Assembly: GCF_014651635.1 (NCBI RefSeq)
Contig: NZ_BMXG01000024.1
Span: 1 to 63,128 of the forward strand
Direction: 5' to 3'
Source: Cerasicoccus arenae
GTDB lineage: Bacteria > Verrucomicrobiota > Verrucomicrobiia > Opitutales > Cerasicoccaceae
DNA: 63,128 nt
Below, piece by piece: positions 1-63,128 of this stretch. The notes under the pieces are model-generated. The model made no database searches, had not been told where the DNA came from, and saw nothing but the letters and a program-made list of their open reading frames with translations. Made by a program: the position numbers and the translations under genes. Each line of letters opens with the position of its first letter. The stretch's first letter is position 1.

Positions 1-58
1 CCCCAATGGTGATGGAGGCGGCGTTAGTCTTGCGGTGCTTAGTCGGTGTTTTGCTCAT
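1..58 (-). CDS. N-terminal fragment of a gene cut by the window edge, possibly ispG
   Basis: An ATG at 58 reads leftward on the minus strand for 19 codons (MSKTPTKHRKTNAASITIG) and runs off the window. It lies 113 bases downstream of dxr in the same direction. The short run of basic residues followed by a hydrophobic stretch ending in IG resembles the start of IspG/GcpE proteins, where a basic segment precedes a V-x-V-G-x-V-x-IG-type stretch. IspG acts in the same MEP isoprenoid pathway as Dxr, so the context fits. With only 19 residues this is a suggestion; RseP, another common neighbour of dxr, does not normally start this way. Confidence 0.35.
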   Translation of the reverse strand, partial: MSKTPTKHRKTNAASITIG

Positions 59-171
59 CTTGAGAAGTATCAGTTCCGGGGAAACGCCTTCTCATTCCTA
101 CTGGTTGGGGTTATTTTTAATCCGTAATAAGCACGGCAAATAATATTATCAATCAGTGGCCGATCAGTGCA

Positions 172-1359
172 CTATTGAGTTAGGATCGGCGCGCCCGCTA
201 TTTGTTGGACGAAATCTGCGGCGCGGCGGCGCGCTTCGGCATCGGCGGCGAGGATTTCTTCCAGCCCTTGTGGATCGCAGGCGGGCACGGCGGCGAGGGT
301 TTGCTCAACGATGCGGGCAATGTCGCAGTAGCCGATGCGGTCGGAGAGAAAAGCGTCCACGGCGATTTCGTTGGATGCATTGAAAACGGCTGGCGCGACG
401 CCTTCGACGCCCATGGCGTTCATGGCCAAACGAAGGCAGGGGAAGAGCTCGTAATTGGGTGGGCGAAAATCGAGCTGGAGCATTTGAGTGAAGTCCAGCG
501 TGGGGTCCACGCCCTCAGCGCGCTCTGGGTAGAGTAGCACATGCTGAATCGCAAAAGTCATCGAGGGCGGCGAGAGCTGCGCGATCACGGAGCCGTCGAC
601 ATAATGCACCATCGAGTGGACGATGCTTTGTGGGTGGACGACGACCTGAATCTGGTCCGGGCCTTTGTCGAAAAGCCAGTGAGCTTCGATGACTTCCAGG
701 CCCTTGTTGGCCATGGTGGAGGAGTCAATTGTCACCTTCGGGCCCATGTCCCAATTTGGGTGCTTGAGCGCGTTGGCCTTCGTCACGTGCTTCATTTGCG
801 CGGCGGTGAAGTCGCGGAACGGCCCCCCGGAAGCGGTCAGGATGAGCTTGTGCACATCGATGTCGCGCTCGCCTTGCAGGCATTGGAAAATCGCGTTGTG
901 CTCGCTGTCCATTGGCAAGATTTGGCAGCCGTGCTTCTTGGCAGCGGCCATGACGACTTTGCCTGCCATGACGAGAATTTCCTTGCTCGCGAGGGCAATG
1001 TCTTTGCCGCATTCAATCGCCGCCAGTGTGGGCTGGAGCGAGAGCGTGCCGACGATCGCGGCCACAACGAGTTCGGCCTCGGGGAGGCAGGAAATTTCGG
1101 TCAGGCCTTCGAGGCCGCAGTAGAATGTTGTCCCTTCGGGGAAGGCTCCGCTGGCCCGTGCTTCGTTAAAGGCCGTCTCGTCAAAAATCGACACGTGGCG
1201 CACGTCAAATTCGTGGGCGATCTGGGCGAGTTCTCGCCAGCGCGTGCGCCCGGCGATGCCGACGATGTTCAGGCGATCAGGATGTTTGGCGACCACCCGA
1301 CGGGTGCTTTCGCCGATGGACCCCGTGGCCCCTAGGAGAACGATTTTCTTAGCAGACAT
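172..1359 (-). CDS. dxr: 1-deoxy-D-xylulose 5-phosphate reductoisomerase
   Basis: This 395-residue protein is DXP reductoisomerase (IspC), which converts DXP to 2-C-methyl-D-erythritol 4-phosphate with NADPH in the MEP isoprenoid pathway. The N-terminus carries the nucleotide-binding loop GATGSIGEST at residues 10-19. The metal and substrate region shows PMDSEHNAIFQC, LTASGGPFRD and a TIDSSTMANKGLEVIEAHWLF-like segment typical of the family. Length is normal (about 390-400). It is the third gene of a minus-strand run uppS-cdsA-dxr, 70 bases downstream of cdsA, a common bacterial arrangement. Antisense frames across this gene are shadows. Confidence 0.97.
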   Translation of the reverse strand: MSAKKIVLLGATGSIGESTRRVVAKHPDRLNIVGIAGRTRWRELAQIAHEFDVRHVSIFDETAFNEARASGAFPEGTTFYCGLEGLTEISCLPEAELVVAAIVGTLSLQPTLAAIECGKDIALASKEILVMAGKVVMAAAKKHGCQILPMDSEHNAIFQCLQGERDIDVHKLILTASGGPFRDFTAAQMKHVTKANALKHPNWDMGPKVTIDSSTMANKGLEVIEAHWLFDKGPDQIQVVVHPQSIVHSMVHYVDGSVIAQLSPPSMTFAIQHVLLYPERAEGVDPTLDFTQMLQLDFRPPNYELFPCLRLAMNAMGVEGVAPAVFNASNEIAVDAFLSDRIGYCDIARIVEQTLAAVPACDPQGLEEILAADAEARRRAADFVQQIAGAPILTQ

Positions 1360-1429
1360 TGGCAGTGATAGATTCAGTAGTCAGAAGCGTCGGAGCAACG
1401 ATTTTTCTTTAGTCTTAATGCCTTAAATC

Positions 1430-2227
1430 TCAAAAGACATATTGGAAAAGTATGAGCGCGATCGGGCCGGTAAGCACGAGGCTGTCAATCAAGTCAAAGG
1501 CACCGCCGATGCCGGGAATGATGGAGCCAGAGTCCTTGACGCCGGCCCAGCGCTTAAGCTGGGATTCCAGCAGATCGCTGACGATAGCCACGCAGCCAAT
1601 GACGCCGCCGACAATCGCGGTTTTAAAGATCGGCATCGGGATTGGGCAAACTTTCTGGAAGATCACGGCCAGGATTACGCCGACCAAGGCTGAGGCCAAA
1701 ACGCCGCCCGCCGCGCCTTCGATTGTCTTACCGGGGCTAATCGACGGAGCGAGCTTGGTCTTACCAAACTTTTTGCCAACCAGCAGGCCGCCTACGTCGG
1801 AGAATTTTGCCACGGCAATGACCCAGATCGGCAGAAAAATGGAGCCCCATTCGGCCAGCATGAGGCCGTAGAATTGAAGCAGGAACGGCAGGTAAACCAG
1901 GCCAAACATCGTTGGCATGAAGCACTCGCCGATTTTAGGTTTTTGCAGGAGTGTGAGCGACAGGATGATCAAGGCGATCGCCGGGACCTCCATGGCACCC
2001 GAGACTGGCAGGAAGTAGCTGCCCATCATCACGCCAGCGCCCAGAACAACGCCCAGAATCTTCATTGGCCGAGCCTTGCCGCCTGCTTCGAGCATCGCGT
2101 AAAGCTCGAGTTGCGCGAGGATGGTGATCGCCGTCAGCAGAACAACTCCGCCGAAGTTTTTAAAAATCAGAATGACGGCGATGATGGCCCCCCATAGGCC
2201 CACCGTGCTGAGTATACGCGCCTTCAC
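1430..2227 (-). CDS. cdsA: Phosphatidate cytidylyltransferase (CDP-diacylglycerol synthase)
   Basis: CdsA makes CDP-diacylglycerol from phosphatidic acid and CTP at the inner membrane, the branch point to bacterial phospholipids. The 265-residue sequence is strongly hydrophobic with about seven or eight membrane segments. It carries the ISPGKTIEGAAGG-type segment and, near the C-terminus, the family signature SQLKRWAGVKDSGSIIPG followed by GG and a D-x-x-D pair (DLID where DRFD is commoner). Its ATG overlaps the uppS stop by four bases, indicating translational coupling. Length is normal. Confidence 0.95.
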   Translation of the reverse strand: MKARILSTVGLWGAIIAVILIFKNFGGVVLLTAITILAQLELYAMLEAGGKARPMKILGVVLGAGVMMGSYFLPVSGAMEVPAIALIILSLTLLQKPKIGECFMPTMFGLVYLPFLLQFYGLMLAEWGSIFLPIWVIAVAKFSDVGGLLVGKKFGKTKLAPSISPGKTIEGAAGGVLASALVGVILAVIFQKVCPIPMPIFKTAIVGGVIGCVAIVSDLLESQLKRWAGVKDSGSIIPGIGGAFDLIDSLVLTGPIALILFQYVF

Positions 2228-3021
2228 GAGTTCGCGATTGCGTGGTCCGTGGGATGCTGAACCTGCTCGCCGGTTTTACCGAAGCGACGCTCGCGTTGCT
2301 GATAGGACTCAATGGCTTTGAGGAAGTGTTCCCGGCCAAATTCCGGCCAGAACACCGGGCTGAAAAAGAGTTCAGAATATGCACATTGCATAAGCAAAAA
2401 ATTGGAAATGCGACTTTCGCCTGACGTGCGGATGAGCAGGTCCGGATCGGGCACGCCACGGGTGTAGAGATAGTTTTCGAAATGCGGCCAGTCGAGGTTG
2501 CGGGGGTCTTCCTTGCCCTCACGAACGGCTTCAGCGTAGGCGCGGACGGCGTCCAGAACTTCCGTGCGTGAGCCGTAGTTGAGGGCAACGTTGAGCTGGC
2601 GCTCGGTAAAGTGGGCGGTCTGCTCCAGCGCTTTGTGCAGCGGTTTTTGGACGCGGTCGGGAAGTTCTTCGGGGCGCCCAATAACATTGAGCCGGACCTC
2701 GTTTTTGATCAGATCCTTGATGTTGCGCTTCAGGAACAGCTCCAGCAGGTCCATCAGTGAGGCAATTTCATCGGGTGGACGTTGCCAGTTTTCCACCGAA
2801 AAGGCGAACAGAGTAAGGTGTTCCAGCTCGATTTCCCGGGCGACTTGGATGATCTGGCGCACATTTTCCACGCCGCGACGGTGGCCCTCAATACGGGGTA
2901 AGCCACGTTGGCGCGCCCAACGACCATTGCCATCCATGATAATGGCGACATGGCGGAGGCGATTATGACCCTTTGGAGACATGGCGTTTAAGTAAGAAAT
3001 CTGCGCGGCTGGTTCCGTCAA
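2224..3021 (-). CDS. uppS: Isoprenyl (undecaprenyl) diphosphate synthase
   Basis: UppS condenses isopentenyl diphosphate onto farnesyl diphosphate to give the C55 lipid carrier used for peptidoglycan and other envelope polymers. The diagnostic cis-prenyltransferase motif HVAIIMDGNGRWA is at residues 24-36, with the catalytic Asp at 30. FAFSVENWQRP, the GSRTEVLDAVR region and a PDLLIRTSGESRISNFLLMQ-like segment follow. The 265-residue length is slightly over the usual 240-255 because of an N-terminal extension; an internal Met at residue 14 (MSPKGHNRLRHVA) is an alternative start. Coupled to cdsA by a 4-base overlap. Confidence 0.96.
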   Translation of the reverse strand: MTEPAAQISYLNAMSPKGHNRLRHVAIIMDGNGRWARQRGLPRIEGHRRGVENVRQIIQVAREIELEHLTLFAFSVENWQRPPDEIASLMDLLELFLKRNIKDLIKNEVRLNVIGRPEELPDRVQKPLHKALEQTAHFTERQLNVALNYGSRTEVLDAVRAYAEAVREGKEDPRNLDWPHFENYLYTRGVPDPDLLIRTSGESRISNFLLMQCAYSELFFSPVFWPEFGREHFLKAIESYQQRERRFGKTGEQVQHPTDHAIANS

Positions 3022-3188
3022 ACCACCCTTTTACTGAATATTCCACCCTGTCTAATTGGTAGGATAAATGCAACATGAAATACGGAGAGCTGCCCCATAA
3101 CGTTCATTGATCTCGGAGGTCCTATGTGCCTAGCCATTTCGGCCATATGAGGCGGGATCGGCTATGTGGGGTAGACTTTAAGGAGGTA

Positions 3189-3797
3189 TCATCCCTTCTG
3201 TAGAACGAGTCGTGCCCACTTCACCTTTGCCTTACTTACCAGGAGGCTAGGCTGATTTTCGATACGAAAAATGCAGGATAATCCAGCCGCTTCAGCGTGT
3301 TTAAGGGTACGCTGGACGTCGGTAGGCATAATATATTCGCCCAAACCGGCTGGGCCATTTCGGAGCGAAAGTCCGCATTTTCCGTTTGGTTTTAGCAGTG
3401 AGGCAAGTCGCTTGATTGCGTTGTGTTGGGCTTGCGGGTCGAGGTGATGCCAGACCCCATCGGCGAGGATGAAATCCAGCGTCGCTTCCAAGCCATTTAA
3501 GCGATTCAACTCGGGCAGGGAGTCTTTGATCCATTCAATTTCCAGCTTCGCATAGTGGTTTTGCGCCGCCGTTAGAAACGCGGGCATCGGCTCCACTGCG
3601 ACGACTGAGTGGCCCATTTGGGTGAGTGCGGCTGCGTTTTGCCCAACGCCGCAACCGACATCCAGCATACGGCTTGGGGCGGCGGGGAGGTGCGGTAGGA
3701 AATCTCGGCAAACTTCGTCGAAACAAAGCGTTTGGCTGACTTCAATAAATCGTTCCACGGACTTTCCGTAGCCCGCAATGCCTGGTACTGCGTGCAT
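3189..3797 (-). CDS. Class I SAM-dependent methyltransferase
   Basis: A 202-residue protein with a Rossmann-type methyltransferase core. Motif I, DVGCGVGQNAAAL, sits at residues 46-58, followed by the acidic strand VVAVEPMPAFL that would hold the SAM ribose. ILADGVWHHLDPQAQ and LLKPNGKCGLSLRNG correspond to motifs IV and V. The substrate cannot be named. It starts 8 bases after the oppF-like gene on the same strand, so it is probably cotranscribed. A 167-base gap with no recognised feature separates it from uppS downstream. Confidence 0.85.
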   Translation of the reverse strand: MHAVPGIAGYGKSVERFIEVSQTLCFDEVCRDFLPHLPAAPSRMLDVGCGVGQNAAALTQMGHSVVAVEPMPAFLTAAQNHYAKLEIEWIKDSLPELNRLNGLEATLDFILADGVWHHLDPQAQHNAIKRLASLLKPNGKCGLSLRNGPAGLGEYIMPTDVQRTLKHAEAAGLSCIFRIENQPSLLVSKAKVKWARLVLQKG

Positions 3798-3805
3798 GGA
3801 GCACT

Positions 3806-4744
3806 CTATAAGCTCGGCACGGCGGCGAGGAGCTTTTTCGTGTAGGGGTCTTGAGGATTGGAGTAAATTTCTTCGGATGTGGCCTGCTCGACTAGCTTAC
3901 CTTGGTTCATCACGAGGACAAAGTCGCTAATGTGCTCCACGACGGCGAGGTCATGCGCAATAAACAGATACGTCAGCCCAAGTTCTTCCTGAAGGTCCTG
4001 GAGCAGATTGACGATTTGAGCCTGTACCGAGACGTCGAGTGCGCTGACGGGTTCGTCGCAGATGATAAACTCCGGCTCCACGGCGAGGGCGCGGGCGATG
4101 CCGATGCGCTGCCGTTGGCCGCCGGAAAACTCATGCGGATAGCGGCTGCGGCTGTCGGCGGGCAGGTTTACTTTGCCCAACAGATCAAGGATACGGGCGG
4201 ATTTTTTGGCCTTATCCCAGGCAGGAAAATGGATGTCCAGCGGCTCGGAGATAATTTGCTCAATGGTCATGCGTGGATTAAGCGAATTAAACGGGTCCTG
4301 AAAGACCATCTGGATTTTTTTGCGGTAGGGAAAGAATGCGGGGCGGGTCATCGCGCCAATATCTTTCATGCCTGGAGGGGCTGAGCTGGAGGCATCTCCG
4401 AGGGTGTTGTCGTAGTAAGTCTGCTTTGGCTCAGAAGGCGGCAAATCGCTCTCGGCGAGGGGGGGGGAGTCTGCGTAGAAAATCTGCCCGCTGGTCATTG
4501 GGGCGAGCTTGATGATGCTGCGCCCGATGGTGGTCTTGCCGCTGCCTGATTCACCTACGAGGCCTACTGTGGTGCCCTTGGGCACTGCGAATGAGACGCC
4601 GTCAACTGCCTTCACTTGGTCGACCACACGCCGCATCAGCCCACCGTGAATGGGGTAATATACCTTGAGGTCGCGGACCTCAAGGAGGGGGGGGGGCTGT
4701 TCGACGGATTCAGGCATGGTTTTTAAAAAGCTTGGCTTATCCAA
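3806..4744 (-). CDS. Oligopeptide/dipeptide ABC transporter ATP-binding protein (OppF/DppF type)
   Basis: This 312-residue protein is the second of a paired set of peptide-importer ATPases. Walker A GESGSGKTT starts at residue 64, the Q-loop reads MVFQDPFNSLNPR near 147-158, the signature is SGGQRQRIGIARAL, and Walker B is IICDEPVSALD. The C-terminal NPQDPYTKKLLAAVPSL is the family tail. Between the first strand motif (SGQIFY) and the Q-loop there are about 57 residues, some 35 more than usual, rich in Pro/Ser and partly encoded by a run of nine G (4459-4467). A 10-G run (4687-4696) encodes the PPP near residue 18. It overlaps the oppD-like gene by 8 bases. No permease or binding-protein genes are adjacent. 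Met10 is an alternative start. Confidence 0.93.
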   Translation of the reverse strand: MDKPSFLKTMPESVEQPPPLLEVRDLKVYYPIHGGLMRRVVDQVKAVDGVSFAVPKGTTVGLVGESGSGKTTIGRSIIKLAPMTSGQIFYADSPPLAESDLPPSEPKQTYYDNTLGDASSSAPPGMKDIGAMTRPAFFPYRKKIQMVFQDPFNSLNPRMTIEQIISEPLDIHFPAWDKAKKSARILDLLGKVNLPADSRSRYPHEFSGGQRQRIGIARALAVEPEFIICDEPVSALDVSVQAQIVNLLQDLQEELGLTYLFIAHDLAVVEHISDFVLVMNQGKLVEQATSEEIYSNPQDPYTKKLLAAVPSL

Positions 4745-5570
4745 CCAGTGATTCGTGGTCGATGGTGGTCAGGCGATGCTGTTTAGCACCGAGGCGGGGG
4801 ATGCAGGCGATGAGCGCCTTGGTGTATGGATGCTGTGGGTTGCCGAGGACTTCTTCCGTCGGGCCGCTTTCCACGATCTGACCACGGAACATGACGAGCA
4901 CTTCGTCGGCGAAGTCCTTGATAATGCCGAAGTTATGCGTGATCAGAATAATCGACATCGTGTGCTTCTGGCGCAATTCCTTGAGCAACTCCATGATTTG
5001 TGCCTGGATGGTGACATCGAGCGCGGTTGTGGGCTCATCGGCAACGAGTATTTTGGGCTCGCAGGCGAGGGCCATGGCGATCATGACACGCTGCTGCATG
5101 CCGCCGGACATCTCGTGCGGGTAGGCCTTGTAACGCTTTTCCGGGTCGCGGATACCCACTTGGCGGAGGGCGTTGACCACGCGACCGGGCACGTCTCGCT
5201 CTTCAGGCACGTGGAGCTTGATCGCCTCGGCGATCTGGTAGCCAACGGTGAAGACCGGGTTGAGCGAGGTCGAGGGCTCTTGGAAAATGTAGGCAATCTC
5301 CTTACCACGGATCGAGCGCAGGTCTCGCTTGGGCATCTTGAGCACGTCTTGGCCGCGGAGGAAAATTTCGCCGGAAATCTGGCAGGTGGGTGGCTCGGGC
5401 AGCAGGCGCGTCAGCGACATTGCGGTGACGGACTTGCCGCTACCGCTTTCGCCAACCACGGCCAGCGTCTTACCTTCGTCCAGATGAAAACTGATGCCCT
5501 TGACGGCCTCGGTTACGCGGTCACGGCCTTGGAAATTGATCTTTAAATCTTTGACGTCGAGAAGCGGCAT
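4737..5570 (-). CDS. Oligopeptide/dipeptide ABC transporter ATP-binding protein (OppD/DppD type)
   Basis: A 277-residue ATPase starting [10 protein letters not shown], which matches the family N-terminus. An upstream in-frame extension of 70 codons has no ATPase character and would overlap the divergent gene at 5659, so the ATG at 5570 is preferred. Walker A GESGSGKS is at residues 40-47, the signature [15 protein letters not shown], and Walker [13 protein letters not shown]. The C-terminal region [18 protein letters not shown] is the peptide-transporter extension. With the downstream OppF-like partner it would form the ATPase heterodimer of a peptide importer whose membrane and binding subunits lie elsewhere. 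Confidence 0.93.
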
Positions 5571-5658
5571 TACGGGCGGGCTGGTTTTGCGGGCATCATA
5601 TCGCCCTAAATTGCGAAAAATCGGCAATGATGCAAGCGGGATTGCGAAGTGAGTTTTA

Positions 5659-6366
5659 ATGTGCAGCGTTTGCCGGATTGTGAGAACCCATCCAATCCAA
5701 TGGCGCGCCGCCATCAATGAAGGCATTGCTGCCGCCAAGGCCAACCTGATACCGGGTGCGCTCCTGATCTTCTGTGGCATATTGCTGGTCGTGGGCTACT
5801 ATCAGGTTGAAGCGGTGCGCAATACATTGGACTGGGTGGGTGAGTTGCAGAAGCGTTTTGGCCCGGCATTCGCGATTCCATCCACGGCTTTTTTCGGCGG
5901 CGTCCTGCCGTTGGTTTTTCGGCGGGTTTTCTTGAAAGAGAGCAGCCGATGGCAGGATTACCTGTTTCAATCGCTTTTTTGGGGTGAGAAAGGTCTGGAA
6001 GTCTACTTCTTCTATAAGATGCAGGCTGCGCTGTTTGGCCACTCCGCAACCTGGCAGAGTATTTTGCCCAAGGTTTTAGTGGACCAGCTTATCTATGTGC
6101 CGCTGGTCGCGGTGCCCAGCATGGTCCTCGGCTACCTTTGGAAGGCGTGCGGCTACAGCATAGCCGATACGCGTGCTGCTCTGCTCCGGCGGAGCTACTG
6201 GGAGCGCAGCATCCCCGTCATGATTTCCAACTGGGGCGTCTGGACCCCCGCCGTCATCATTATCTATACCTTCCCGCTGGCCCTCCAACTGCCGTTGGAA
6301 AACCTGATCCTCACCATCTGGGTGATGCTCGTGATCCTGCTCACGCGTGAGCGCAGGGCTGCATGA
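5659..6366 (+). CDS. Integral membrane protein, Mpv17/PMP22-like
   Basis: A 235-residue protein with about four to five hydrophobic helices. The second half resembles the Mpv17/PMP22 family: a DQ-x-x-x-x-P segment (VDQLIYVPLVAVPSM), then YWERSIPVMISNWGVWTPAV, where the family has a W-x-x-WP-x-x-Q-x-x-NF-like segment. Mpv17 proteins form inner-membrane channels in mitochondria, and bacterial relatives have no assigned role. The call rests on this spacing rather than a full signature. It is divergent from the oppD-like gene and followed after 114 bases by an MscS channel gene on the same strand. Confidence 0.5.
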   Translation: MCSVCRIVRTHPIQWRAAINEGIAAAKANLIPGALLIFCGILLVVGYYQVEAVRNTLDWVGELQKRFGPAFAIPSTAFFGGVLPLVFRRVFLKESSRWQDYLFQSLFWGEKGLEVYFFYKMQAALFGHSATWQSILPKVLVDQLIYVPLVAVPSMVLGYLWKACGYSIADTRAALLRRSYWERSIPVMISNWGVWTPAVIIIYTFPLALQLPLENLILTIWVMLVILLTRERRAA

Positions 6367-6480
6367 TGGCGTTCAATCTGCTTTGCTGCGATCAATCACA
6401 GGTTTCATAAACTTCTAGGGTTTTAGCTTCACTTGTCTGATGTGGACATTACTATCGCTTCTGAATTAAATAAGTTGCCC

Positions 6481-8304
6481 ATGCGCTCTATTATTAAATA
6501 TCTTATTCTACTGCTGTGCTTCGGGCCGATGAGCGCGTTTTCTCAGAATCTTTCTAAGGAAAATATTAGCACTGGCCGCGGCGATTTGTTGCAGAGCGCT
6601 CACTCCCATGCGCCAATTTATGTGCCAGAGTGTAGCAGCCCGCAGGCCACCATAAAAAGCTTTAATGAGTTAGCCAAGGCCGTGGGAGATGTCTTCAAGG
6701 GTGGTGATTATTATGGCGATGTCGATTGGACTCAGGAGCAGCAGTTGATCGCGCTTTATGGCAAAATGGATTATTTGATGAATACTGATTCGCTGGCAGA
6801 AGACGACCGCTACGCACAGATAAACATCATCATCTCTCAGCTCGTTGAAATCCTGGACCGGATCGAAACGCCTGAAATAGAGAGCATTCCGAGTGCTCAT
6901 GAGCTCCCGGAAGGTGTGGAGTATTGGCAGTTGCCGCGAACGGAAATTTCCTTGGAGCAATTACAGGAGGGGCCTCGTAAAGGTGATTGGGTCTTTTCGA
7001 AGCATACCATGCATCAAATGGATGACCTCTACGCACGGGTCGAAACCTTGCCGTATCGCACGGATGCCATCGTCGGCGACATCAACGTGGATGGAGGGCT
7101 GCTCGACAACTATATCGCCTTCACCGGCCCGTTGATTCCCGTTGATTTTACAAAAAAAATCCCGCGCGTTCTGCGGGTGAAGCTCTTTGGAGATCCCATT
7201 TGGAAGTACCTAGCGACTTTAATTACGCTTATGTTTCTCGGTGCCATTTACTGGCTCGTCCGATTCTTGACTCGTTTTCGGCAAGATAAATACGATAGCC
7301 CGAATCATATCGGTATGCAGTTTCGCCGCTTGACGCTGCCATTGTTCATGATGCTGCTGCTGCCGCTAACGATCAACCTGATCACGGTGGACATTCGGTT
7401 GCGTATCTTGCCCTTGGCGATCACTGACGACATCCTGTGGCTGGCATTTTATTTTACCGCGTTTTGGCTGAGCGTTTGCGTGGCCAACGTCATTTCGGCC
7501 ATTATTATCGCGTCGCCCAAAATTAGCCCGTTTGGGTTGGACGCGAGTCTGGTGCGGCTGAGTTGCCGACTCGTGGCCTACCTCGTTGGCGTTTGGATTT
7601 TGGTCGAGGGGATGCAGCGTCTCGGGCTCTCGCTGGTACCGCTTATTGCGGGGGTTAGTGTGGGTGGCTTGGCCTTTGCATTAGCAGCCCGACCTACTTT
7701 GGGGAACATTCTTGGTGGCGTGCTGATTTTTGCGGATCGCCCCTTTAAGGTTGGGGAGCGCGTTGTCATCAACAAGCATGATGGCGTGGTCGAAGAAATT
7801 GGCCTGAGATCAACACGTATCCGCACGCTGGACGGGCATTTGCTAACCGTGCCCAATGAAGAGGTCAGCAGCAGCTACGTGGAAAATATCGGCCAGCGAC
7901 CACACGTGAAGCGACTGTTAAACGTAACGCTGACCTATGACACGTCTCCCGAAAAAATAAAGGAGGCGATGGACATCATCAAACAGCTTCTCTCGGAGGA
8001 CGAAGATGGCGGCAAAACCGCCGAGGACTTGGGACGCCCGAGCAATCGGCATGTAAACTCCGGCGATTTTCCGCCGCGTGTTTATTTCAACGATCTCAAT
8101 GCCGATTCGCTAAACATCATGGTCATCTACTGGTTCACTCCTGCTGATTACTTTGACTATCTCGCGCACGCTACTTGGTTCAACCTCGAGCTCATCGGGC
8201 GCTTTAACGCCGCAGGCATCGACTTCGCATTCCCCACCCAGACGATCGAATTGAAGCAAAACGAATCCGGGCCATCTACGCAGCCGAACACGTCAGACGC
8301 CTGA
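6481..8304 (+). CDS. MscS-family mechanosensitive ion channel with periplasmic N-terminal region
   Basis: The ATG at 6481 begins a clean signal peptide (MRSIIKYLILLLCFGPMSAFSQ); an upstream TTG at 6433 is less likely. About 190 periplasmic residues follow, then four or more membrane helices. The pore helix and beta domain are the MscS hallmark: AGVSVGGLAFALAARPTLGN, then FADRPFKVGERVVI, GVVEEIGLRSTRIRTLDG and LTVPNEEV. The C-terminal cytoplasmic domain is complete. At about 607 residues it is a medium-large member. Such channels release solutes on hypo-osmotic shock. A second, unrelated-length MscS gene lies at 41854-43119. Confidence 0.92.
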   Translation: MRSIIKYLILLLCFGPMSAFSQNLSKENISTGRGDLLQSAHSHAPIYVPECSSPQATIKSFNELAKAVGDVFKGGDYYGDVDWTQEQQLIALYGKMDYLMNTDSLAEDDRYAQINIIISQLVEILDRIETPEIESIPSAHELPEGVEYWQLPRTEISLEQLQEGPRKGDWVFSKHTMHQMDDLYARVETLPYRTDAIVGDINVDGGLLDNYIAFTGPLIPVDFTKKIPRVLRVKLFGDPIWKYLATLITLMFLGAIYWLVRFLTRFRQDKYDSPNHIGMQFRRLTLPLFMMLLLPLTINLITVDIRLRILPLAITDDILWLAFYFTAFWLSVCVANVISAIIIASPKISPFGLDASLVRLSCRLVAYLVGVWILVEGMQRLGLSLVPLIAGVSVGGLAFALAARPTLGNILGGVLIFADRPFKVGERVVINKHDGVVEEIGLRSTRIRTLDGHLLTVPNEEVSSSYVENIGQRPHVKRLLNVTLTYDTSPEKIKEAMDIIKQLLSEDEDGGKTAEDLGRPSNRHVNSGDFPPRVYFNDLNADSLNIMVIYWFTPADYFDYLAHATWFNLELIGRFNAAGIDFAFPTQTIELKQNESGPSTQPNTSDA

Positions 8305-8364
8305 CCAAGGCTTCGGGCAGATCGGCCAATGAGCGCGAAATGCGCTACATTTTGCAAGTGACTC

Positions 8365-9375
8365 ATGGCGCGGGATGCGAAAATGTGCCGCGTGGTCAAA
8401 TTCGTTCTTAGTAACCGTTTCGTCGTCGGCGTTTTTGTGGCGACGTTGCTGGCGGCGGTTATTCCGCAGGGTGCGGCGGAGGGGAGTTGGCTGTTCCCGC
8501 AGTGGACGACGAAGATTGGCGTGTTTGTTATTTTCTTCCTGCAAGGGATGATTCTGCCAACGGAAGAGCTACGCCGGGGCCTTGCGCAATGGAGGGTCCA
8601 CGGTTTTACGCAGTTGTTTATTTTTGTTGTGATGCCGCTGTTGGCTTGGTTGTTGAGTTTGCCTTTCACCGAGATTCTCGGCCCGGCGCTTACATTTGGT
8701 TGGCTGTTTCTGGGCATTGTGCCTTGCACGATTTCGACCTCGGTCGTCTATGCGACGAAATCCGGCGGTTCGACAATTGTTGCCCTGTTTAATACGTCCG
8801 TGGCCAACGTGCTCGGTATTTTTATTGTGCCCGCGTTTTTCGTCTGGTGGACGGGGAACTCCGGCGAGGGGGCACCGATTGGGGAGATGCTGCTCAAGAT
8901 CGTTATTTTGCTGCTCTTGCCATTGATATTAGGGCAGGGGATGCGGCCGCTTCTGCGGGCATTCATTGATCGGCACAAGCACCTGCCAGGGAAGATTACG
9001 CCCTACATCATCTATTACATTATCTACCTGTCATTTGCCCAAGCGGTGCTCAATCGATTCTGGGAAAAACAACCGCCAGCCGCCTTGGCGATTTCTTTTG
9101 GCGGGACGGTTCTGCTGGCGCTGGTTTCCTGGAGCCTCTGTGCGCTGGCGCTTCGTTCACTGCCCTTCAAACGGGAGGACAAACTAAGCGCCTTCTTTTG
9201 CTCGACTCAGAAAACCGTGGCGGCTGGTGTGCCGATGGCCCAAAGCTTATTGGCTTTCCACGAGTGGGACACTGGCGTCGTCCTGCTGCCGCTTTTATGT
9301 TACAGCTTGCTCCAGCTTTCACTTGGTGGGTTGATCGTGGGAAAACTTGAAGCAAAAAACGTTGCTGAGCGTTGA
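8365..9375 (+). CDS. Bile acid:sodium symporter-like (SBF-like) transporter
   Basis: A 336-residue membrane protein with about nine to ten helices. The pattern IFFLQGMILPTEELRRGL in helix 2, the crossed helix segment GIVPCTISTSVVYATKSGG with a following ALFNTSVANVLGIF, and a late STQKTVAAGVPMAQSLL are characteristic of the SBF-like (YfeH/PF13593) group. Members are thought to exchange organic anions with sodium; the substrate is unknown. It starts 60 bases after the MscS gene and is followed by sodA after 75 bases, all on the plus strand. Confidence 0.88.
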   Translation: MARDAKMCRVVKFVLSNRFVVGVFVATLLAAVIPQGAAEGSWLFPQWTTKIGVFVIFFLQGMILPTEELRRGLAQWRVHGFTQLFIFVVMPLLAWLLSLPFTEILGPALTFGWLFLGIVPCTISTSVVYATKSGGSTIVALFNTSVANVLGIFIVPAFFVWWTGNSGEGAPIGEMLLKIVILLLLPLILGQGMRPLLRAFIDRHKHLPGKITPYIIYYIIYLSFAQAVLNRFWEKQPPAALAISFGGTVLLALVSWSLCALALRSLPFKREDKLSAFFCSTQKTVAAGVPMAQSLLAFHEWDTGVVLLPLLCYSLLQLSLGGLIVGKLEAKNVAER

Positions 9376-9450
9376 CGACTTGGCAGAAGGACTACACGCT
9401 ATTGCTTTCGTCATCCGACAAAATCACGAACCACACAATATATTAAGATT

Positions 9451-10077
9451 ATGGCTTACGAACTTCCAAGTCTCCCCTATGCGTACGATGCGCTCGAACC
9501 GCATATCGACGCTCAGACGATGGAAATCCATCACAGCAAGCACCACGCTGCCTATGTCTCCAAGCTCAATGCCGCGCTTGAAGGCAGCGGCTACGATGCA
9601 CCATGCTGCGTCGCTGAGCTCTGCGCAAAGATTTCCGATGTGCCTGAAAAGATCCGCACTGCAGTCCGCAACAATGGTGGCGGTCACGCCAATCATAGCC
9701 TTTTCTGGACGGTCATTGCGCCAAACGGCGGCGGTGCACCAACCGGTGAAGTTGCCAAGGCCATTGATTCCGCTTTTGGCTCTTTCGACAAGTTTAAGGA
9801 GGAATTCGCCGCTGCTGCTGCGAATCGCTTTGGCTCCGGCTGGGCGTGGCTCGGTGTGAAGGACGGCAAGCTCTGCGTCTGCTCCACTCCAAATCAGGAC
9901 AATCCACTGATGAAGGGCTTGGTCGATTGCGTTTGCACGCCGATTCTCGGCCTCGACGTCTGGGAGCACGCCTATTACCTGAAATACCAGAACAAGCGCC
10001 CAGACTACATTGCAGCCTTCTGGAGCGTCATCAACTGGGACAAGGTCAACGAATACTACGCCAAGGCAATTGCCTAG
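9451..10077 (+). CDS. sodA: Superoxide dismutase, manganese type
   Basis: A 208-residue cytoplasmic Fe/Mn-family dismutase, which disproportionates superoxide. Metal ligands are His27 (IHHSKHH), His82 ([11 protein letters not shown]), Asp169 and His173 ([19 protein letters not shown]). The [10 protein letters not shown] segment and the NQD near residue 148 in place of the Fe-type Gln arrangement point to Mn. Unusually it has seven cysteines (52, 53, 58, 142, 144, 160, 162) in paired or C-x-C form, which is atypical for MnSOD. A strong terminator follows 27 bases downstream. Confidence 0.97.
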
Positions 10078-10104
10078 TTTCGGCGATAAGCTCGTATGAA
10101 TTTC

Positions 10105-10137
10105 AGCCCCGGTCAGTTTTGGCCGGGGCTTTTTTTT
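10105..10137 (+). terminator. Rho-independent terminator of sodA
   Basis: An 11-bp stem (10105-10115 with 10120-10130, one G-U pair) closes a four-base loop and runs into eight T residues. It is 27 bases after the sodA stop. Confidence 0.93.
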
Positions 10138-10140
10138 GAG

Positions 10141-10271
10141 GTTAAAGGTAAGAGTGGAGAGGTTAAAGTATGTGGGGCAGGAGGGCTTCATCGCTTGACT
10201 GTAAAATGGATTTTGGTCTGCAACTATTGCGCCTGAATATGCTTTAACCTTTAACCTCTTCACTTTAACTT
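10141..10271. repeat. Inverted pair of a roughly 29-bp dispersed repeat (REPIN-like)
   Basis: Two copies of a CTTTAACCT-based repeat lie in opposite orientation at 10141-10168 and 10242-10271, about 73 bases apart, filling the gap between sodA and the next gene. A third copy is at 41821-41850, matching the second at 25 of 30 positions. Paired inverted short repeats in intergenic DNA resemble REPIN elements. The region must also hold the promoter of the gene at 10288. Confidence 0.6.
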
Positions 10272-10287
10272 GTAGCCTTCTATCCCC

Positions 10288-11247
10288 ATGATTCGCCGAG
10301 CTGTTGTTTTCTTTTTTCTCCTTACTCTTGCTACGCTGGCTCATGGCCAACGTTATGACCCGGGTTTGATTGGCCGCTGGAAGGTGGAGTTTCAGGACCC
10401 GCCGGAGCGTAAGATCGTTGAAGCGCAGTTGGCCTCGCTTAATTTGGGGCATCTGGGTTCACGGCTGAGCTTGCCGACGCTCGACCCGCTGATCATTACG
10501 ATTTCGCGCAATAAATTCCTCGTGCAGGCCGAGAGTCATCTGTTGGAGGCTTATAATTGCGTCTTGGAGCCCGACTCCATTGTCATCCTCGACCGCCAAG
10601 AGAGACTCGCCGTTGTTCCTCTAGAATATAATTACACTTTGGAGGGCAATAAACTCACCTTAACGGGGACGCTGAATAAGATCAACAACCTGCCGGTTAA
10701 GCTCGAGTTACGACGCGTGATGGCGATCCCGACCTATGTGGACGGCACCCGTGGCTGGCTCACCCGTCAGGGCTTTCTTGATTTGGGCAAGCTCAGCATG
10801 TTTCGCGGAAATCAGGTAGTCATCATTCAGAAGGACAAGCAGCAGGTTCGTTATGAAATTGGTCAGCTTTCACCGCTCGATCAAGTTTCCCTGCATGAGC
10901 CGGAGCTCGTTGCCCCAGACCGTATTCAGGCCACGTATGAGATGGAGGAAAAACGTATCGCGAGCCTGCCTTACCCGATCTTATCTAATAATGCCGCCGC
11001 GGCGAACCCCATGTATTTTACCAAGGAATATTTCTTCGATGAGGACGCCATGAACGAGGGCTATCTGATTACGATTTATAACACTCCCGATGGCGAAATC
11101 ACCTTCCGTGCGCATGGCACAGGCGGCGGCACGAAGCAGGGCGATACCGACATTCGCTACATGAAAGATCGCAAGAACCAAGATCGCATGGTCATTTGGG
11201 TTGCTGATGAGGAAATCTATGAGCGGACAGAAGAAGACATGAAATAG
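10288..11247 (+). CDS. Secreted protein of unknown function
   Basis: A 319-residue protein with a clear signal peptide (MIRRAVVFFFLLTLATLAHG, cleavage near residue 20). I do not recognise a family. The mature part opens with DPGLIGRWKVEFQDPPERK. That resembles the first strand of lipocalin-like or small beta-barrel domains, and a later stretch reads LEGNKLTLTGTLNK as in such domains. No membrane anchor, lipobox or catalytic motif is visible. It is preceded by the inverted repeat pair and followed after 186 bases by the GH57 gene on the same strand, with no evidence of an operon. Confidence 0.8.
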   Translation: MIRRAVVFFFLLTLATLAHGQRYDPGLIGRWKVEFQDPPERKIVEAQLASLNLGHLGSRLSLPTLDPLIITISRNKFLVQAESHLLEAYNCVLEPDSIVILDRQERLAVVPLEYNYTLEGNKLTLTGTLNKINNLPVKLELRRVMAIPTYVDGTRGWLTRQGFLDLGKLSMFRGNQVVIIQKDKQQVRYEIGQLSPLDQVSLHEPELVAPDRIQATYEMEEKRIASLPYPILSNNAAAANPMYFTKEYFFDEDAMNEGYLITIYNTPDGEITFRAHGTGGGTKQGDTDIRYMKDRKNQDRMVIWVADEEIYERTEEDMK

Positions 11248-11433
11248 CGCGAGGCGCTGATCAGCCATTGGTCACGGTGCTTCGTAAATGGCCTTCAATT
11301 TCATGCAAAGCGTTTGGGTGCTTTTTTGGTAAACGGATGGTCTTTGTGGGCAAATGTTTCATATATCTACTTCACTTTTCGGGGTTTTCGGTCATGATTG
11401 AGCTCACACAAGCATCACGAGAAAATAATTACT

Positions 11434-12906
11434 ATGAGCACTGCCACCACGCTTCCTGAATACGTTGACGGGCTCCCCAATATTGCGGGCGCTGAATCCC
11501 TCATCGAGGCTACCATTGCCGAGGCCGCGAAGACCTCCCCCTACGCGGGCGATAATTCGATCAACTTTGATCACATTAAGAGCGCCGCGGCAATTGCGCT
11601 GCACCAGCATCAGCCGCTCATTCCTCAGCGTACAGGCAACCTGCAAACTGCGCCGCTAATCAGCAATCTGCGGCACATGCGGGAACACCCGAACGAGGGC
11701 GATAACCATAACTGGTCAGCCTTTGCTTGGTGCTACAAGCGCATTGGTGAGTTCGTGCCCGAGTTGATTCATCAGGGGAAGCAGCCACGTTGCATGCTGG
11801 AGTATTCCGGCACACTGTTCCACGGCCTTCGCGACATGGGCTTGAATGATGTCATTGACAGCCTGAAGGGCGTTACCATGAACCCCGACTACCGCCATTG
11901 CATTGAGTGGCTGGGCATGCCTTGGGGGCACGCTGTTGCGCCTTCGACTCCCGTGCAGGATTACCGCCTTCACGTGAAGGCTTTCCAACAGCATTTTGCG
12001 GGCATTTTTGGCTTGGAGGCTTTGGGCCGTCTGCGCGGTTTTTCTCCTTCGGAAATGGCGTTGCCGAACCAGCCCGACGTCGCCTACGAATTCATTAAGA
12101 CGCTCGTGGACTGCGGTTACGAGTGGGTGCTTGTGCAAGAGCACACTGTGGAATTACCCGAGTCTGGGCATGGTCCGCAGGCCAAGCACCTGCCTCATCG
12201 CCTCGTGGCGAAAAACTCCGAGGGCGAGGAAGTGAGCATCATTGCGATCATTAAGACGCAGGGCAGCGACACCAAGCTCGTTGCCCAGATGCAGCCTTGG
12301 TATGAGGCGCAGAGTCTCTCTCGTTGGGAGTTGGCAGGTAAGCAGGTCCCCCCCCTCGTCACTCAAATTGCCGACGGCGAAAACGGCGGTGTGATGATGA
12401 ACGAGTTTCCGGGCAAGTTTAAGGAAGTATGCGCCAACGCCTCCGGCACGGACACTCCGATGATGAACGTTTCCGAATACCTCGATAAGCTCTTTGGCAT
12501 GGGTATCAAAGTCTCGGATCTCCCAGTTGTGCAGCCCGCGCAGCAAAAGAAGATCTGGGATCGAGTGAAGCCTGGCTGTGGCCCTAAGAAGCTCGAAAAG
12601 GCCATTGAAAAGCTCAAGGAAGAAGACCACCAGTTCCACATGGATGGCGGCAGCTGGACGGATAATATATCGTGGGTCAAAGGCTATGACAATGTCCTTG
12701 GGCCAATGGAGGAGGCCAGTTCGATCTTCCACGAAAAGGTCCTCAAGCCCGGTATGCCCACCGACGAAAATCGCTACCGCAATGCCCTATTCCACTTGAT
12801 GAGTTCGCAGACCAGTTGCTACCGCTATTGGGGCCAGGGCGAATGGACGGACTTTGGCCGCGAAATTTGCCGCCGCGTCGGTGCCATTGTGGAAAGCGAT
12901 TATTAA
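11434..12906 (+). CDS. Glycoside hydrolase family 57-type protein
   Basis: A 490-residue cytoplasmic protein; the ATG at 11434 (MSTATTLPEYVDGLP) is preferred to an upstream TTG. It matches the GH57 plan. HQHQP at residues 57-61 stands in for the usual HxHQP motif. GFSPSEMALP holds a Glu (207) in the nucleophile position, and DGENGG (Asp314) is the acid/base region. Near the C-terminus are LMSSQTSCYRYWGQGEW residues, as in the second GH57 gene at 14441. GH57 enzymes act on alpha-glucans, for example amylopullulanases or branching enzymes; the substrate here is not predictable. A run of eight C lies at 12348-12355 within codons for PPL. Confidence 0.85.
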   Translation: MSTATTLPEYVDGLPNIAGAESLIEATIAEAAKTSPYAGDNSINFDHIKSAAAIALHQHQPLIPQRTGNLQTAPLISNLRHMREHPNEGDNHNWSAFAWCYKRIGEFVPELIHQGKQPRCMLEYSGTLFHGLRDMGLNDVIDSLKGVTMNPDYRHCIEWLGMPWGHAVAPSTPVQDYRLHVKAFQQHFAGIFGLEALGRLRGFSPSEMALPNQPDVAYEFIKTLVDCGYEWVLVQEHTVELPESGHGPQAKHLPHRLVAKNSEGEEVSIIAIIKTQGSDTKLVAQMQPWYEAQSLSRWELAGKQVPPLVTQIADGENGGVMMNEFPGKFKEVCANASGTDTPMMNVSEYLDKLFGMGIKVSDLPVVQPAQQKKIWDRVKPGCGPKKLEKAIEKLKEEDHQFHMDGGSWTDNISWVKGYDNVLGPMEEASSIFHEKVLKPGMPTDENRYRNALFHLMSSQTSCYRYWGQGEWTDFGREICRRVGAIVESDY

Positions 12907-12952
12907 GCCCTCATCTGGGCGGATTCTTCAGACGGAATTCCGAGGTGGTCGC

Positions 12953-14167
12953 TTAGGCATTCCGGAACTTTTGCCGACGCCGCTGGCAAATGAGAACTGC
13001 GACAGTAGCCCAGCCTAGGCCTAGAGCGTATGTTGCTGGCTCGGGCACGGCAGTAAAGCCAACGATTCCCTTGCCGGTTCCATCGTCGAAGAGAAAGGTG
13101 ATCTGATAGCTCAGGAAGGGTTCGATGCCAGTGTTTAGGTGCCCATCGGTGCCGTCAGGTTGATCATCCACCTTCACCAACGCGGGATCCTTGAGTACCT
13201 TAGCCAAGTATTCATAGAGCGATCCCCCCCCAAACGCTCCTACAGCGAAGTTTGTTCCATCCACTAGGACGCTGTTGTCTTCGAAGGTGGTAAGATACTC
13301 GCTCGGTACATTTGGCACTGTGATATGTGGCTCGATCGAATGGCCCGGCCCTTCGACAATTGCGGCATCAGGTGCCCCAGAGTCAATTGTCGTTGGAATT
13401 GCTTCCGAAGACAGGTTTTGCCCATCAAAAGAGATCGTCGTGTTAATCTGCTTTTGGTTATAAGCTTGGTATCCAGTATTGGGGAAGGTGTTGTATTCGG
13501 TCGGGATATTATAGGTGGGATTCAGTGGAGCTGTGGCCGTGAAATTGGCAATCTGTGCATCAGAAACGCCCAAGTAGAGGGATTTTGTGCCAGAAGCGAC
13601 GTCTACCGTGAAGCCAGACTTCAAGCCCGATCCAGCTGGGATTTGCCCAAAAATCGAGTAGAGATAGAAGTCACTGGGGTCTCCTGAAAAGTGGTCTGGC
13701 GCAAGGCCAGCGCCGATAATGCCATGGAAGTCCCCATTAGCCACGGTTCCTCCATTCGGATAGGTCGCAGTATTGTAGCTGCTCCCAAAATTTACGTTCG
13801 ATACGGGGACGGGTTGGCCCGCGCGGTCATGGAACACCACGGCACCTGAATACTCGTTAAAGGGGTGGTTGCTTGAAGTCGCAATGCCATAGCTGGCAAT
13901 GGACGAATTGCCGGTATTCGAACTCGTGCCCAAGTCGACGCCAGTATTGGTGATCAGTGAGCTGCTGCCAGTGTCGAATAAGAATAGCTTGGGCTCAGTT
14001 GTCCCAGAACCAGCCTGAAAGCTGACCTCAATGCCAATACGCAAATCATCGCTGCCATCGTAGTGGAGCACGAGTGGGATTTCGACTTGGGCTTCTGCGG
14101 TGCAAGCTACAGTGAGTAGTATAAGCCCAAATAAATGGGCATGGAGGTTAGCGAGCAGGTTTTTCAT
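12953..14167 (-). CDS. PEP-CTERM protein with pepsin-like aspartic peptidase motifs
   Basis: A 404-residue exported protein with a signal peptide (residues 1-26) and a C-terminal VPEPATYALGLGW plus RRR sorting signal (373-398). Between them is the layout of an A1 (pepsin-type) peptidase. FLFDTGSSSLITN (62-74) is the first catalytic motif, GIIGAG (149-154) matches the conserved G-I-x-G-x-G loop, and TTIDSGAPDAAIV (259-271) is the second catalytic Asp. A closing segment resembling I-L-G-x-x-F-L-x-x-Y-x-x-x-F-D is present, with F-L-x-Y at 351-354 and GFTAVP at 370-375. Known: A1 enzymes use two Asp residues. Inferred: an envelope-anchored peptidase. A run of eight C is at 13224-13231. It lies between, and opposite to, two GH57 genes. 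Confidence 0.75.
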   Translation of the reverse strand: MKNLLANLHAHLFGLILLTVACTAEAQVEIPLVLHYDGSDDLRIGIEVSFQAGSGTTEPKLFLFDTGSSSLITNTGVDLGTSSNTGNSSIASYGIATSSNHPFNEYSGAVVFHDRAGQPVPVSNVNFGSSYNTATYPNGGTVANGDFHGIIGAGLAPDHFSGDPSDFYLYSIFGQIPAGSGLKSGFTVDVASGTKSLYLGVSDAQIANFTATAPLNPTYNIPTEYNTFPNTGYQAYNQKQINTTISFDGQNLSSEAIPTTIDSGAPDAAIVEGPGHSIEPHITVPNVPSEYLTTFEDNSVLVDGTNFAVGAFGGGSLYEYLAKVLKDPALVKVDDQPDGTDGHLNTGIEPFLSYQITFLFDDGTGKGIVGFTAVPEPATYALGLGWATVAVLICQRRRQKFRNA

Positions 14168-14440
14168 CCAATGATAAGGAAATGAGTGTGAATCGAAACT
14201 AACATTGAGCCGTTTTAGGCCTTTAACTCCGTAGAAGAGTAAGGTTATTATTTACCACATATTGTGCCAAGTTTACCCCGTATTCAATTTAAAAACTGCT
14301 TCAGTCGCACTATAAAATCGCATTCCACATTTCGGGCAGTGTCGGTACGTATTTAGAATATCCCGCTGACATGCTCTTGAAAAATCAAGATTGCCGAAGG
14401 TACCTAATGCCGCTTACCGTCTGTGGTCAGTTCTCTCACC

Positions 14441-15622
14441 ATGACTGTACATCACGCGCTTGTCCTAAACTTTCACCAGCCCCCGCATAATCTCGACGAT
14501 CTGCTGGAAACGAACCCATGGGAGGTCAAAGAGATTCTCTTTGCCATGGATCGCATGCCCCGCGCCTTGTGGGGTTACGAGGACATTGCCCGGGTGCACA
14601 TGTCGCTTTCTGGTACGTTGCTGGAGAGTCTGGCCTCGCCTGAGTTTCAGGAAAAGGTCTACGGCGTTGTTAAAGTTGGCGATCTGCTCTGGCAGCTTCA
14701 GAACAAGCGCCTCTTTAATGTGCTTGGCACGGGCTACTATCACCCCGTGCTGCCGCTGATACCCAAGGAGGATTGGAGCGAACAACTGGCTCGCTGGAAG
14801 GGCCTTGCGCAACACCTGTTTTGGCGAGAAGATTTTGGCGGGTTCTGGCCGCCGGAAATGGGTTTCACAATGGAGCTTATCCCGCTGCTCAAGCGTCTTG
14901 GCTATCGCTACGTGTTGGTGGACGACGTTTATCTGGAAGCCGCTGAGGGTGAGATGTCTTGGCCCGAGTTGCGTTACCGTCCCCATATAGCAGAGTATGG
15001 CGGTGAGGAAATTATCGTTATTCCCCGTGAGCGTGAGCTATCCAATGCGCAGCTTTCCGGTATGGACCCCGAGTGGTTTGACCACGAAGTCAAGGAACGC
15101 ACGAAGTTCTGCGATTTCGAGCCACTTGTCACGACCTGTAGTGATGGGGACAATGGCGGTTGGTTCCGGAATTACACGCCTGAGGCCAATTTCTGGCACG
15201 CTTTCTACCAGCCATTTCTCAACCGAGCTCGTCTGGAGGGGCAGATTGTTCCGACCTTTATTGACGATTACATCAGCAAGCACGGTGTTGGTGGTAAGGT
15301 GAAGGTCAAGACAGGTGCCTGGAACACCGAGATGCATTATGGTGACGATTTTACACAGTGGACAGGAACTCAGGAGCAAAAAGATGCTTTAGCCCGTATC
15401 CATGAGATCAGCAGCGCCATTCACTTCGTTAAGTCGGAGGCCGAGGCATCCTCTCCACGGAATCCTGAGCATTTGGATTATCATCTCAATGAGGCTTATT
15501 GGCATCTTCTCCGGGCGGAGACGAGTTGCAATCTCTATTGGGGTAATTCCTGGACACAAAAAGTCCACGACGACTTAAATGCCGCTTGTGCTGAACTTGA
15601 TAACGCACGTCGCGGGTTCTAA
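14441..15622 (+). CDS. Glycoside hydrolase family 57 protein
   Basis: A 393-residue protein; the ATG at 14441 gives MTVHHALVLNFHQPP, the typical GH57 N-terminus, and a GTG at 14423 is less likely. Motif 1 is NFHQPP (10-15), the nucleophile region is GFWPPEMGF (Glu139), and the acid/base region is TTCSDGDNGGWFRNYTPE (Asp235 or 237). The C-terminal helices include YHLNEAYWHLLRAETSCNLYWG. The compact size matches a group of bacterial GH57 proteins adjacent to glycogen or maltodextrin genes. It is separated from the divergent pepsin-like gene by 273 bases in which I see no feature. Substrate not assigned. Confidence 0.92.
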   Translation: MTVHHALVLNFHQPPHNLDDLLETNPWEVKEILFAMDRMPRALWGYEDIARVHMSLSGTLLESLASPEFQEKVYGVVKVGDLLWQLQNKRLFNVLGTGYYHPVLPLIPKEDWSEQLARWKGLAQHLFWREDFGGFWPPEMGFTMELIPLLKRLGYRYVLVDDVYLEAAEGEMSWPELRYRPHIAEYGGEEIIVIPRERELSNAQLSGMDPEWFDHEVKERTKFCDFEPLVTTCSDGDNGGWFRNYTPEANFWHAFYQPFLNRARLEGQIVPTFIDDYISKHGVGGKVKVKTGAWNTEMHYGDDFTQWTGTQEQKDALARIHEISSAIHFVKSEAEASSPRNPEHLDYHLNEAYWHLLRAETSCNLYWGNSWTQKVHDDLNAACAELDNARRGF

Positions 15623-15702
15623 ATGAAAAGGTTTTTACCCCCTTTATAATAGGGTATCTTGAATCTTCGTAAATTTGCAATCTGGTGATTTTTCGATTAT
15701 GT

Positions 15703-15725
15703 ATGTATATAAATTAAATATACAT
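15703..15725 (+). promoter_or_regulatory. AT-rich inverted repeat abutting a start codon
   Basis: Two 8-base arms, ATGTATAT and ATATACAT, flank seven A/T bases and end two bases before the ATG at 15728. No ribosome-binding site is visible there. It could be a promoter-region operator or a structure limiting initiation. Confidence 0.35.
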
Positions 15726-15727
15726 CT

Positions 15728-16996
15728 ATGCGAATTTCAATGGGCGAAACGAGAGGTTACAGACTCATGCTTTTCACCTGCATGGCTTTTGTTTTGCCAT
15801 TAGGTGCAGATACTACTTGGAATGGAAGTGGGGGGAATAATAACGTAAATAATTCTAGTAATTGGACAGCAGGCGTTCCATTGACGAACAACTCCGCTAA
15901 AGGTCAAATATTAACCTTCGGTGCTGAGTCTGGGGGAGGGGATTATATCGTATTACTCAACCAGGGCGATAATAAGGATGTACAAGACGCTGGCACGATT
16001 TTGATAAATGGCGGTTCTACTGGTTACACCTTCAATCGAACGGGTTCTCATTCTTATGCTGTTTTCGGGAGAGATCCTACGGGTAATTCGATCGTCAACA
16101 CTTCGGGCAATCTGGCTACGTTTAATGTGCCCATTGAGCAGAGTGCGCAAAACAGCTCTTCGTTTACGGAAAGTATTTGGTCTCCCGGTTCGGGAGGATT
16201 GATGTTCAACCAGACAGTATCGTTCGCTAATAGCGCCAAGGATGTGCTCGTTTCTGGCTCGGGGAATGTTGATCTGAATGGCAGTTCATCTCTCGCCAAT
16301 TCCACTGGCTCCTCCGCAGTTATTTACGCAGGAACAGGCACTACGATTACTGTGAGCGGCACCGTAGGGATTACTGGGGATAATGCGGGAATGCATGGTA
16401 TTGGGGTCCGTGGAGGTACCTTCTTGTTGGATGGTCCAACTGGAGTAGACCTCATTCAGGACTCCGATAATACTGCACGTGGGACGAGGCTTGAGCTGCA
16501 AGGGGGGACGTTTGGCTACACCAGCGCCGATAATGACGTACGTCGGGCAGAGTTCTACCGCAGCCTAACCGCGACTGCGGATTCAACCATTCAATTTGGC
16601 AATAATGTTGGTGGGGGTACTATCGCGTTCGTCGATACGAATACTACCGGTGGCAATTTCAACAACAACATCATTGTGATGTCGAATTGGAATGGCACGT
16701 TCGACACCGGTGGCGGCACAGACCAGTTTGTCTTCAGTTCTCTGTATAATGGAACAACGGAAGTGATGGTGGGCGATACTCTGCCAAATGTGCGTATTTT
16801 TGCATCGGATGGATTTGCGTATTATGCCCAGGCAATCGCTAGCCCAACATATCTAGGCGCGATCGAGCTTGTGCCCGGCATGAAAATTTTGCCAGAACCT
16901 ACTACATATGCTTTTGGAGGGTTTTTTATATTGAGTATTGTTTTTTTTGAATGGCGTAGACGAAATAAAGTTATTATGTTTAGTGAAATTGTTTAA
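15728..16996 (+). CDS. PEP-CTERM beta-strand passenger protein
   Basis: A 422-residue exported protein. The signal peptide ends near residue 28 (FVLPLGA-D). The mature region opens with TTWNGSGGNNNVNNSSNW, the typical opening of autotransporter-associated beta-strand repeat proteins (W-x-G-x-x-x-N-x-x-x-NW), and is Asn/Gly/Thr-rich throughout, predicting a beta-helix. It ends with LPEPTTYAFGGFFILSIVFFEWRRR, a PEP-CTERM sorting signal with transmembrane helix and basic cluster, plus a slightly long tail. Likely exported and anchored by exosortase; no exosortase gene is in the window. Base use is more AT-rich than its neighbours. Function unknown. Confidence 0.85.
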   Translation: MRISMGETRGYRLMLFTCMAFVLPLGADTTWNGSGGNNNVNNSSNWTAGVPLTNNSAKGQILTFGAESGGGDYIVLLNQGDNKDVQDAGTILINGGSTGYTFNRTGSHSYAVFGRDPTGNSIVNTSGNLATFNVPIEQSAQNSSSFTESIWSPGSGGLMFNQTVSFANSAKDVLVSGSGNVDLNGSSSLANSTGSSAVIYAGTGTTITVSGTVGITGDNAGMHGIGVRGGTFLLDGPTGVDLIQDSDNTARGTRLELQGGTFGYTSADNDVRRAEFYRSLTATADSTIQFGNNVGGGTIAFVDTNTTGGNFNNNIIVMSNWNGTFDTGGGTDQFVFSSLYNGTTEVMVGDTLPNVRIFASDGFAYYAQAIASPTYLGAIELVPGMKILPEPTTYAFGGFFILSIVFFEWRRRNKVIMFSEIV

Positions 16997-17138
16997 CTGG
17001 TTTCGGTTACATAGTTTTATTTATGTTAATAGTATCTTGATTTATTGTTTGTAGAGTGTCGGTTGTTTTTTGGTGAATTGAATAATTACTTCTATATGAT
17101 TGGTTTTATAGGTGAAAAGTGCATTGGCCATTTCCGCT

Positions 17139-18182
17139 CTATACAGCAGAGCTTGCGTCAAGGAATAGGGTGTTCCCCTCGACCCATTTTCCCGGGATAT
17201 AAATATATTGAGGTGATTCCGGTGATCCGAAGACGCCATTGTTGATGGATTGAACCAGTAGTTCCACGGCACGTATTCCGGATAGCTGGTTGTTTTGCTC
17301 AATTCCGCTGATAGTTGTAGCACCTGGGCTAGTTGACAGGCAAACATAGCTTAGTTGATCGGGTATTCGCATGCCAGTCGATCGAAGCAAATGCAAATGG
17401 CGGTCACTATCGGTTATCAGAACGTCCAGCTTGTTTTTTGCCGTATACTCAAGCAGATTGCTTGGTTGGCTTTTGGTTGGGCGGAGATGCAATGGAACGC
17501 GTTGGTTTTCTGCAATCTGCGACTGATACTCGTGGTAGTGCGCCGACCATGCGTTTTCAATGCGCTCGTTTATGCCAACATCTAGGCTGCAGCCCACGCG
17601 TTTATAGCCCCGCCTTCGTAGTTCCTGCAGGATTTGTTGCATGGAATGAGCGTGATAGTGCGAGACCATCGATATTTGGCGGTTACGCACGCTTTGGCCC
17701 ATACAGACAACTGCGAAGGGGCTGATATCCATCTCAAACTCAAGACGATCATCCGGAGTTGGCGCGACGAGGATGCCAAGTATGCCGCGGGCGATCAGGA
17801 TTTTTCGTAAGCGATCAAAGTTCATTCCCTCTTCGCTAAGGGAAAATTCTTTCAGGTTGTATCCCAACTCATTGGCGCGTTGAAAGGCACCCATAATGGC
17901 CAATTTATTGTTTGGCATCTGACGCCATTGCTCCTTTTTCCGGTATTTGGATAGAAGGGCGAGCCCGGCACGCTGCGACTGCAATCTCCCGCGTCGCACT
18001 TGGCTCAGCAGCGTTTGTATATGCGGGTTAGCCTGATAACCCATCCTTGAGGCCAGCGACTGGATCGACTTTCTGGTTTCTTCAGAAATTCGGTAGTGGT
18101 TCCGTAATGCGAGGGATACGGTCGTGTGCGAGCAGCCAGCAGACTTCGCAATATCTCTGATGGTGACTGTGCGGTTTTCCAC
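17139..18182 (-). CDS. LacI-family transcriptional regulator
   Basis: The N-terminal helix-turn-helix VTIRDIAKSAGCSHTTVSLAL is canonical for LacI, and the rest is a periplasmic-binding-like sensor domain with a late SGIRAVELLVQSINNG. The GTG at 18182 gives 347 residues starting VENRTVTIRDIA. A longer ORF from an ATG at 18257 exists, but that ATG lies inside a hairpin stem and its 25 extra residues have no counterpart in the family. The gene follows a GH130 phosphorylase on the same strand, so it probably senses a manno-oligosaccharide or related sugar. A 22-bp site shared with the GH130 upstream region overlaps this start, suggesting autoregulation. Confidence 0.9.
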   Translation of the reverse strand: MENRTVTIRDIAKSAGCSHTTVSLALRNHYRISEETRKSIQSLASRMGYQANPHIQTLLSQVRRGRLQSQRAGLALLSKYRKKEQWRQMPNNKLAIMGAFQRANELGYNLKEFSLSEEGMNFDRLRKILIARGILGILVAPTPDDRLEFEMDISPFAVVCMGQSVRNRQISMVSHYHAHSMQQILQELRRRGYKRVGCSLDVGINERIENAWSAHYHEYQSQIAENQRVPLHLRPTKSQPSNLLEYTAKNKLDVLITDSDRHLHLLRSTGMRIPDQLSYVCLSTSPGATTISGIEQNNQLSGIRAVELLVQSINNGVFGSPESPQYIYIPGKWVEGNTLFLDASSAV

Positions 18183-18197
18183 GTAAACCAATCTGGC
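18176..18197 (-). promoter_or_regulatory. Candidate LacI-type operator, copy 1
   Basis: A 22-bp segment identical at 20 positions to 19334-19355. On the minus strand the core is TTTACGTGGAAA, an imperfect dyad (TTT-x-C / G-x-AAA). It overlaps the GTG chosen as the LacI start. Placement upstream of both the regulator and the adjacent enzyme suggests a binding site for this regulator. Confidence 0.5.
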
Positions 18198-18227
18198 GAT
18201 TGAGCTTCGTGGGTCAAGGAGAACAGA

Positions 18228-18262
18228 CTCCAATGAGGTGCTTTCGCAACGCCTCATTGGAG
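18228..18262 (-). terminator. Hairpin between GH130 gene and LacI gene
   Basis: Perfect 11-bp arms at 18228-18238 and 18252-18262 enclose a 13-base loop, beginning 13 bases after the GH130 stop on the minus strand. The run after it is only moderately T-rich, so it may be a weak terminator or an attenuator. It contains the ATG at 18257, arguing against that codon as the LacI start. Confidence 0.55.
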
Positions 18263-18275
18263 CTCGTCTAAGCTA

Positions 18276-19316
18276 TTATTCGGGCTTTGGCAGAGGCTTG
18301 CACAGAGCGATAAGCTCGTCGACGTGTGCAGTTGCGAGTGCCACGCATGTATCAGCAGCACCGTAGTAGATTTTTACCTCGCCGTCATCTTCAAGAATCA
18401 TTCCGCCTGGGAAAATGACGCTGCCTCGGAATCCATCGGCTTCGTATGGGGCATCAGGAATCAGAAGCGGCTGATCGGACAGACCAATGACCTTTTGTGG
18501 ATTTTCCAGATCCAGCAACATCAGGCCAGCATAGTAGCTCTTTGTCCACTTTTGGTCTCCCCATGCTTTCAGCAGTTGGCTCTCATCTTTGTTGACTGCG
18601 TGAATGGTGGTTAACCAACCTTTGGGGGTGCGGATAGGTGGGGCCGCTGGTCCAATTTTGCAATTGATGTATGGGACTTCCTCGCTCCCGAGCAGCAGAC
18701 GGGTGTCCCCCCAGTAGCGTAAATCCGGTGAGGCGGAGGACCAGATTTCAAAGGCTTCCGCTTTGCCCCGACCATAGACTGGGAAGGGGCGCTCGAGTCG
18801 GTAATATTTGCCCTGAATTTTTTCTGGAAACAGCACCATATTTCGGTTGTCCGGACTCGTTAAACTTAAAAGCTCAAATGAGCGAAAATCATCGGTCTTT
18901 AGAATGACTCCGAGGATGCCATGCCTTGTATCCATGGCGGCACATAGATAGGACTGCCCGTCAATGACGGTGATACGTGGGTCATACACGCGTCGGATTT
19001 CGCCTAAACCAAAACGTTCATCGTGAGAATCTGCAAACCACTCACGCGCCTGCTCCGCGTTTAAGATTGGCTCCTTTTCTACCTCCCACGCTATCCCGTC
19101 TTTACTGCGCGCCAAGCCAAGGTTGCAGCCGCCAAAGGCAGCTCCACTGATATAGTCGTAGTCATTGCGGAAGACCATGATGTATTCGCCGTTGATCTTG
19201 GCGACACCAGCATTGAATACGCAGTCTGCTTTGTACGGGACTTGGTCAGCAGTTAGAATGGGGTTTTGTGGGCTTTTCTTAATCATGACATTAAGCATAT
19301 TATCGTTAACTCGCAT
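18276..19316 (-). CDS. Glycoside hydrolase family 130 phosphorylase
   Basis: GH130 enzymes phosphorolyse beta-mannosides such as mannosyl-glucose or mannooligosaccharides. Conserved blocks are visible in order: SPQNPILTADQVPYKADCVF, NAGVAKINGEYIMVFRNDYD, RRVYDPRITVIDG, RNMVLFPEKIQGKYYRLERP, INCKIGPAAPPIRTPKGWL, and VIFPGGMILEDDGEVKIYYGAAD. About 346 residues from the ATG at 19316; GTG 19340 and ATG 19298 or 19286 are alternatives. Specificity within the family cannot be fixed. It precedes a LacI-type regulator by about 90 bases and has the second copy of the shared 22-bp site in its upstream region. Confidence 0.92.
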   Translation of the reverse strand: MRVNDNMLNVMIKKSPQNPILTADQVPYKADCVFNAGVAKINGEYIMVFRNDYDYISGAAFGGCNLGLARSKDGIAWEVEKEPILNAEQAREWFADSHDERFGLGEIRRVYDPRITVIDGQSYLCAAMDTRHGILGVILKTDDFRSFELLSLTSPDNRNMVLFPEKIQGKYYRLERPFPVYGRGKAEAFEIWSSASPDLRYWGDTRLLLGSEEVPYINCKIGPAAPPIRTPKGWLTTIHAVNKDESQLLKAWGDQKWTKSYYAGLMLLDLENPQKVIGLSDQPLLIPDAPYEADGFRGSVIFPGGMILEDDGEVKIYYGAADTCVALATAHVDELIALCKPLPKPE

Positions 19317-19333
19317 TACGAGTTTCTTTGAGG

Positions 19334-19355
19334 TTTCCACGTAAAACAATTTGGC
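19334..19355 (-). promoter_or_regulatory. Candidate LacI-type operator, copy 2
   Basis: Matches 18176-18197 at 20 of 22 positions, with the same TTTACGTGGAAA core. It lies just upstream of the ATG chosen for the GH130 gene, where a repressor would block transcription. Confidence 0.5.
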
Positions 19356-19452
19356 CGCTTCAATCTACATTTTCCTGCTTTGGGTAAAGCCGCCGCTATA
19401 TTAAACCTTGCTTCGGTTGACAACTCGCGTCTGGTATTCCCCTTTTCGACCA

Positions 19453-20607
19453 ATGGCCTACGACTTTACCTCTATCCTAGACCGCAGCGGCACGGGCTCA
19501 CTGAAGTGGGACCGCTATGCTGGCCGCGATGTGCTGCCTCTTTGGGTGGCCGACATGGATTTCCGTTCCGCACCGGAAATCATTGATGCGCTCAACGCAC
19601 GTACCGCACATGGCGTGCTCGGTTACACCTTGCCGAACACCGAAGTCGTCGACGCAGTGTTGGGCTATTTGTCCCGCGTCCATGGCTACGAGGCCAAGGC
19701 AGAGTGGCTACATTGGCTACCAGGAGTCGTCCCCGCACTGAATGTTGTGGCCCGTGCCTACGGTGAGCGCGGCGATTCGGTGCTGACCTGCACGCCGGTT
19801 TACCCGCCCTTTCTGTCGTGTGGTCCCTGGCAGGAGAAGTCGTTGATTTCTAGTCACCTCAAGCAACAGGATGGTGAGTGGACCTTCGATTTTGACGACC
19901 TCGAAGCGAAGGTGACGCCCAACACGCGGATCTTCATCCTCTGCAATCCGCACAACCCCGTCGGTCGCGTTTACCGCGAAGATGAGTTGCTGGCCATTGC
20001 GGATTTCTGCAAACGGCACGACCTGATACTCATCTCAGATGAAATCCACTGCGACCTGCTTTTTGACGATAACAAGCACCGAATGACGGCCACATTGAGC
20101 GAAGAAATCAACCAGCGAACGGTCACGCTCAACGCGCCTAGTAAGACATATAATATCCCTGGTCTGGCGTGTTCGTTCGCCGTGATTCCAAATGCTGAGT
20201 TGCGCCTGCGTTTCAAGCAAGCTGCACGGGGTTTTATTACCGAGGTCAACCCCTACGGATATGTTGGGTGCGCGGCGGCGTATAATCACGGTGAACCATG
20301 GCGTCAGGAACTGATGACATATCTGACCGGCAACCGCGACTACCTCTACGACTTTGTGTCGCAACACTTACCGGGCATTGAATTCCAGCAAACCATGGAA
20401 GCGACTTATTTGGCCTGGATGAATGTCGAGGACCTGAAAGCCAAGGGTGTGGAAAATCCGCACGCGTTCTTCATTGAGCATGGCGTTGGCCTGTCGCCGG
20501 GTTCCGATTTCGGAGACGACCGTTTCTTGCGCCTGAACTTCGGCTGTCCACGTTCCGTTCTGGAGCAAGCGCTTGAGCGCATGGCCAAGGCCGTGGCGGG
20601 TTTGTGA
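19453..20607 (+). CDS. PatB/MalY-family PLP-dependent aminotransferase (probable C-S lyase)
   Basis: A 384-residue fold-type I PLP enzyme. The ATG at 19453 (MAYDFTSILDRSGTGSLKWD) matches the family N-terminus. The run VLPLWVADMDFRSAPEIIDAL is diagnostic for MalY/PatB cystathionine beta-lyase-like proteins. ILCNPHNPVGRVY binds the cofactor face, LISDEIHCDLLF supplies the Asp/His, and NAPSKTYNIPGLACSF holds the Schiff-base Lys. The C-terminal SPGSDFGDDRFLRLNFGCPR carries the substrate Arg. Known members cleave cystathionine or other cysteine conjugates, and E. coli MalY also modulates the maltose regulon. It is divergent from the GH130 gene and followed by 238 bases with only a weak hairpin. 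Confidence 0.9.
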   Translation: MAYDFTSILDRSGTGSLKWDRYAGRDVLPLWVADMDFRSAPEIIDALNARTAHGVLGYTLPNTEVVDAVLGYLSRVHGYEAKAEWLHWLPGVVPALNVVARAYGERGDSVLTCTPVYPPFLSCGPWQEKSLISSHLKQQDGEWTFDFDDLEAKVTPNTRIFILCNPHNPVGRVYREDELLAIADFCKRHDLILISDEIHCDLLFDDNKHRMTATLSEEINQRTVTLNAPSKTYNIPGLACSFAVIPNAELRLRFKQAARGFITEVNPYGYVGCAAAYNHGEPWRQELMTYLTGNRDYLYDFVSQHLPGIEFQQTMEATYLAWMNVEDLKAKGVENPHAFFIEHGVGLSPGSDFGDDRFLRLNFGCPRSVLEQALERMAKAVAGL

Positions 20608-20845
20608 CTTTTGCGCTACGGGTGTTCCTGCCTTGACTTCCCATCGGCGAGGCGCATTCCTTTTGGCAATGTTTGCACAGAAACATGTCAACCGTTGGTT
20701 CGTCGTCGCGCTTCTTGAGCGTGGGGTGTCTCTGGCGTAAGTTGATTTCAACACAAAGCAGAGGCTCCTTGACCGGGTTGGCCTCTGCGAGTTGTAAACT
20801 AGGATTAGCAGGATAACCATTCGGCGAGGCGCTTCAACCTCACCC

Positions 20846-21742
20846 ATGAATGATCGAACAATCCGCTTACCAATCCTAAATCTGAGCGCCGCTGCACAGG
20901 GTGTCTTCCTGATGCTCGCGTCCGTCGTGCTCTTTTCCGCGAACTGCCTGGTGGTTAAATACCTGGGCACGCAAGGTGAGGTCTCATTCTGGGCAGTGAA
21001 CTTCTACCGTGGCGTGGCGGGGACGGCGTTTGCAGTGCTCTTGGCGGGCGTGGGCGCTCGGCAGATTTTACGCGTGTTCTATCGGCCGATGCTTATTATT
21101 CGCGGTGTCCTTGGTGGCGTAGCCTTAGCGATGTTTTACGTAACTGTGTTCCACATGGATCTGGGAACGGCGAGCGTGCTCAATCTGACCTATGTTCTCT
21201 GGGGTACGTTGTTTGCAGCGATTTTCCTCGGAGAGCGCCTTAATAAAATGCAGTGCATCGGCCTTGCAGTGGCCTTTATGGGTATACCGCTGTTGACAGG
21301 CTTTTCGCTCGCCGGCGTGGGTGTCTATCACTTGTACGCGATTGGTGGGGCCATTTCGGCAGGTGGTATTGTCATGCTGATCCGATTACTGGTGCGAACG
21401 GAGAGCACGACCACCATTTATGCCGCGCAGGCCATCTACGGTATGTTGGTCGCCGTGCCATTCATTGGGTTGGCAGACCTGATGCCCAGCCTGAGCAATG
21501 TGTTGATTATGCTGGGCGCTGGAATTCTGGTGGCCGGTGGGCAGATGGTAATGACAATTGCTTACCAGCGGTTGCCAGTGGCGCAGGGGGCATCGATCCA
21601 ACTCATACTTCCGGTGATGAATGCTATCGGCGGTGTGGTGTTTTTCAGTGAGTCCTATGGCGGTTTTGAATTGGCCGGTAGTGTGTTGATTCTCTTCGGC
21701 AGCGGATGGGTCGTTCGCGCCAAGACAAAGAAGGAAAATTGA
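20846..21742 (+). CDS. EamA/DMT-superfamily transporter
   Basis: A 298-residue membrane protein with ten predicted helices arranged as two EamA repeats, the layout of drug/metabolite transporters. Helix 1 reads LMLASVVLFSANCLVVKYLG, and the first repeat ends with LTYVLWGTLFAAIFLGERLN. The E-R-x-N at that position is a family landmark. The second repeat ends with VVFFSESYGGFELAGSVLIL. Substrate unknown. It stands between a PLP enzyme and the his genes, and a strong terminator directly after it separates it from hisC. Confidence 0.88.
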   Translation: MNDRTIRLPILNLSAAAQGVFLMLASVVLFSANCLVVKYLGTQGEVSFWAVNFYRGVAGTAFAVLLAGVGARQILRVFYRPMLIIRGVLGGVALAMFYVTVFHMDLGTASVLNLTYVLWGTLFAAIFLGERLNKMQCIGLAVAFMGIPLLTGFSLAGVGVYHLYAIGGAISAGGIVMLIRLLVRTESTTTIYAAQAIYGMLVAVPFIGLADLMPSLSNVLIMLGAGILVAGGQMVMTIAYQRLPVAQGASIQLILPVMNAIGGVVFFSESYGGFELAGSVLILFGSGWVVRAKTKKEN

Positions 21743-21745
21743 TCT

Positions 21746-21780
21746 GGTAAGGGCGGTTGAGGCAACCGCCCTTACCTTCT
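21746..21780 (+). terminator. Hairpin terminator after the EamA transporter gene
   Basis: A perfect 13-bp stem (21746-21758 with 21764-21776) closes a five-base loop and is followed by TTCTTCCTT. It starts four bases after the stop codon. Confidence 0.8.
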
Positions 21781-21825
21781 TCCTTGCCGCGACCGATGAT
21801 TCCCGCATAGACAACAACCCTTCAG

Positions 21826-22926
21826 ATGAAACCCGACCTCTCTATCGAATCCCTGGCCTTGCCACATGTTGCCGCAATGCACGCCTACGTGCCCGGTATG
21901 CAGCCAATGGAAAGCGGCTGGGTGAAGCTTAACACCAACGAGAATCCGTTTCCGCCGAGCCCAAAAGTAATTGAGGCAATCCAGCGTGAATTGGCAAATG
22001 AAGCGCGCGGGCTTCGGCTTTATCCGAACCCGACTAGCGCCCCCCTGCGTGCGACCATTGCGGCGCATCATGGGCTGAAGGTGGAGCAGGTGCTGGCCTC
22101 AAATGGCTGCGACGATGCGCTTAATCTATTGATGCGAGTCTTCTGTAGTGTCGACCGACCCGCTGGTATGACCGTTCCCAGCTATTCTTTATATACGGTT
22201 CTGCGTAGTATTCAGGCAGCTGAAATGCGTGAAGTGGAATTTGACCGTAGTTTTGAACTGCCGATAGACGCCATTGCGAGCAGCGGAGCAAATATCTTCT
22301 TTCTGACTTCACCGAACGCTCCGACCGGCGTCAGCTTTGCGCCTGAGCGCATTGCGGAGCTGTTGGAGAAGTTCTCTGGCATTTTGGTAGTAGACGAGAC
22401 TTATGCGCCCTTTGCGGAGCAGAATTGTGTCAGCTTATTGGCGGATAATCCACGTCTGGTGATTGTACGCAGCTTCTCCAAGGCTTATGCGTTGGCGGGT
22501 ATGCGGACGGGCTATGCGTTGGCGAATCCGGAAGTCATCAGCCTGCTCGATCGTGTGCGTGACAGCTATAACCTCGACCGCTTGGCTCAAGTCGCCGCCA
22601 AGGCCGCGCTGGAAGACCAAGCGTATTATCAGGGAACGATCGAGGCGACCAAAGTGCTCCGTGACAAAGCAGCGGCTAGTTACGAAGAGCGCGGTTGGTT
22701 CGTCTACCCGAGTGCGGCGAATTTTCACTTTGTCGAGCCGCGTAAGGGGGGGGGGGCAGGCAAGGCGGTCGCCCAAGACCTTTTCCAATGTCTGCTCGAT
22801 AACAAAATTCTTGTCCGGGCTTTTCCGAACCACGCCTTGACTCAATCTTTTCTCCGTATCAGCGTAGGCAGCGCTGAGGAGATGAACCGCCTCGGCGAAA
22901 TATTAGACGCATGGCAGAAGAAGTAG
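21826..22926 (+). CDS. hisC: Histidinol-phosphate aminotransferase
   Basis: HisC transfers an amino group from glutamate to imidazole-acetol phosphate in histidine synthesis. The 366-residue protein has the N-terminal [16 protein letters not shown], substrate loop [34 protein letters not shown], and the PLP lysine at 219 in [18 protein letters not shown]. The C-terminal [21 protein letters not shown] holds the phosphate-binding Arg. A run of 11 G (22746-22756) encodes part of KGGGAGKA near residue 307; a one-base slip there would remove the last 60 residues. Its end overlaps hisB by 16 bases, giving a hisC-hisB-hisH operon. Confidence 0.96.
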
Positions 22927-23522
22927 AAAACAACGCGCGTAGCGCTGCAATCACCCGTGAAACCAAGGAAACGCAGATCACGCTTTCCCTGAACATTGAC
23001 GGGACGGGCCAATCGTCGATCGACACGGGTATTCCGTTTTTCGACCACATGCTGGACTTGTTCGCCCGGCATGGGTTGTTTGATCTGGAAGTCAAAGCGA
23101 CTGGCGACCTCGATGTCGATTATCACCACACGGTGGAAGACGTCGGTATCGTGCTCGGTGAAGCCGTCAAGCAGGCCATTGGTAATAAACGCGGCATGAA
23201 GCGCTATGGTTTTTTTATTCTGCCAATGGACGAATGCCTCGCGCAGGTTGTGATCGACTTGAGCAATCGCCCAATCTTCCGCTATAAGGTGGAGGCTGCA
23301 AACGTCATGATCCGCGACTTCAACATTGCACTGGTCAAGGAGTTCTTCCAAGCCTTCACGAACGCTGTGGGCGCGAATTTGCACATGAAGCTCGAATATG
23401 GCGAGGAGCCGCATCATATTGCCGAATCACTCTTTAAATGCTTTGGGCGCGCGCTTGATGTCTCTACGCAGATCGATCCGCGCATGGGTGACCGTTTGCC
23501 CAGCACGAAGGAAGCACTATGA
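22911..23522 (+). CDS. hisB: Imidazoleglycerol-phosphate dehydratase
   Basis: HisB dehydrates imidazoleglycerol phosphate in histidine synthesis. This is the monofunctional form of 203 residues, without the phosphatase domain of enterobacterial HisB. Family motifs are clear: [36 protein letters not shown], and the metal-binding second copy [19 protein letters not shown]. It begins inside the last codons of hisC and its end overlaps hisH by four bases, so the three genes are probably translationally coupled. Confidence 0.97.
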
Positions 23523-24151
23523 GTTCAGCGCCGAAATTGGCGATCATTGACCCAGGTATGGGCAACCTGCGCAGCGTCTGTCGCGCGTGGGAACATGTCG
23601 GTGCTGACGTGCATTTGGCTGCCTCTCCGAAGGAAGTTGGTGATCCCGACGCGCTCGTTTTTCCGGGGCAGGGGGGGATGCCACATTGTATGAATGCACT
23701 GCGGCAAACTGGCTTTGATGCAGTTATAAGAGAATGGATTAGTGCCGATAAGCCCTACTTCGGCATCTGCTTGGGCATGCAGGCGCTGTTCGAATATTCG
23801 GAGGAAGGGGATTCTCGAGCACTGGGAATATTTTCCGGAAAGGTAAAAAAATTCAAACTCGGCCCGGAGTATAAAATCCCGCACATGGGCTGGAATGCCG
23901 TTCAGTTCAGCGATCCAGCGCACTCAGCTGTGGCTGGGGTTGAAAATGGCGCTCAATTTTATTTCGTTCACAGCTATAGAGTAGAAACGGACGATGCGAA
24001 TTTGGTTTGGGGTGAAACGGAGTATGGGGAGCGGTTTGTCAGCGCAATACGGCGTGGAAACTGCTATGCTACGCAGTTCCATCCAGAAAAAAGCCAAGCC
24101 AAAGGCTTGCAAATATACCGCAACTTTGTGGAATCTGTTAGCATCTGTTAG
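23519..24151 (+). CDS. hisH: Imidazole glycerol phosphate synthase, glutaminase subunit
   Basis: HisH hydrolyses glutamine and passes ammonia to HisF to form imidazoleglycerol phosphate. The 210-residue class I amidotransferase shows [12 protein letters not shown] at the N-terminus, the nucleophile Cys84 in [12 protein letters not shown], and His188 and Glu190 in [15 protein letters not shown] and YFVHSYRV also fit. It is the last gene of the hisC-hisB-hisH run; hisF is not in the window. Citrate synthase follows after 18 bases and could be cotranscribed. Confidence 0.97.
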
Positions 24152-24169
24152 CCCAGCTAATCTCTATTT

Positions 24170-25456
24170 ATGGAAGACACCGCCACTATTCGCATTGGAA
24201 ATGAAAACTACACCTTCCCCATTATTGTTGGGACGGAGGGTGAACGCGCAATTGATACGCGCAAACTCCGCGCTCAAAGCGGGGTAGTGACCTACGACGA
24301 GGGTTACGGCAACACAGGGTCCTGCGAAAGCAAGATCACGTTTATTGATGGCGAAAAGGGCATCCTGCGCTACCGCGGCTATCCCATTGAAGAGATCGCT
24401 GAGAACTCCAATTTCGTTGAGGCGGCCTATTTGACGATTTATGGTGAGTTGCCCAAGGCGGACGAACTTCGCAACTATTCCCGCCGTATTCTTCGCGGTG
24501 CCTCGATCCACGAGGGCATGAAGAACTTGTTTAATGGGTTCCCAACCAATGCGCACCCGATGGTCATCCTCTCCGCGTTGCTCAATACACTGGGCAGCTA
24601 CTATCCGGAGCTCGCCACAAATGATCGCCAGAAGGATTTGGACAATTTCGATGATGCTGCTGCAACCCTGATATCCAAGGTTCGCACGGTGGCCGCCATG
24701 AGCTACCGTATGAAGCACGGGTTGCCATTCATCTACCCAAAGCCAAAATTGAGCTACTGTGCGAACTTCCTGCACATGATGTTCTCCGAGCCTTACAACG
24801 ATTATGTTCTTCATGATGACGTTGTGAACGCGCTAGACCTGATTTTCCTTCTGCACGCAGACCACGAGCAAAACTGTTCCACCTCCACCGTCCGCATGGT
24901 GGCCTCCGGTGGCGCGAATCTGTTCGCCTCTGTTTCCGCTGGTGTTTGCGCACTGTGGGGGCCGTTGCATGGTGGTGCGAATATGGCCGTGGTCAAAATG
25001 CTGCAAGACATCCATGCTTCTGGCGACGATGGCACTGATTTCATTGAAAAGGCGAAGACTGGGGAAACCCGTCTGATGGGCTTCGGCCACCGGGTTTACA
25101 AAAACTACGACCCGCGTGCCAAGATCCTCGGTGAAGCTGCCGAACGTGTGTTTGCTGCACTGAATATCAACGATCCGCTACTCGACATTGCTCGTCGACT
25201 GGAAACTAAGGCTCGTGAGGACGACTATTTTGTCAGCCGTAACCTATATCCAAATGTCGACTTCTATAGTGGCATCATCTTGCAGGCCATTGGTCTTCCA
25301 CTGGACATGTTCACGGTTATCTTTGCGATTGGGCGTATGCCTGGTTGGATTGCGAACTGGAAGGAACTTGCGGAAAGCGGTGCCCGCATCCATCGCCCAC
25401 GCCAGATTTATCAGGGCAGTACGCAGCGTCCTTACGTAAAAATGGAAGCTCGCTAG
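24170..25456 (+). CDS. gltA: Citrate synthase
   Basis: This 428-residue enzyme condenses acetyl-CoA and oxaloacetate at the entry to the TCA cycle. The length and an N-terminal beta-rich segment ([20 protein letters not shown]) fit the hexameric type II enzymes of Gram-negative bacteria. Active-site blocks include [47 protein letters not shown] and [14 protein letters not shown]. It ends with [16 protein letters not shown], which holds conserved arginines. It lies 18 bases after hisH and ends before a bidirectional terminator. Confidence 0.97.
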
Positions 25457-25512
25457 AATCTTGTCTGAATAAGCCTCAAGCTGTTCGTAGATTCCGTTTT
25501 CGCTCTATTTCT

Positions 25513-25542
25513 AAACACCGCAGATTCTGCGGTGTTTTTTTA
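25513..25542. terminator. Terminator hairpin between convergent gltA and PEP-CTERM gene
   Basis: Arms at 25513-25524 and 25526-25537 pair (effective stem about 10 bp), followed by a run of T on the plus strand. It ends inside the stop codon of the convergent gene, so gltA transcription is terminated exactly at the neighbour's 3' end. Confidence 0.9.
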
Positions 25543-27807
25543 TCGATGAATCTTCTGGTGCCGAATGCCGGTGATGGCCAAGGCTGCCAGACTGGTCAAC
25601 AAAGCCCATTGATGAGGCTCAGGCACTGCGGAGTAATTCGATAGCAGGATGTGGTTGCTGTTGAACGTCACGTCGAATTGCCCCCCCGAGAAGAAGACTA
25701 CGCCGCTAGAGACGTTGTCGAATGTCCCAGTGATTTCGCCCGTAGTGGTCATGATGGTGAATTCATCGTCCACATCCGGGGTGTAACCTAGCAGAACAAT
25801 ATCGAGATTGCCGTCGAGGGATACCAGACCGCTTCCGGTGACAGTGAGTACATCGTATTCGCTTCCGGCGATTGTTCCCGCGATCTCGATCAACAGGCTC
25901 GCCGAATCGGTGAAGTCAATGTCCCCTTGGAATTCCAGATTGCCGGGAGAGGTTCCGGGCGAAATTACGCCTGCATTGGTAAAGGTGGCCGCGCTTGCAT
26001 TGAAAAATGATGTGCCTGAAATGATCCCTCCCGCACTGTTTGTAAAGATACCTGAAGCGAGTGTAATGCCACCGCTGCCCGTCGCGCGAAGCTCACCTTG
26101 ATTCTCAAATTCGTTGGCGTCTGGGTCGATCACGAGTGCATTCGTCTGGTCGCCAATGATGGTTCCCTTGTTGACCATTCCGCCCGAGTTGCTCAGCAGA
26201 TTACCCGCCCCCCGAATCGTGTGGCTTACGCCGTTGGTGATGACGCCGCCGTTCATGAAGACGCGGTTATTGACATTGTTTCCAAGAACGATTTCACCGG
26301 TCCCATTAAGCATGTGCGTGGTGCCGGTTAGTTGCAGACTGGTGTCCGTGTTGGATGATTGCAGATTGATGACGCCGTTATTGGTTATGCCGTCGCGGAT
26401 TTGTAGATTGATGCTATTGTTGACGTTAAGTATGCCGCTGAAAGTTACATCTTCGAGGACGGCGTCATCGTCACTCATTCTCACGTATCCCGTGCCCGTT
26501 GTGTTGATCGCACCTCCAATGATTTCCGAATGATCGGACAGATAAAGCCGCGAACCATCCCCTATTTCAATGGTGTGGTCGGTGTTGGTGAAGACTCCGG
26601 GGCCGAATGTTAAACCGCCGCTGCCCGTCGCCTGTATGGTGCCTTGGTTGACAAAACCGTTCGCATCTGGGTCAATGATCATGGCGCTAGATTGGTTCGC
26701 GATGATCGTTCCCAAGTTAATCATGCCGCCCTGGTTCAGGAGTACGGCACCACTGCCACGGATGGTGTGGTCGGCACCATGAGTGATAACCAAGCCCGCG
26801 CCCGAAATGCGATTGGCGCTGGAGCTATTTAAATTGATCTCACCGCTGCCGAGGATCGCGGGGTTTGTTCCGGTAAAAAATAAATCGGTTGAGCTGCCTA
26901 AGGATTGCAGGCTGATGGTGCCGTTATTGGTTATGCTGTTTCGTATCGTCGTGTCGATCGCGGTGTCCTGGATAATTGTTCCGTTGAGGGTGATGTCTTC
27001 CAACACTGCTCCCGTGGCGGCGAAAGTCGTAAAGCCGCCTTCAATGGTTTCGATGGTTCCGCCAACGAGCTGGGTGCCCGCAGACAGAATCAGCTGTGAA
27101 CTGCTGCCTACGTGAATCGTGTGTCCGGTGTTGGTAAAAATACCAGCGGCGAACGTTAAACTACCGCTACCCGTCGCTTGGAGTGACCCCTGATTCACAA
27201 AGCCGCGTGAATCAGGAGCGATGCTCAGGGTCGTGCTTGAGTCTGCAACAATTGTCCCGTGGTTGATCATGCCACCGAGATTATTAAGCAGTGTGCCTGC
27301 GCCGCGAATCGTGTGGCCGCTGCCATGATTGAGCACACCTGTGGTCGTGATTTGGTTGGCGGCGTTGTTGGAAAGCTGGATTTGGCCAGTGCCGCTGATA
27401 GCAGCGTCGCCACCGAAAATCAGCCGTGTGGCACTACCTGAGCTGTTCAGGTTGATCGTGCCGTTGTTCGTTAAGGCGGTGCTTGGCGTGAGAGTCGTTA
27501 GCGACAAGCTGCGACTATTGAGAATGTTCAACGTGTCGCCGGTCGTGACTGAAAGATTATCAATGACCGCATTTGTATTCAACGAGACCACGGAATCCGC
27601 GCCGTCGTTGCCATCGATGATCACCTGATAGGAGTCCGTGCTGTTGTTCGGGATGTTTCCAGGGGACCAATTTGCGGGGACATTCCAGTTGGCCGAGCCA
27701 CCGATCCAAGTGGAGTCAACGACTGTCGCTTGTGCATGGATTAGACCAGTGGACATCAAGGACAGTAACAAGGCACTTCGCACCCATGTATATTCTGAGT
27801 GATTCAT
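25540..27807 (-). CDS. Large PEP-CTERM protein with three roughly 180-residue repeats
   Basis: A 755-residue exported protein. The signal peptide ends near residue 26 (GLIHAQA). The opening DSTWIGGSANWNVPANWSPG is the standard start of autotransporter-associated repeat proteins. Three tandem repeats begin with TNNGxI at residues 113, 293 and 475; each contains GSGxIxL, HTIRGAG, GGMxNxGTI, xGFVNQGxLQATGSG and GVFTNTxHTI. The third is truncated. A C-terminal domain reads SPGNLEFQGD and then LDGNLDIVLLGYTP. The sorting signal VPEPHQWALLTSLAAL with HQKIHR closes the protein. A beta-helix is predicted. The function is unknown; surface adhesion or matrix roles are only conjecture. Confidence 0.88.
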   Translation of the reverse strand: MNHSEYTWVRSALLLSLMSTGLIHAQATVVDSTWIGGSANWNVPANWSPGNIPNNSTDSYQVIIDGNDGADSVVSLNTNAVIDNLSVTTGDTLNILNSRSLSLTTLTPSTALTNNGTINLNSSGSATRLIFGGDAAISGTGQIQLSNNAANQITTTGVLNHGSGHTIRGAGTLLNNLGGMINHGTIVADSSTTLSIAPDSRGFVNQGSLQATGSGSLTFAAGIFTNTGHTIHVGSSSQLILSAGTQLVGGTIETIEGGFTTFAATGAVLEDITLNGTIIQDTAIDTTIRNSITNNGTISLQSLGSSTDLFFTGTNPAILGSGEINLNSSSANRISGAGLVITHGADHTIRGSGAVLLNQGGMINLGTIIANQSSAMIIDPDANGFVNQGTIQATGSGGLTFGPGVFTNTDHTIEIGDGSRLYLSDHSEIIGGAINTTGTGYVRMSDDDAVLEDVTFSGILNVNNSINLQIRDGITNNGVINLQSSNTDTSLQLTGTTHMLNGTGEIVLGNNVNNRVFMNGGVITNGVSHTIRGAGNLLSNSGGMVNKGTIIGDQTNALVIDPDANEFENQGELRATGSGGITLASGIFTNSAGGIISGTSFFNASAATFTNAGVISPGTSPGNLEFQGDIDFTDSASLLIEIAGTIAGSEYDVLTVTGSGLVSLDGNLDIVLLGYTPDVDDEFTIMTTTGEITGTFDNVSSGVVFFSGGQFDVTFNSNHILLSNYSAVPEPHQWALLTSLAALAITGIRHQKIHR

Positions 27808-27942
27808 AGTAGTAGCGGTTCAACTAACGCCACTAGGGCGCGATGCTCAACTGGCTAACATACGTCGAGTTAAGCACAAGTGTTTTCCCGAAATTGTCCG
27901 CCGGGCGACTGATTTATCCTGTTCCGTATATCTGCCGTCGTT

Positions 27943-28401
27943 TTACTCGACCTCGACGATCATCTGGATTTCGACGGTTGTGTTCTTGGGCAAACCACTA
28001 ACAGCAACCGCTGCACGGGCATGCTTGCCCATCTCGCCAAAGAGCGCGACCAGCAGGTCCGAAGCGCCGTTAATCACCGCTGGGCTGTCCGCGAAGCCTT
28101 CATCGGCATTGACGAATCCGTTGACGAATACAATCCGTTTCACCGCATCGAGACTACCCACAGCGGATTTGATCACGGCGAGTGAGTTGAGGACACAGAC
28201 TGCCGCCGCTTTCTGACCGTATTCAAGATCGCGGAGCTTCCCCACCTTGCCAGTGTGAGTCATCTCGCCCTTTTGCATACAAATCGAGCCAGAGATGTGG
28301 AGCACGTCGCCCACGCGGACAAAGGGCACGTAGCTGCCAGCCGGCGCAGGTGCGTCGGGGAGTTCATAACCCAGTTCTTTTAGTCGGAGTTCCAATGACA
28401 T
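27943..28401 (-). CDS. RidA/YjgF-family protein
   Basis: A 152-residue protein of the RidA superfamily. The opening LRLKELGYELPDAPAPAGSYVPFVRVGDVLHISG and the closing GKHARAAVAVSGLPKNTTVEIQMIVEVE are characteristic of the longer YjgF-like subgroup. Archetypal RidA deaminates reactive enamines and imines formed by PLP enzymes. The subgroup with this N-terminal LKELG extension has less certain activity. It stands alone on the minus strand, 135 bases upstream of the start of the PEP-CTERM repeat gene and divergent from the MFS gene. Confidence 0.9.
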   Translation of the reverse strand: MSLELRLKELGYELPDAPAPAGSYVPFVRVGDVLHISGSICMQKGEMTHTGKVGKLRDLEYGQKAAAVCVLNSLAVIKSAVGSLDAVKRIVFVNGFVNADEGFADSPAVINGASDLLVALFGEMGKHARAAVAVSGLPKNTTVEIQMIVEVE

Positions 28402-28544
28402 GGGCGGACTTTGGTCCGCTGTCGCGGCGCTGTCAAATCAAGCTGACGCTCAGGTTCATGAATGTACGCCGTAGGTAGCTGCGCGAAAGAAAATTGAATC
28501 ACAGGTTGTCGAATCGATGGAAAGCGGTAGCTTGGCGACTTCTT

Positions 28545-29885
28545 ATGCGCCGCTTTTTCGATCCCAATATGCCATTCCGGCCCGCATCTTTGCCGTTTTT
28601 CTACGGCTGGGCGATCGTGGCTGCTGGCACCGGGGCCATGCTCTTCAGCCTTCCGGGGCAAACGGCTGGCATCGGGCCTTTTAAGGAACACATGATGGCG
28701 GCGTTGCACGTTAGTAGCATGCAACTGAGTATTGCTTACATGATTGGAACTATTGTTTCAGGGCTGTCGTTGCCTTCGATTGGTGGTGTGTTCGATCGGA
28801 TCGGAGCGCGCAAGGTAGGGGTTATGGCGTCGATTGGCTTGGGCTTGTCCTTGCTTTATATTTCCCAAGTGGACCGGATCATGTTTGGGATACTGGGCCG
28901 TTCCTCCGTCTGGCTGGCGATGCCGTTGATCATTCTCGGTTTTTTCGCGATCCGCTTTTGGGGGCAGGGCGTATTTTCTATCGTTTCACGGGCGATGATT
29001 GGGAAATGGTTTGATCGGAAGCGGGGCATCGCGAGCGCGATCAGCGGCATGCCGGTTGCGATCGCTTTCACCTCGGCACTCTATATCCTCTATAAGATCA
29101 TCGAAACGATGGGAGGTTGGCGGCAGGCCTGGATTGGGATGGGTCTTTTTGTGCTGTTTTTTAGCACGGTTTTTTGTTGGCTGATCTTTCGCGATAATCC
29201 CGAGGAATGCGGGCTAGTGATGGATGGATCGGCCGATCTTGGCCTTGCAAAAGCAAAGAACGACGAGTTCGTGATCAACCGGGAATTTACCGCTCGTGAG
29301 GCTCTGCGTACCATGGCGTTTTGGGTGTTTTCGCTGACGATCTGCATCAACGGATTCGTCGGCACGGCGATTGGTTTTCATGCTCAGTCACTGACTCAGG
29401 AGATCGGAATGGACCAGGAGGCCTTTTATCTACTGTTGGCCTCCACCATTTTTATCAATATTCCGGTAAGCTTTATCGTTGGCTGGATGACGAGCCGTTT
29501 TCGCCTGAAATACGCTTATTTGGTAACGGCCTTTGGCATGGCCTTGGGCATGGTGGGCTACTTGTTATTACCATCTGAATTGGGCCGGATACTGTTTCTT
29601 TTGGGATTCGGAGCGACGTGGGGCTCATTTGGCACACTCGTCACGGTTACGTGGCCACGCTATTATGGGCGTCGTCATTTGGGAAAGATCAGCAGTTGGG
29701 TGATGATGCTCATGGTTGTCACCAGTGCGCTTGGCCCAGTCTTTTTCGACTTCTGCAAGCTGTTGATGGGTAGCTATCGGCCAGCGTTTTTCATTAGCAT
29801 TGGCCTAAGCGTCATCTTCTTTTTCTTGTGTTTCAAAACCGAAAATCCGCAGCGAAAATACGCAAAGGCGGCAGCCGAGTCGTAA
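28545..29885 (+). CDS. Major facilitator superfamily transporter
   Basis: A protein of about 446 residues with twelve predicted helices. LPFFYGWAIVAAGTGAMLF begins helix 1, and the loop 2-3 motif reads GGVFDRIGARKVGVM, the MFS motif A form (G-x-x-x-D-R-x-G-x-R). The central loop is hydrophilic (about residues 200-235), followed by helix 7 onward. The arrangement and the FREALRTMAFW-like start of the second half (AREALRTMAFWVFSL) resemble oxalate/formate-antiporter-type MFS proteins. Substrate unknown. The ATG at 28545 is preferred over a TTG at 28494; ATG 28569 is also possible. Confidence 0.88.
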   Translation: MRRFFDPNMPFRPASLPFFYGWAIVAAGTGAMLFSLPGQTAGIGPFKEHMMAALHVSSMQLSIAYMIGTIVSGLSLPSIGGVFDRIGARKVGVMASIGLGLSLLYISQVDRIMFGILGRSSVWLAMPLIILGFFAIRFWGQGVFSIVSRAMIGKWFDRKRGIASAISGMPVAIAFTSALYILYKIIETMGGWRQAWIGMGLFVLFFSTVFCWLIFRDNPEECGLVMDGSADLGLAKAKNDEFVINREFTAREALRTMAFWVFSLTICINGFVGTAIGFHAQSLTQEIGMDQEAFYLLLASTIFINIPVSFIVGWMTSRFRLKYAYLVTAFGMALGMVGYLLLPSELGRILFLLGFGATWGSFGTLVTVTWPRYYGRRHLGKISSWVMMLMVVTSALGPVFFDFCKLLMGSYRPAFFISIGLSVIFFFLCFKTENPQRKYAKAAAES

Positions 29886-29976
29886 GATCAGGCAACGGTT
29901 TCGTGCTGTTTTATTGCGCTCAATTCAATCGAAGGATGAAGTTGTAATAGAAAAGACTTTATCGCCGCGCGCGACG

Positions 29977-30699
29977 GTGCATGATGCAGGCGTGGATCCC
30001 GAAATTGAGCAGCTACTTATTTTGCAGGAGCGCGATACGCGGCTCTATAACATCGAGAATTCGCTGAAGTCGATTCCCGTCGAACTCGCGAAAAACGAGC
30101 GCAAGATTGTCGAGGAGGAGGCAGCCATTGCCGCCGCCCGCCTGGCGCTGCAAGAACTAGAAGTTCGCCGCAAGGATCTCGACAACGACGTGAAGTCTGC
30201 CGAGGAGCAGGTTATCAAGTACAAGAACCAGCAAATCCAGGTAAAGAAAAACGAGGAATACCAAGCGCTCACTCATGAGATCGAATTAACCGAAGCAAAA
30301 ATCGGCGATCTGGAAGAAGCCGAGATCGGCCTCTTACTGGAGATTGACGAGGGGACCGCTAAGTTTGCTGCCGAAAAGGCAGAACGTGAAGAGCGTATCC
30401 AGCTTTTCCGTGACGAAATTGAAACCCTGCAGGACCGCGAACAGACGCTCAAGAGTGAGATCACTGCTGTCCAAGCTGAGGTTGCTGACGCTCAAAAAAA
30501 TTGCTCGGAGTTGTATTTGGCATCTTATGATCGTGTAAAGCGTCGTCGCGCACGCCCCCCCCATGTATCCGCGATTGAGGAGCATAAGTGCGGAGGTTGC
30601 CACCTGAAGGTGTCCAGCGAAGTTGAGTCTGCCACACGTCACAAAGATGGGCCCGTTCACTGCGACAGTTGCGGACGAGTGGTGTACTGGGAGCATTGA
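29977..30699 (+). CDS. Coiled-coil protein with C-terminal C4 zinc ribbon (DUF164 type)
   Basis: About 240 residues. The first 170 form a long charged coiled coil (QERDTRLYNIENSLKSIP, then repeated E/K-rich heptads). The end is a zinc ribbon with CGGC and CDSC pairs about 27 residues apart. This is the COG1579/DUF164 architecture, widespread but of unclear function, with proposed nucleic-acid or vesicle roles. The start is uncertain: no ATG is in frame, and GTG 29977 or 29992 or TTG 29914 are possible. A run of eight C (30555-30562) lies within codons for RARPPHV. Its TGA overlaps the next gene's ATG by one base. Confidence 0.85.
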   Translation: MHDAGVDPEIEQLLILQERDTRLYNIENSLKSIPVELAKNERKIVEEEAAIAAARLALQELEVRRKDLDNDVKSAEEQVIKYKNQQIQVKKNEEYQALTHEIELTEAKIGDLEEAEIGLLLEIDEGTAKFAAEKAEREERIQLFRDEIETLQDREQTLKSEITAVQAEVADAQKNCSELYLASYDRVKRRRARPPHVSAIEEHKCGGCHLKVSSEVESATRHKDGPVHCDSCGRVVYWEH

Positions 30700-31025
30700 T
30701 GAGCAAATATTGGATCTGCCTTTTGTTGGCCGGGCTGTTTGAAATCGGCTGGCCCTTAGGGCTAAAGGTATCTCAAACGACCTCCCGTGTAGGGCTAGGC
30801 ATTGGCGCAGCAATTCTGTCCATGGCGATCAGCGGATATTTTCTTTGGATCGCGCAGAAGCAAATTCCTATTGGCACCGCATACGCAGTGTGGACGGGGA
30901 TTGGAGCTGCGGGGACGTTCATCCTGGGCGTGCTGATTTTCGATGATCCTTCATCTCTGCTTCGTTGGGCAGGGGTCGCGATGATCATTGGCGGAGTCGT
31001 CGTGCTCAAGCTGGCAGCACACTGA
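30699..31025 (+). CDS. SMR-family exporter, SugE/Gdx type
   Basis: A 108-residue four-helix protein of the small multidrug resistance family. The conserved membrane Glu is at residue 15 (LLLAGLFEIGWPLGLK), and GTAYAVWTGIGAAGTFI in helix 3 is the SugE signature. SugE/Gdx proteins export guanidinium in exchange for protons. The length and sequence match SugE rather than EmrE. The ATG at 30699 overlaps the preceding stop by one base; no guanidine riboswitch is possible here because there is no leader. A homodimer is expected. Confidence 0.92.
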   Translation: MSKYWICLLLAGLFEIGWPLGLKVSQTTSRVGLGIGAAILSMAISGYFLWIAQKQIPIGTAYAVWTGIGAAGTFILGVLIFDDPSSLLRWAGVAMIIGGVVVLKLAAH

Positions 31026-31119
31026 AGAGCGATTGGCACCATTGCGGCATGGATTACGCGCTGGATTTTATCAAATTGCGCGCCATCCTTATCTACTTTG
31101 ATTTGATAACCGAGCATCC

Positions 31120-32250
31120 ATGAAATACACACCCGACAAGCCTGCCATTTATGGAGAGACTCTGGATTCCCTCCGGGAACGTCTTGAGGCTATGGGGGAG
31201 AAAGCCTTCCGGGCTGGGCAAATCATGGATTGGCTCTACAAGAAACGCGCTCGCTCGTCGGAGGACATGACGAATCTCAGCAAGTCGCTCCGTGCTTGGC
31301 TGACAGAGACCTTTGAGTTTGCCCCCGCGGCACCCTTACTCGAAAAACAATCAGGTGATGTAACCGATAAGCTCCTGCTCCAGCTCGGCGACCGCTCGCT
31401 GATCGAGACGGTTATCATCCGCGCCCCGCAAAAGGGAGTTGGGCAAGATAGCTCTCGCAAAACCGTTTGCATTTCCACGCAGGTCGGTTGCGCCTATGGC
31501 TGTAAGTTTTGCGCCTCGGGCTTGGCAGGCTGGAAGCGTGATCTTTCCGCTGGCGAAATCGTGGCTCAACTTATTGAGGTCTGCCGCCGCGAAGACCCGT
31601 ACACCACGCGAGCCCGGGAAGAGTTGGCGAGCTTTGATAATCTTGTCGTCATGGGCATGGGCGAACCGCTGGCCAACTACGACAGCCTGCTCCGCGCGTT
31701 GACGATTCTCAATGCCGATTGGGGCCTGAACTTCGGCGCACGGCGCATCACGGTATCGACCTCTGGCTTGGTGCCGAAAATTTATCAGCTAGCCGAGGAG
31801 CCAATGGGCTTCCGCTTGGCCTTGTCCTTGCATGGTGCCACCAATGAAGTGCGCGAACAGATCATGCCCGTCAATCGCAAGTGGCCACTGGAGGAATTGC
31901 TCCCCGCCGTCCAAGCTTTTTCCGATAAGCACGGCCGCATGATCACGCTGGAATTTATTTTGATTCAGGACATCAACGACATGCCCGAGCAGGCTCACGC
32001 CTTGGCGAAGATCGCTCGTCGGCTGCATGCGCACGTTAACCTGATCCCCTACAATACCGTGCAGGGTTTGGACTGGATTCGCCCGAGCATTGAGAGCCAG
32101 GAACGCTTTGTCGGCATCCTCCACGAGGCAGGCATCAGCGCCACATTGCGCCGTGAAAAGGGACATGACATCAATGCCGCATGCGGTCAGCTACGTCTTC
32201 AGGAAGAGCGCGAGCGTGGTGAAATCGAACCGGTGCCCGCGAAGGGCTAA
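31120..32250 (+). CDS. rlmN: Dual-specificity RNA methyltransferase RlmN
   Basis: RlmN methylates C2 of A2503 in 23S rRNA and A37 in some tRNAs using radical SAM chemistry. The 376-residue sequence has the N-terminal accessory domain (MGEKAFRAGQIMDWLYKK) and the cluster motif CAYGCKFCASG. The upstream TVCISTQVGC and the C-terminal Cys in KGHDINAACGQL correspond to the two catalytic cysteines. LVVMGMGEPLANYD and RRITVSTSGLVPKI are further family blocks. It ends six bases from the convergent DoxX gene. Confidence 0.97.
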   Translation: MKYTPDKPAIYGETLDSLRERLEAMGEKAFRAGQIMDWLYKKRARSSEDMTNLSKSLRAWLTETFEFAPAAPLLEKQSGDVTDKLLLQLGDRSLIETVIIRAPQKGVGQDSSRKTVCISTQVGCAYGCKFCASGLAGWKRDLSAGEIVAQLIEVCRREDPYTTRAREELASFDNLVVMGMGEPLANYDSLLRALTILNADWGLNFGARRITVSTSGLVPKIYQLAEEPMGFRLALSLHGATNEVREQIMPVNRKWPLEELLPAVQAFSDKHGRMITLEFILIQDINDMPEQAHALAKIARRLHAHVNLIPYNTVQGLDWIRPSIESQERFVGILHEAGISATLRREKGHDINAACGQLRLQEERERGEIEPVPAKG

Positions 32251-32256
32251 GACGGA

Positions 32257-32664
32257 TTACCTTTTAACGGCGTACTTGCCAGGGCCGGTGAAGATCAGCG
32301 CCAAACTGATTGCGCCCAGTGTGATCGGAAAGCCCGCGTCTTTAACAATTTCGCCGCCACCATTGAGCAGGACCGCCGCGGCCACGATCATCGTGGATAG
32401 TAGGAAGAATGCTGCCGTGCGCGTCCCCAAGCCAATGATCAGCAAGATGCCGCCGAGCAGCTCCGCCGTCGCTGCCAAGATGCCCCAGAGCAGCGGGGCA
32501 AAGGTGATGCCAAAGGTACTCATTGCCGCACCGACTTGCTTGAGCATATCCGCGCCGCCAGCGAACTTCGGAATACCCGCCGCCACAAAAATCAGGCCAG
32601 CGACGACGCGAATAATAAGCAGCCCGACATCCGGGTGGTTCACATATTTGGCGAATTTCGACAT
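32257..32664 (-). CDS. DoxX-family membrane protein
   Basis: A 135-residue protein with four membrane helices. GLLIIRVVAGLIFVAAGIPKFAGG and the ELLGGILLIIGLGTRTAAFFLLSTM segment are the DoxX pattern. Members are linked to quinol oxidase accessory roles or thiol stress in some bacteria, but most are uncharacterised. It follows the GH63-type gene by 48 bases on the same strand, so cotranscription is possible though a functional link is not evident. Confidence 0.9.
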   Translation of the reverse strand: MSKFAKYVNHPDVGLLIIRVVAGLIFVAAGIPKFAGGADMLKQVGAAMSTFGITFAPLLWGILAATAELLGGILLIIGLGTRTAAFFLLSTMIVAAAVLLNGGGEIVKDAGFPITLGAISLALIFTGPGKYAVKR

Positions 32665-32712
32665 GCGTTTACTTTGCTCTTTTTCTCCGCATCTGTCCAG
32701 CAGGCGGATTCC

Positions 32713-35397
32713 TCATTTTTTCTGCTGGCAGGCGTCTTCGAGGATTTTCGCCACGAGGCCTGTCCAGCCAGTCTGGTGAGAGGCCCCACAGCCGCGGCCA
32801 GTATCACCGTGGAAGTATTCGTAGAAGAGCACATGTTCGCGGAAATGCTCGTCACGGTATTGCTCGGCATGGTCACCATTGACCGGGCGGTCACCGTTTT
32901 TGTCCGGTAAAAAGAGATTCGCCATGCGACGGCTAAGCTCTTTGGCGGCCGTGTCGAGGTTGACCCAATTACCAGAGCCAGTGGGTAGCTCGACCTTGAA
33001 GTCGTCACCATAGTAATGGTGATATTTTTCCAGCGCCTCGATGAGCAAAAAGTTGATCGGGAACCAGATTGGGCCGCGCCAGTTGGAGTTCCCACCAAAG
33101 AGGTAGCTGCGCGATTCGCCGGGCTCGTAGGCGACGGTATGCGTTTCGCCGCCGTAGTTCAGCACGAATGGCGTTTCCTCATGCGCCTTGGACAGCGAGC
33201 GAATGCCATAGGGCGAGAGGAATTCATTTTCGTCGAAGACGTAGCGCAGCACGCGTTCCAAGCGCTCACGAGAGGTCAGGCCAAGGAGCACCATTGGGTC
33301 GGTGTTTTCGCCGCCTTCAAATTCCAGGCACGAAGCACGCTGCTCAAAAATGTTGTTGTGCTTGATGAACCACTGCATGCGCTTCTTGAAGCCAGTGATC
33401 TTGTTGATCGTGTCACCATGCAGGATTTCCACTGCGCAGAGCGGCAGAAGGCCGACGAGCGAACGAATCGCCATAGGGATACCTTGGCCGTCTCCGGTGT
33501 GGAGCATGTCGTAGTAAAAGCCGTCCGTCTCGTTCCAAAGGCCCGTCCCACCAAGGGTGTTGATGGCCTCGCCGATGGCCACAAAGTGCTCAAAAAACTT
33601 GGACGCCACGCCCTCGTAGGACGGGTCGTGATCTGCCAGCTCAAGGGCCATGGAGAGCATGGTTGCGCAGTAAAAGGCCATCCACGCCGTGCCATCAGCC
33701 TGCACCAGCTGAGCGCCGCCCGGTAGCGTTTGAGAGCGGTCGAAGGCCCCAATGTTATCCAAGCCCAGAAAGCCACCAGCGAAGAGGTTGCGGCCCTCGG
33801 GATCCTTGCGATTGACCCACCATGTGAAGTTGATGAGCAGCTTGTGAAAGCATTGGGCGAGGAAATCAAAGTCTCGCTTTCCGCGTTCGCCGGTCATCTT
33901 GTAAACGCGCCAGACGGCCCAAGCGTGGACCGGCGGGTTGACGTCGGAAAAGTTCCATTCATAGGCCGGAATCTGGCCGTTGGGGTGCATATACCACTCA
34001 CGCAAAAACAGGATCAGTTGCTGTTTGGCGAAGTCCGGGTCGATTTTATCGAATGGGATCATGTGGAAAGCCAAGTCCCACGCGGCGAACCACGGATACT
34101 CCCATTTATCGGGCATGGAAATAACGTCACGATTGAACAGGTGCCGCCAATCAGAATTCCGGCCGCTTTTTCGAGCCTCAGGGGGGGGGGGAGAGTCTGG
34201 GTCGCCGTCCAACCAATCCGCTACGGAGTAATGATAAAACTGCTTGGATTGCAGCAACCCGGCGTAACATTGACGCAGGACTTTGTATTCGTCCGGGCAG
34301 AGATTGCCATGGGTGATGTTGTCGTAGAAGGTATCGGTCTCGGCAATGCGTTGCTTAAAGATATCCTCGAAGCCTTTGCCAAAGGGTGTTTTGGGCGCTT
34401 TTTCTGAACTGCTTAGACGCAGGCGGATAACGCGTTCCTCGCCCGCCGGGATTTCAAGCTGATAGTGCGCGGCGGCTTTCGTGCCCTTGTCTTTGGCGAC
34501 GGCGCCATGCTCACCGTTGACGATATGGCGATGAAAGGCGTCCTTGGTGTGCGGGGTGTAGCTCGGTGAATCGTAGAGTAATTGCGAGTTGGTGACGTTT
34601 TCCGTAAAGAGGAACTCGGGCGCTTCCTCGGCGCAAAATTGAAAGTCGCCCAGCGTTTCGTGATTGGCAATTAATTGATCTCCAGCGCTTTGTGAGATAT
34701 TTGGCTTCATGGAGCAGCCTTCGTGGTCGCAACCCCAGATCCAGGTATTGCGAAACCAGAGCGTTGGGAGCACGTGGAGCTTGGCGGTTTCGGGCCCGCG
34801 GTTGGCCACGGTGATCTTGATCAGGATATCATTGGCCCCCCCCTTGGCGTATTCTGCAAAGACATCGAAGTAGCGGTTTTCGTTGAAAACGCCGGTGTCG
34901 AGGAGTTCGTATTCGGGGTCATCGAGGCCGCGCCGGGCGGTTTCGTCGACCAGGTCCTGATAGGGAAATGCGGCCTGAGGGTATTTGTAGAGCGATTTGA
35001 CGTAGCTGTGCGTGGGTGTGGATTCGAGGTAGTAATAGAGCTCCTTGACGTCCTCACCGTGGTTGCCCTCATGCCCGTCAACGCCGAATAGGCGTTCTTT
35101 TAAAAACGGGTCCTGCTCGTTCCAGAGGGCTAGGCTGAAGCACAAGCGGCATTCGCGGTCTGTGAAGCCGAGGAGCCCATCCTCCCCCCAGCGATACGTA
35201 CGGCTGCGGGCGTGATCGTGGGGAAAATAGCGCCAAGCATCGCCGTCTTCAGAATAATCTTCTCGCACGGTTCCCCATTGGCGTTCGGAGAGATAAGGCC
35301 CCCAGCGTTTCCAATTGTTTGTGCGTTCGCGAGCTTCGGTAAGGCGATCCCGTTCAGGATTTGTCGAGGGCTGGGCAGGGGCTTTTTTCCGTGGCAT
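32713..35397 (-). CDS. MGH1/GH63-type glucosidase
   Basis: An 894-residue cytoplasmic protein; the ATG at 35397 (MPRKKAPAQPSTNPERDR) is chosen over one 13 codons upstream. The N-terminal region (RWGPYLSERQWGTVREDYSE, DHARSRTYRWGEDGLLGFTD) and the (alpha/alpha)6 barrel with EYPWFAAWDLAFHMIP, GQIPAYEWNFSDVNPP and NSNWRGPIWFPINFLLIEAL match bacterial GH63-like glucosidases (MGH1 domain). Relatives hydrolyse mannosylglycerate or glucosyl-glycerate, or trim alpha-glucosides; substrate unassigned. Two homopolymers are in frame: 11 G at 34181-34191 (encodes DSPPPPEAR) and eight C-strand bases at 34836-34843. Confidence 0.88.
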   Translation of the reverse strand: MPRKKAPAQPSTNPERDRLTEARERTNNWKRWGPYLSERQWGTVREDYSEDGDAWRYFPHDHARSRTYRWGEDGLLGFTDRECRLCFSLALWNEQDPFLKERLFGVDGHEGNHGEDVKELYYYLESTPTHSYVKSLYKYPQAAFPYQDLVDETARRGLDDPEYELLDTGVFNENRYFDVFAEYAKGGANDILIKITVANRGPETAKLHVLPTLWFRNTWIWGCDHEGCSMKPNISQSAGDQLIANHETLGDFQFCAEEAPEFLFTENVTNSQLLYDSPSYTPHTKDAFHRHIVNGEHGAVAKDKGTKAAAHYQLEIPAGEERVIRLRLSSSEKAPKTPFGKGFEDIFKQRIAETDTFYDNITHGNLCPDEYKVLRQCYAGLLQSKQFYHYSVADWLDGDPDSPPPPEARKSGRNSDWRHLFNRDVISMPDKWEYPWFAAWDLAFHMIPFDKIDPDFAKQQLILFLREWYMHPNGQIPAYEWNFSDVNPPVHAWAVWRVYKMTGERGKRDFDFLAQCFHKLLINFTWWVNRKDPEGRNLFAGGFLGLDNIGAFDRSQTLPGGAQLVQADGTAWMAFYCATMLSMALELADHDPSYEGVASKFFEHFVAIGEAINTLGGTGLWNETDGFYYDMLHTGDGQGIPMAIRSLVGLLPLCAVEILHGDTINKITGFKKRMQWFIKHNNIFEQRASCLEFEGGENTDPMVLLGLTSRERLERVLRYVFDENEFLSPYGIRSLSKAHEETPFVLNYGGETHTVAYEPGESRSYLFGGNSNWRGPIWFPINFLLIEALEKYHHYYGDDFKVELPTGSGNWVNLDTAAKELSRRMANLFLPDKNGDRPVNGDHAEQYRDEHFREHVLFYEYFHGDTGRGCGASHQTGWTGLVAKILEDACQQKK

Positions 35398-35504
35398 TAG
35401 TGGGGAGCATATTTGTTGCGTCCGCGTAGACAACATCTTATCACGCTTGACGTATTAGGCTTAGTGAACGAGAGTGCGCCGTCCTTTCGCGGAATCCACT
35501 ACAC

Positions 35505-36098
35505 ATGCCCGATGAGTCTCCAGCCAATCCGGAACTCGACCCTGCAACCTGGGTCGACGCCTACGGCGATGCGCTTTACAAGTTTGCTTACTTTCGGGTG
35601 AATAACACGGCGTTGGCCGAGGACCTCGTCCAGGAAACCTTTCTGGCGGCAATCAAGGGCAAGGATCGTTTCTCCGGCAAAGCCAGCGTTAAGACTTGGC
35701 TAACGGGTATCCTGAAAAACAAGGTCATCGACTACTACCGCAAAAAGAATCGCACGCAGTCCATGCAAGAGACGGCGGCCTTCTTTGAGCGCGAGGAAGC
35801 CGATCTCTTCAGCGAAGATGGTAGTTGGGATTACAATAACCCCAACGTGCCGAAGGATTGGAATCCGGCCCAAGTCGAAAAGATGGACCGCAAGGAATTC
35901 ATGCAGCAATTTTATTTCTGCGCTGACAAGCTCCCGGACAAAATCCGCACAGTCTTTATCATGCGCGAAGTGGATGGCGTCAAAAGCGATGAAATCTGCG
36001 CGCAACTCGAGATTACCCCGCAAAATCTTTGGACGATTCTCCATCGCGCCCGCATGGCCCTGCGGCAATGCTTGGAAAAGAATTTCTTCAGCAACTGA
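35505..36098 (+). CDS. ECF-type RNA polymerase sigma factor
   Basis: A 197-residue sigma-70 family protein with only regions 2 and 4. Region 2 reads ALYKFAYFRVNNTALAEDLVQETFLAA and then KTWLTGILKNKVIDYYRKK. A linker of about 45 acidic residues follows. Region 4 reads FIMREVDGVKSDEICAQLEITPQNLWTILHRARMALRQ, a clear helix-turn-helix. ECF factors usually have an anti-sigma gene downstream, but here the next 268 bases hold no ORF and instead carry a 36-bp inverted repeat pair. Divergent from the GH63-type gene. Confidence 0.93.
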   Translation: MPDESPANPELDPATWVDAYGDALYKFAYFRVNNTALAEDLVQETFLAAIKGKDRFSGKASVKTWLTGILKNKVIDYYRKKNRTQSMQETAAFFEREEADLFSEDGSWDYNNPNVPKDWNPAQVEKMDRKEFMQQFYFCADKLPDKIRTVFIMREVDGVKSDEICAQLEITPQNLWTILHRARMALRQCLEKNFFSN

Positions 36099-36134
36099 GG
36101 CTGGGAAGGCACTGAGCGAGTAGGGTGTGCAGGT

Positions 36135-36345
36135 TTTCTCACGGAGCCACAGAGATCACAGAGGCCAGCGATGCGTGGGATTCTGTTTTTTGACGACACG
36201 CGGATTATATTAAAGATGTTCTACACGAACAAATTCTCCATACTTTCGTAAGTTTTCCTACGCGCATTGGACTACGATGCATTGCGCCTTTACCAGAGGA
36301 AATTCATCACGCTGGCCTCTGTGATCTCTGTGGCTCCGTGAGAAA
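36135..36345. repeat. Perfect 36-bp inverted repeat pair (REPIN-like element)
   Basis: The 36-base sequence at 36135-36170 is repeated exactly as its reverse complement at 36310-36345, with 139 bases between. The core reads CACGGAGCCACAGAGATCAC. The element fills the gap between two convergent genes (36098 and 36367) and has no ORF. The arms are too far apart for a simple terminator; two inverted copies of a dispersed repeat is the best reading. Confidence 0.85.
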
Positions 36346-36366
36346 TGTAACAGCGTCCTGCTGGTC

Positions 36367-37410
36367 TTAAAAACCGAAAATCTGCTTGAGGTCGTTCTTC
36401 AAATTTTTACCGAGCTTGACCGTGCCTTCGGGGTTGGAGTTTGAAAATTCCAGTGTGTCGCGGCATTGGCTTTCGAAGGCTTCGGGGTTGAAATCGAGTA
36501 AGGCAATGTCTCCCTCTTTGGCCCCGTAGGGGAAGGCTTCCGCGCCTAATGGAGTCCAACGTTTCGGCAGGCCGTACCACGTATAGTCAATGTCCCAGCC
36601 AGTTACGCCGCTTGAGGGAATTGGCTTGGTGAGCAGTTGCGGGTAACGGTTGATGTATTCCGGGACGGTTTTGGTGCCGACTCGCAGGGTGAAGGCAGTG
36701 GGTAGGTTAAAGAAATATTCGCGGAAGGTCTTGAGCTTGCCCGCCCGAACGGTTTCCCAAAAGTCAACGGGATCGGCACCAATCAGGTTCAGGCCGCTGT
36801 AGTCACCATGGTGATTTTTACCCGAGTAGCGTGCTTTCTTGTACCAAGCGTCGAAGTTGGTGCTTTTGCGCAGACCAATTTCAAAATGCAGGTGCGCTTG
36901 TTGGCGGGGAATCGTATAACCGGCGGCCGAGCGGCCCATCGTACCGATGCGTTGAGCGCCGGTTACTAAGGAGCCTTCGCGCAGGCCAGGCTCAATGGCG
37001 GAGAGGTGTGCGTAAAGCGTGTAAACGGCGACATCGGCGTCTTGGTGCTCCAACACGATGTAGCGGCCATAGCTGCTGTTGCCGGCATGCGGGTTGATAT
37101 AGGCGACGCGCCCTGGCATGACTGCGTAGATGGCGTCGGTGGCTTCGTTGTGCCGATCACGGCCGATGGGCTTCAGATCGATTGCTTCATGAAAACGGCT
37201 TCCACCATTGCGCACACAGCCAAAAAGAGCAGACTCGGTCGTGCCGGATGCGGCCGGCTGGACGATGTCTTCCCAGGTCGCGCCTTCGAAAAAGGCGGGG
37301 TTGGGCGTGGGCCAAAACAACGGCGGTTCGTCCGCCTGAAGTGCGAATGGGAACATGCCCAGCAGGCAGACTAGAAAACAGCGGATGGCGTGGCGTTGGC
37401 GTTTAACCAT
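36367..37410 (-). CDS. M23-family metallopeptidase, exported
   Basis: A 347-residue protein from the ATG at 37410, which starts a signal peptide (MVKRQRHAIRCFLVCLLGMF, cleavage near 26). The lysostaphin-type zinc site is complete: His74 and Asp78 in RFHEAIDLKP, and His173/His175 in QQAHLHFEIG, with YAHLSAIEPG between. M23 enzymes cut peptidoglycan cross-bridges or stems. About 150 residues after the peptidase domain are family-specific and not recognised. Third gene of a panC-lipoprotein-M23 run, 7 bases after the lipoprotein gene. Confidence 0.92.
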   Translation of the reverse strand: MVKRQRHAIRCFLVCLLGMFPFALQADEPPLFWPTPNPAFFEGATWEDIVQPAASGTTESALFGCVRNGGSRFHEAIDLKPIGRDRHNEATDAIYAVMPGRVAYINPHAGNSSYGRYIVLEHQDADVAVYTLYAHLSAIEPGLREGSLVTGAQRIGTMGRSAAGYTIPRQQAHLHFEIGLRKSTNFDAWYKKARYSGKNHHGDYSGLNLIGADPVDFWETVRAGKLKTFREYFFNLPTAFTLRVGTKTVPEYINRYPQLLTKPIPSSGVTGWDIDYTWYGLPKRWTPLGAEAFPYGAKEGDIALLDFNPEAFESQCRDTLEFSNSNPEGTVKLGKNLKNDLKQIFGF

Positions 37411-37417
37411 AGATTGC

Positions 37418-37924
37418 TTAAAAGCGTGATTCGCGCAGCTTCTCATTCATGAGACGCGTGTCGCCCTGCATTTCCATGACCATGGCTTCGAGCTCAGGGT
37501 AAGGCATTTCAACAAAGGTGAAGTAGCGGCCATCGCTGATGGCTCCGTCGATCTGACGTGCGCCAATGGGCTTACCGCCGTATTCAAAGATGACCACGCG
37601 CCCATTGTTGGAGACGGACTGGCGGTAGAGCTTGCGTGCACCGGGTTCGTTGAGGTGGAAGAGCAGGGCGTGTTCGCCGGAGGCAACCTTCACGAGTTGC
37701 ACGTTGCTGATGTCCACTTCGGTAAAGAGCGGATCGATGCGCACGTTGTAGTTCAGCCCACTTTGAGGAAGAGTTACATTCTTGCCGACCTCGCCAGAGG
37801 CACCGCCAGCAGGCACTTCAATGTAGAAGCGCATGGACTTTACTTTTTCATCTTCGCCGCAGCCGCTCAGGCAAACTGCGAGGTAGAGGGCGGCGAGGAA
37901 AGCAATGTATTTAGGCATGGTCAT
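37418..37924 (-). CDS. Lipoprotein with a SecD P1-head-like domain
   Basis: A 168-residue protein with a lipobox LSGC at residues 19-22, so probably lipidated at Cys22. The mature part, with DISNVQLVKVASGEHALLFH, then L-x-x-PGARKLYRQSV, NNGRVVIFEYGGKPIGARQI and DGAI, resembles the periplasmic P1 head of SecD (V-x-L-x-x-x-x-G-x-x-x-L-x-F-T, A-I-V-L-D-G-x-V-x-S-A-P-x-I). No membrane helices follow, so it is not a translocase. The role is unknown. It sits 4 bases after panC and 7 before the M23 peptidase, suggesting an envelope function. Met3 is an alternative start. Confidence 0.75.
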   Translation of the reverse strand: MTMPKYIAFLAALYLAVCLSGCGEDEKVKSMRFYIEVPAGGASGEVGKNVTLPQSGLNYNVRIDPLFTEVDISNVQLVKVASGEHALLFHLNEPGARKLYRQSVSNNGRVVIFEYGGKPIGARQIDGAISDGRYFTFVEMPYPELEAMVMEMQGDTRLMNEKLRESRF

Positions 37925-37928
37925 GGGA

Positions 37929-38771
37929 TTAAAGGGTCATGTTGTCGATTAGGCGAGTCTGTTCCAGCCAGACGGCTACGGTCAAGAGGCTTTGGCCGGG
38001 GCGGACGGCGCGCTCGGGCTTCATGGAGTCAGGGTCGACGATTTCCACGTAGATGATACGGATGCGCCGACTCTGGCTCAGGTGATGGGTGACTTCGGCC
38101 TTGATGCGGTCAACGCTCAGATTGCCCTTGGCGACGATTTCCTTGCCGATCACCAGTGCCTGAGAGAGGCGGGCCGCGTCTTGGCGCTGGCCGGGGTCCA
38201 GATAGCGATTGCGCGAGCTCATGGCTAGGCCGTCGGGCTCGCGGACCGTTGGGGCGATAATTATCTCAACCGGGAAATTCAGATCAGTGACCATTTTTTT
38301 GATCACAGCGGCCTGCTGGGCATCCTTCTGGCCGAAGACAGCAAAATCCGGGCGGCAGACGTTAAACAGGATCGCGACTATGGTCGACACCCCGCGGAAA
38401 TGGCCGGGGCGGGAGATGCCGCACAGCCCTTGTGAGCAGGAGTTTTCTTCGACGTAGGTTGAGAAGTTGGGGGGTAGGAGGTCGTCGCGACTTGGGGCAA
38501 AGACAATGTCTGCCCCATGTGCCTCGCAGGCAGCCAAATCAGCCTCCAGAGGGCGGGGGTAGCGGTCGAAATCCTCGTTGGGCCCAAATTGCGTTGGGTT
38601 GACGAAGATCGAGACGATGACCACGTCGGACTTTTCCCGCACAATGTCGATCAGCGATAGATGGCCTTCGTGCAATGCGCCCATGGTGGGGGCAAAGCCG
38701 ATTAGCCGCCCCTGGCCGCGTAAGCGCGTCGCCTGAGATTGCATTTCCTGAACCGAGCTTATAATCTCCAT
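37929..38771 (-). CDS. panC: Pantothenate synthetase
   Basis: PanC joins pantoate and beta-alanine with ATP to give pantothenate, the coenzyme A precursor. The 280-residue form from the ATG at 38771 (MEIISSVQEMQSQATRL) matches the family; a 31-codon upstream extension is rejected. Motifs: FAPTMGALHEGHLSLI (HIGH-type), VSIFVNPTQFGPNEDFDRYPR, FGQKDAQQAAVIKKMV and DGLAMSSRNRYL. First gene of the panC-lipoprotein-M23 operon. No panB or panD is nearby. Confidence 0.96.
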   Translation of the reverse strand: MEIISSVQEMQSQATRLRGQGRLIGFAPTMGALHEGHLSLIDIVREKSDVVIVSIFVNPTQFGPNEDFDRYPRPLEADLAACEAHGADIVFAPSRDDLLPPNFSTYVEENSCSQGLCGISRPGHFRGVSTIVAILFNVCRPDFAVFGQKDAQQAAVIKKMVTDLNFPVEIIIAPTVREPDGLAMSSRNRYLDPGQRQDAARLSQALVIGKEIVAKGNLSVDRIKAEVTHHLSQSRRIRIIYVEIVDPDSMKPERAVRPGQSLLTVAVWLEQTRLIDNMTL

Positions 38772-38897
38772 GTCTCTACTAATGAGGGGGCCATGACGGA
38801 ATGACACGCCAAAACGTGACGTCCGTGGAGCAAAAATCAAACTGGAAAATTTTCCGCTTTTCAAAATAGCCCACGATCAGTAAAGACAAGTTGTCCA

Positions 38898-39317
38898 ATG
38901 AGTGAAGTGCAACCAACGAATAAAACGGTGCTTGTAGCTGATGACGATCAGGCTACGAGGACTTTTTTGGACGCCGCTGTTCGCCGACTTGGCCATGAGA
39001 CCATCCTCGTGAGCAACGGCAAAGACGCTTTTGATCAGGCAAAAAAGCACCGGCCCGACCTCATCTTACTGGATATCCTGATGCCTGATATCGACGGCTA
39101 TACGGACTTGCGATTGCTCCGGCTCAACTGGCGCACCCGGGATATTCCGGTCATCGTGATCTCGGGCTATGCGGATCAGAAAGCGGCCGATCGCTGTCTG
39201 ACTGCCGGGGCCAATTTTTTCCTGCCCAAGCCTGCTACGATTGCCCAGGTGCGCGCCGTGGTTAACAAGTTCCTAGTGCCCGTGGACCACGAGGGGGGGG
39301 GGGAGTCGGCAGGATAA
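38898..39317 (+). CDS. Single-domain response regulator (CheY-like)
   Basis: A 139-residue receiver domain with no output domain. Acidic pocket VADDDQ (14-17), phosphoacceptor Asp59 in LILLDILMPDIDGY, Ser89 in VIVISGYA and Lys111 in LPKPAT are all present. Asp59 and the surroundings indicate a functional phosphoswitch. Its histidine kinase is not in the window. The last five codons read through a run of 11 G (39293-39303), so the C-terminus and the 56-base antisense overlap with the HTH gene on the other strand depend on that tract. Divergent from panC. Confidence 0.92.
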   Translation: MSEVQPTNKTVLVADDDQATRTFLDAAVRRLGHETILVSNGKDAFDQAKKHRPDLILLDILMPDIDGYTDLRLLRLNWRTRDIPVIVISGYADQKAADRCLTAGANFFLPKPATIAQVRAVVNKFLVPVDHEGGGESAG

Positions 39318-39651
39318 CCATCCCCGCGCGGGCCAAAACCGTGCGCATTTCCTCCGGGCTCCGCCCACGAATCAGCGCGGCGAGGCGTTCCTCGAAATCT
39401 TCCGGCGTGTAGTTGGCTGTCTCCAACAAATACATCAGCAGCGCGTCGCGGTGAAATTGATAAACGTGGCGGGTGCGTTCACTGACGGGGCCAGCGGCCA
39501 AGCGATGACCCGGCAGGCGGCCAGAGTCGTAGCAATCACGTACGTATTGATCGGTGCGTCCCAGCATGGACGCGACGTCCTTGGTGTTAAACCAAGTTTT
39601 GTCGGTGGGTAGTAGAGGGGAGAAATGAGGTGATTTTAGTTTCTTTTTCAT
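39262..39651 (-). CDS. Excisionase/MerR-like helix-turn-helix protein
   Basis: A 129-residue protein. Residues 20-50, WFNTKDVASMLGRTDQYVRD and CYDSGRLPGHRL, form an excisionase-type helix-turn-helix (HTH_17 pattern: T-x-x-VA-x-x-L-x-x-S/T-x-x-x-V-R-x-x-x-x-x-G-x-LP). The rest is helical, and the C-terminal TPPPPRGP is encoded by the same 11-base homopolymer that ends the response regulator gene; the two genes overlap tail to tail by 56 bases. It follows the RHH gene by 18 bases, and that gap contains a 10-G tract. Probably a DNA-binding partner of the RHH protein; target unknown. Confidence 0.75.
   Translation of the reverse strand: MKKKLKSPHFSPLLPTDKTWFNTKDVASMLGRTDQYVRDCYDSGRLPGHRLAAGPVSERTRHVYQFHRDALLMYLLETANYTPEDFEERLAALIRGRSPEEMRTVLARAGMVILPTPPPPRGPRALGTC
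39293..39303. repeat. Run of 11 G in the tail overlap of two convergent genes
   Basis: Lies in the coding 3' ends of both the response regulator (plus) and the HTH gene (minus). A change in length would alter both C-termini at once. Confidence 0.95.
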
Positions 39652-39657
39652 GGCGGA

Positions 39658-39667
39658 GGGGGGGGGG
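39658..39667. repeat. Run of 10 G in the RHH-HTH intercistronic gap
   Basis: Occupies more than half of the 18-base gap just upstream of the HTH gene start, where the ribosome-binding site should be. On the coding strand it is poly-C, so length could affect initiation of that gene. Confidence 0.95.
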
Positions 39668-39669
39668 AG

Positions 39670-39876
39670 TTAGAGGCGGTTACGGTTAAACGGGCGTTCG
39701 GCAGGCTGGAGCGTGGCCGAGATATAACCCTCCGCACACAAGTGATCTTTGAGCAGGCTAGCGACTAGGCTCGAAACCGAGCGCTGGTCGTCCACCGCTG
39801 CATTGCGAGCCGCGTCCCGGAGGCTTTTGGGCAGTGAAATCGAAACGTTGACAGTGCGTTTTTTCATGACTTTCAT
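39670..39876 (-). CDS. Small ribbon-helix-helix DNA-binding protein
   Basis: A 68-residue protein. MKKRTVNVSISLPKSLRDAA gives the basic beta strand, followed by helices DDQRSVSSLVASLLKDHL, the Arc/CopG ribbon-helix-helix plan with V-x-I-S-L-P at the strand. It would dimerise and could be an antitoxin or an autoregulator, but no toxin-like gene is beside it. It starts the operon with the HTH gene and is divergent from the RHH-nuclease-like gene at 40014, sharing a 137-base AT-rich intergenic region. Met4 (39867) is an alternative start. Confidence 0.75.
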   Translation of the reverse strand: MKVMKKRTVNVSISLPKSLRDAARNAAVDDQRSVSSLVASLLKDHLCAEGYISATLQPAERPFNRNRL

Positions 39877-40013
39877 AGTGAACGAATCATCATTGAATAA
39901 TGCACTCTTGGCAACAACTATTTACTATTTTTGTTTATTTTATTATTGAGTGTTATCCTGCGTTCAGCATCAATGACTTACAGAACCCAATTTGATACAT
40001 CACTTTCAACAAC
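39877..40013. promoter_or_regulatory. AT-rich divergent intergenic region
   Basis: The 137 bases between two RHH-encoding genes are far more AT-rich than their surroundings and must carry both promoters. I do not see a convincing -35/-10 pair or a long dyad. Binding and mutual control by one or both RHH proteins is inference. Confidence 0.4.
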
Positions 40014-40634
40014 ATGGCCCAGGACACCCAAAAGCATAAAACAGTCGGCGTTTCTTTCAATCCGGAGCTCCGTGATCGAGCCAGTGAACGCTCCCGCAGC
40101 CTCGGTTTATCCTTCAGCCGCTACGTCACAATGTGCGTTGAGGCCGAGCTTAATGGCCGCCAGCCGCAGCTACTCACCGAGCTAGGGGCCGCGCCTGTCC
40201 GCGAAGACCTCAACCTCCAGTCCGCCATCGACGCCGGTAGCGACTACAGCGCGGCCAAGGCGGCGTCCATCGACTTTGAAGACGACATCGAGGAAATTCT
40301 CCGCGACGAAGACATTTGCTACACGCGTTACAGCTCAGTCGCCAATCTGCGCACCGACTTCCTCATCCAGCACGTTGACGAAAAAACCGACCGCACGATC
40401 CGTATTGCCTTGGAGTGCAAGCACAACCTCCGCGGCCGTTACACGGTGACTCTTGGCCAAGCGATCATCTTGCGCAGCATGCCGCAAATCGACGCCGTCG
40501 TCCTCTGCGTCCCTTACATGAAGAACTTCGACGACCACGTCCGCGAAACCTTCCACCAGCAAGACATCCCCATCGCCACCCCCGACAACGTCGTCAGCAT
40601 CCTCCGCAAGCTCTCAGGCCAAACGCCAGAGTGA
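40014..40634 (+). CDS. Ribbon-helix-helix protein with PD-(D/E)XK-like domain
   Basis: A 206-residue protein. Residues 8-47 (KTVGVSFNPELRDRASERSR and SFSRYVTMCVEAEL) form an RHH DNA-binding segment. Residues 100-170 look like a PD-(D/E)XK nuclease core: the strand NLRTDFLIQH supplies Asp115, IALECKHNL supplies Glu134-x-Lys136, and TLGQAIILRSM puts Gln149 in the position seen in Mrr-like enzymes. VVLCVPYMK follows as a core strand. Catalysis is inferred from spacing only; the domain could be inactive. I do not know a described family with this fusion. Divergent from the RHH-HTH operon. Confidence 0.7.
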   Translation: MAQDTQKHKTVGVSFNPELRDRASERSRSLGLSFSRYVTMCVEAELNGRQPQLLTELGAAPVREDLNLQSAIDAGSDYSAAKAASIDFEDDIEEILRDEDICYTRYSSVANLRTDFLIQHVDEKTDRTIRIALECKHNLRGRYTVTLGQAIILRSMPQIDAVVLCVPYMKNFDDHVRETFHQQDIPIATPDNVVSILRKLSGQTPE

Positions 40635-40789
40635 CGGCGGCGGCTTGGCGAGAGAATAGCGGAGCTTCTTTACTGGCTTTTTAAAAAATTGGGAAGTCTT
40701 GAGCGACTACTCTTAAATCCGCCGTGAACGTCAAAGTGTGGCACGGAGTGAGGCACGAACGGAGTTGTCCACGACTGCCTGGTTAGGTC

Positions 40790-41383
40790 TTATTTCGTCC
40801 AGATGATTGTCCTCTCGATGAAGTCTTTCCCGAACTCATGTTCTATGTAATGTTCGTATTGATTCCAAGTTAATGGAGTAGAGCTGACTTCTTTGATTTT
40901 CTCGACCCACTGGTCATCCCAAATTTCAGAAAAATATGAGAGTAGTTTTGTGAGTGTTGCTTTCAGGAGTTCTAGTTCATCTTCATCAATTGATGCGGAA
41001 TATTCCAGAGCATGTCGAAATAAGGCCGAAGAAAAGTTCGGAGCATAAAATTCTGCTTCTTCACAGTCATGTGGACAAAGCAATACGGGGATTTCGCTAT
41101 TTGTTTCATGGGGTGGAGACCAGCACCAGTAATCACCGCCTCCAGTATGGGCAAATGGGATGAAGCCGGGCTTATGATACTCTTCAAATTCAAAATTTTC
41201 TATTTCTGTTGCTTGATACCATTCCATATCATTCAGCCAAAAATATGGTATGTTAGATTCATTCAACTCAGATCCTCTGTATTCATCTTTCCATAATAGA
41301 CCGGAATGACTTTCTAGTGCTTTATAGCTTTCTGGAGCTTCAAGATTGAACCTATTATTCAGTGCTTTTGAGAAGTCATTCAT
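40790..41383 (-). CDS. SMI1/KNR4 (SUKH)-like protein
   Basis: A 197-residue acidic protein, markedly more AT-rich than its neighbours. The N-terminal PESYKALESHSGLLWKDEY and central PGFIPFAHTGGGDYWCW match the SUKH superfamily (SMI1/KNR4), where the latter segment is I-P-F-A-x-D-G-G-G-D-x-x. SUKH proteins are typically immunity proteins for contact-dependent or polymorphic toxins. No toxin gene is adjacent, so it may be an orphan immunity gene gained by transfer. It stands alone between 155 and 470 bases of non-coding DNA. A 19-bp palindrome lies about 40 bases upstream of its start. Confidence 0.7.
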   Translation of the reverse strand: MNDFSKALNNRFNLEAPESYKALESHSGLLWKDEYRGSELNESNIPYFWLNDMEWYQATEIENFEFEEYHKPGFIPFAHTGGGDYWCWSPPHETNSEIPVLLCPHDCEEAEFYAPNFSSALFRHALEYSASIDEDELELLKATLTKLLSYFSEIWDDQWVEKIKEVSSTPLTWNQYEHYIEHEFGKDFIERTIIWTK

Positions 41384-41421
41384 TTTTAATTAGCTAACAG
41401 GTTAGTATACGCGTACGGTGC

Positions 41422-41440
41422 GATTGTTACGGTAACAATC
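41422..41440. promoter_or_regulatory. Perfect 19-bp palindrome, candidate operator
   Basis: GATTGTTAC and GTAACAATC flank one G. It is about 40 bases upstream of the SUKH-like gene. The sequence resembles GntR/LacI-type operators containing TGTTAC/GTAACA halves. The binding protein is unknown. Confidence 0.5.
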
Positions 41441-41820
41441 AGAGGTTGGCGTCAATTGCATGAAAATCACTTAATCTACCCGTAAGCTCTTTATCAACAT
41501 CAATTTGAGTCACAGCGTAACGATTGGATGGCGATGGGCAGTTGCTTCGTGTTAAAAGTGAAAAAATGGTCGAAAACCTCGCAATACACAGGGCTGCGGG
41601 GCAATTGTGTTTTTCGCGTAGCTTTTTTCATAGCTTTTAAAGTCACCTATATCGCCTAAGAAATGATTGATTTTAGATGTCATCCATATTCTCAGGAGCT
41701 TGATAAAATTATTTTTCTCATTAATTAAGATAACTTGCGTTAATGCAACGAAATTGAATGCGTATTGAAAATGCGCATCCTCACATCCGGCCGCGTGTTC
41801 ACACACTCAGGCGTCCAGCA

Positions 41821-41850
41821 CTTTAACCTTTAATCTTTAAACTTTAACCT
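41821..41850 (+). repeat. CTTTAACC-type dispersed repeat, single copy
   Basis: Matches 10242-10271 at 25 of 30 positions without gaps. It lies directly next to the 3' end of the MscS gene on the other strand. Confidence 0.6.
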
Positions 41851-41889
41851 CCCCTAATCTCCCGTCCCTTCGGGTCGGGAGCTTAGGGG
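41851..41889 (-). terminator. Long imperfect hairpin at the 3' end of the MscS gene
   Basis: Arms of 18 bases (41851-41868 and 41872-41889) pair with two symmetric mismatches around a three-base loop. Most of it is inside the last codons of the gene (PLSSRPEGTGD). No U-run follows on the minus strand, so termination is uncertain; it may stabilise the 3' end. Confidence 0.45.
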
Positions 41890-43119
41890 CCGTTCATCGC
41901 TTTTGATGTGTAAGTCGCGTTGTGGGAAAGGGATTTCGATGCCTTCTTCTTTGAAGCGGTCCCAGATTTCGAGCAAGACGTCGCTTTGGACATTGGCGAG
42001 GCCCTCGTAGGGGTCGCGGATCCAGAAGCGCAGTTGGAGGTTCACCGAGCTGTCGCCGAATTCTCTGAGCTGGCAGCGTGGTGGAGGGTCTTGGATCACG
42101 CGTTTTTGCTTACGGGCCGCTGCTTCGCAAATCTCGATCACGCGGTGCGGGTCTTCGCCATAGGCGACGCCGATGTCCACCTTGATGCGGATGCGATCGT
42201 GGCTGTAGGACCAGTTGATGACGCGTTGGGTAATCAAGTCTTCGTTGGGGATCAGGTGTTCGGTGCCATCGCGTGTGATGACGGATACGTAGCGGGCGCG
42301 CAGGCCGTTGATCCAGCCATAGGTGCCCTCCAGCTCAATGACGTCGCCCGGTTTAATGGAGTGGTCGGACAGCAAGATGAATCCGCTGATCAAGTTGGAA
42401 ACAATTTTCTGTAGACCAAAGCCCAGGCCCAGGCCAAAGGCACCGCCAAAGAACGTGAGTGCGGACAGGTTAACGCCAACCGAGGTGAGGCCAACGACGA
42501 GCGCGATGGCGACGAAGAAAACACGAATGACTTTGCCGATTAATGCGCGGCTGGAGGCATTGATGCGATCCACCGTTTCTACCCGCTGCTCAATGAATCG
42601 TGATAGCCCGATGCCGATCCAAAGGGCAATGGCCAATGACGCGGCGACGGTGATCATTTTCCACAGCGAAAGTGGTTGGTCGCCCGCGGGAATCGGCAGG
42701 GTGATTGTTTCCAGAAAATCCACGACCTGATCATCAACCGTGAGCACCACGGAGGCGGTCAGTAGAAAGAGTGCGAGTGAGGTGGACTCGGCCCAGAACC
42801 GATCTTTGATCAGTGAGGTCAGCAGCCCGATAACCGTCCACAGGGAAAAGAGCGTTGCGGCTACGCGGAAGACTGGCACCGAAATATCCGTGAACGAAAA
42901 CCCGGCTGCCAAAATGAGCATTAAGGCGGCGAGGAGCGGTAGCTCAGCATTTTGTTTGAGCCAGATCGCGGGGTTGTAGCTCTCGGTTTTTTCGTTGGAG
43001 CCGCGACAGGTGGCATAAAGGATTAGCCAAGCAACCGCTATCGTAACTACCTGCCACCAATTTTCCGGCCGGGCAGCTTGGACGGTGGGGCAGAGCCATT
43101 GCAGGGCGTTCATGGGCAC
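41854..43119 (-). CDS. MscS-family mechanosensitive channel (cytoplasmic-type, no signal peptide)
   Basis: A 421-residue protein with about five to six helices before the pore helix. The MscS core is clear: FFGGAFGLGLGFGLQKIVSN is the glycine-rich pore helix, then LSDHSIKPGDVIELEGTYGW, RYVSVITRDGTEHLIPNEDL and a complete C-terminal domain. It lies 42 bases downstream of a PAS-PP2C phosphatase gene on the same strand, so both are probably cotranscribed. It is unrelated in length and N-terminus to the MscS gene at 6481. Confidence 0.92.
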   Translation of the reverse strand: MPMNALQWLCPTVQAARPENWWQVVTIAVAWLILYATCRGSNEKTESYNPAIWLKQNAELPLLAALMLILAAGFSFTDISVPVFRVAATLFSLWTVIGLLTSLIKDRFWAESTSLALFLLTASVVLTVDDQVVDFLETITLPIPAGDQPLSLWKMITVAASLAIALWIGIGLSRFIEQRVETVDRINASSRALIGKVIRVFFVAIALVVGLTSVGVNLSALTFFGGAFGLGLGFGLQKIVSNLISGFILLSDHSIKPGDVIELEGTYGWINGLRARYVSVITRDGTEHLIPNEDLITQRVINWSYSHDRIRIKVDIGVAYGEDPHRVIEICEAAARKQKRVIQDPPPRCQLREFGDSSVNLQLRFWIRDPYEGLANVQSDVLLEIWDRFKEEGIEIPFPQRDLHIKSDERPLSSRPEGTGD

Positions 43120-43161
43120 AGCCTGTGCCTGAAGTTGCGCTAAGTCAAGCGTGTCAGGAGC

Positions 43162-44322
43162 TTACGGCCCCTCGACCACGGCGAGCGTTATGTCATCTTC
43201 CATGGTGATCTCTTCGCCAATCTGCCGGACGCGCTCGGTCATGGCATCGGCTTGATACTGGGGTGACAGCGAAATCGTTGAGCGGATGAGCTGCTCTAGC
43301 GATAGCTCGCCATAGGCGTCAAGAATCTCGGGCAAGCCATCGGTGTAGAGGAAAATGCGGTCACCGGAGCCAAGCTCGCCATGAACGATTTGGGAAGCGG
43401 GCTCGTCCATTAGACCGATGGCGAGGCTGTCAGAAAATTTGAGCGTTTCGAGGGTGTGGGTTTCTTTGCGCCAGATGATCGGGGGAGGGTGCCCGGCATT
43501 GGCAGCGGTGTAGGTGATGTGCCCGTTCTCAGCCAGTAGAAAGTGCCCGCACAGCGTCGTCATGAAACGATTGGTGAACTTGCCCATGAGGAGCGTATTC
43601 ATGCTGGTCAGGAATTGCTCGGGCGATCCATTATACTGCCCGGCAAGCTGGTCTGTAAGATGGCGCACCAGCACGGTGTACATCGCGGCGGAGAGCCCGT
43701 GGCCGCAGACATCGCCAATAAAGAAGAAGGTGTATTTATCGGGCGTAACGGGGAAGACGATGATGTCTCCGCCCACGGCCTCCATGGGGCGATAAGATAC
43801 GCCGATCACGATGCCGTCGAAGTCGGGAACCCGCCCGGGGATCATCAGCTTTTGCACTTGGCGCGCGCTTTCCAAATCCCGCGAAAGAATATCATTTTGA
43901 TGTTGAAGCAGGACACGGGTTTTATGCTGCTCCGTAATGTCTCTGGATATGCCCATGATGCCCGCGATTTTCCCGGATTCGAGAAACAGGGGCACTTTGG
44001 TAGTGGACACCCAAGTGATGCTGCCATCGGGCCAGACTTCGCGCTCCTCTTTATTAATGAGCGGTTTGCCCGTCAGTATGATTTTGCGTTCGTCCTCAAA
44101 AGCTTCCCGCGCGTGCTCCTCATTGAAGAAATCAAAGTCTGTTTTGCCGATAAGCTCGTCTGCATCCTCACAGCCATGCTTGTTCGCGAGGGCTTTGCTC
44201 ACGACAAGAAATCGGCTGCGCATGTCCTTAAAATAGACACGATCCGGAGTCTGCCCCATCAACGCCTGAAAGAGCTTACGGCTTCCTGGAACCATCGGGC
44301 GCACTGATTCATCTTCGGGCAT
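43162..44322 (-). CDS. PAS-domain PP2C-type (RsbU/SpoIIE) serine phosphatase
   Basis: A 386-residue protein. Residues 15-130 form a PAS/PAC sensor (MRSRFLVVSKALANKHGCED, GKTDFDFFNEEHA, GIMGISRDITEQHK). A short coiled linker (DILSRDLESARQVQKLMIPG) leads to the PP2C core with VGGDIIVFPV, FIGDVCGHGLSAAM, ANAGHPPPI, RIFLYTDGLPEI and EDDITLAVV, which together supply the metal-binding Asp residues. Such proteins dephosphorylate anti-anti-sigma or similar regulators. No STAS or RsbW gene is nearby. It is the promoter-proximal gene of a pair with the MscS channel. Confidence 0.93.
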   Translation of the reverse strand: MPEDESVRPMVPGSRKLFQALMGQTPDRVYFKDMRSRFLVVSKALANKHGCEDADELIGKTDFDFFNEEHAREAFEDERKIILTGKPLINKEEREVWPDGSITWVSTTKVPLFLESGKIAGIMGISRDITEQHKTRVLLQHQNDILSRDLESARQVQKLMIPGRVPDFDGIVIGVSYRPMEAVGGDIIVFPVTPDKYTFFFIGDVCGHGLSAAMYTVLVRHLTDQLAGQYNGSPEQFLTSMNTLLMGKFTNRFMTTLCGHFLLAENGHITYTAANAGHPPPIIWRKETHTLETLKFSDSLAIGLMDEPASQIVHGELGSGDRIFLYTDGLPEILDAYGELSLEQLIRSTISLSPQYQADAMTERVRQIGEEITMEDDITLAVVEGP

Positions 44323-44736
44323 CGTTTTGATGCTAAATCTTTGAGACTCGAAATCAACTCATTTGCCACGCCTTTTTAGGGGATGATTCTGTCAAGCGTT
44401 TGATCAAATCTGAGAAGGCGCATTTTTCGAAATCTGAAGGGTTTTTGTTTGTTGAGTTAATGGGGCGGACGACTAAACTTTGCTCTAGTTTACATTTTGA
44501 GTCTGAAATTGCGCCAAAAAGAGCATAAAAGTATCAGTTTTTCGGCTCGAAACGGGTGTTATTAGCCTGCCACGGCTCTGAAAGTGGTTTTTGACGGGCG
44601 TTCCGCGGGATTGCCCTCTCCGCACCCCCCCCCTTTCATTTTTCCTCCCCCCCAAAAAAATGAGAATTCCGAGGTAGTGCTGGATTGGGTTGCCTTGAGC
44701 GAGGCAAGTCATTTCATTAGAGACTTTGACGCATTG
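44323..44736. other. 414-base divergent intergenic region
   Basis: Separates the PAS-PP2C and TPR genes. It has a nine-C run (44625-44633) and a seven-C run (44647-44653) about 100 bases before the TPR start. An in-frame GTG at 44584 would extend the TPR protein through both runs, but that extension ignores the signal peptide at 44737. No other feature is seen. Confidence 0.7.
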
Positions 44737-47418
44737 ATGCCCATTTCGAATTGCAGATTGATCGCCCATTGGCGTTGGGCCTTGTACGCCATTTGCCTCC
44801 TCGCGGGGGCTTGGCTGCAAGCGCAGGACAAGCCTGCCGAGGCAACGCCCTCCGCAGTAACAGGCGGTGCCGCCCCGGCCAGCCTCCCGACTAAGCCGCT
44901 CCTTGCGCCAGTGGAAATGATCGCCGACTGGCCCGCCTGGCGATGGAAGATGCTTGCTGGTGATGACGCCTTGCAGGCAGGTCTGCCCGGCCTTGCCGAG
45001 GGCCTCTATCGCGGCGTCCTCGCTAACCCCGATTTAAACGCCGAGGCCCGGGCGCTACTCCAGCTCAAGCTGGCTTCCTCCTTGATCGCCCAGCGCCGCT
45101 TTACAGAAGCCAGTGAGGCCTTGCCTGCGGAGAAAGGCCTGATGGCTCAAGCCGTCGCCCTCCGCCGCGCGATCCTTGCTTACAACAATGGTAAACTCGG
45201 CCTTACGATGGACTTGCTTGCGCGGATTTCCCCCAAGGAACTTAGCCGGGCGGACGTTTCCTGGTATTACCTGCTGCGCGGGATGGAAGCCCGTGCGCGG
45301 GATGATCAAGCGGCGTCCTCCGCTGCATTGGAAGAGGCGTTGGCGCGCTCGGTCTCCCCAGCACAAAGCGCACAGATAGAGGCCGTCATCCTCAAGGGAG
45401 CCGTCCTCGCATCACAGGACGACAAGGAATTACTTAAGCTTTTGCAGCGAAAGGTGGAGCAGACTCGCGGCACACGGGCCGGGTTTGACTTTGCTCGCCA
45501 GATGGCGGTTGTGCTCGACCGACTCGGTCGTAAAGACGAAGCAATCGCCGTTCTGCGCGACCAAATGAGCATGTTGACAGACCGTGAGCAAGCGGAGGCC
45601 GGCCAAATGCTGTTGCTCATTGGGCTAATCTCCGGGCGAGATTCTGCCCGTGGCCAATTGGCCTTCCGCGAGATCCTGACTGGTAAAGGCCAGCCCGATA
45701 CGCAAAAGCTCGCCCTCTATTTGTTGGCCGCCAGCGCCACTCAGCCCGGTGAAAATCGTGACGCCTTCCGTAAGACCTTGGATGACCTGATTGCCCAGCC
45801 CAGCCACCCCTTGCGCGATGAGCTGCTGCTGATGCGGAGTCGGCTTCAATTGGAGGCAGGAGATTACTCTGCGGCAGATGCCGATGTTGGGGAATTGATT
45901 GAAGACTACCCGGCTTCGCCGCTGGTTGACGACGCGCTTTGGCTTCGTGCTTCCCTGGCTTGGAACGAAGGCCGCTATCTCCGAGCAGCACAGTCTTTGG
46001 TGCAAATTCGTGACAAGATGGAACCCAGCCCCGCCCGCGTGCGCATTGGCGAGCAGATCGGCGATTGTTACTTCTTAAAAGGGGACTATGCCGCCGCCGC
46101 CGACGTCTACACCAGTGTGCTCCGGGAGAGCAAAGTCTCGGTGTTTGAAAACATGCTCTTTTATCAGACGATCCTCGCCAACGCCTTGGCGGAGCGTTGG
46201 GACAACGCCCGAACCCTGCTTGATGAGGGGGGGCAATTTCCTCCGGCGATTCGCTGGCAAGCCGAGTGGATTTTGCTTGATAGCCTTCGCCGGTCCGGTC
46301 AGGCCAAACAAGCGCGCATCCGGCTCAAGACGCTCTTTGCTTCACATGGCCTGCCTGCGGACCCTGCATTGCGTTGGCGCTTGGAGTGGCTGAATGCACG
46401 GTTGGCCTACGACAATGGTGAGTCTGATGCCGCCGCCCAAGAAGCACGTCAGTTGGCTCAAGAGGTGGAGGTCGAGCTGGCCAAGGGAGAGATTGCCGCA
46501 GCTACGCCCGAGGTTGCCAGCCATGTGCGCCTACTGGAAGGGCAGGCGCTGATTCGCTCTGGTAAATCCGAGGAAGGTCTCGCCGCTTTGGCCAAGCTTC
46601 GTGAGGATTATCCCGGCAGCGATCCGGCCATTTTGTCTATACTAGAAGAAGCACGTTATTTCGCGGGTAAGTTCAGCGACGCCGAGGCGCAACGCCGTCT
46701 CCGTGAATTGGCCGACCGTTACCGTGACAGCCCCCATGCGCCCGCTGCTCTCTATGAGGCGGCCATCCTTGCTGACCGGCAGGGGCTGGAGTCCACCCGC
46801 CGCGAATCCCTTTCCATTCTCAACGACTTGATTGCCCGCTATCCAGACCACGCATTGGTGTTCCGCGCCCGCCTGCTTCAGGGCAACATCGCCCGTCAAT
46901 TGGGTGAGTTCGGTTATGCCCGCGTGGTCTACGAAACCGTCCTCCGTGACTATGCGAACCACCCGGAAATCTATTTGGCCGAGCTTTACCGCGCCAACAC
47001 GCTGCTAGCCCGTTCAGGAGATGACCCTGCGCTGCTGGACGAAGCGGCCCGAGGCTTGGAACGCCTGCTTGACCTAGCTTCCGTCCCAGTCGATGTACGT
47101 GTCGAGGCTGGTTACATGCTCAGCCGCATCCAATTACAATCGAACAGCAGCCAGCTCGCTGCTGAAACGCTTTGGCTAGTGATTTCACGCTTTTTGCGAG
47201 AGCCATCTGCCGCCAGCCAACTAGGTGCCAATGGAAAATACTGGATGGCTCGTTGCTTGCTGGAGTTAGGCGAAATATTGGAAAGAGAAGGCAAGGTGGA
47301 GGATGCGCGTGAAGTTTACTTTCAGCTAGTCTCCAATGGTCTGCCAGGTAAGAACTTGGCTGCTGCCCGTCGCGAAAAACTACGTCAGGTCGCATCGGTG
47401 CCGGCTTCTAAAAATTGA
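44737..47418 (+). CDS. Large exported TPR-repeat protein
   Basis: An 893-residue protein. The ATG at 44737 starts MPISNCRLIAHWRWALYAIC with a signal peptide ending near LQAQ (about residue 30). The mature protein is a continuous array of TPR-like helical pairs, visible as repeated A-x-x-Y-x-x-A-L and A-x-x-L-x-x-x-P patterns, for example GDYAAAADVYTSVLRE, EDYPASPLVDDALWLRASLA, and LGEFGYARVVYETVLRDYAN. The last helices are charged. Likely periplasmic or outer-membrane. It heads a run with an unknown periplasmic protein, ExbB, ExbD and a TonB-like protein, all on the plus strand, suggesting a scaffold for that system. Confidence 0.85.
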   Translation: MPISNCRLIAHWRWALYAICLLAGAWLQAQDKPAEATPSAVTGGAAPASLPTKPLLAPVEMIADWPAWRWKMLAGDDALQAGLPGLAEGLYRGVLANPDLNAEARALLQLKLASSLIAQRRFTEASEALPAEKGLMAQAVALRRAILAYNNGKLGLTMDLLARISPKELSRADVSWYYLLRGMEARARDDQAASSAALEEALARSVSPAQSAQIEAVILKGAVLASQDDKELLKLLQRKVEQTRGTRAGFDFARQMAVVLDRLGRKDEAIAVLRDQMSMLTDREQAEAGQMLLLIGLISGRDSARGQLAFREILTGKGQPDTQKLALYLLAASATQPGENRDAFRKTLDDLIAQPSHPLRDELLLMRSRLQLEAGDYSAADADVGELIEDYPASPLVDDALWLRASLAWNEGRYLRAAQSLVQIRDKMEPSPARVRIGEQIGDCYFLKGDYAAAADVYTSVLRESKVSVFENMLFYQTILANALAERWDNARTLLDEGGQFPPAIRWQAEWILLDSLRRSGQAKQARIRLKTLFASHGLPADPALRWRLEWLNARLAYDNGESDAAAQEARQLAQEVEVELAKGEIAAATPEVASHVRLLEGQALIRSGKSEEGLAALAKLREDYPGSDPAILSILEEARYFAGKFSDAEAQRRLRELADRYRDSPHAPAALYEAAILADRQGLESTRRESLSILNDLIARYPDHALVFRARLLQGNIARQLGEFGYARVVYETVLRDYANHPEIYLAELYRANTLLARSGDDPALLDEAARGLERLLDLASVPVDVRVEAGYMLSRIQLQSNSSQLAAETLWLVISRFLREPSAASQLGANGKYWMARCLLELGEILEREGKVEDAREVYFQLVSNGLPGKNLAAARREKLRQVASVPASKN

Positions 47419-47516
47419 TACGCTGATCAATGGCGATTTCATCCAAGACTTCCTTCTTTATTAGCGCCCCTTGCTTTGTCTTGAGTCAGAGGGGAGGGGG
47501 GCAGTATCATTTCCGA

Positions 47517-48053
47517 ATGAAGACTTTGCTTTGGCTCATTGCCTTGCTGCCATTAGTCGTTCGCGCCGACCCCGATCCGATATTCGGCCAGGAACCGATT
47601 CCCTTTAAAATGGAGGAGCCGAGTTGGGTGACGTCCATTCGCGTAGATAAGCCCTACGAGCTGGAATTTTTGATGTCCATGGTCGTGCTGGATAAGGAAG
47701 ACGTAGAGAAGCAGCGTTTGGAAAATGGCAGACAATCTTCGACTGGGCACGAGATAACGCCAGAGATGATAGAAAACGGACGGCTTTTTCGCCTAGCGAC
47801 TGCGGCGACCGACTCCGGCATTCTTGAGACGAGTGATGGCTACATCATCGCCTACCAAATTGCTCGAGATAGAACATCTTTCCGCCTCAATGCTTTTTTT
47901 CAGGTGCAAGATGACCAGGGGGCTTTGTCTTCACCTACGAATTTGGTCCTCAATAGCTTCGATTGGGTGTTTTTCGCGGGCTTTGCCAGCGAAGGCGACG
48001 AAGGAATCTTTCGCGAAAGAATTTGCGCCGTTCGGATTACTCCCGCCAAATAG
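47517..48053 (+). CDS. Exported protein of unknown function
   Basis: A 178-residue protein from the ATG at 47517 with a signal peptide (MKTLLWLIALLPLVVRA). An upstream 29-codon extension is rejected. I do not recognise a family. It has no lipobox or membrane helix. It lies between the TPR gene (99 bases before it) and exbB (15 bases after), so it likely belongs to the same envelope system. Confidence 0.7.
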   Translation: MKTLLWLIALLPLVVRADPDPIFGQEPIPFKMEEPSWVTSIRVDKPYELEFLMSMVVLDKEDVEKQRLENGRQSSTGHEITPEMIENGRLFRLATAATDSGILETSDGYIIAYQIARDRTSFRLNAFFQVQDDQGALSSPTNLVLNSFDWVFFAGFASEGDEGIFRERICAVRITPAK

Positions 48054-48067
48054 CTCAAAAGCATACC

Positions 48068-48793
48068 ATGAACTATCTCGACCTATCGCTCATCGAAAAG
48101 GGTGGCCCAATAATGTGGCCGCTGCTGGCGCTTAGTTTGCTCGGTTTCGTTTTTTTCGTCGAGCGCGCACTCTATTTGCACCGCGGGCAAATTCCGGCCA
48201 GCGCCTTTGTTGACGGGATCAAGAATCTTGTCCGCAAGCAGCGGATACTGGAGGCGTTGACCGTTTGCGAAGAAACGCCCGGGCCGACGGCGGCCATTGT
48301 GAAGGCTGCGCTCATGAATTTTGACCAACCCGAGGCGAAGATCCGTTCGACGGTACAGGAGGCTGCGATTATTGAGATCCCGGCCTTGGAACGGCGCATT
48401 GGGACGATTGCGGCGATCGCCAAGGCCTCGCCGATACTGGGACTGCTCGGCACAGTGGTTGCCTTGATGCAGGCGTTCTCGGTGATGCAGGCAGAGGGGC
48501 CTTACGCCAACGCTTCCCTTTTCTCCGGTGAGATTGCTGAGGCGTTGATCACTTCGGCTACCGGGCTAGCAATTGCTGTAATGGCCTACTTGGCGCACCA
48601 TTTTCTCTACGGCCGCGTTCGCGCATTGGTTCATGACATGGAGTGGGTAGCCAATGACATCATGCAGTTTCTCTTGCTGGAATTACCAGATGAGCTGGCC
48701 GCCGCGTCTGAATACGCCAGCAGTGAGACCGGTATCGAGGCCCCAGAAAATCTAGAGGTGGATGACACGACTCCCGCTGACAAGGCCAGCTAA
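48068..48793 (+). CDS. MotA/TolQ/ExbB proton channel-family protein
   Basis: A 241-residue protein from the ATG at 48068 (MNYLDLSLIEKGGPIMWPLL), with the upstream in-frame extension rejected as basic and hydrophilic. It has three membrane helices with a cytoplasmic loop between 1 and 2. RRIGTIAAIAKASPILGLLG and TVVALMQAFSVMQ are the ExbB/TolQ helix-2 signature, and GEIAEALITSATGLAIAVMAYLAHHFL the third helix. ExbB-ExbD uses the proton gradient to energise TonB. Exact assignment to Exb or Tol is not possible here. The ExbD gene follows by 26 bases. Confidence 0.92.
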   Translation: MNYLDLSLIEKGGPIMWPLLALSLLGFVFFVERALYLHRGQIPASAFVDGIKNLVRKQRILEALTVCEETPGPTAAIVKAALMNFDQPEAKIRSTVQEAAIIEIPALERRIGTIAAIAKASPILGLLGTVVALMQAFSVMQAEGPYANASLFSGEIAEALITSATGLAIAVMAYLAHHFLYGRVRALVHDMEWVANDIMQFLLLELPDELAAASEYASSETGIEAPENLEVDDTTPADKAS

Positions 48794-48819
48794 CGAATCA
48801 AGCACAAGAACCGAATCGC

Positions 48820-49323
48820 ATGTCTCTCGTCCAGCCATTGGAATTAGCCCGCCGCTTACGGACCCCGCCAACAGGGCCGGACGTTGCTGCGCTGTTTGAT
48901 ATCCTCTTGATCGCCTTCATGCTGACAATGCTGGGCTCGCGCTTCGTCTATGCACCGGGCAGCACGGTGGGACTCGACGCAGATCTGCTTTTACCGCAGT
49001 CCTCTCAACAGGAGCTCACGGCCGTGCCGACGGTGGACGTGCTGACGCTGCTCCAGGATGATCGCCTGATCTACGGTGGGCAATTCATGAGCGCAGAGGC
49101 TTGGTCGGTTCAATTGGAGGACGGGGACGCCGAGATCCGCCGCGGAAGCAACGCAATTCTCCTCATCAAGGCCGACGCCCGCATCAGCCTACAGGCTTTT
49201 CTGAAAATCTCTGATCGTGCGCGTGAGGCTGGTTATACTCGGGTGCAAATTGCCGAGAGGCCCGCCGAAGAGGCATCTTCCCTGCAAACCAAATCCACGG
49301 ATCGAGCCGAGGGGTTTCAATGA
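48820..49323 (+). CDS. ExbD/TolR-family protein
   Basis: A 167-residue protein with an N-terminal cytoplasmic stretch, one membrane helix (VAALFDILLIAFMLTMLGSRF with the conserved Asp before it, residues about 21-41), and a periplasmic domain. The helix Asp (FDILL) is the proton-responsive residue of the family. The periplasmic part, LLIKADARISLQAFLKISDR and AREAGYTRVQIAERP, matches ExbD/TolR. It overlaps the next gene by four bases. Length is slightly over the usual 140. Confidence 0.88.
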   Translation: MSLVQPLELARRLRTPPTGPDVAALFDILLIAFMLTMLGSRFVYAPGSTVGLDADLLLPQSSQQELTAVPTVDVLTLLQDDRLIYGGQFMSAEAWSVQLEDGDAEIRRGSNAILLIKADARISLQAFLKISDRAREAGYTRVQIAERPAEEASSLQTKSTDRAEGFQ

Positions 49324-50081
49324 GTGCCACTGCAAGTGTGAGCGGGGGAGGGCACCGTGAGGTGCGTTATTGGCGCAATCCGATCGCGATTTGGGCGCTG
49401 TTGCTCGGGGTTTTAGTGCATATTGCTGGCTTTTTCGCATTCAGCATTGAATTGCCACCTGATCAAGTCGGGCCGATCAAGGCCCCTGAGATCTTCTATA
49501 GTGGTGCCGACGAGCGAATTGACCTTCTGATGCAGGAGCAGTCTGAATTATTGGATTTTGAGCCGCTTTTTCTGCCGACTGCGCGCAATGCCTCGGTTTA
49601 TTTGGGCTGGAGCGAGCTGGTGGAGCGTACTGAGCCGTTTTCTGCGCTCCCACCGCGTCTCCTTATTAATGATGGGCAATTTCCATCGCGTGCAGATCAG
49701 TTCGTTGAGCCGATTGACAAGCCATTAGACATGCTGGAGCGCGATACAGCCGGGAGTTTTGGGGCCTTCGGGCAGGTGTCTGGCACGCAGGAGGCCCTGC
49801 CTTATCGTGCTGGTACGCTAGAGGTTTATCGGGAGGATGATTCGCAAGTGACTCTAGTTAAGGAGCTTGAAAGCGGGATCATCGATGAGTCAGTTAGTAA
49901 TCTAAGCGGTGTGCTCGAATGGCGTTTGGCCGTAGGAGAAATTGGCATTGTGGGGCAAGCGCTCTTGATCAAGGGCAGTGGATTGGAGGCCGTCGATGCC
50001 GCTGCAGCCCAGTATTTATTACAAAAAGCCCCGGAATGGGGCTTGCCAGAGGGATATTACCGTGTTGTTATCGGCCCTTGA
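49320..50081 (+). CDS. TonB-like membrane-anchored energy transducer (tentative)
   Basis: A 253-residue protein with a single N-terminal membrane helix (AIWALLLGVLVHIAGFFAFS, about 23-43) and a long periplasmic part, the topology of TonB/TolA. The classical proline-rich spacer is absent. The C-terminal 60 residues (GVLEWRLAVGEIGIVGQALL, LLQKAPEWGLPEGYYRVVIG) have a mixed strand-helix pattern that could be a TonB-like domain. The assignment rests mainly on position: its start overlaps exbD by four bases. Divergent members of this kind are common in PVC bacteria, as I understand it. Confidence 0.6.
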   Translation: MSATASVSGGGHREVRYWRNPIAIWALLLGVLVHIAGFFAFSIELPPDQVGPIKAPEIFYSGADERIDLLMQEQSELLDFEPLFLPTARNASVYLGWSELVERTEPFSALPPRLLINDGQFPSRADQFVEPIDKPLDMLERDTAGSFGAFGQVSGTQEALPYRAGTLEVYREDDSQVTLVKELESGIIDESVSNLSGVLEWRLAVGEIGIVGQALLIKGSGLEAVDAAAAQYLLQKAPEWGLPEGYYRVVIGP

Positions 50082-50206
50082 AACGTCGCCTCTGTCGTCA
50101 TTTCAGAACAAAATAATTGTAATTTTTCATTGACGGCAACTTTTTGGCTTAGCAATCTCGCCAGCTTTCCGTTTTTTCTCGGCAACGAGAGGAGACGGTT
50201 ATTATT

Positions 50207-50282
<76 letters not shown>

Positions 50283-50324
50283 TTAGTCTACGCTTCCTTC
50301 CAAATCACACACGAACACTAACAC

Positions 50325-51515
<1,191 letters not shown>

Positions 51516-51537
51516 ATTTTCACATTGCACAACTTCT

Positions 51538-51575
51538 GCCGGAAGCTCGATATCGGGCTTCCGGCTTGGTTGTTT
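51538..51575 (+). terminator. Terminator after tuf
   Basis: A near-perfect 14-bp palindrome (51538-51565, one G-U pair) followed by a TTGGTTGTTTT run. It lies 22 bases after the tuf stop and before tRNA-Trp. Confidence 0.75.
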
Positions 51576-51601
51576 TCAGTATTAATAACAGATTTTTTAG
51601 T

Positions 51602-51677
51602 AGGGCGGTAGTTCAATTGGTAGAGCAGCGGTCTCCAAAACCGCAAGTTGTGGGTTCGACTCCCTCCCGCCCTGCCA
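51602..51677 (+). tRNA. tRNA-Trp (CCA)
   Basis: A 76-base cloverleaf with encoded CCA. AGGGCGG pairs with CCGCCCT at the acceptor. The anticodon loop CTCCAAA gives CCA, and GGGTTCGACTCCC is the T arm. It lies just upstream of secE, the usual place for trpT-secE. Confidence 0.96.
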
Positions 51678-51775
51678 CCTTTCAACAGTTTATATAAGTT
51701 GGTAAATTCGTAAGTTACTGACCAATCGATTCATTTACGAAGCTCCTCGCTTGCGAATTTCATATCTTCAAAACC

Positions 51776-51979
51776 ATGGCTAATCCTTTCGCCAAATTAC
51801 GCCTTTTCTACAGCGAAACAGCAATTGAGCTCAAAAAGTCCCATTGGCCTGACGCCAAGGAATTGCGCGAGCTTACCATGGTTGTTGTTGTTGGCATTAT
51901 CATAATCGGCGCTTTTATTAGCTTGGCCGACTTCGCCTTGTTCAACGTTGTGAATTTATTCACGACTTTAGTGAGCTAA
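51776..51979 (+). CDS. secE: Preprotein translocase subunit SecE
   Basis: A 67-residue protein with one transmembrane helix (TMVVVVGIIIIGAFISLADF), the minimal form of SecE that clamps SecY in the translocon. The preceding amphipathic segment ELKKSHWPDAKELRELT matches the family E-x-x-K-V-x-W-P pattern. It is the usual gene upstream of nusG. The gap to nusG contains a 12-C run directly after its stop codon. Confidence 0.95.
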   Translation: MANPFAKLRLFYSETAIELKKSHWPDAKELRELTMVVVVGIIIIGAFISLADFALFNVVNLFTTLVS

Positions 51980-51980
51980 G

Positions 51981-51992
51981 CCCCCCCCCCCC
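51981..51992 (+). repeat. Run of 12 C followed by nine T
   Basis: The longest homopolymer in the window, starting two bases after the secE stop (TAAG, then C12, T9) and ending about 20 bases before nusG. It could act as a weak terminator-like element or vary in length. Confidence 0.95.
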
Positions 51993-52022
51993 TTTTTTTT
52001 TCATTTCAGAACACATTGTTTC

Positions 52023-52601
52023 ATGGCTAACCCAATTCAGTTGAGCGAACTCCAATGGTACGCTGTCCAAACGCTTTCTAACCAGGAAGCGAAGGTAAAG
52101 CGGTACCTCGACAAGTTCATCGAAATTGAGGAAATGGGCGATTACGTGAAGGAAGTGCTCATGCCGACGGAGACCGTAACCGAGGTCAAGAACGGCAAGA
52201 AGTACACCAAACAGCGTAAGCTCTATCCGGGCTATGTGTTCATCCACATGCGCGTTTACGACGAAATTGGCAAGGTGCTCCAGAAACCCTGGTATTTTGT
52301 TCGCGGCGTGCAGGGCATCATCGGATTCATCGGCGGCGATAATCCTACTCCGCTCAAAACGGAGGAAATTAACCGTATTCTGGATCAAATCAAGGCCTCC
52401 GAAGGCCATGAAAAGCCCAAGGTCGAATACGGTATCGAAGAAGAAGTCAAAATCACTGACGGTCCCTTTCTTAATCTCACTGGTCGTATCGATGAAGTCG
52501 ATCCAGACCGTGGAAAACTCAAAGTTTCGGTTTCCATCTTTGGTCGGTTTACCCCGGTCGAGTTGGAATACTGGCAAGTCGAACGCGCGGAAGAGTCCTA
52601 A
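52023..52601 (+). CDS. nusG: Transcription termination/antitermination factor NusG
   Basis: A 192-residue protein. The NGN domain begins LQWYAVQTLSNQEAKVKRYL and contains YPGYVFIHM, which binds the RNA polymerase clamp. The C-terminal KOW domain is ITDGPFLNLTGRIDEVDPDR and FGRFTPVELEYWQVER. NusG links RNA polymerase to Rho and the ribosome. Between them is a charged linker typical of the family. Gene order secE-nusG-rplK is canonical. Confidence 0.97.
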   Translation: MANPIQLSELQWYAVQTLSNQEAKVKRYLDKFIEIEEMGDYVKEVLMPTETVTEVKNGKKYTKQRKLYPGYVFIHMRVYDEIGKVLQKPWYFVRGVQGIIGFIGGDNPTPLKTEEINRILDQIKASEGHEKPKVEYGIEEEVKITDGPFLNLTGRIDEVDPDRGKLKVSVSIFGRFTPVELEYWQVERAEES

Positions 52602-52655
52602 GCATCGCCACTCTGGCAGACGTAATAGGCATTCGCTAATACCGCATAATATAAC

Positions 52656-53084
52656 ATGGCAAAGAAAAAAGCAGTAGGTTTAATCCGGTTACAGCTTCCC
52701 GCTGGTGCCGCCAATCCCGCGCCCCCAGTTGGCCCGGCTCTTGGCTCGCATGGCGTGAACATCATGGGATTCTGTAAGGAATTCAACGCGAAGACGAAGG
52801 ACCAGGCAGGTATGATTCTGCCAGTGGTGATCACCGTGTATGCGGACCGCTCCTTCTCCTTCATCCTCAAGAGCCCGCCAGCTGCGGTCCTCTTGAAGAA
52901 AGCCGCAGGAATCGCTAAGGGATCCGGCACGCCGAACAAGGAAAAGGTCGGCAAAGTGACCCGTAAGCAGATTCTTGAAATCGTTGAGATCAAAAAGAAA
53001 GACCTCAACGCCTCTGACCCAGAACGCGCCGCCCGCATGATTGAAGGCGCTGCTCGTTCTATGGGTATCGAAATTGAAGGCTAA
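52656..53084 (+). CDS. rplK: 50S ribosomal protein L11
   Basis: A 142-residue protein with the full L11 pattern: [40 protein letters not shown] and [15 protein letters not shown] in the N-terminal domain. [20 protein letters not shown] and [15 protein letters not shown] form the rRNA-binding C-terminal domain. L11 binds the GTPase centre of 23S rRNA. It follows nusG by 54 bases and precedes rplA by 16. Confidence 0.98.
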
Positions 53085-53100
53085 CCCGGAGAACTGATCC

Positions 53101-53796
53101 ATGTCAAAATTATCCAAACGCATGGCGAAAGCCAATGAAAGCCTCGATCTCAACAAGGCTTATACTCTTGATGAGGCTGTTGATACCTTGAAGCTTTTCC
53201 CGACTGCCAAGTTCGACGAAACGATTGAAGTTTACGCCCACCTCGGCGTCGATCCTCGCCAGACCACTCAAATGGTTCGCGGCACAGTTGCTCTGCCACA
53301 TGGCAGCGGTAAGCAGGTCGTCGTCCTTGTCTTCACTGAAAATCCTGAAGAAGCCCTTGCCGCTGGCGCGGAATTCGCTGGCCTCGATGACCTGATTGAA
53401 AAGGTTCTCGGCGGTTGGATGGATTTCGACGTCGCTATTGCGACACCGGGTGCGATGAAGGAAGTGCGCAAAGTTGCGCGCGTTCTTGGACCTCGCGGTA
53501 TGATGCCGAATCCAAAGGCAGGCACCGTGGGCGAAGATATCGCTAAAATCGTGAATGAAGTGAAGGCTGGTCGTGTCGAATTCAAGATGGACAAGACCGC
53601 TAATGTCGCCGTTGTCGTTGGCAAGCGTTCGTTCTCCAAGGAGCAAATCCTGGAAAATGCGCAGACTGCTATCGATAGCCTCGCCAAGTCACGTCCCGAT
53701 ACCTTCAAGGGCGGTGCGTTCCTGAAGAGCCTCACCATTAGCTCAACCATGAGCCCGGGCGTCAAGATTGACGTCAAGGCACTGCAACTCAACTAA
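53101..53796 (+). CDS. rplA: 50S ribosomal protein L1
   Basis: A 231-residue protein with L1 landmarks: KFDETIEVYAHLGVDPRQTT, VRGTVALPHGSGK, LGPRGMMPNPKAGTV and GRVEFKMDKTANVAVVVGK. L1 forms the ribosomal stalk near the E site and in many bacteria represses its own operon. A Shine-Dalgarno-like GGAG lies about ten bases before the ATG. Followed by rplJ after 13 bases. Confidence 0.98.
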   Translation: MSKLSKRMAKANESLDLNKAYTLDEAVDTLKLFPTAKFDETIEVYAHLGVDPRQTTQMVRGTVALPHGSGKQVVVLVFTENPEEALAAGAEFAGLDDLIEKVLGGWMDFDVAIATPGAMKEVRKVARVLGPRGMMPNPKAGTVGEDIAKIVNEVKAGRVEFKMDKTANVAVVVGKRSFSKEQILENAQTAIDSLAKSRPDTFKGGAFLKSLTISSTMSPGVKIDVKALQLN

Positions 53797-53809
53797 AGAG
53801 GGCGTCACC

Positions 53810-54331
53810 ATGAGACCTGAAAAAAAATACCTCGTTCAAGAAGTTTCCGAGCAGCTCGCCAAAAGCGAATACGTCTTTTTGACCGACTTTAACCGCCTTA
53901 CCGTGGCGGAAACCGCAGAACTGCGTGGCCAACTAGCTGCTCAGAACGCTGAATTCCACGTCGTTAAGAACAGCATTCTCAATACCGCTATTAAAGAGCG
54001 TGAGATGCCGTGTATTGAAGATGCGTTGGATGGCCCAACGGCAATCGTTGTTGGCGGCCCGAATCCTTCGGAAGTGGCCAAGGTGCTGATCAAGTTCTTC
54101 AAAGACCGCGAAAAAGTAGAGGTCAAGAAGGGCGTGCTTGGTGACAAGACCTTGACCAAGGATGAAGTCGAAGCCCTCTCGAAGCTGCCAAGCCTCGACG
54201 AGCTCCGTGCTACATTCCTCAGCCTGCTCAACACACCAGCCACTCAAATGGTTCGCGTGCTTATCGCTACGCCGCAAGGCATTCTCAACGTTCTCCAAGC
54301 CAAGGCCGACAAAGACGGCGGTGCGGAGTAG
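53810..54331 (+). CDS. rplJ: 50S ribosomal protein L10
   Basis: A 173-residue protein from the ATG at 53810 (MRPEKKYLVQEVSEQLAKSE), which matches the family N-terminus; a 14-codon upstream extension overlaps rplA and is rejected. KSEYVFLTDFNRLTVAETAE and FHVVKNSILNTAIKE are conserved. L10 anchors L7/L12 dimers at the stalk base. Only 13 bases separate it from rplA, so the classical long L10 leader is absent here. Confidence 0.96.
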   Translation: MRPEKKYLVQEVSEQLAKSEYVFLTDFNRLTVAETAELRGQLAAQNAEFHVVKNSILNTAIKEREMPCIEDALDGPTAIVVGGPNPSEVAKVLIKFFKDREKVEVKKGVLGDKTLTKDEVEALSKLPSLDELRATFLSLLNTPATQMVRVLIATPQGILNVLQAKADKDGGAE

Positions 54332-54443
54332 TTCATTGAATTTTACCCAACTGGTAAGAAAACAAAACTAACATCCAAAGAACCGTGCAGGGGGATTTAT
54401 TCCTTAAATCGTCAATCGGCGGCCTGTCATTCAAGGAAATATC

Positions 54444-54824
54444 ATGTCAGACATCACTAAAGATCAAGTTATCGAATGGCTGAGCAATCAGTCCGTTCTC
54501 GAAGTTGCCGGTCTCGTTAAGGACCTCGAAGAAAAGTGGGGCGTATCCGCCGCTGCTCCCGTAGCTGTTGCGGCTGCAGGCCCAGCTGCTGAAGCTGCTG
54601 CTGTCGAGGAAAAAGACGAGTTCGACGTTATCCTCAAGGCCGCTGGTGCCAATAAGATTGCCTCTATTAAGGCAGTTCGCGAAATCACCGGTCTTGGCCT
54701 CAAGGAAGCTAAAGACATGGTCGAAGGCGCACCTAAGGTCATCAAGGAAGGCGTGTCTAAGGACGAAGCGGCTGAGCTTGAAAAGAAGCTCAAGGACGCA
54801 GGCGCCGAAGTCGAAGTCAAGTAA
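54444..54824 (+). CDS. rplL: 50S ribosomal protein L7/L12
   Basis: A 126-residue protein. The N-terminal helical dimerisation region ([20 protein letters not shown]) is followed by an Ala-rich hinge ([19 protein letters not shown]) and the conserved C-terminal factor-binding domain with [20 protein letters not shown]-type sequence ([20 protein letters not shown]) and [19 protein letters not shown] 112-base gap separates it from rplJ. Confidence 0.97.
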
Positions 54825-54882
54825 CACGACGTTTTCTCAGGAAGCAGAAATTTGTTTCAAGCATCCTTTATTTTCGCAGACA

Positions 54883-54910
54883 AGCGGACTCACCAAATGG
54901 CGGGTCCGCT
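54883..54910 (+). terminator. Hairpin between rplL and rpoB, probable attenuator
   Basis: A 12-bp stem (54883-54894 with 54899-54910; one mismatch, one G-U pair) around an AAAT loop, followed by a short T-containing run. Partial termination between ribosomal and polymerase genes is known in other bacteria; here it is inferred. Confidence 0.55.
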
Positions 54911-55042
54911 GTCGGCGTTTTCCACTCAAGGCTGACAACGCTCGCCGACAGGGCGTTAGGGTCCCCCCCTCTAGCGCTTTCTCGGCGGTCGTTTCACCGC
55001 AACCAATCCGGTTAACCGAATCTTAACACTCGCAGTAGCACC

Positions 55043-58864
<3,822 letters not shown>

Positions 58865-58879
58865 GGGAGGGGACCAAAC

Positions 58880-63043
<4,164 letters not shown>

Positions 63044-63066
63044 TTCAGCTCTCGTATAAGTTTTAC

Positions 63067-63102
63067 AAGCGGCGTTCCCAGGAAGGGGACGCCGCTTTTT
63101 TT
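63067..63102 (+). terminator. Terminator of the rpoBC operon
   Basis: A 13-bp stem (63067-63079 with 63085-63097; one G-U pair) around AGGAA, followed by seven T residues. It starts 24 bases after the rpoC stop. A 10-G run follows at 63110-63119. Confidence 0.92.
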
Positions 63103-63109
63103 GTCCAAA

Positions 63110-63119
63110 GGGGGGGGGG
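63110..63119. repeat. Run of 10 G after the rpoC terminator
   Basis: An isolated homopolymer at the window's right end, one of seven runs of ten or more G/C in the window. Confidence 0.95.
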
Positions 63120-63128
63120 CTTGGGCGA

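Follow-up and report, generated by a model that had tools for sequence, protein, structure and literature searches.

Within the window, by which we mean the whole 63,128-nucleotide stretch of Cerasicoccus arenae DNA under analysis, a gene for a 206-residue protein faces a pair of genes that encode a small ribbon-helix-helix (RHH) protein and a winged helix-turn-helix (HTH) protein. An earlier note on this DNA had proposed these three open reading frames (ORFs) and, between them, an AT-rich divergent region of 137 bases; each lies where that note placed it and on the strand it gave. The features of the locus are as follows.

39262–39651, minus strand: ORF for the winged HTH protein, 129 residues, with a C-terminal helical pair
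39652–39669: spacer of 18 bases between the small RHH gene and the HTH gene, with a run of 10 G at 39658–39667
39670–39876, minus strand: ORF for the small RHH protein, 68 residues; first gene of the facing pair
39877–40013: shared, AT-rich divergent control region, 137 bases, 32% G+C
39877–39894: imperfect inverted repeat AGTGA-N8-TCATT beside the small RHH start; alike in relatives
39921–39948: TTTACTATTTT-type AT block; alike in relatives
39969–39980: ATCAATGACTTA element; alike in relatives
40014–40634, plus strand: ORF for the 206-residue protein, with a probable RHH head (about residues 7–50), a linker and a PD-(D/E)XK domain (about 76–206)
40790–41383, opposite strand to the 206-residue protein gene and next after it: SUKH (immunity-type) gene, SMI1_KNR4 match

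The 3′ end of the HTH gene overlaps the 3′ end of a response-regulator gene on the other strand. We take the three ORFs to be genes and not chance reading frames, because homologues with this gene arrangement occur in other genera and because the dN/dS of the 206-residue protein gene is low, at 0.098–0.199 in all 12 pairs compared within a genus, six pairs for each of two genera. Homology and substitution pattern together show the 206-residue ORF to be genuine and to be kept by purifying selection. Within-genus pairs gave a dN/dS of 0.070–0.436 for the HTH gene and of 0.069–0.336 for the small RHH gene, with one pair of the latter saturated at synonymous sites.

The C-terminal part of the 206-residue protein (about residues 87–205) is confidently modelled as a PD-(D/E)XK fold. 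An AlphaFold2 model built with the 15-row family alignment gave a mean pLDDT of 83–95 in every ten-residue block between residues 91 and 200, and its elements (helix 88–98, strands 103–109, 112–121 and 128–135, helix 139–154, strand 161–165) follow the alpha-beta-beta-beta-alpha-beta core of the PD-(D/E)XK superfamily. The earlier note had picked out D115, E134, K136 and Q149 as the residues of such a core and had suggested a structure prediction as a check. These residues do occupy the positions named, and by the element assignment of the model, D115 falls within strand 112–121 and E134 within the consecutive core strand 128–135, with K136 right behind it, which is the D...(D/E)xK arrangement of the superfamily; Q149 is predicted within the helix that comes after the E134/K136 strand. 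Comparison of the model with known structures also bears out the proposed core. The top Foldseek match, and the only one with an E-value below 0.001, was XisH (PDB 2inb, E 3.7e-4); MspJI, BamHI and a repair endonuclease are among those ranked next. Using VIA-align, 999 chains were compared, of which 40 reached a Z score of at least 8, with Cdn1 and Can2 both at 11.8, BsaWI at 10.2 and XisH at 9.9; as many unrelated proteins (response regulators, a G domain) appear at Z 7–8, only the higher rows were used.

Sequence profiles say less about this domain. No family scored above its cut-off for the window's 206-residue protein in Pfam or NCBIfam, its PHROGs and PADLOC rows were weak, and searches against PDB sequences gave no row below E 0.16, with MazE6 at 0.2. 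Among the 15 members of the RHH class, D115, E134 and Q149 are each kept in every protein, and position 136 is Lys in nine (the window's protein included) and Arg in six. We see in the retained acids an argument, drawn from the alignment, for metal binding by the PD-(D/E)XK domain. Retention this strict would exceed the needs of a purely structural regulatory domain, and would fit an active effector nuclease equally well.

The N-terminal head, read as RHH in the earlier note, is probably of that type. In favour of that reading, the sub-threshold profile matches of some family members include NikA-like, CcdA, CopG_antitoxin and HicB, which are RHH-fold families. Against it, the model of residues 1–60 has a pLDDT of only 41–63 and, besides helices at 17–29 and 36–46, no assigned strand. 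As the profile matches are sub-threshold and the model confidence is low, we consider an RHH head to be probable and not proven.

Relatives of the 206-residue protein were sought in a sample of 132 genomes, own genome included. Matches were obtained in 19 of these, comprising 15 full-length RHH-class proteins, one RHH-only protein (in G026) and three proteins of an XRE-headed class. The RHH-class protein occurs once in each of its 15 genomes. A survey of genome neighbourhoods, which the earlier note had recommended, could be run on the 14 of these 15 loci that have readable flanks: in every one of these 14 the protein is faced by an HTH gene, and a small RHH gene is present in 12, being absent in G004 and G047. 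The locus of G119 is split across two contig ends and fits the same gene order. The module adjoins panC and a response regulator in all four Cerasicoccus genomes and is found at other places in other genera, where NCBIfam names cysS as a neighbour in L024 and rlmN in L030; the cysS neighbour of L024 has the same protein start in L025 and L026. The flanking genes that could be identified are mostly housekeeping genes (panC and the response regulator here; orn, cysS and rlmN in relatives). Amid these, the SUKH immunity-type gene is a neighbour of the 206-residue protein gene in the window.

A protein tree of 27 rows (15 of the RHH class and 12 of the XRE class) separates the two classes at a support of 100/100. 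Within the RHH class it recovers the groups f21 (96/93), f5 (97/99) and f1 (93/88), a grouping by family that is read from the protein tree alone. A phylum-wide sample gave matches in 10 of 387 genomes: six RHH-class and three only XRE-class-like, all nine from the same order, and a tenth that matched in the RHH part only, in a genome of the same class. When a collection of species genomes was scanned with two peptide patterns, 20 loci were found, all in Verrucomicrobiota or its subgroups except one in a Lentisphaerae bin, the protein of which is nearly identical to L036. We found no relative of the 206-residue protein in plasmid, phage or IMG/VR collections. Likewise, the XRE-class protein L036 had no match in plasmids, the HTH relative L089 had none in phages, and the HTH profile had none in IMG/VR. 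The idea of a mobile element, also raised in the earlier note, was set aside on the absence of relatives of the 206-residue protein from these three collections. Its wider suggestion, that the locus is a mobile or defence system, also fits poorly with single copies, a tree that follows family and identified flanks that are mostly housekeeping. In short, a PD-(D/E)XK protein with a probable RHH head is carried by some bacteria of one order, in a gene that faces genes for other DNA-binding proteins.

For the small RHH protein, profile matches were obtained to RHH_5 (E 0.00097, below the cut-off) and to an Arc-like phrog (E 0.00043, for which no cut-off applies); these are weak yet consistent with an RHH identity. 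Its homologues at E < 1e-20 are confined to 13 of the 132 genomes, each of them one of the 15 that carry the 206-residue protein. Between the small RHH and HTH genes, 8 of the 14 readable loci have a third conserved ORF of 85–114 residues with 22 invariant positions. The four Cerasicoccus genomes are not among the 10 of 132 that the profile of this third gene matches, and the two members of the family that were tested matched no Pfam family. Because the gene is present in three families, Cerasicoccus appears to have lost it, and because it is absent from this genus, we regard the window locus as a reduced form of a four-gene module.

The 129-residue protein has a wider distribution than the 206-residue one. 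It matches HTH_17 at E 0.00043 with 20.9 bits, against a cut-off of 27, and excisionase models only weakly (TIGR01764, E 0.16; Phage_Cox, E 0.038). Its model shows a winged helix and a helical pair at a mean pLDDT of 84.2, and Foldseek returned mostly MarR- and MerR-type chains, the best at E 0.015 and none below 0.001. The HTH family is present in 56 of 132 genomes at E ≤ 0.001, some of these matches being weak, and 22 of the genomes with it are of 1.1 Mb or less, many of them incomplete. The earlier note had spoken of dedicated regulators; as HTH matches occur without an RHH-class protein in 41 of 132 genomes, the HTH protein is, by its distribution, not a dedicated partner of the 206-residue protein. 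A tree of the HTH family needs 6 changes to account for the rows from the module, has several long branches, and did not recover the module's HTH copies as a single clade.

The shared control regions were compared in pairs, with likeness defined as a score reached by at most 2 of 200 dinucleotide shuffles. Between different groups, 38 of 77 pairs were alike beyond the shuffles (the pairs are not independent and the count is uncorrected), and the window's region was alike in 6 of its 10 pairs. Of the two loci without a small RHH gene, the region of G004 was alike in 0 of 13 pairs and that of G047 in 4 of 13. The dissimilarity of G004 fits the presence of a putative operator for the small RHH protein in the other regions, a picture that the partial retention in G047 fits less well. 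Of the 14 regions, 4 carry a perfect inverted repeat with GTGA-like arms and a further 7 carry it with one mismatch (raw counts, with no shuffled control); in that form it was not found in the control regions of L027, L029 and L030. Allowing up to 3 mismatches, the window's AT block occurs at a single site of the genome, which speaks against multiple chromosomal copies of the control element. A scan of 39200–40750 gave 3 promoter-like sites against 0.5 expected, these being consensus matches only, and the repeats within 39600–40100 amount to a family of 11-base direct repeats and a single, distant inverted pair.

The XRE class places the same domain in different surroundings. The Cerasicoccus arenae genome itself also encodes an XRE-headed protein with this PD-(D/E)XK domain (L002/L039), and its gene has a 4-base overlap with one that gives an HmaA match at E 0. 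A PADLOC scan of downstream genes covered 10 of the 12 XRE-class proteins in the tree, leaving out L055 and L058. All 10 loci gave matches, to models that include broad helicase and methylase families and with no random-gene control: HmaA; a type I MTase; BrxF with BrxC; BrxA with BrxC; PDC-S22 at two loci, one with an MTase; HKD with Snf2; a type III MTase with an REase; Helicase_II with a type III MTase; and LmuB, the weakest at E 9.5e-16. The matching gene is the immediate next one in 8 of the 10 loci and the second or third downstream in L057 and L128. A single kind of head ahead of such varied effectors would suit a regulator. As this sister class precedes defence-type genes, the RHH-class module is likely linked with defence by descent.

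The 27 aligned rows show no variation at K82, D115, C135 or N138; position 134 is Glu in 26 and Asp in one, and position 136 is Lys in 18 and Arg in 9 (three of these among the 12 XRE-class rows). The 27 rows leave out L053, which shares a contig with L036, L054, a near copy of L036, and L056, which is cut by a contig end; the XRE-class rows also leave out the XRE-class-like matches G047:C5, G056:C33 and G041:C86. The pattern used to fetch seven of the XRE-class rows (L050, L051, L052, L055, L057, L058 and L059) itself requires EC(K/R)xN, so their E134, C135, K/R136 and N138 are partly there by construction, while D115 lies outside the pattern. Without these seven, all 20 remaining rows have an acidic residue at position 134 and retain C135 and N138, and position 136 is Lys in 14 and Arg in 6; the bias weakens only the two-class argument for E134 and does not shift the weight given to the readings below. 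The XRE-headed proteins, which are of the same order, therefore share K82, D115 and an (E/D)C(K/R)xN motif with the 206-residue protein. They differ from it in having an XRE and not an RHH head, in the absence of Q149 (0 of 12 rows, against 15 of 15 in the RHH class) and in being co-directional with defence-type genes instead of facing HTH and small RHH genes. The combination of an XRE head with a co-directional defence-type gene downstream is not that of the 206-residue protein, which falls in the RHH class and whose next gene, on the opposite strand, is the one that matches SMI1_KNR4.

We tentatively favour, at somewhat under an even chance, a vertically inherited DNA-binding switch whose domain is functional in binding nucleic acid and possibly in cleaving it; a switch related to defence-operon head proteins is favoured over a mobile toxin or a defence nuclease. 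The 206-residue protein and the facing genes (small RHH, a third small protein in other genera, and winged HTH) share one conserved control region, from which the DNA-binding proteins of the module would control both transcripts. The nuclease-fold domain, with its metal-site acids kept, probably binds either a nucleic-acid signal or the occupied site, which it may also nick or cut; this step would couple sensing to derepression. The simplest reading of a divergent module of three or four small or DNA-binding proteins that has a conserved control region, occurs once per genome and groups by family is a regulatory circuit. It is most likely a lineage-specific regulator related to the defence-operon head proteins, because XRE-headed proteins encoded ahead of restriction, BREX and Hma-type genes have the same domain. 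The switch reading draws on the predicted fold, the conserved residues and arrangement, purifying selection, similar control regions and the sister-class context, from which we infer binding to the shared region, autoregulation, the direction of descent and any cleavage. A more specific form of it seems quite improbable to us: that in this order a head protein of defence operons became domesticated, as part of a chromosomal circuit around the widespread winged HTH protein, which is kept even in genomes of 0.8–1.1 Mb, and that the RHH-tethered PD-(D/E)XK domain cuts or nicks its own control region, or a matching nucleic acid, as the switching step. Were this so, site-specific DNA cleavage would be what drives a switch in transcription.

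The same data can be set against an active DNA nuclease effector of a defence or toxin-like kind, aimed by its RHH head and restrained by the small RHH and HTH proteins. We consider this rather unlikely, although it would account for the invariance of D115, E134 and Gln149 in the RHH class, with Lys136 in 9 of 15 rows including the window's, and agrees with nearest folds that include the nucleases Can2, BsaWI and MspJI, with the defence-type genes behind the sister class and with the SUKH immunity-type gene beside the window's copy. An effector of this kind sits less easily with one family-grouped RHH-class copy in each of 15 genomes, none in plasmids, phages or IMG/VR, and mostly housekeeping neighbours where these are identified. 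Nor would one expect it to be divergent from its partners and not co-transcribed with them, to have Lys136 replaced by Arg in 6 of 15 members, or to be restrained by an HTH family that occurs without it in 41 of 132 genomes. The Arg at position 136, in these six rows and in 3 of 12 XRE-class rows, could instead point to a catalytically dead fold that serves only for dimerisation or regulation, as could a head domain that differs between the classes and downstream effectors of several kinds; the retention of D115 in 27 of 27 rows and of E134 and Q149 in all 15 RHH-class rows makes this improbable. Very unlikely, in turn, is a site-specific excision or recombination system or a mobile element, with an excisionase-like HTH protein and an XisH-like fold. 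The weak HTH matches to TIGR01764 and Phage_Cox and the top Foldseek rank of XisH would be in keeping with it, and distant HTH relatives (L113/L114) lie beside large genes that we read as transposase-like, neither of which NCBIfam named; it is at odds with the unchanged place by panC and the response regulator in four of four Cerasicoccus genomes and with the lack of relatives in phage, plasmid and viral collections.

Several known systems resemble parts of the module. Type II toxin-antitoxin systems can have RHH antitoxins, and they share RHH proteins and a potential nuclease with the module. The module differs from them in its divergent transcription, where a type II system has a co-transcribed pair, in its two or three facing partners, in its one copy per genome, and in having no relative found on plasmids or phages. 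Type II systems are mobile and patchily distributed; the lack of plasmid, phage and viral relatives speaks against this for the module, and its presence in only 15 of 132 genomes is compatible with it. XisH, the partner of which is XisI, is similar to the 206-residue protein's domain in fold, with 20% identity over 104–105 residues (PDB 2inb and 2okf). Its chains are 128–129 residues long and so have no separate head domain, unlike the 206-residue protein. By sequence, REase_MTES_1575 (PF18741) matches 3 of the 15 family members, the window's protein not among them, with a best E of 2.3e-5; the XRE-class relatives tested scored 16.8 and 15 against its cut-off of 38.2. PMC3710099 describes it as a Vsr-type REase, in a domain near residues 1810–1990 of a large HEPN/helicase protein, with no RHH head. 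DNA-binding regulators of defence loci can also be likened to the module: in the cited excerpts, BrxR is a WYL-domain protein that binds inverted repeats (PMC9122601), RptR binds direct repeats in a promoter (PMC12255303) and, in the CapK/CapS pair, CapS resembles STAS-domain proteins (PMC13373217). Unlike the 206-residue protein, none of these regulators is given a PD-(D/E)XK domain in those excerpts. Among the matches listed from the open-licence PMC literature, no description of an RHH-PD-(D/E)XK module was recognised in titles or the opening lines of abstracts.

What stands out is one restriction-enzyme-like domain behind two DNA-binding heads, in one case before varied defence-type genes and in the other in a conserved chromosomal module. 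Restriction-enzyme folds are known chiefly as effectors. Should the domain prove to be a sensor or switch, that would hint at how these bacteria regulate restriction-type systems and would offer a directly testable case of nuclease-fold domestication.

The HTH family, which has no family name above cut-off, merits study in its own right. At E up to 1e-10, 23 of the 132 genomes have a different XRE-type regulator, of 144–182 residues, and it faces the HTH gene in all 16 loci where both were found. Both this module and that of the 206-residue protein are present in all four g3 genomes. At some of the loci that combine the HTH gene with the 144–182-residue regulator, a small ORF lies ahead of the HTH gene.

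The window's own genome encodes a sister of the 206-aa RHH-PD-(D/E)XK protein, in which the same PD-(D/E)XK domain carries an XRE head instead of RHH:

L039 6065-10206 (contig C27 of G000): XRE-headed PD-(D/E)XK protein and HmaA-matching gene
L002 1495-2121: second locus handle for the same XRE-headed protein

The gene for this protein overlaps by 4 bases a gene of 1172 aa that matches HmaA (E-value 0), and in related genomes head proteins of similar type precede BREX, type I, type III and other defence-type genes. The XRE-headed proteins may form a family of defence-operon regulators not described before.

The HTH protein of the module belongs to a wider family. In loci L089-L112 its members lie opposite an XRE-type regulator of 144-182 aa, forming a second module that occurs in genomes of 0.8-1.1 Mb; in some of these loci a small ORF precedes the HTH gene:

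L109 8720-10037: example of the second module

By eye, the control regions repeatedly show a sequence resembling AGTAGAAT. More distant HTH relatives, in L113 and L114, adjoin large genes that, read by eye, seem to encode Mu-type transposases; NCBIfam gave no name for either.

RHH-like sequences also occur elsewhere:

L035 2681-2980 (related genome G026): free-standing 99-aa protein
L119 8912-9698 (contig C10 of G000): two overlapping opposite-strand ORFs, each with RHH-like sequence

One segment of the 99-aa protein has 54% identity with the 206-aa protein's RHH head, and the nuclease-fold domain is absent. Judged by sequence, the L119 ORFs may be a further divergent RHH pair.

Two further features were seen in the window itself:

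40790-41383, minus strand: SMI1/KNR4 (SUKH) protein of an immunity-type family, adjoining the module
39293-39303, 39658-39667 and 16 others: G/C runs

On the side occupied by the SUKH gene, three other genomes of the genus have an orn-like gene. The window's 63 kb holds 18 runs of G or C at least 7 long. In the window, L022 and L023 a run lies directly 5' of where the HTH gene starts, and L021 has none there. Such runs may be prone to slippage or may be a feature of start sites in this genus.
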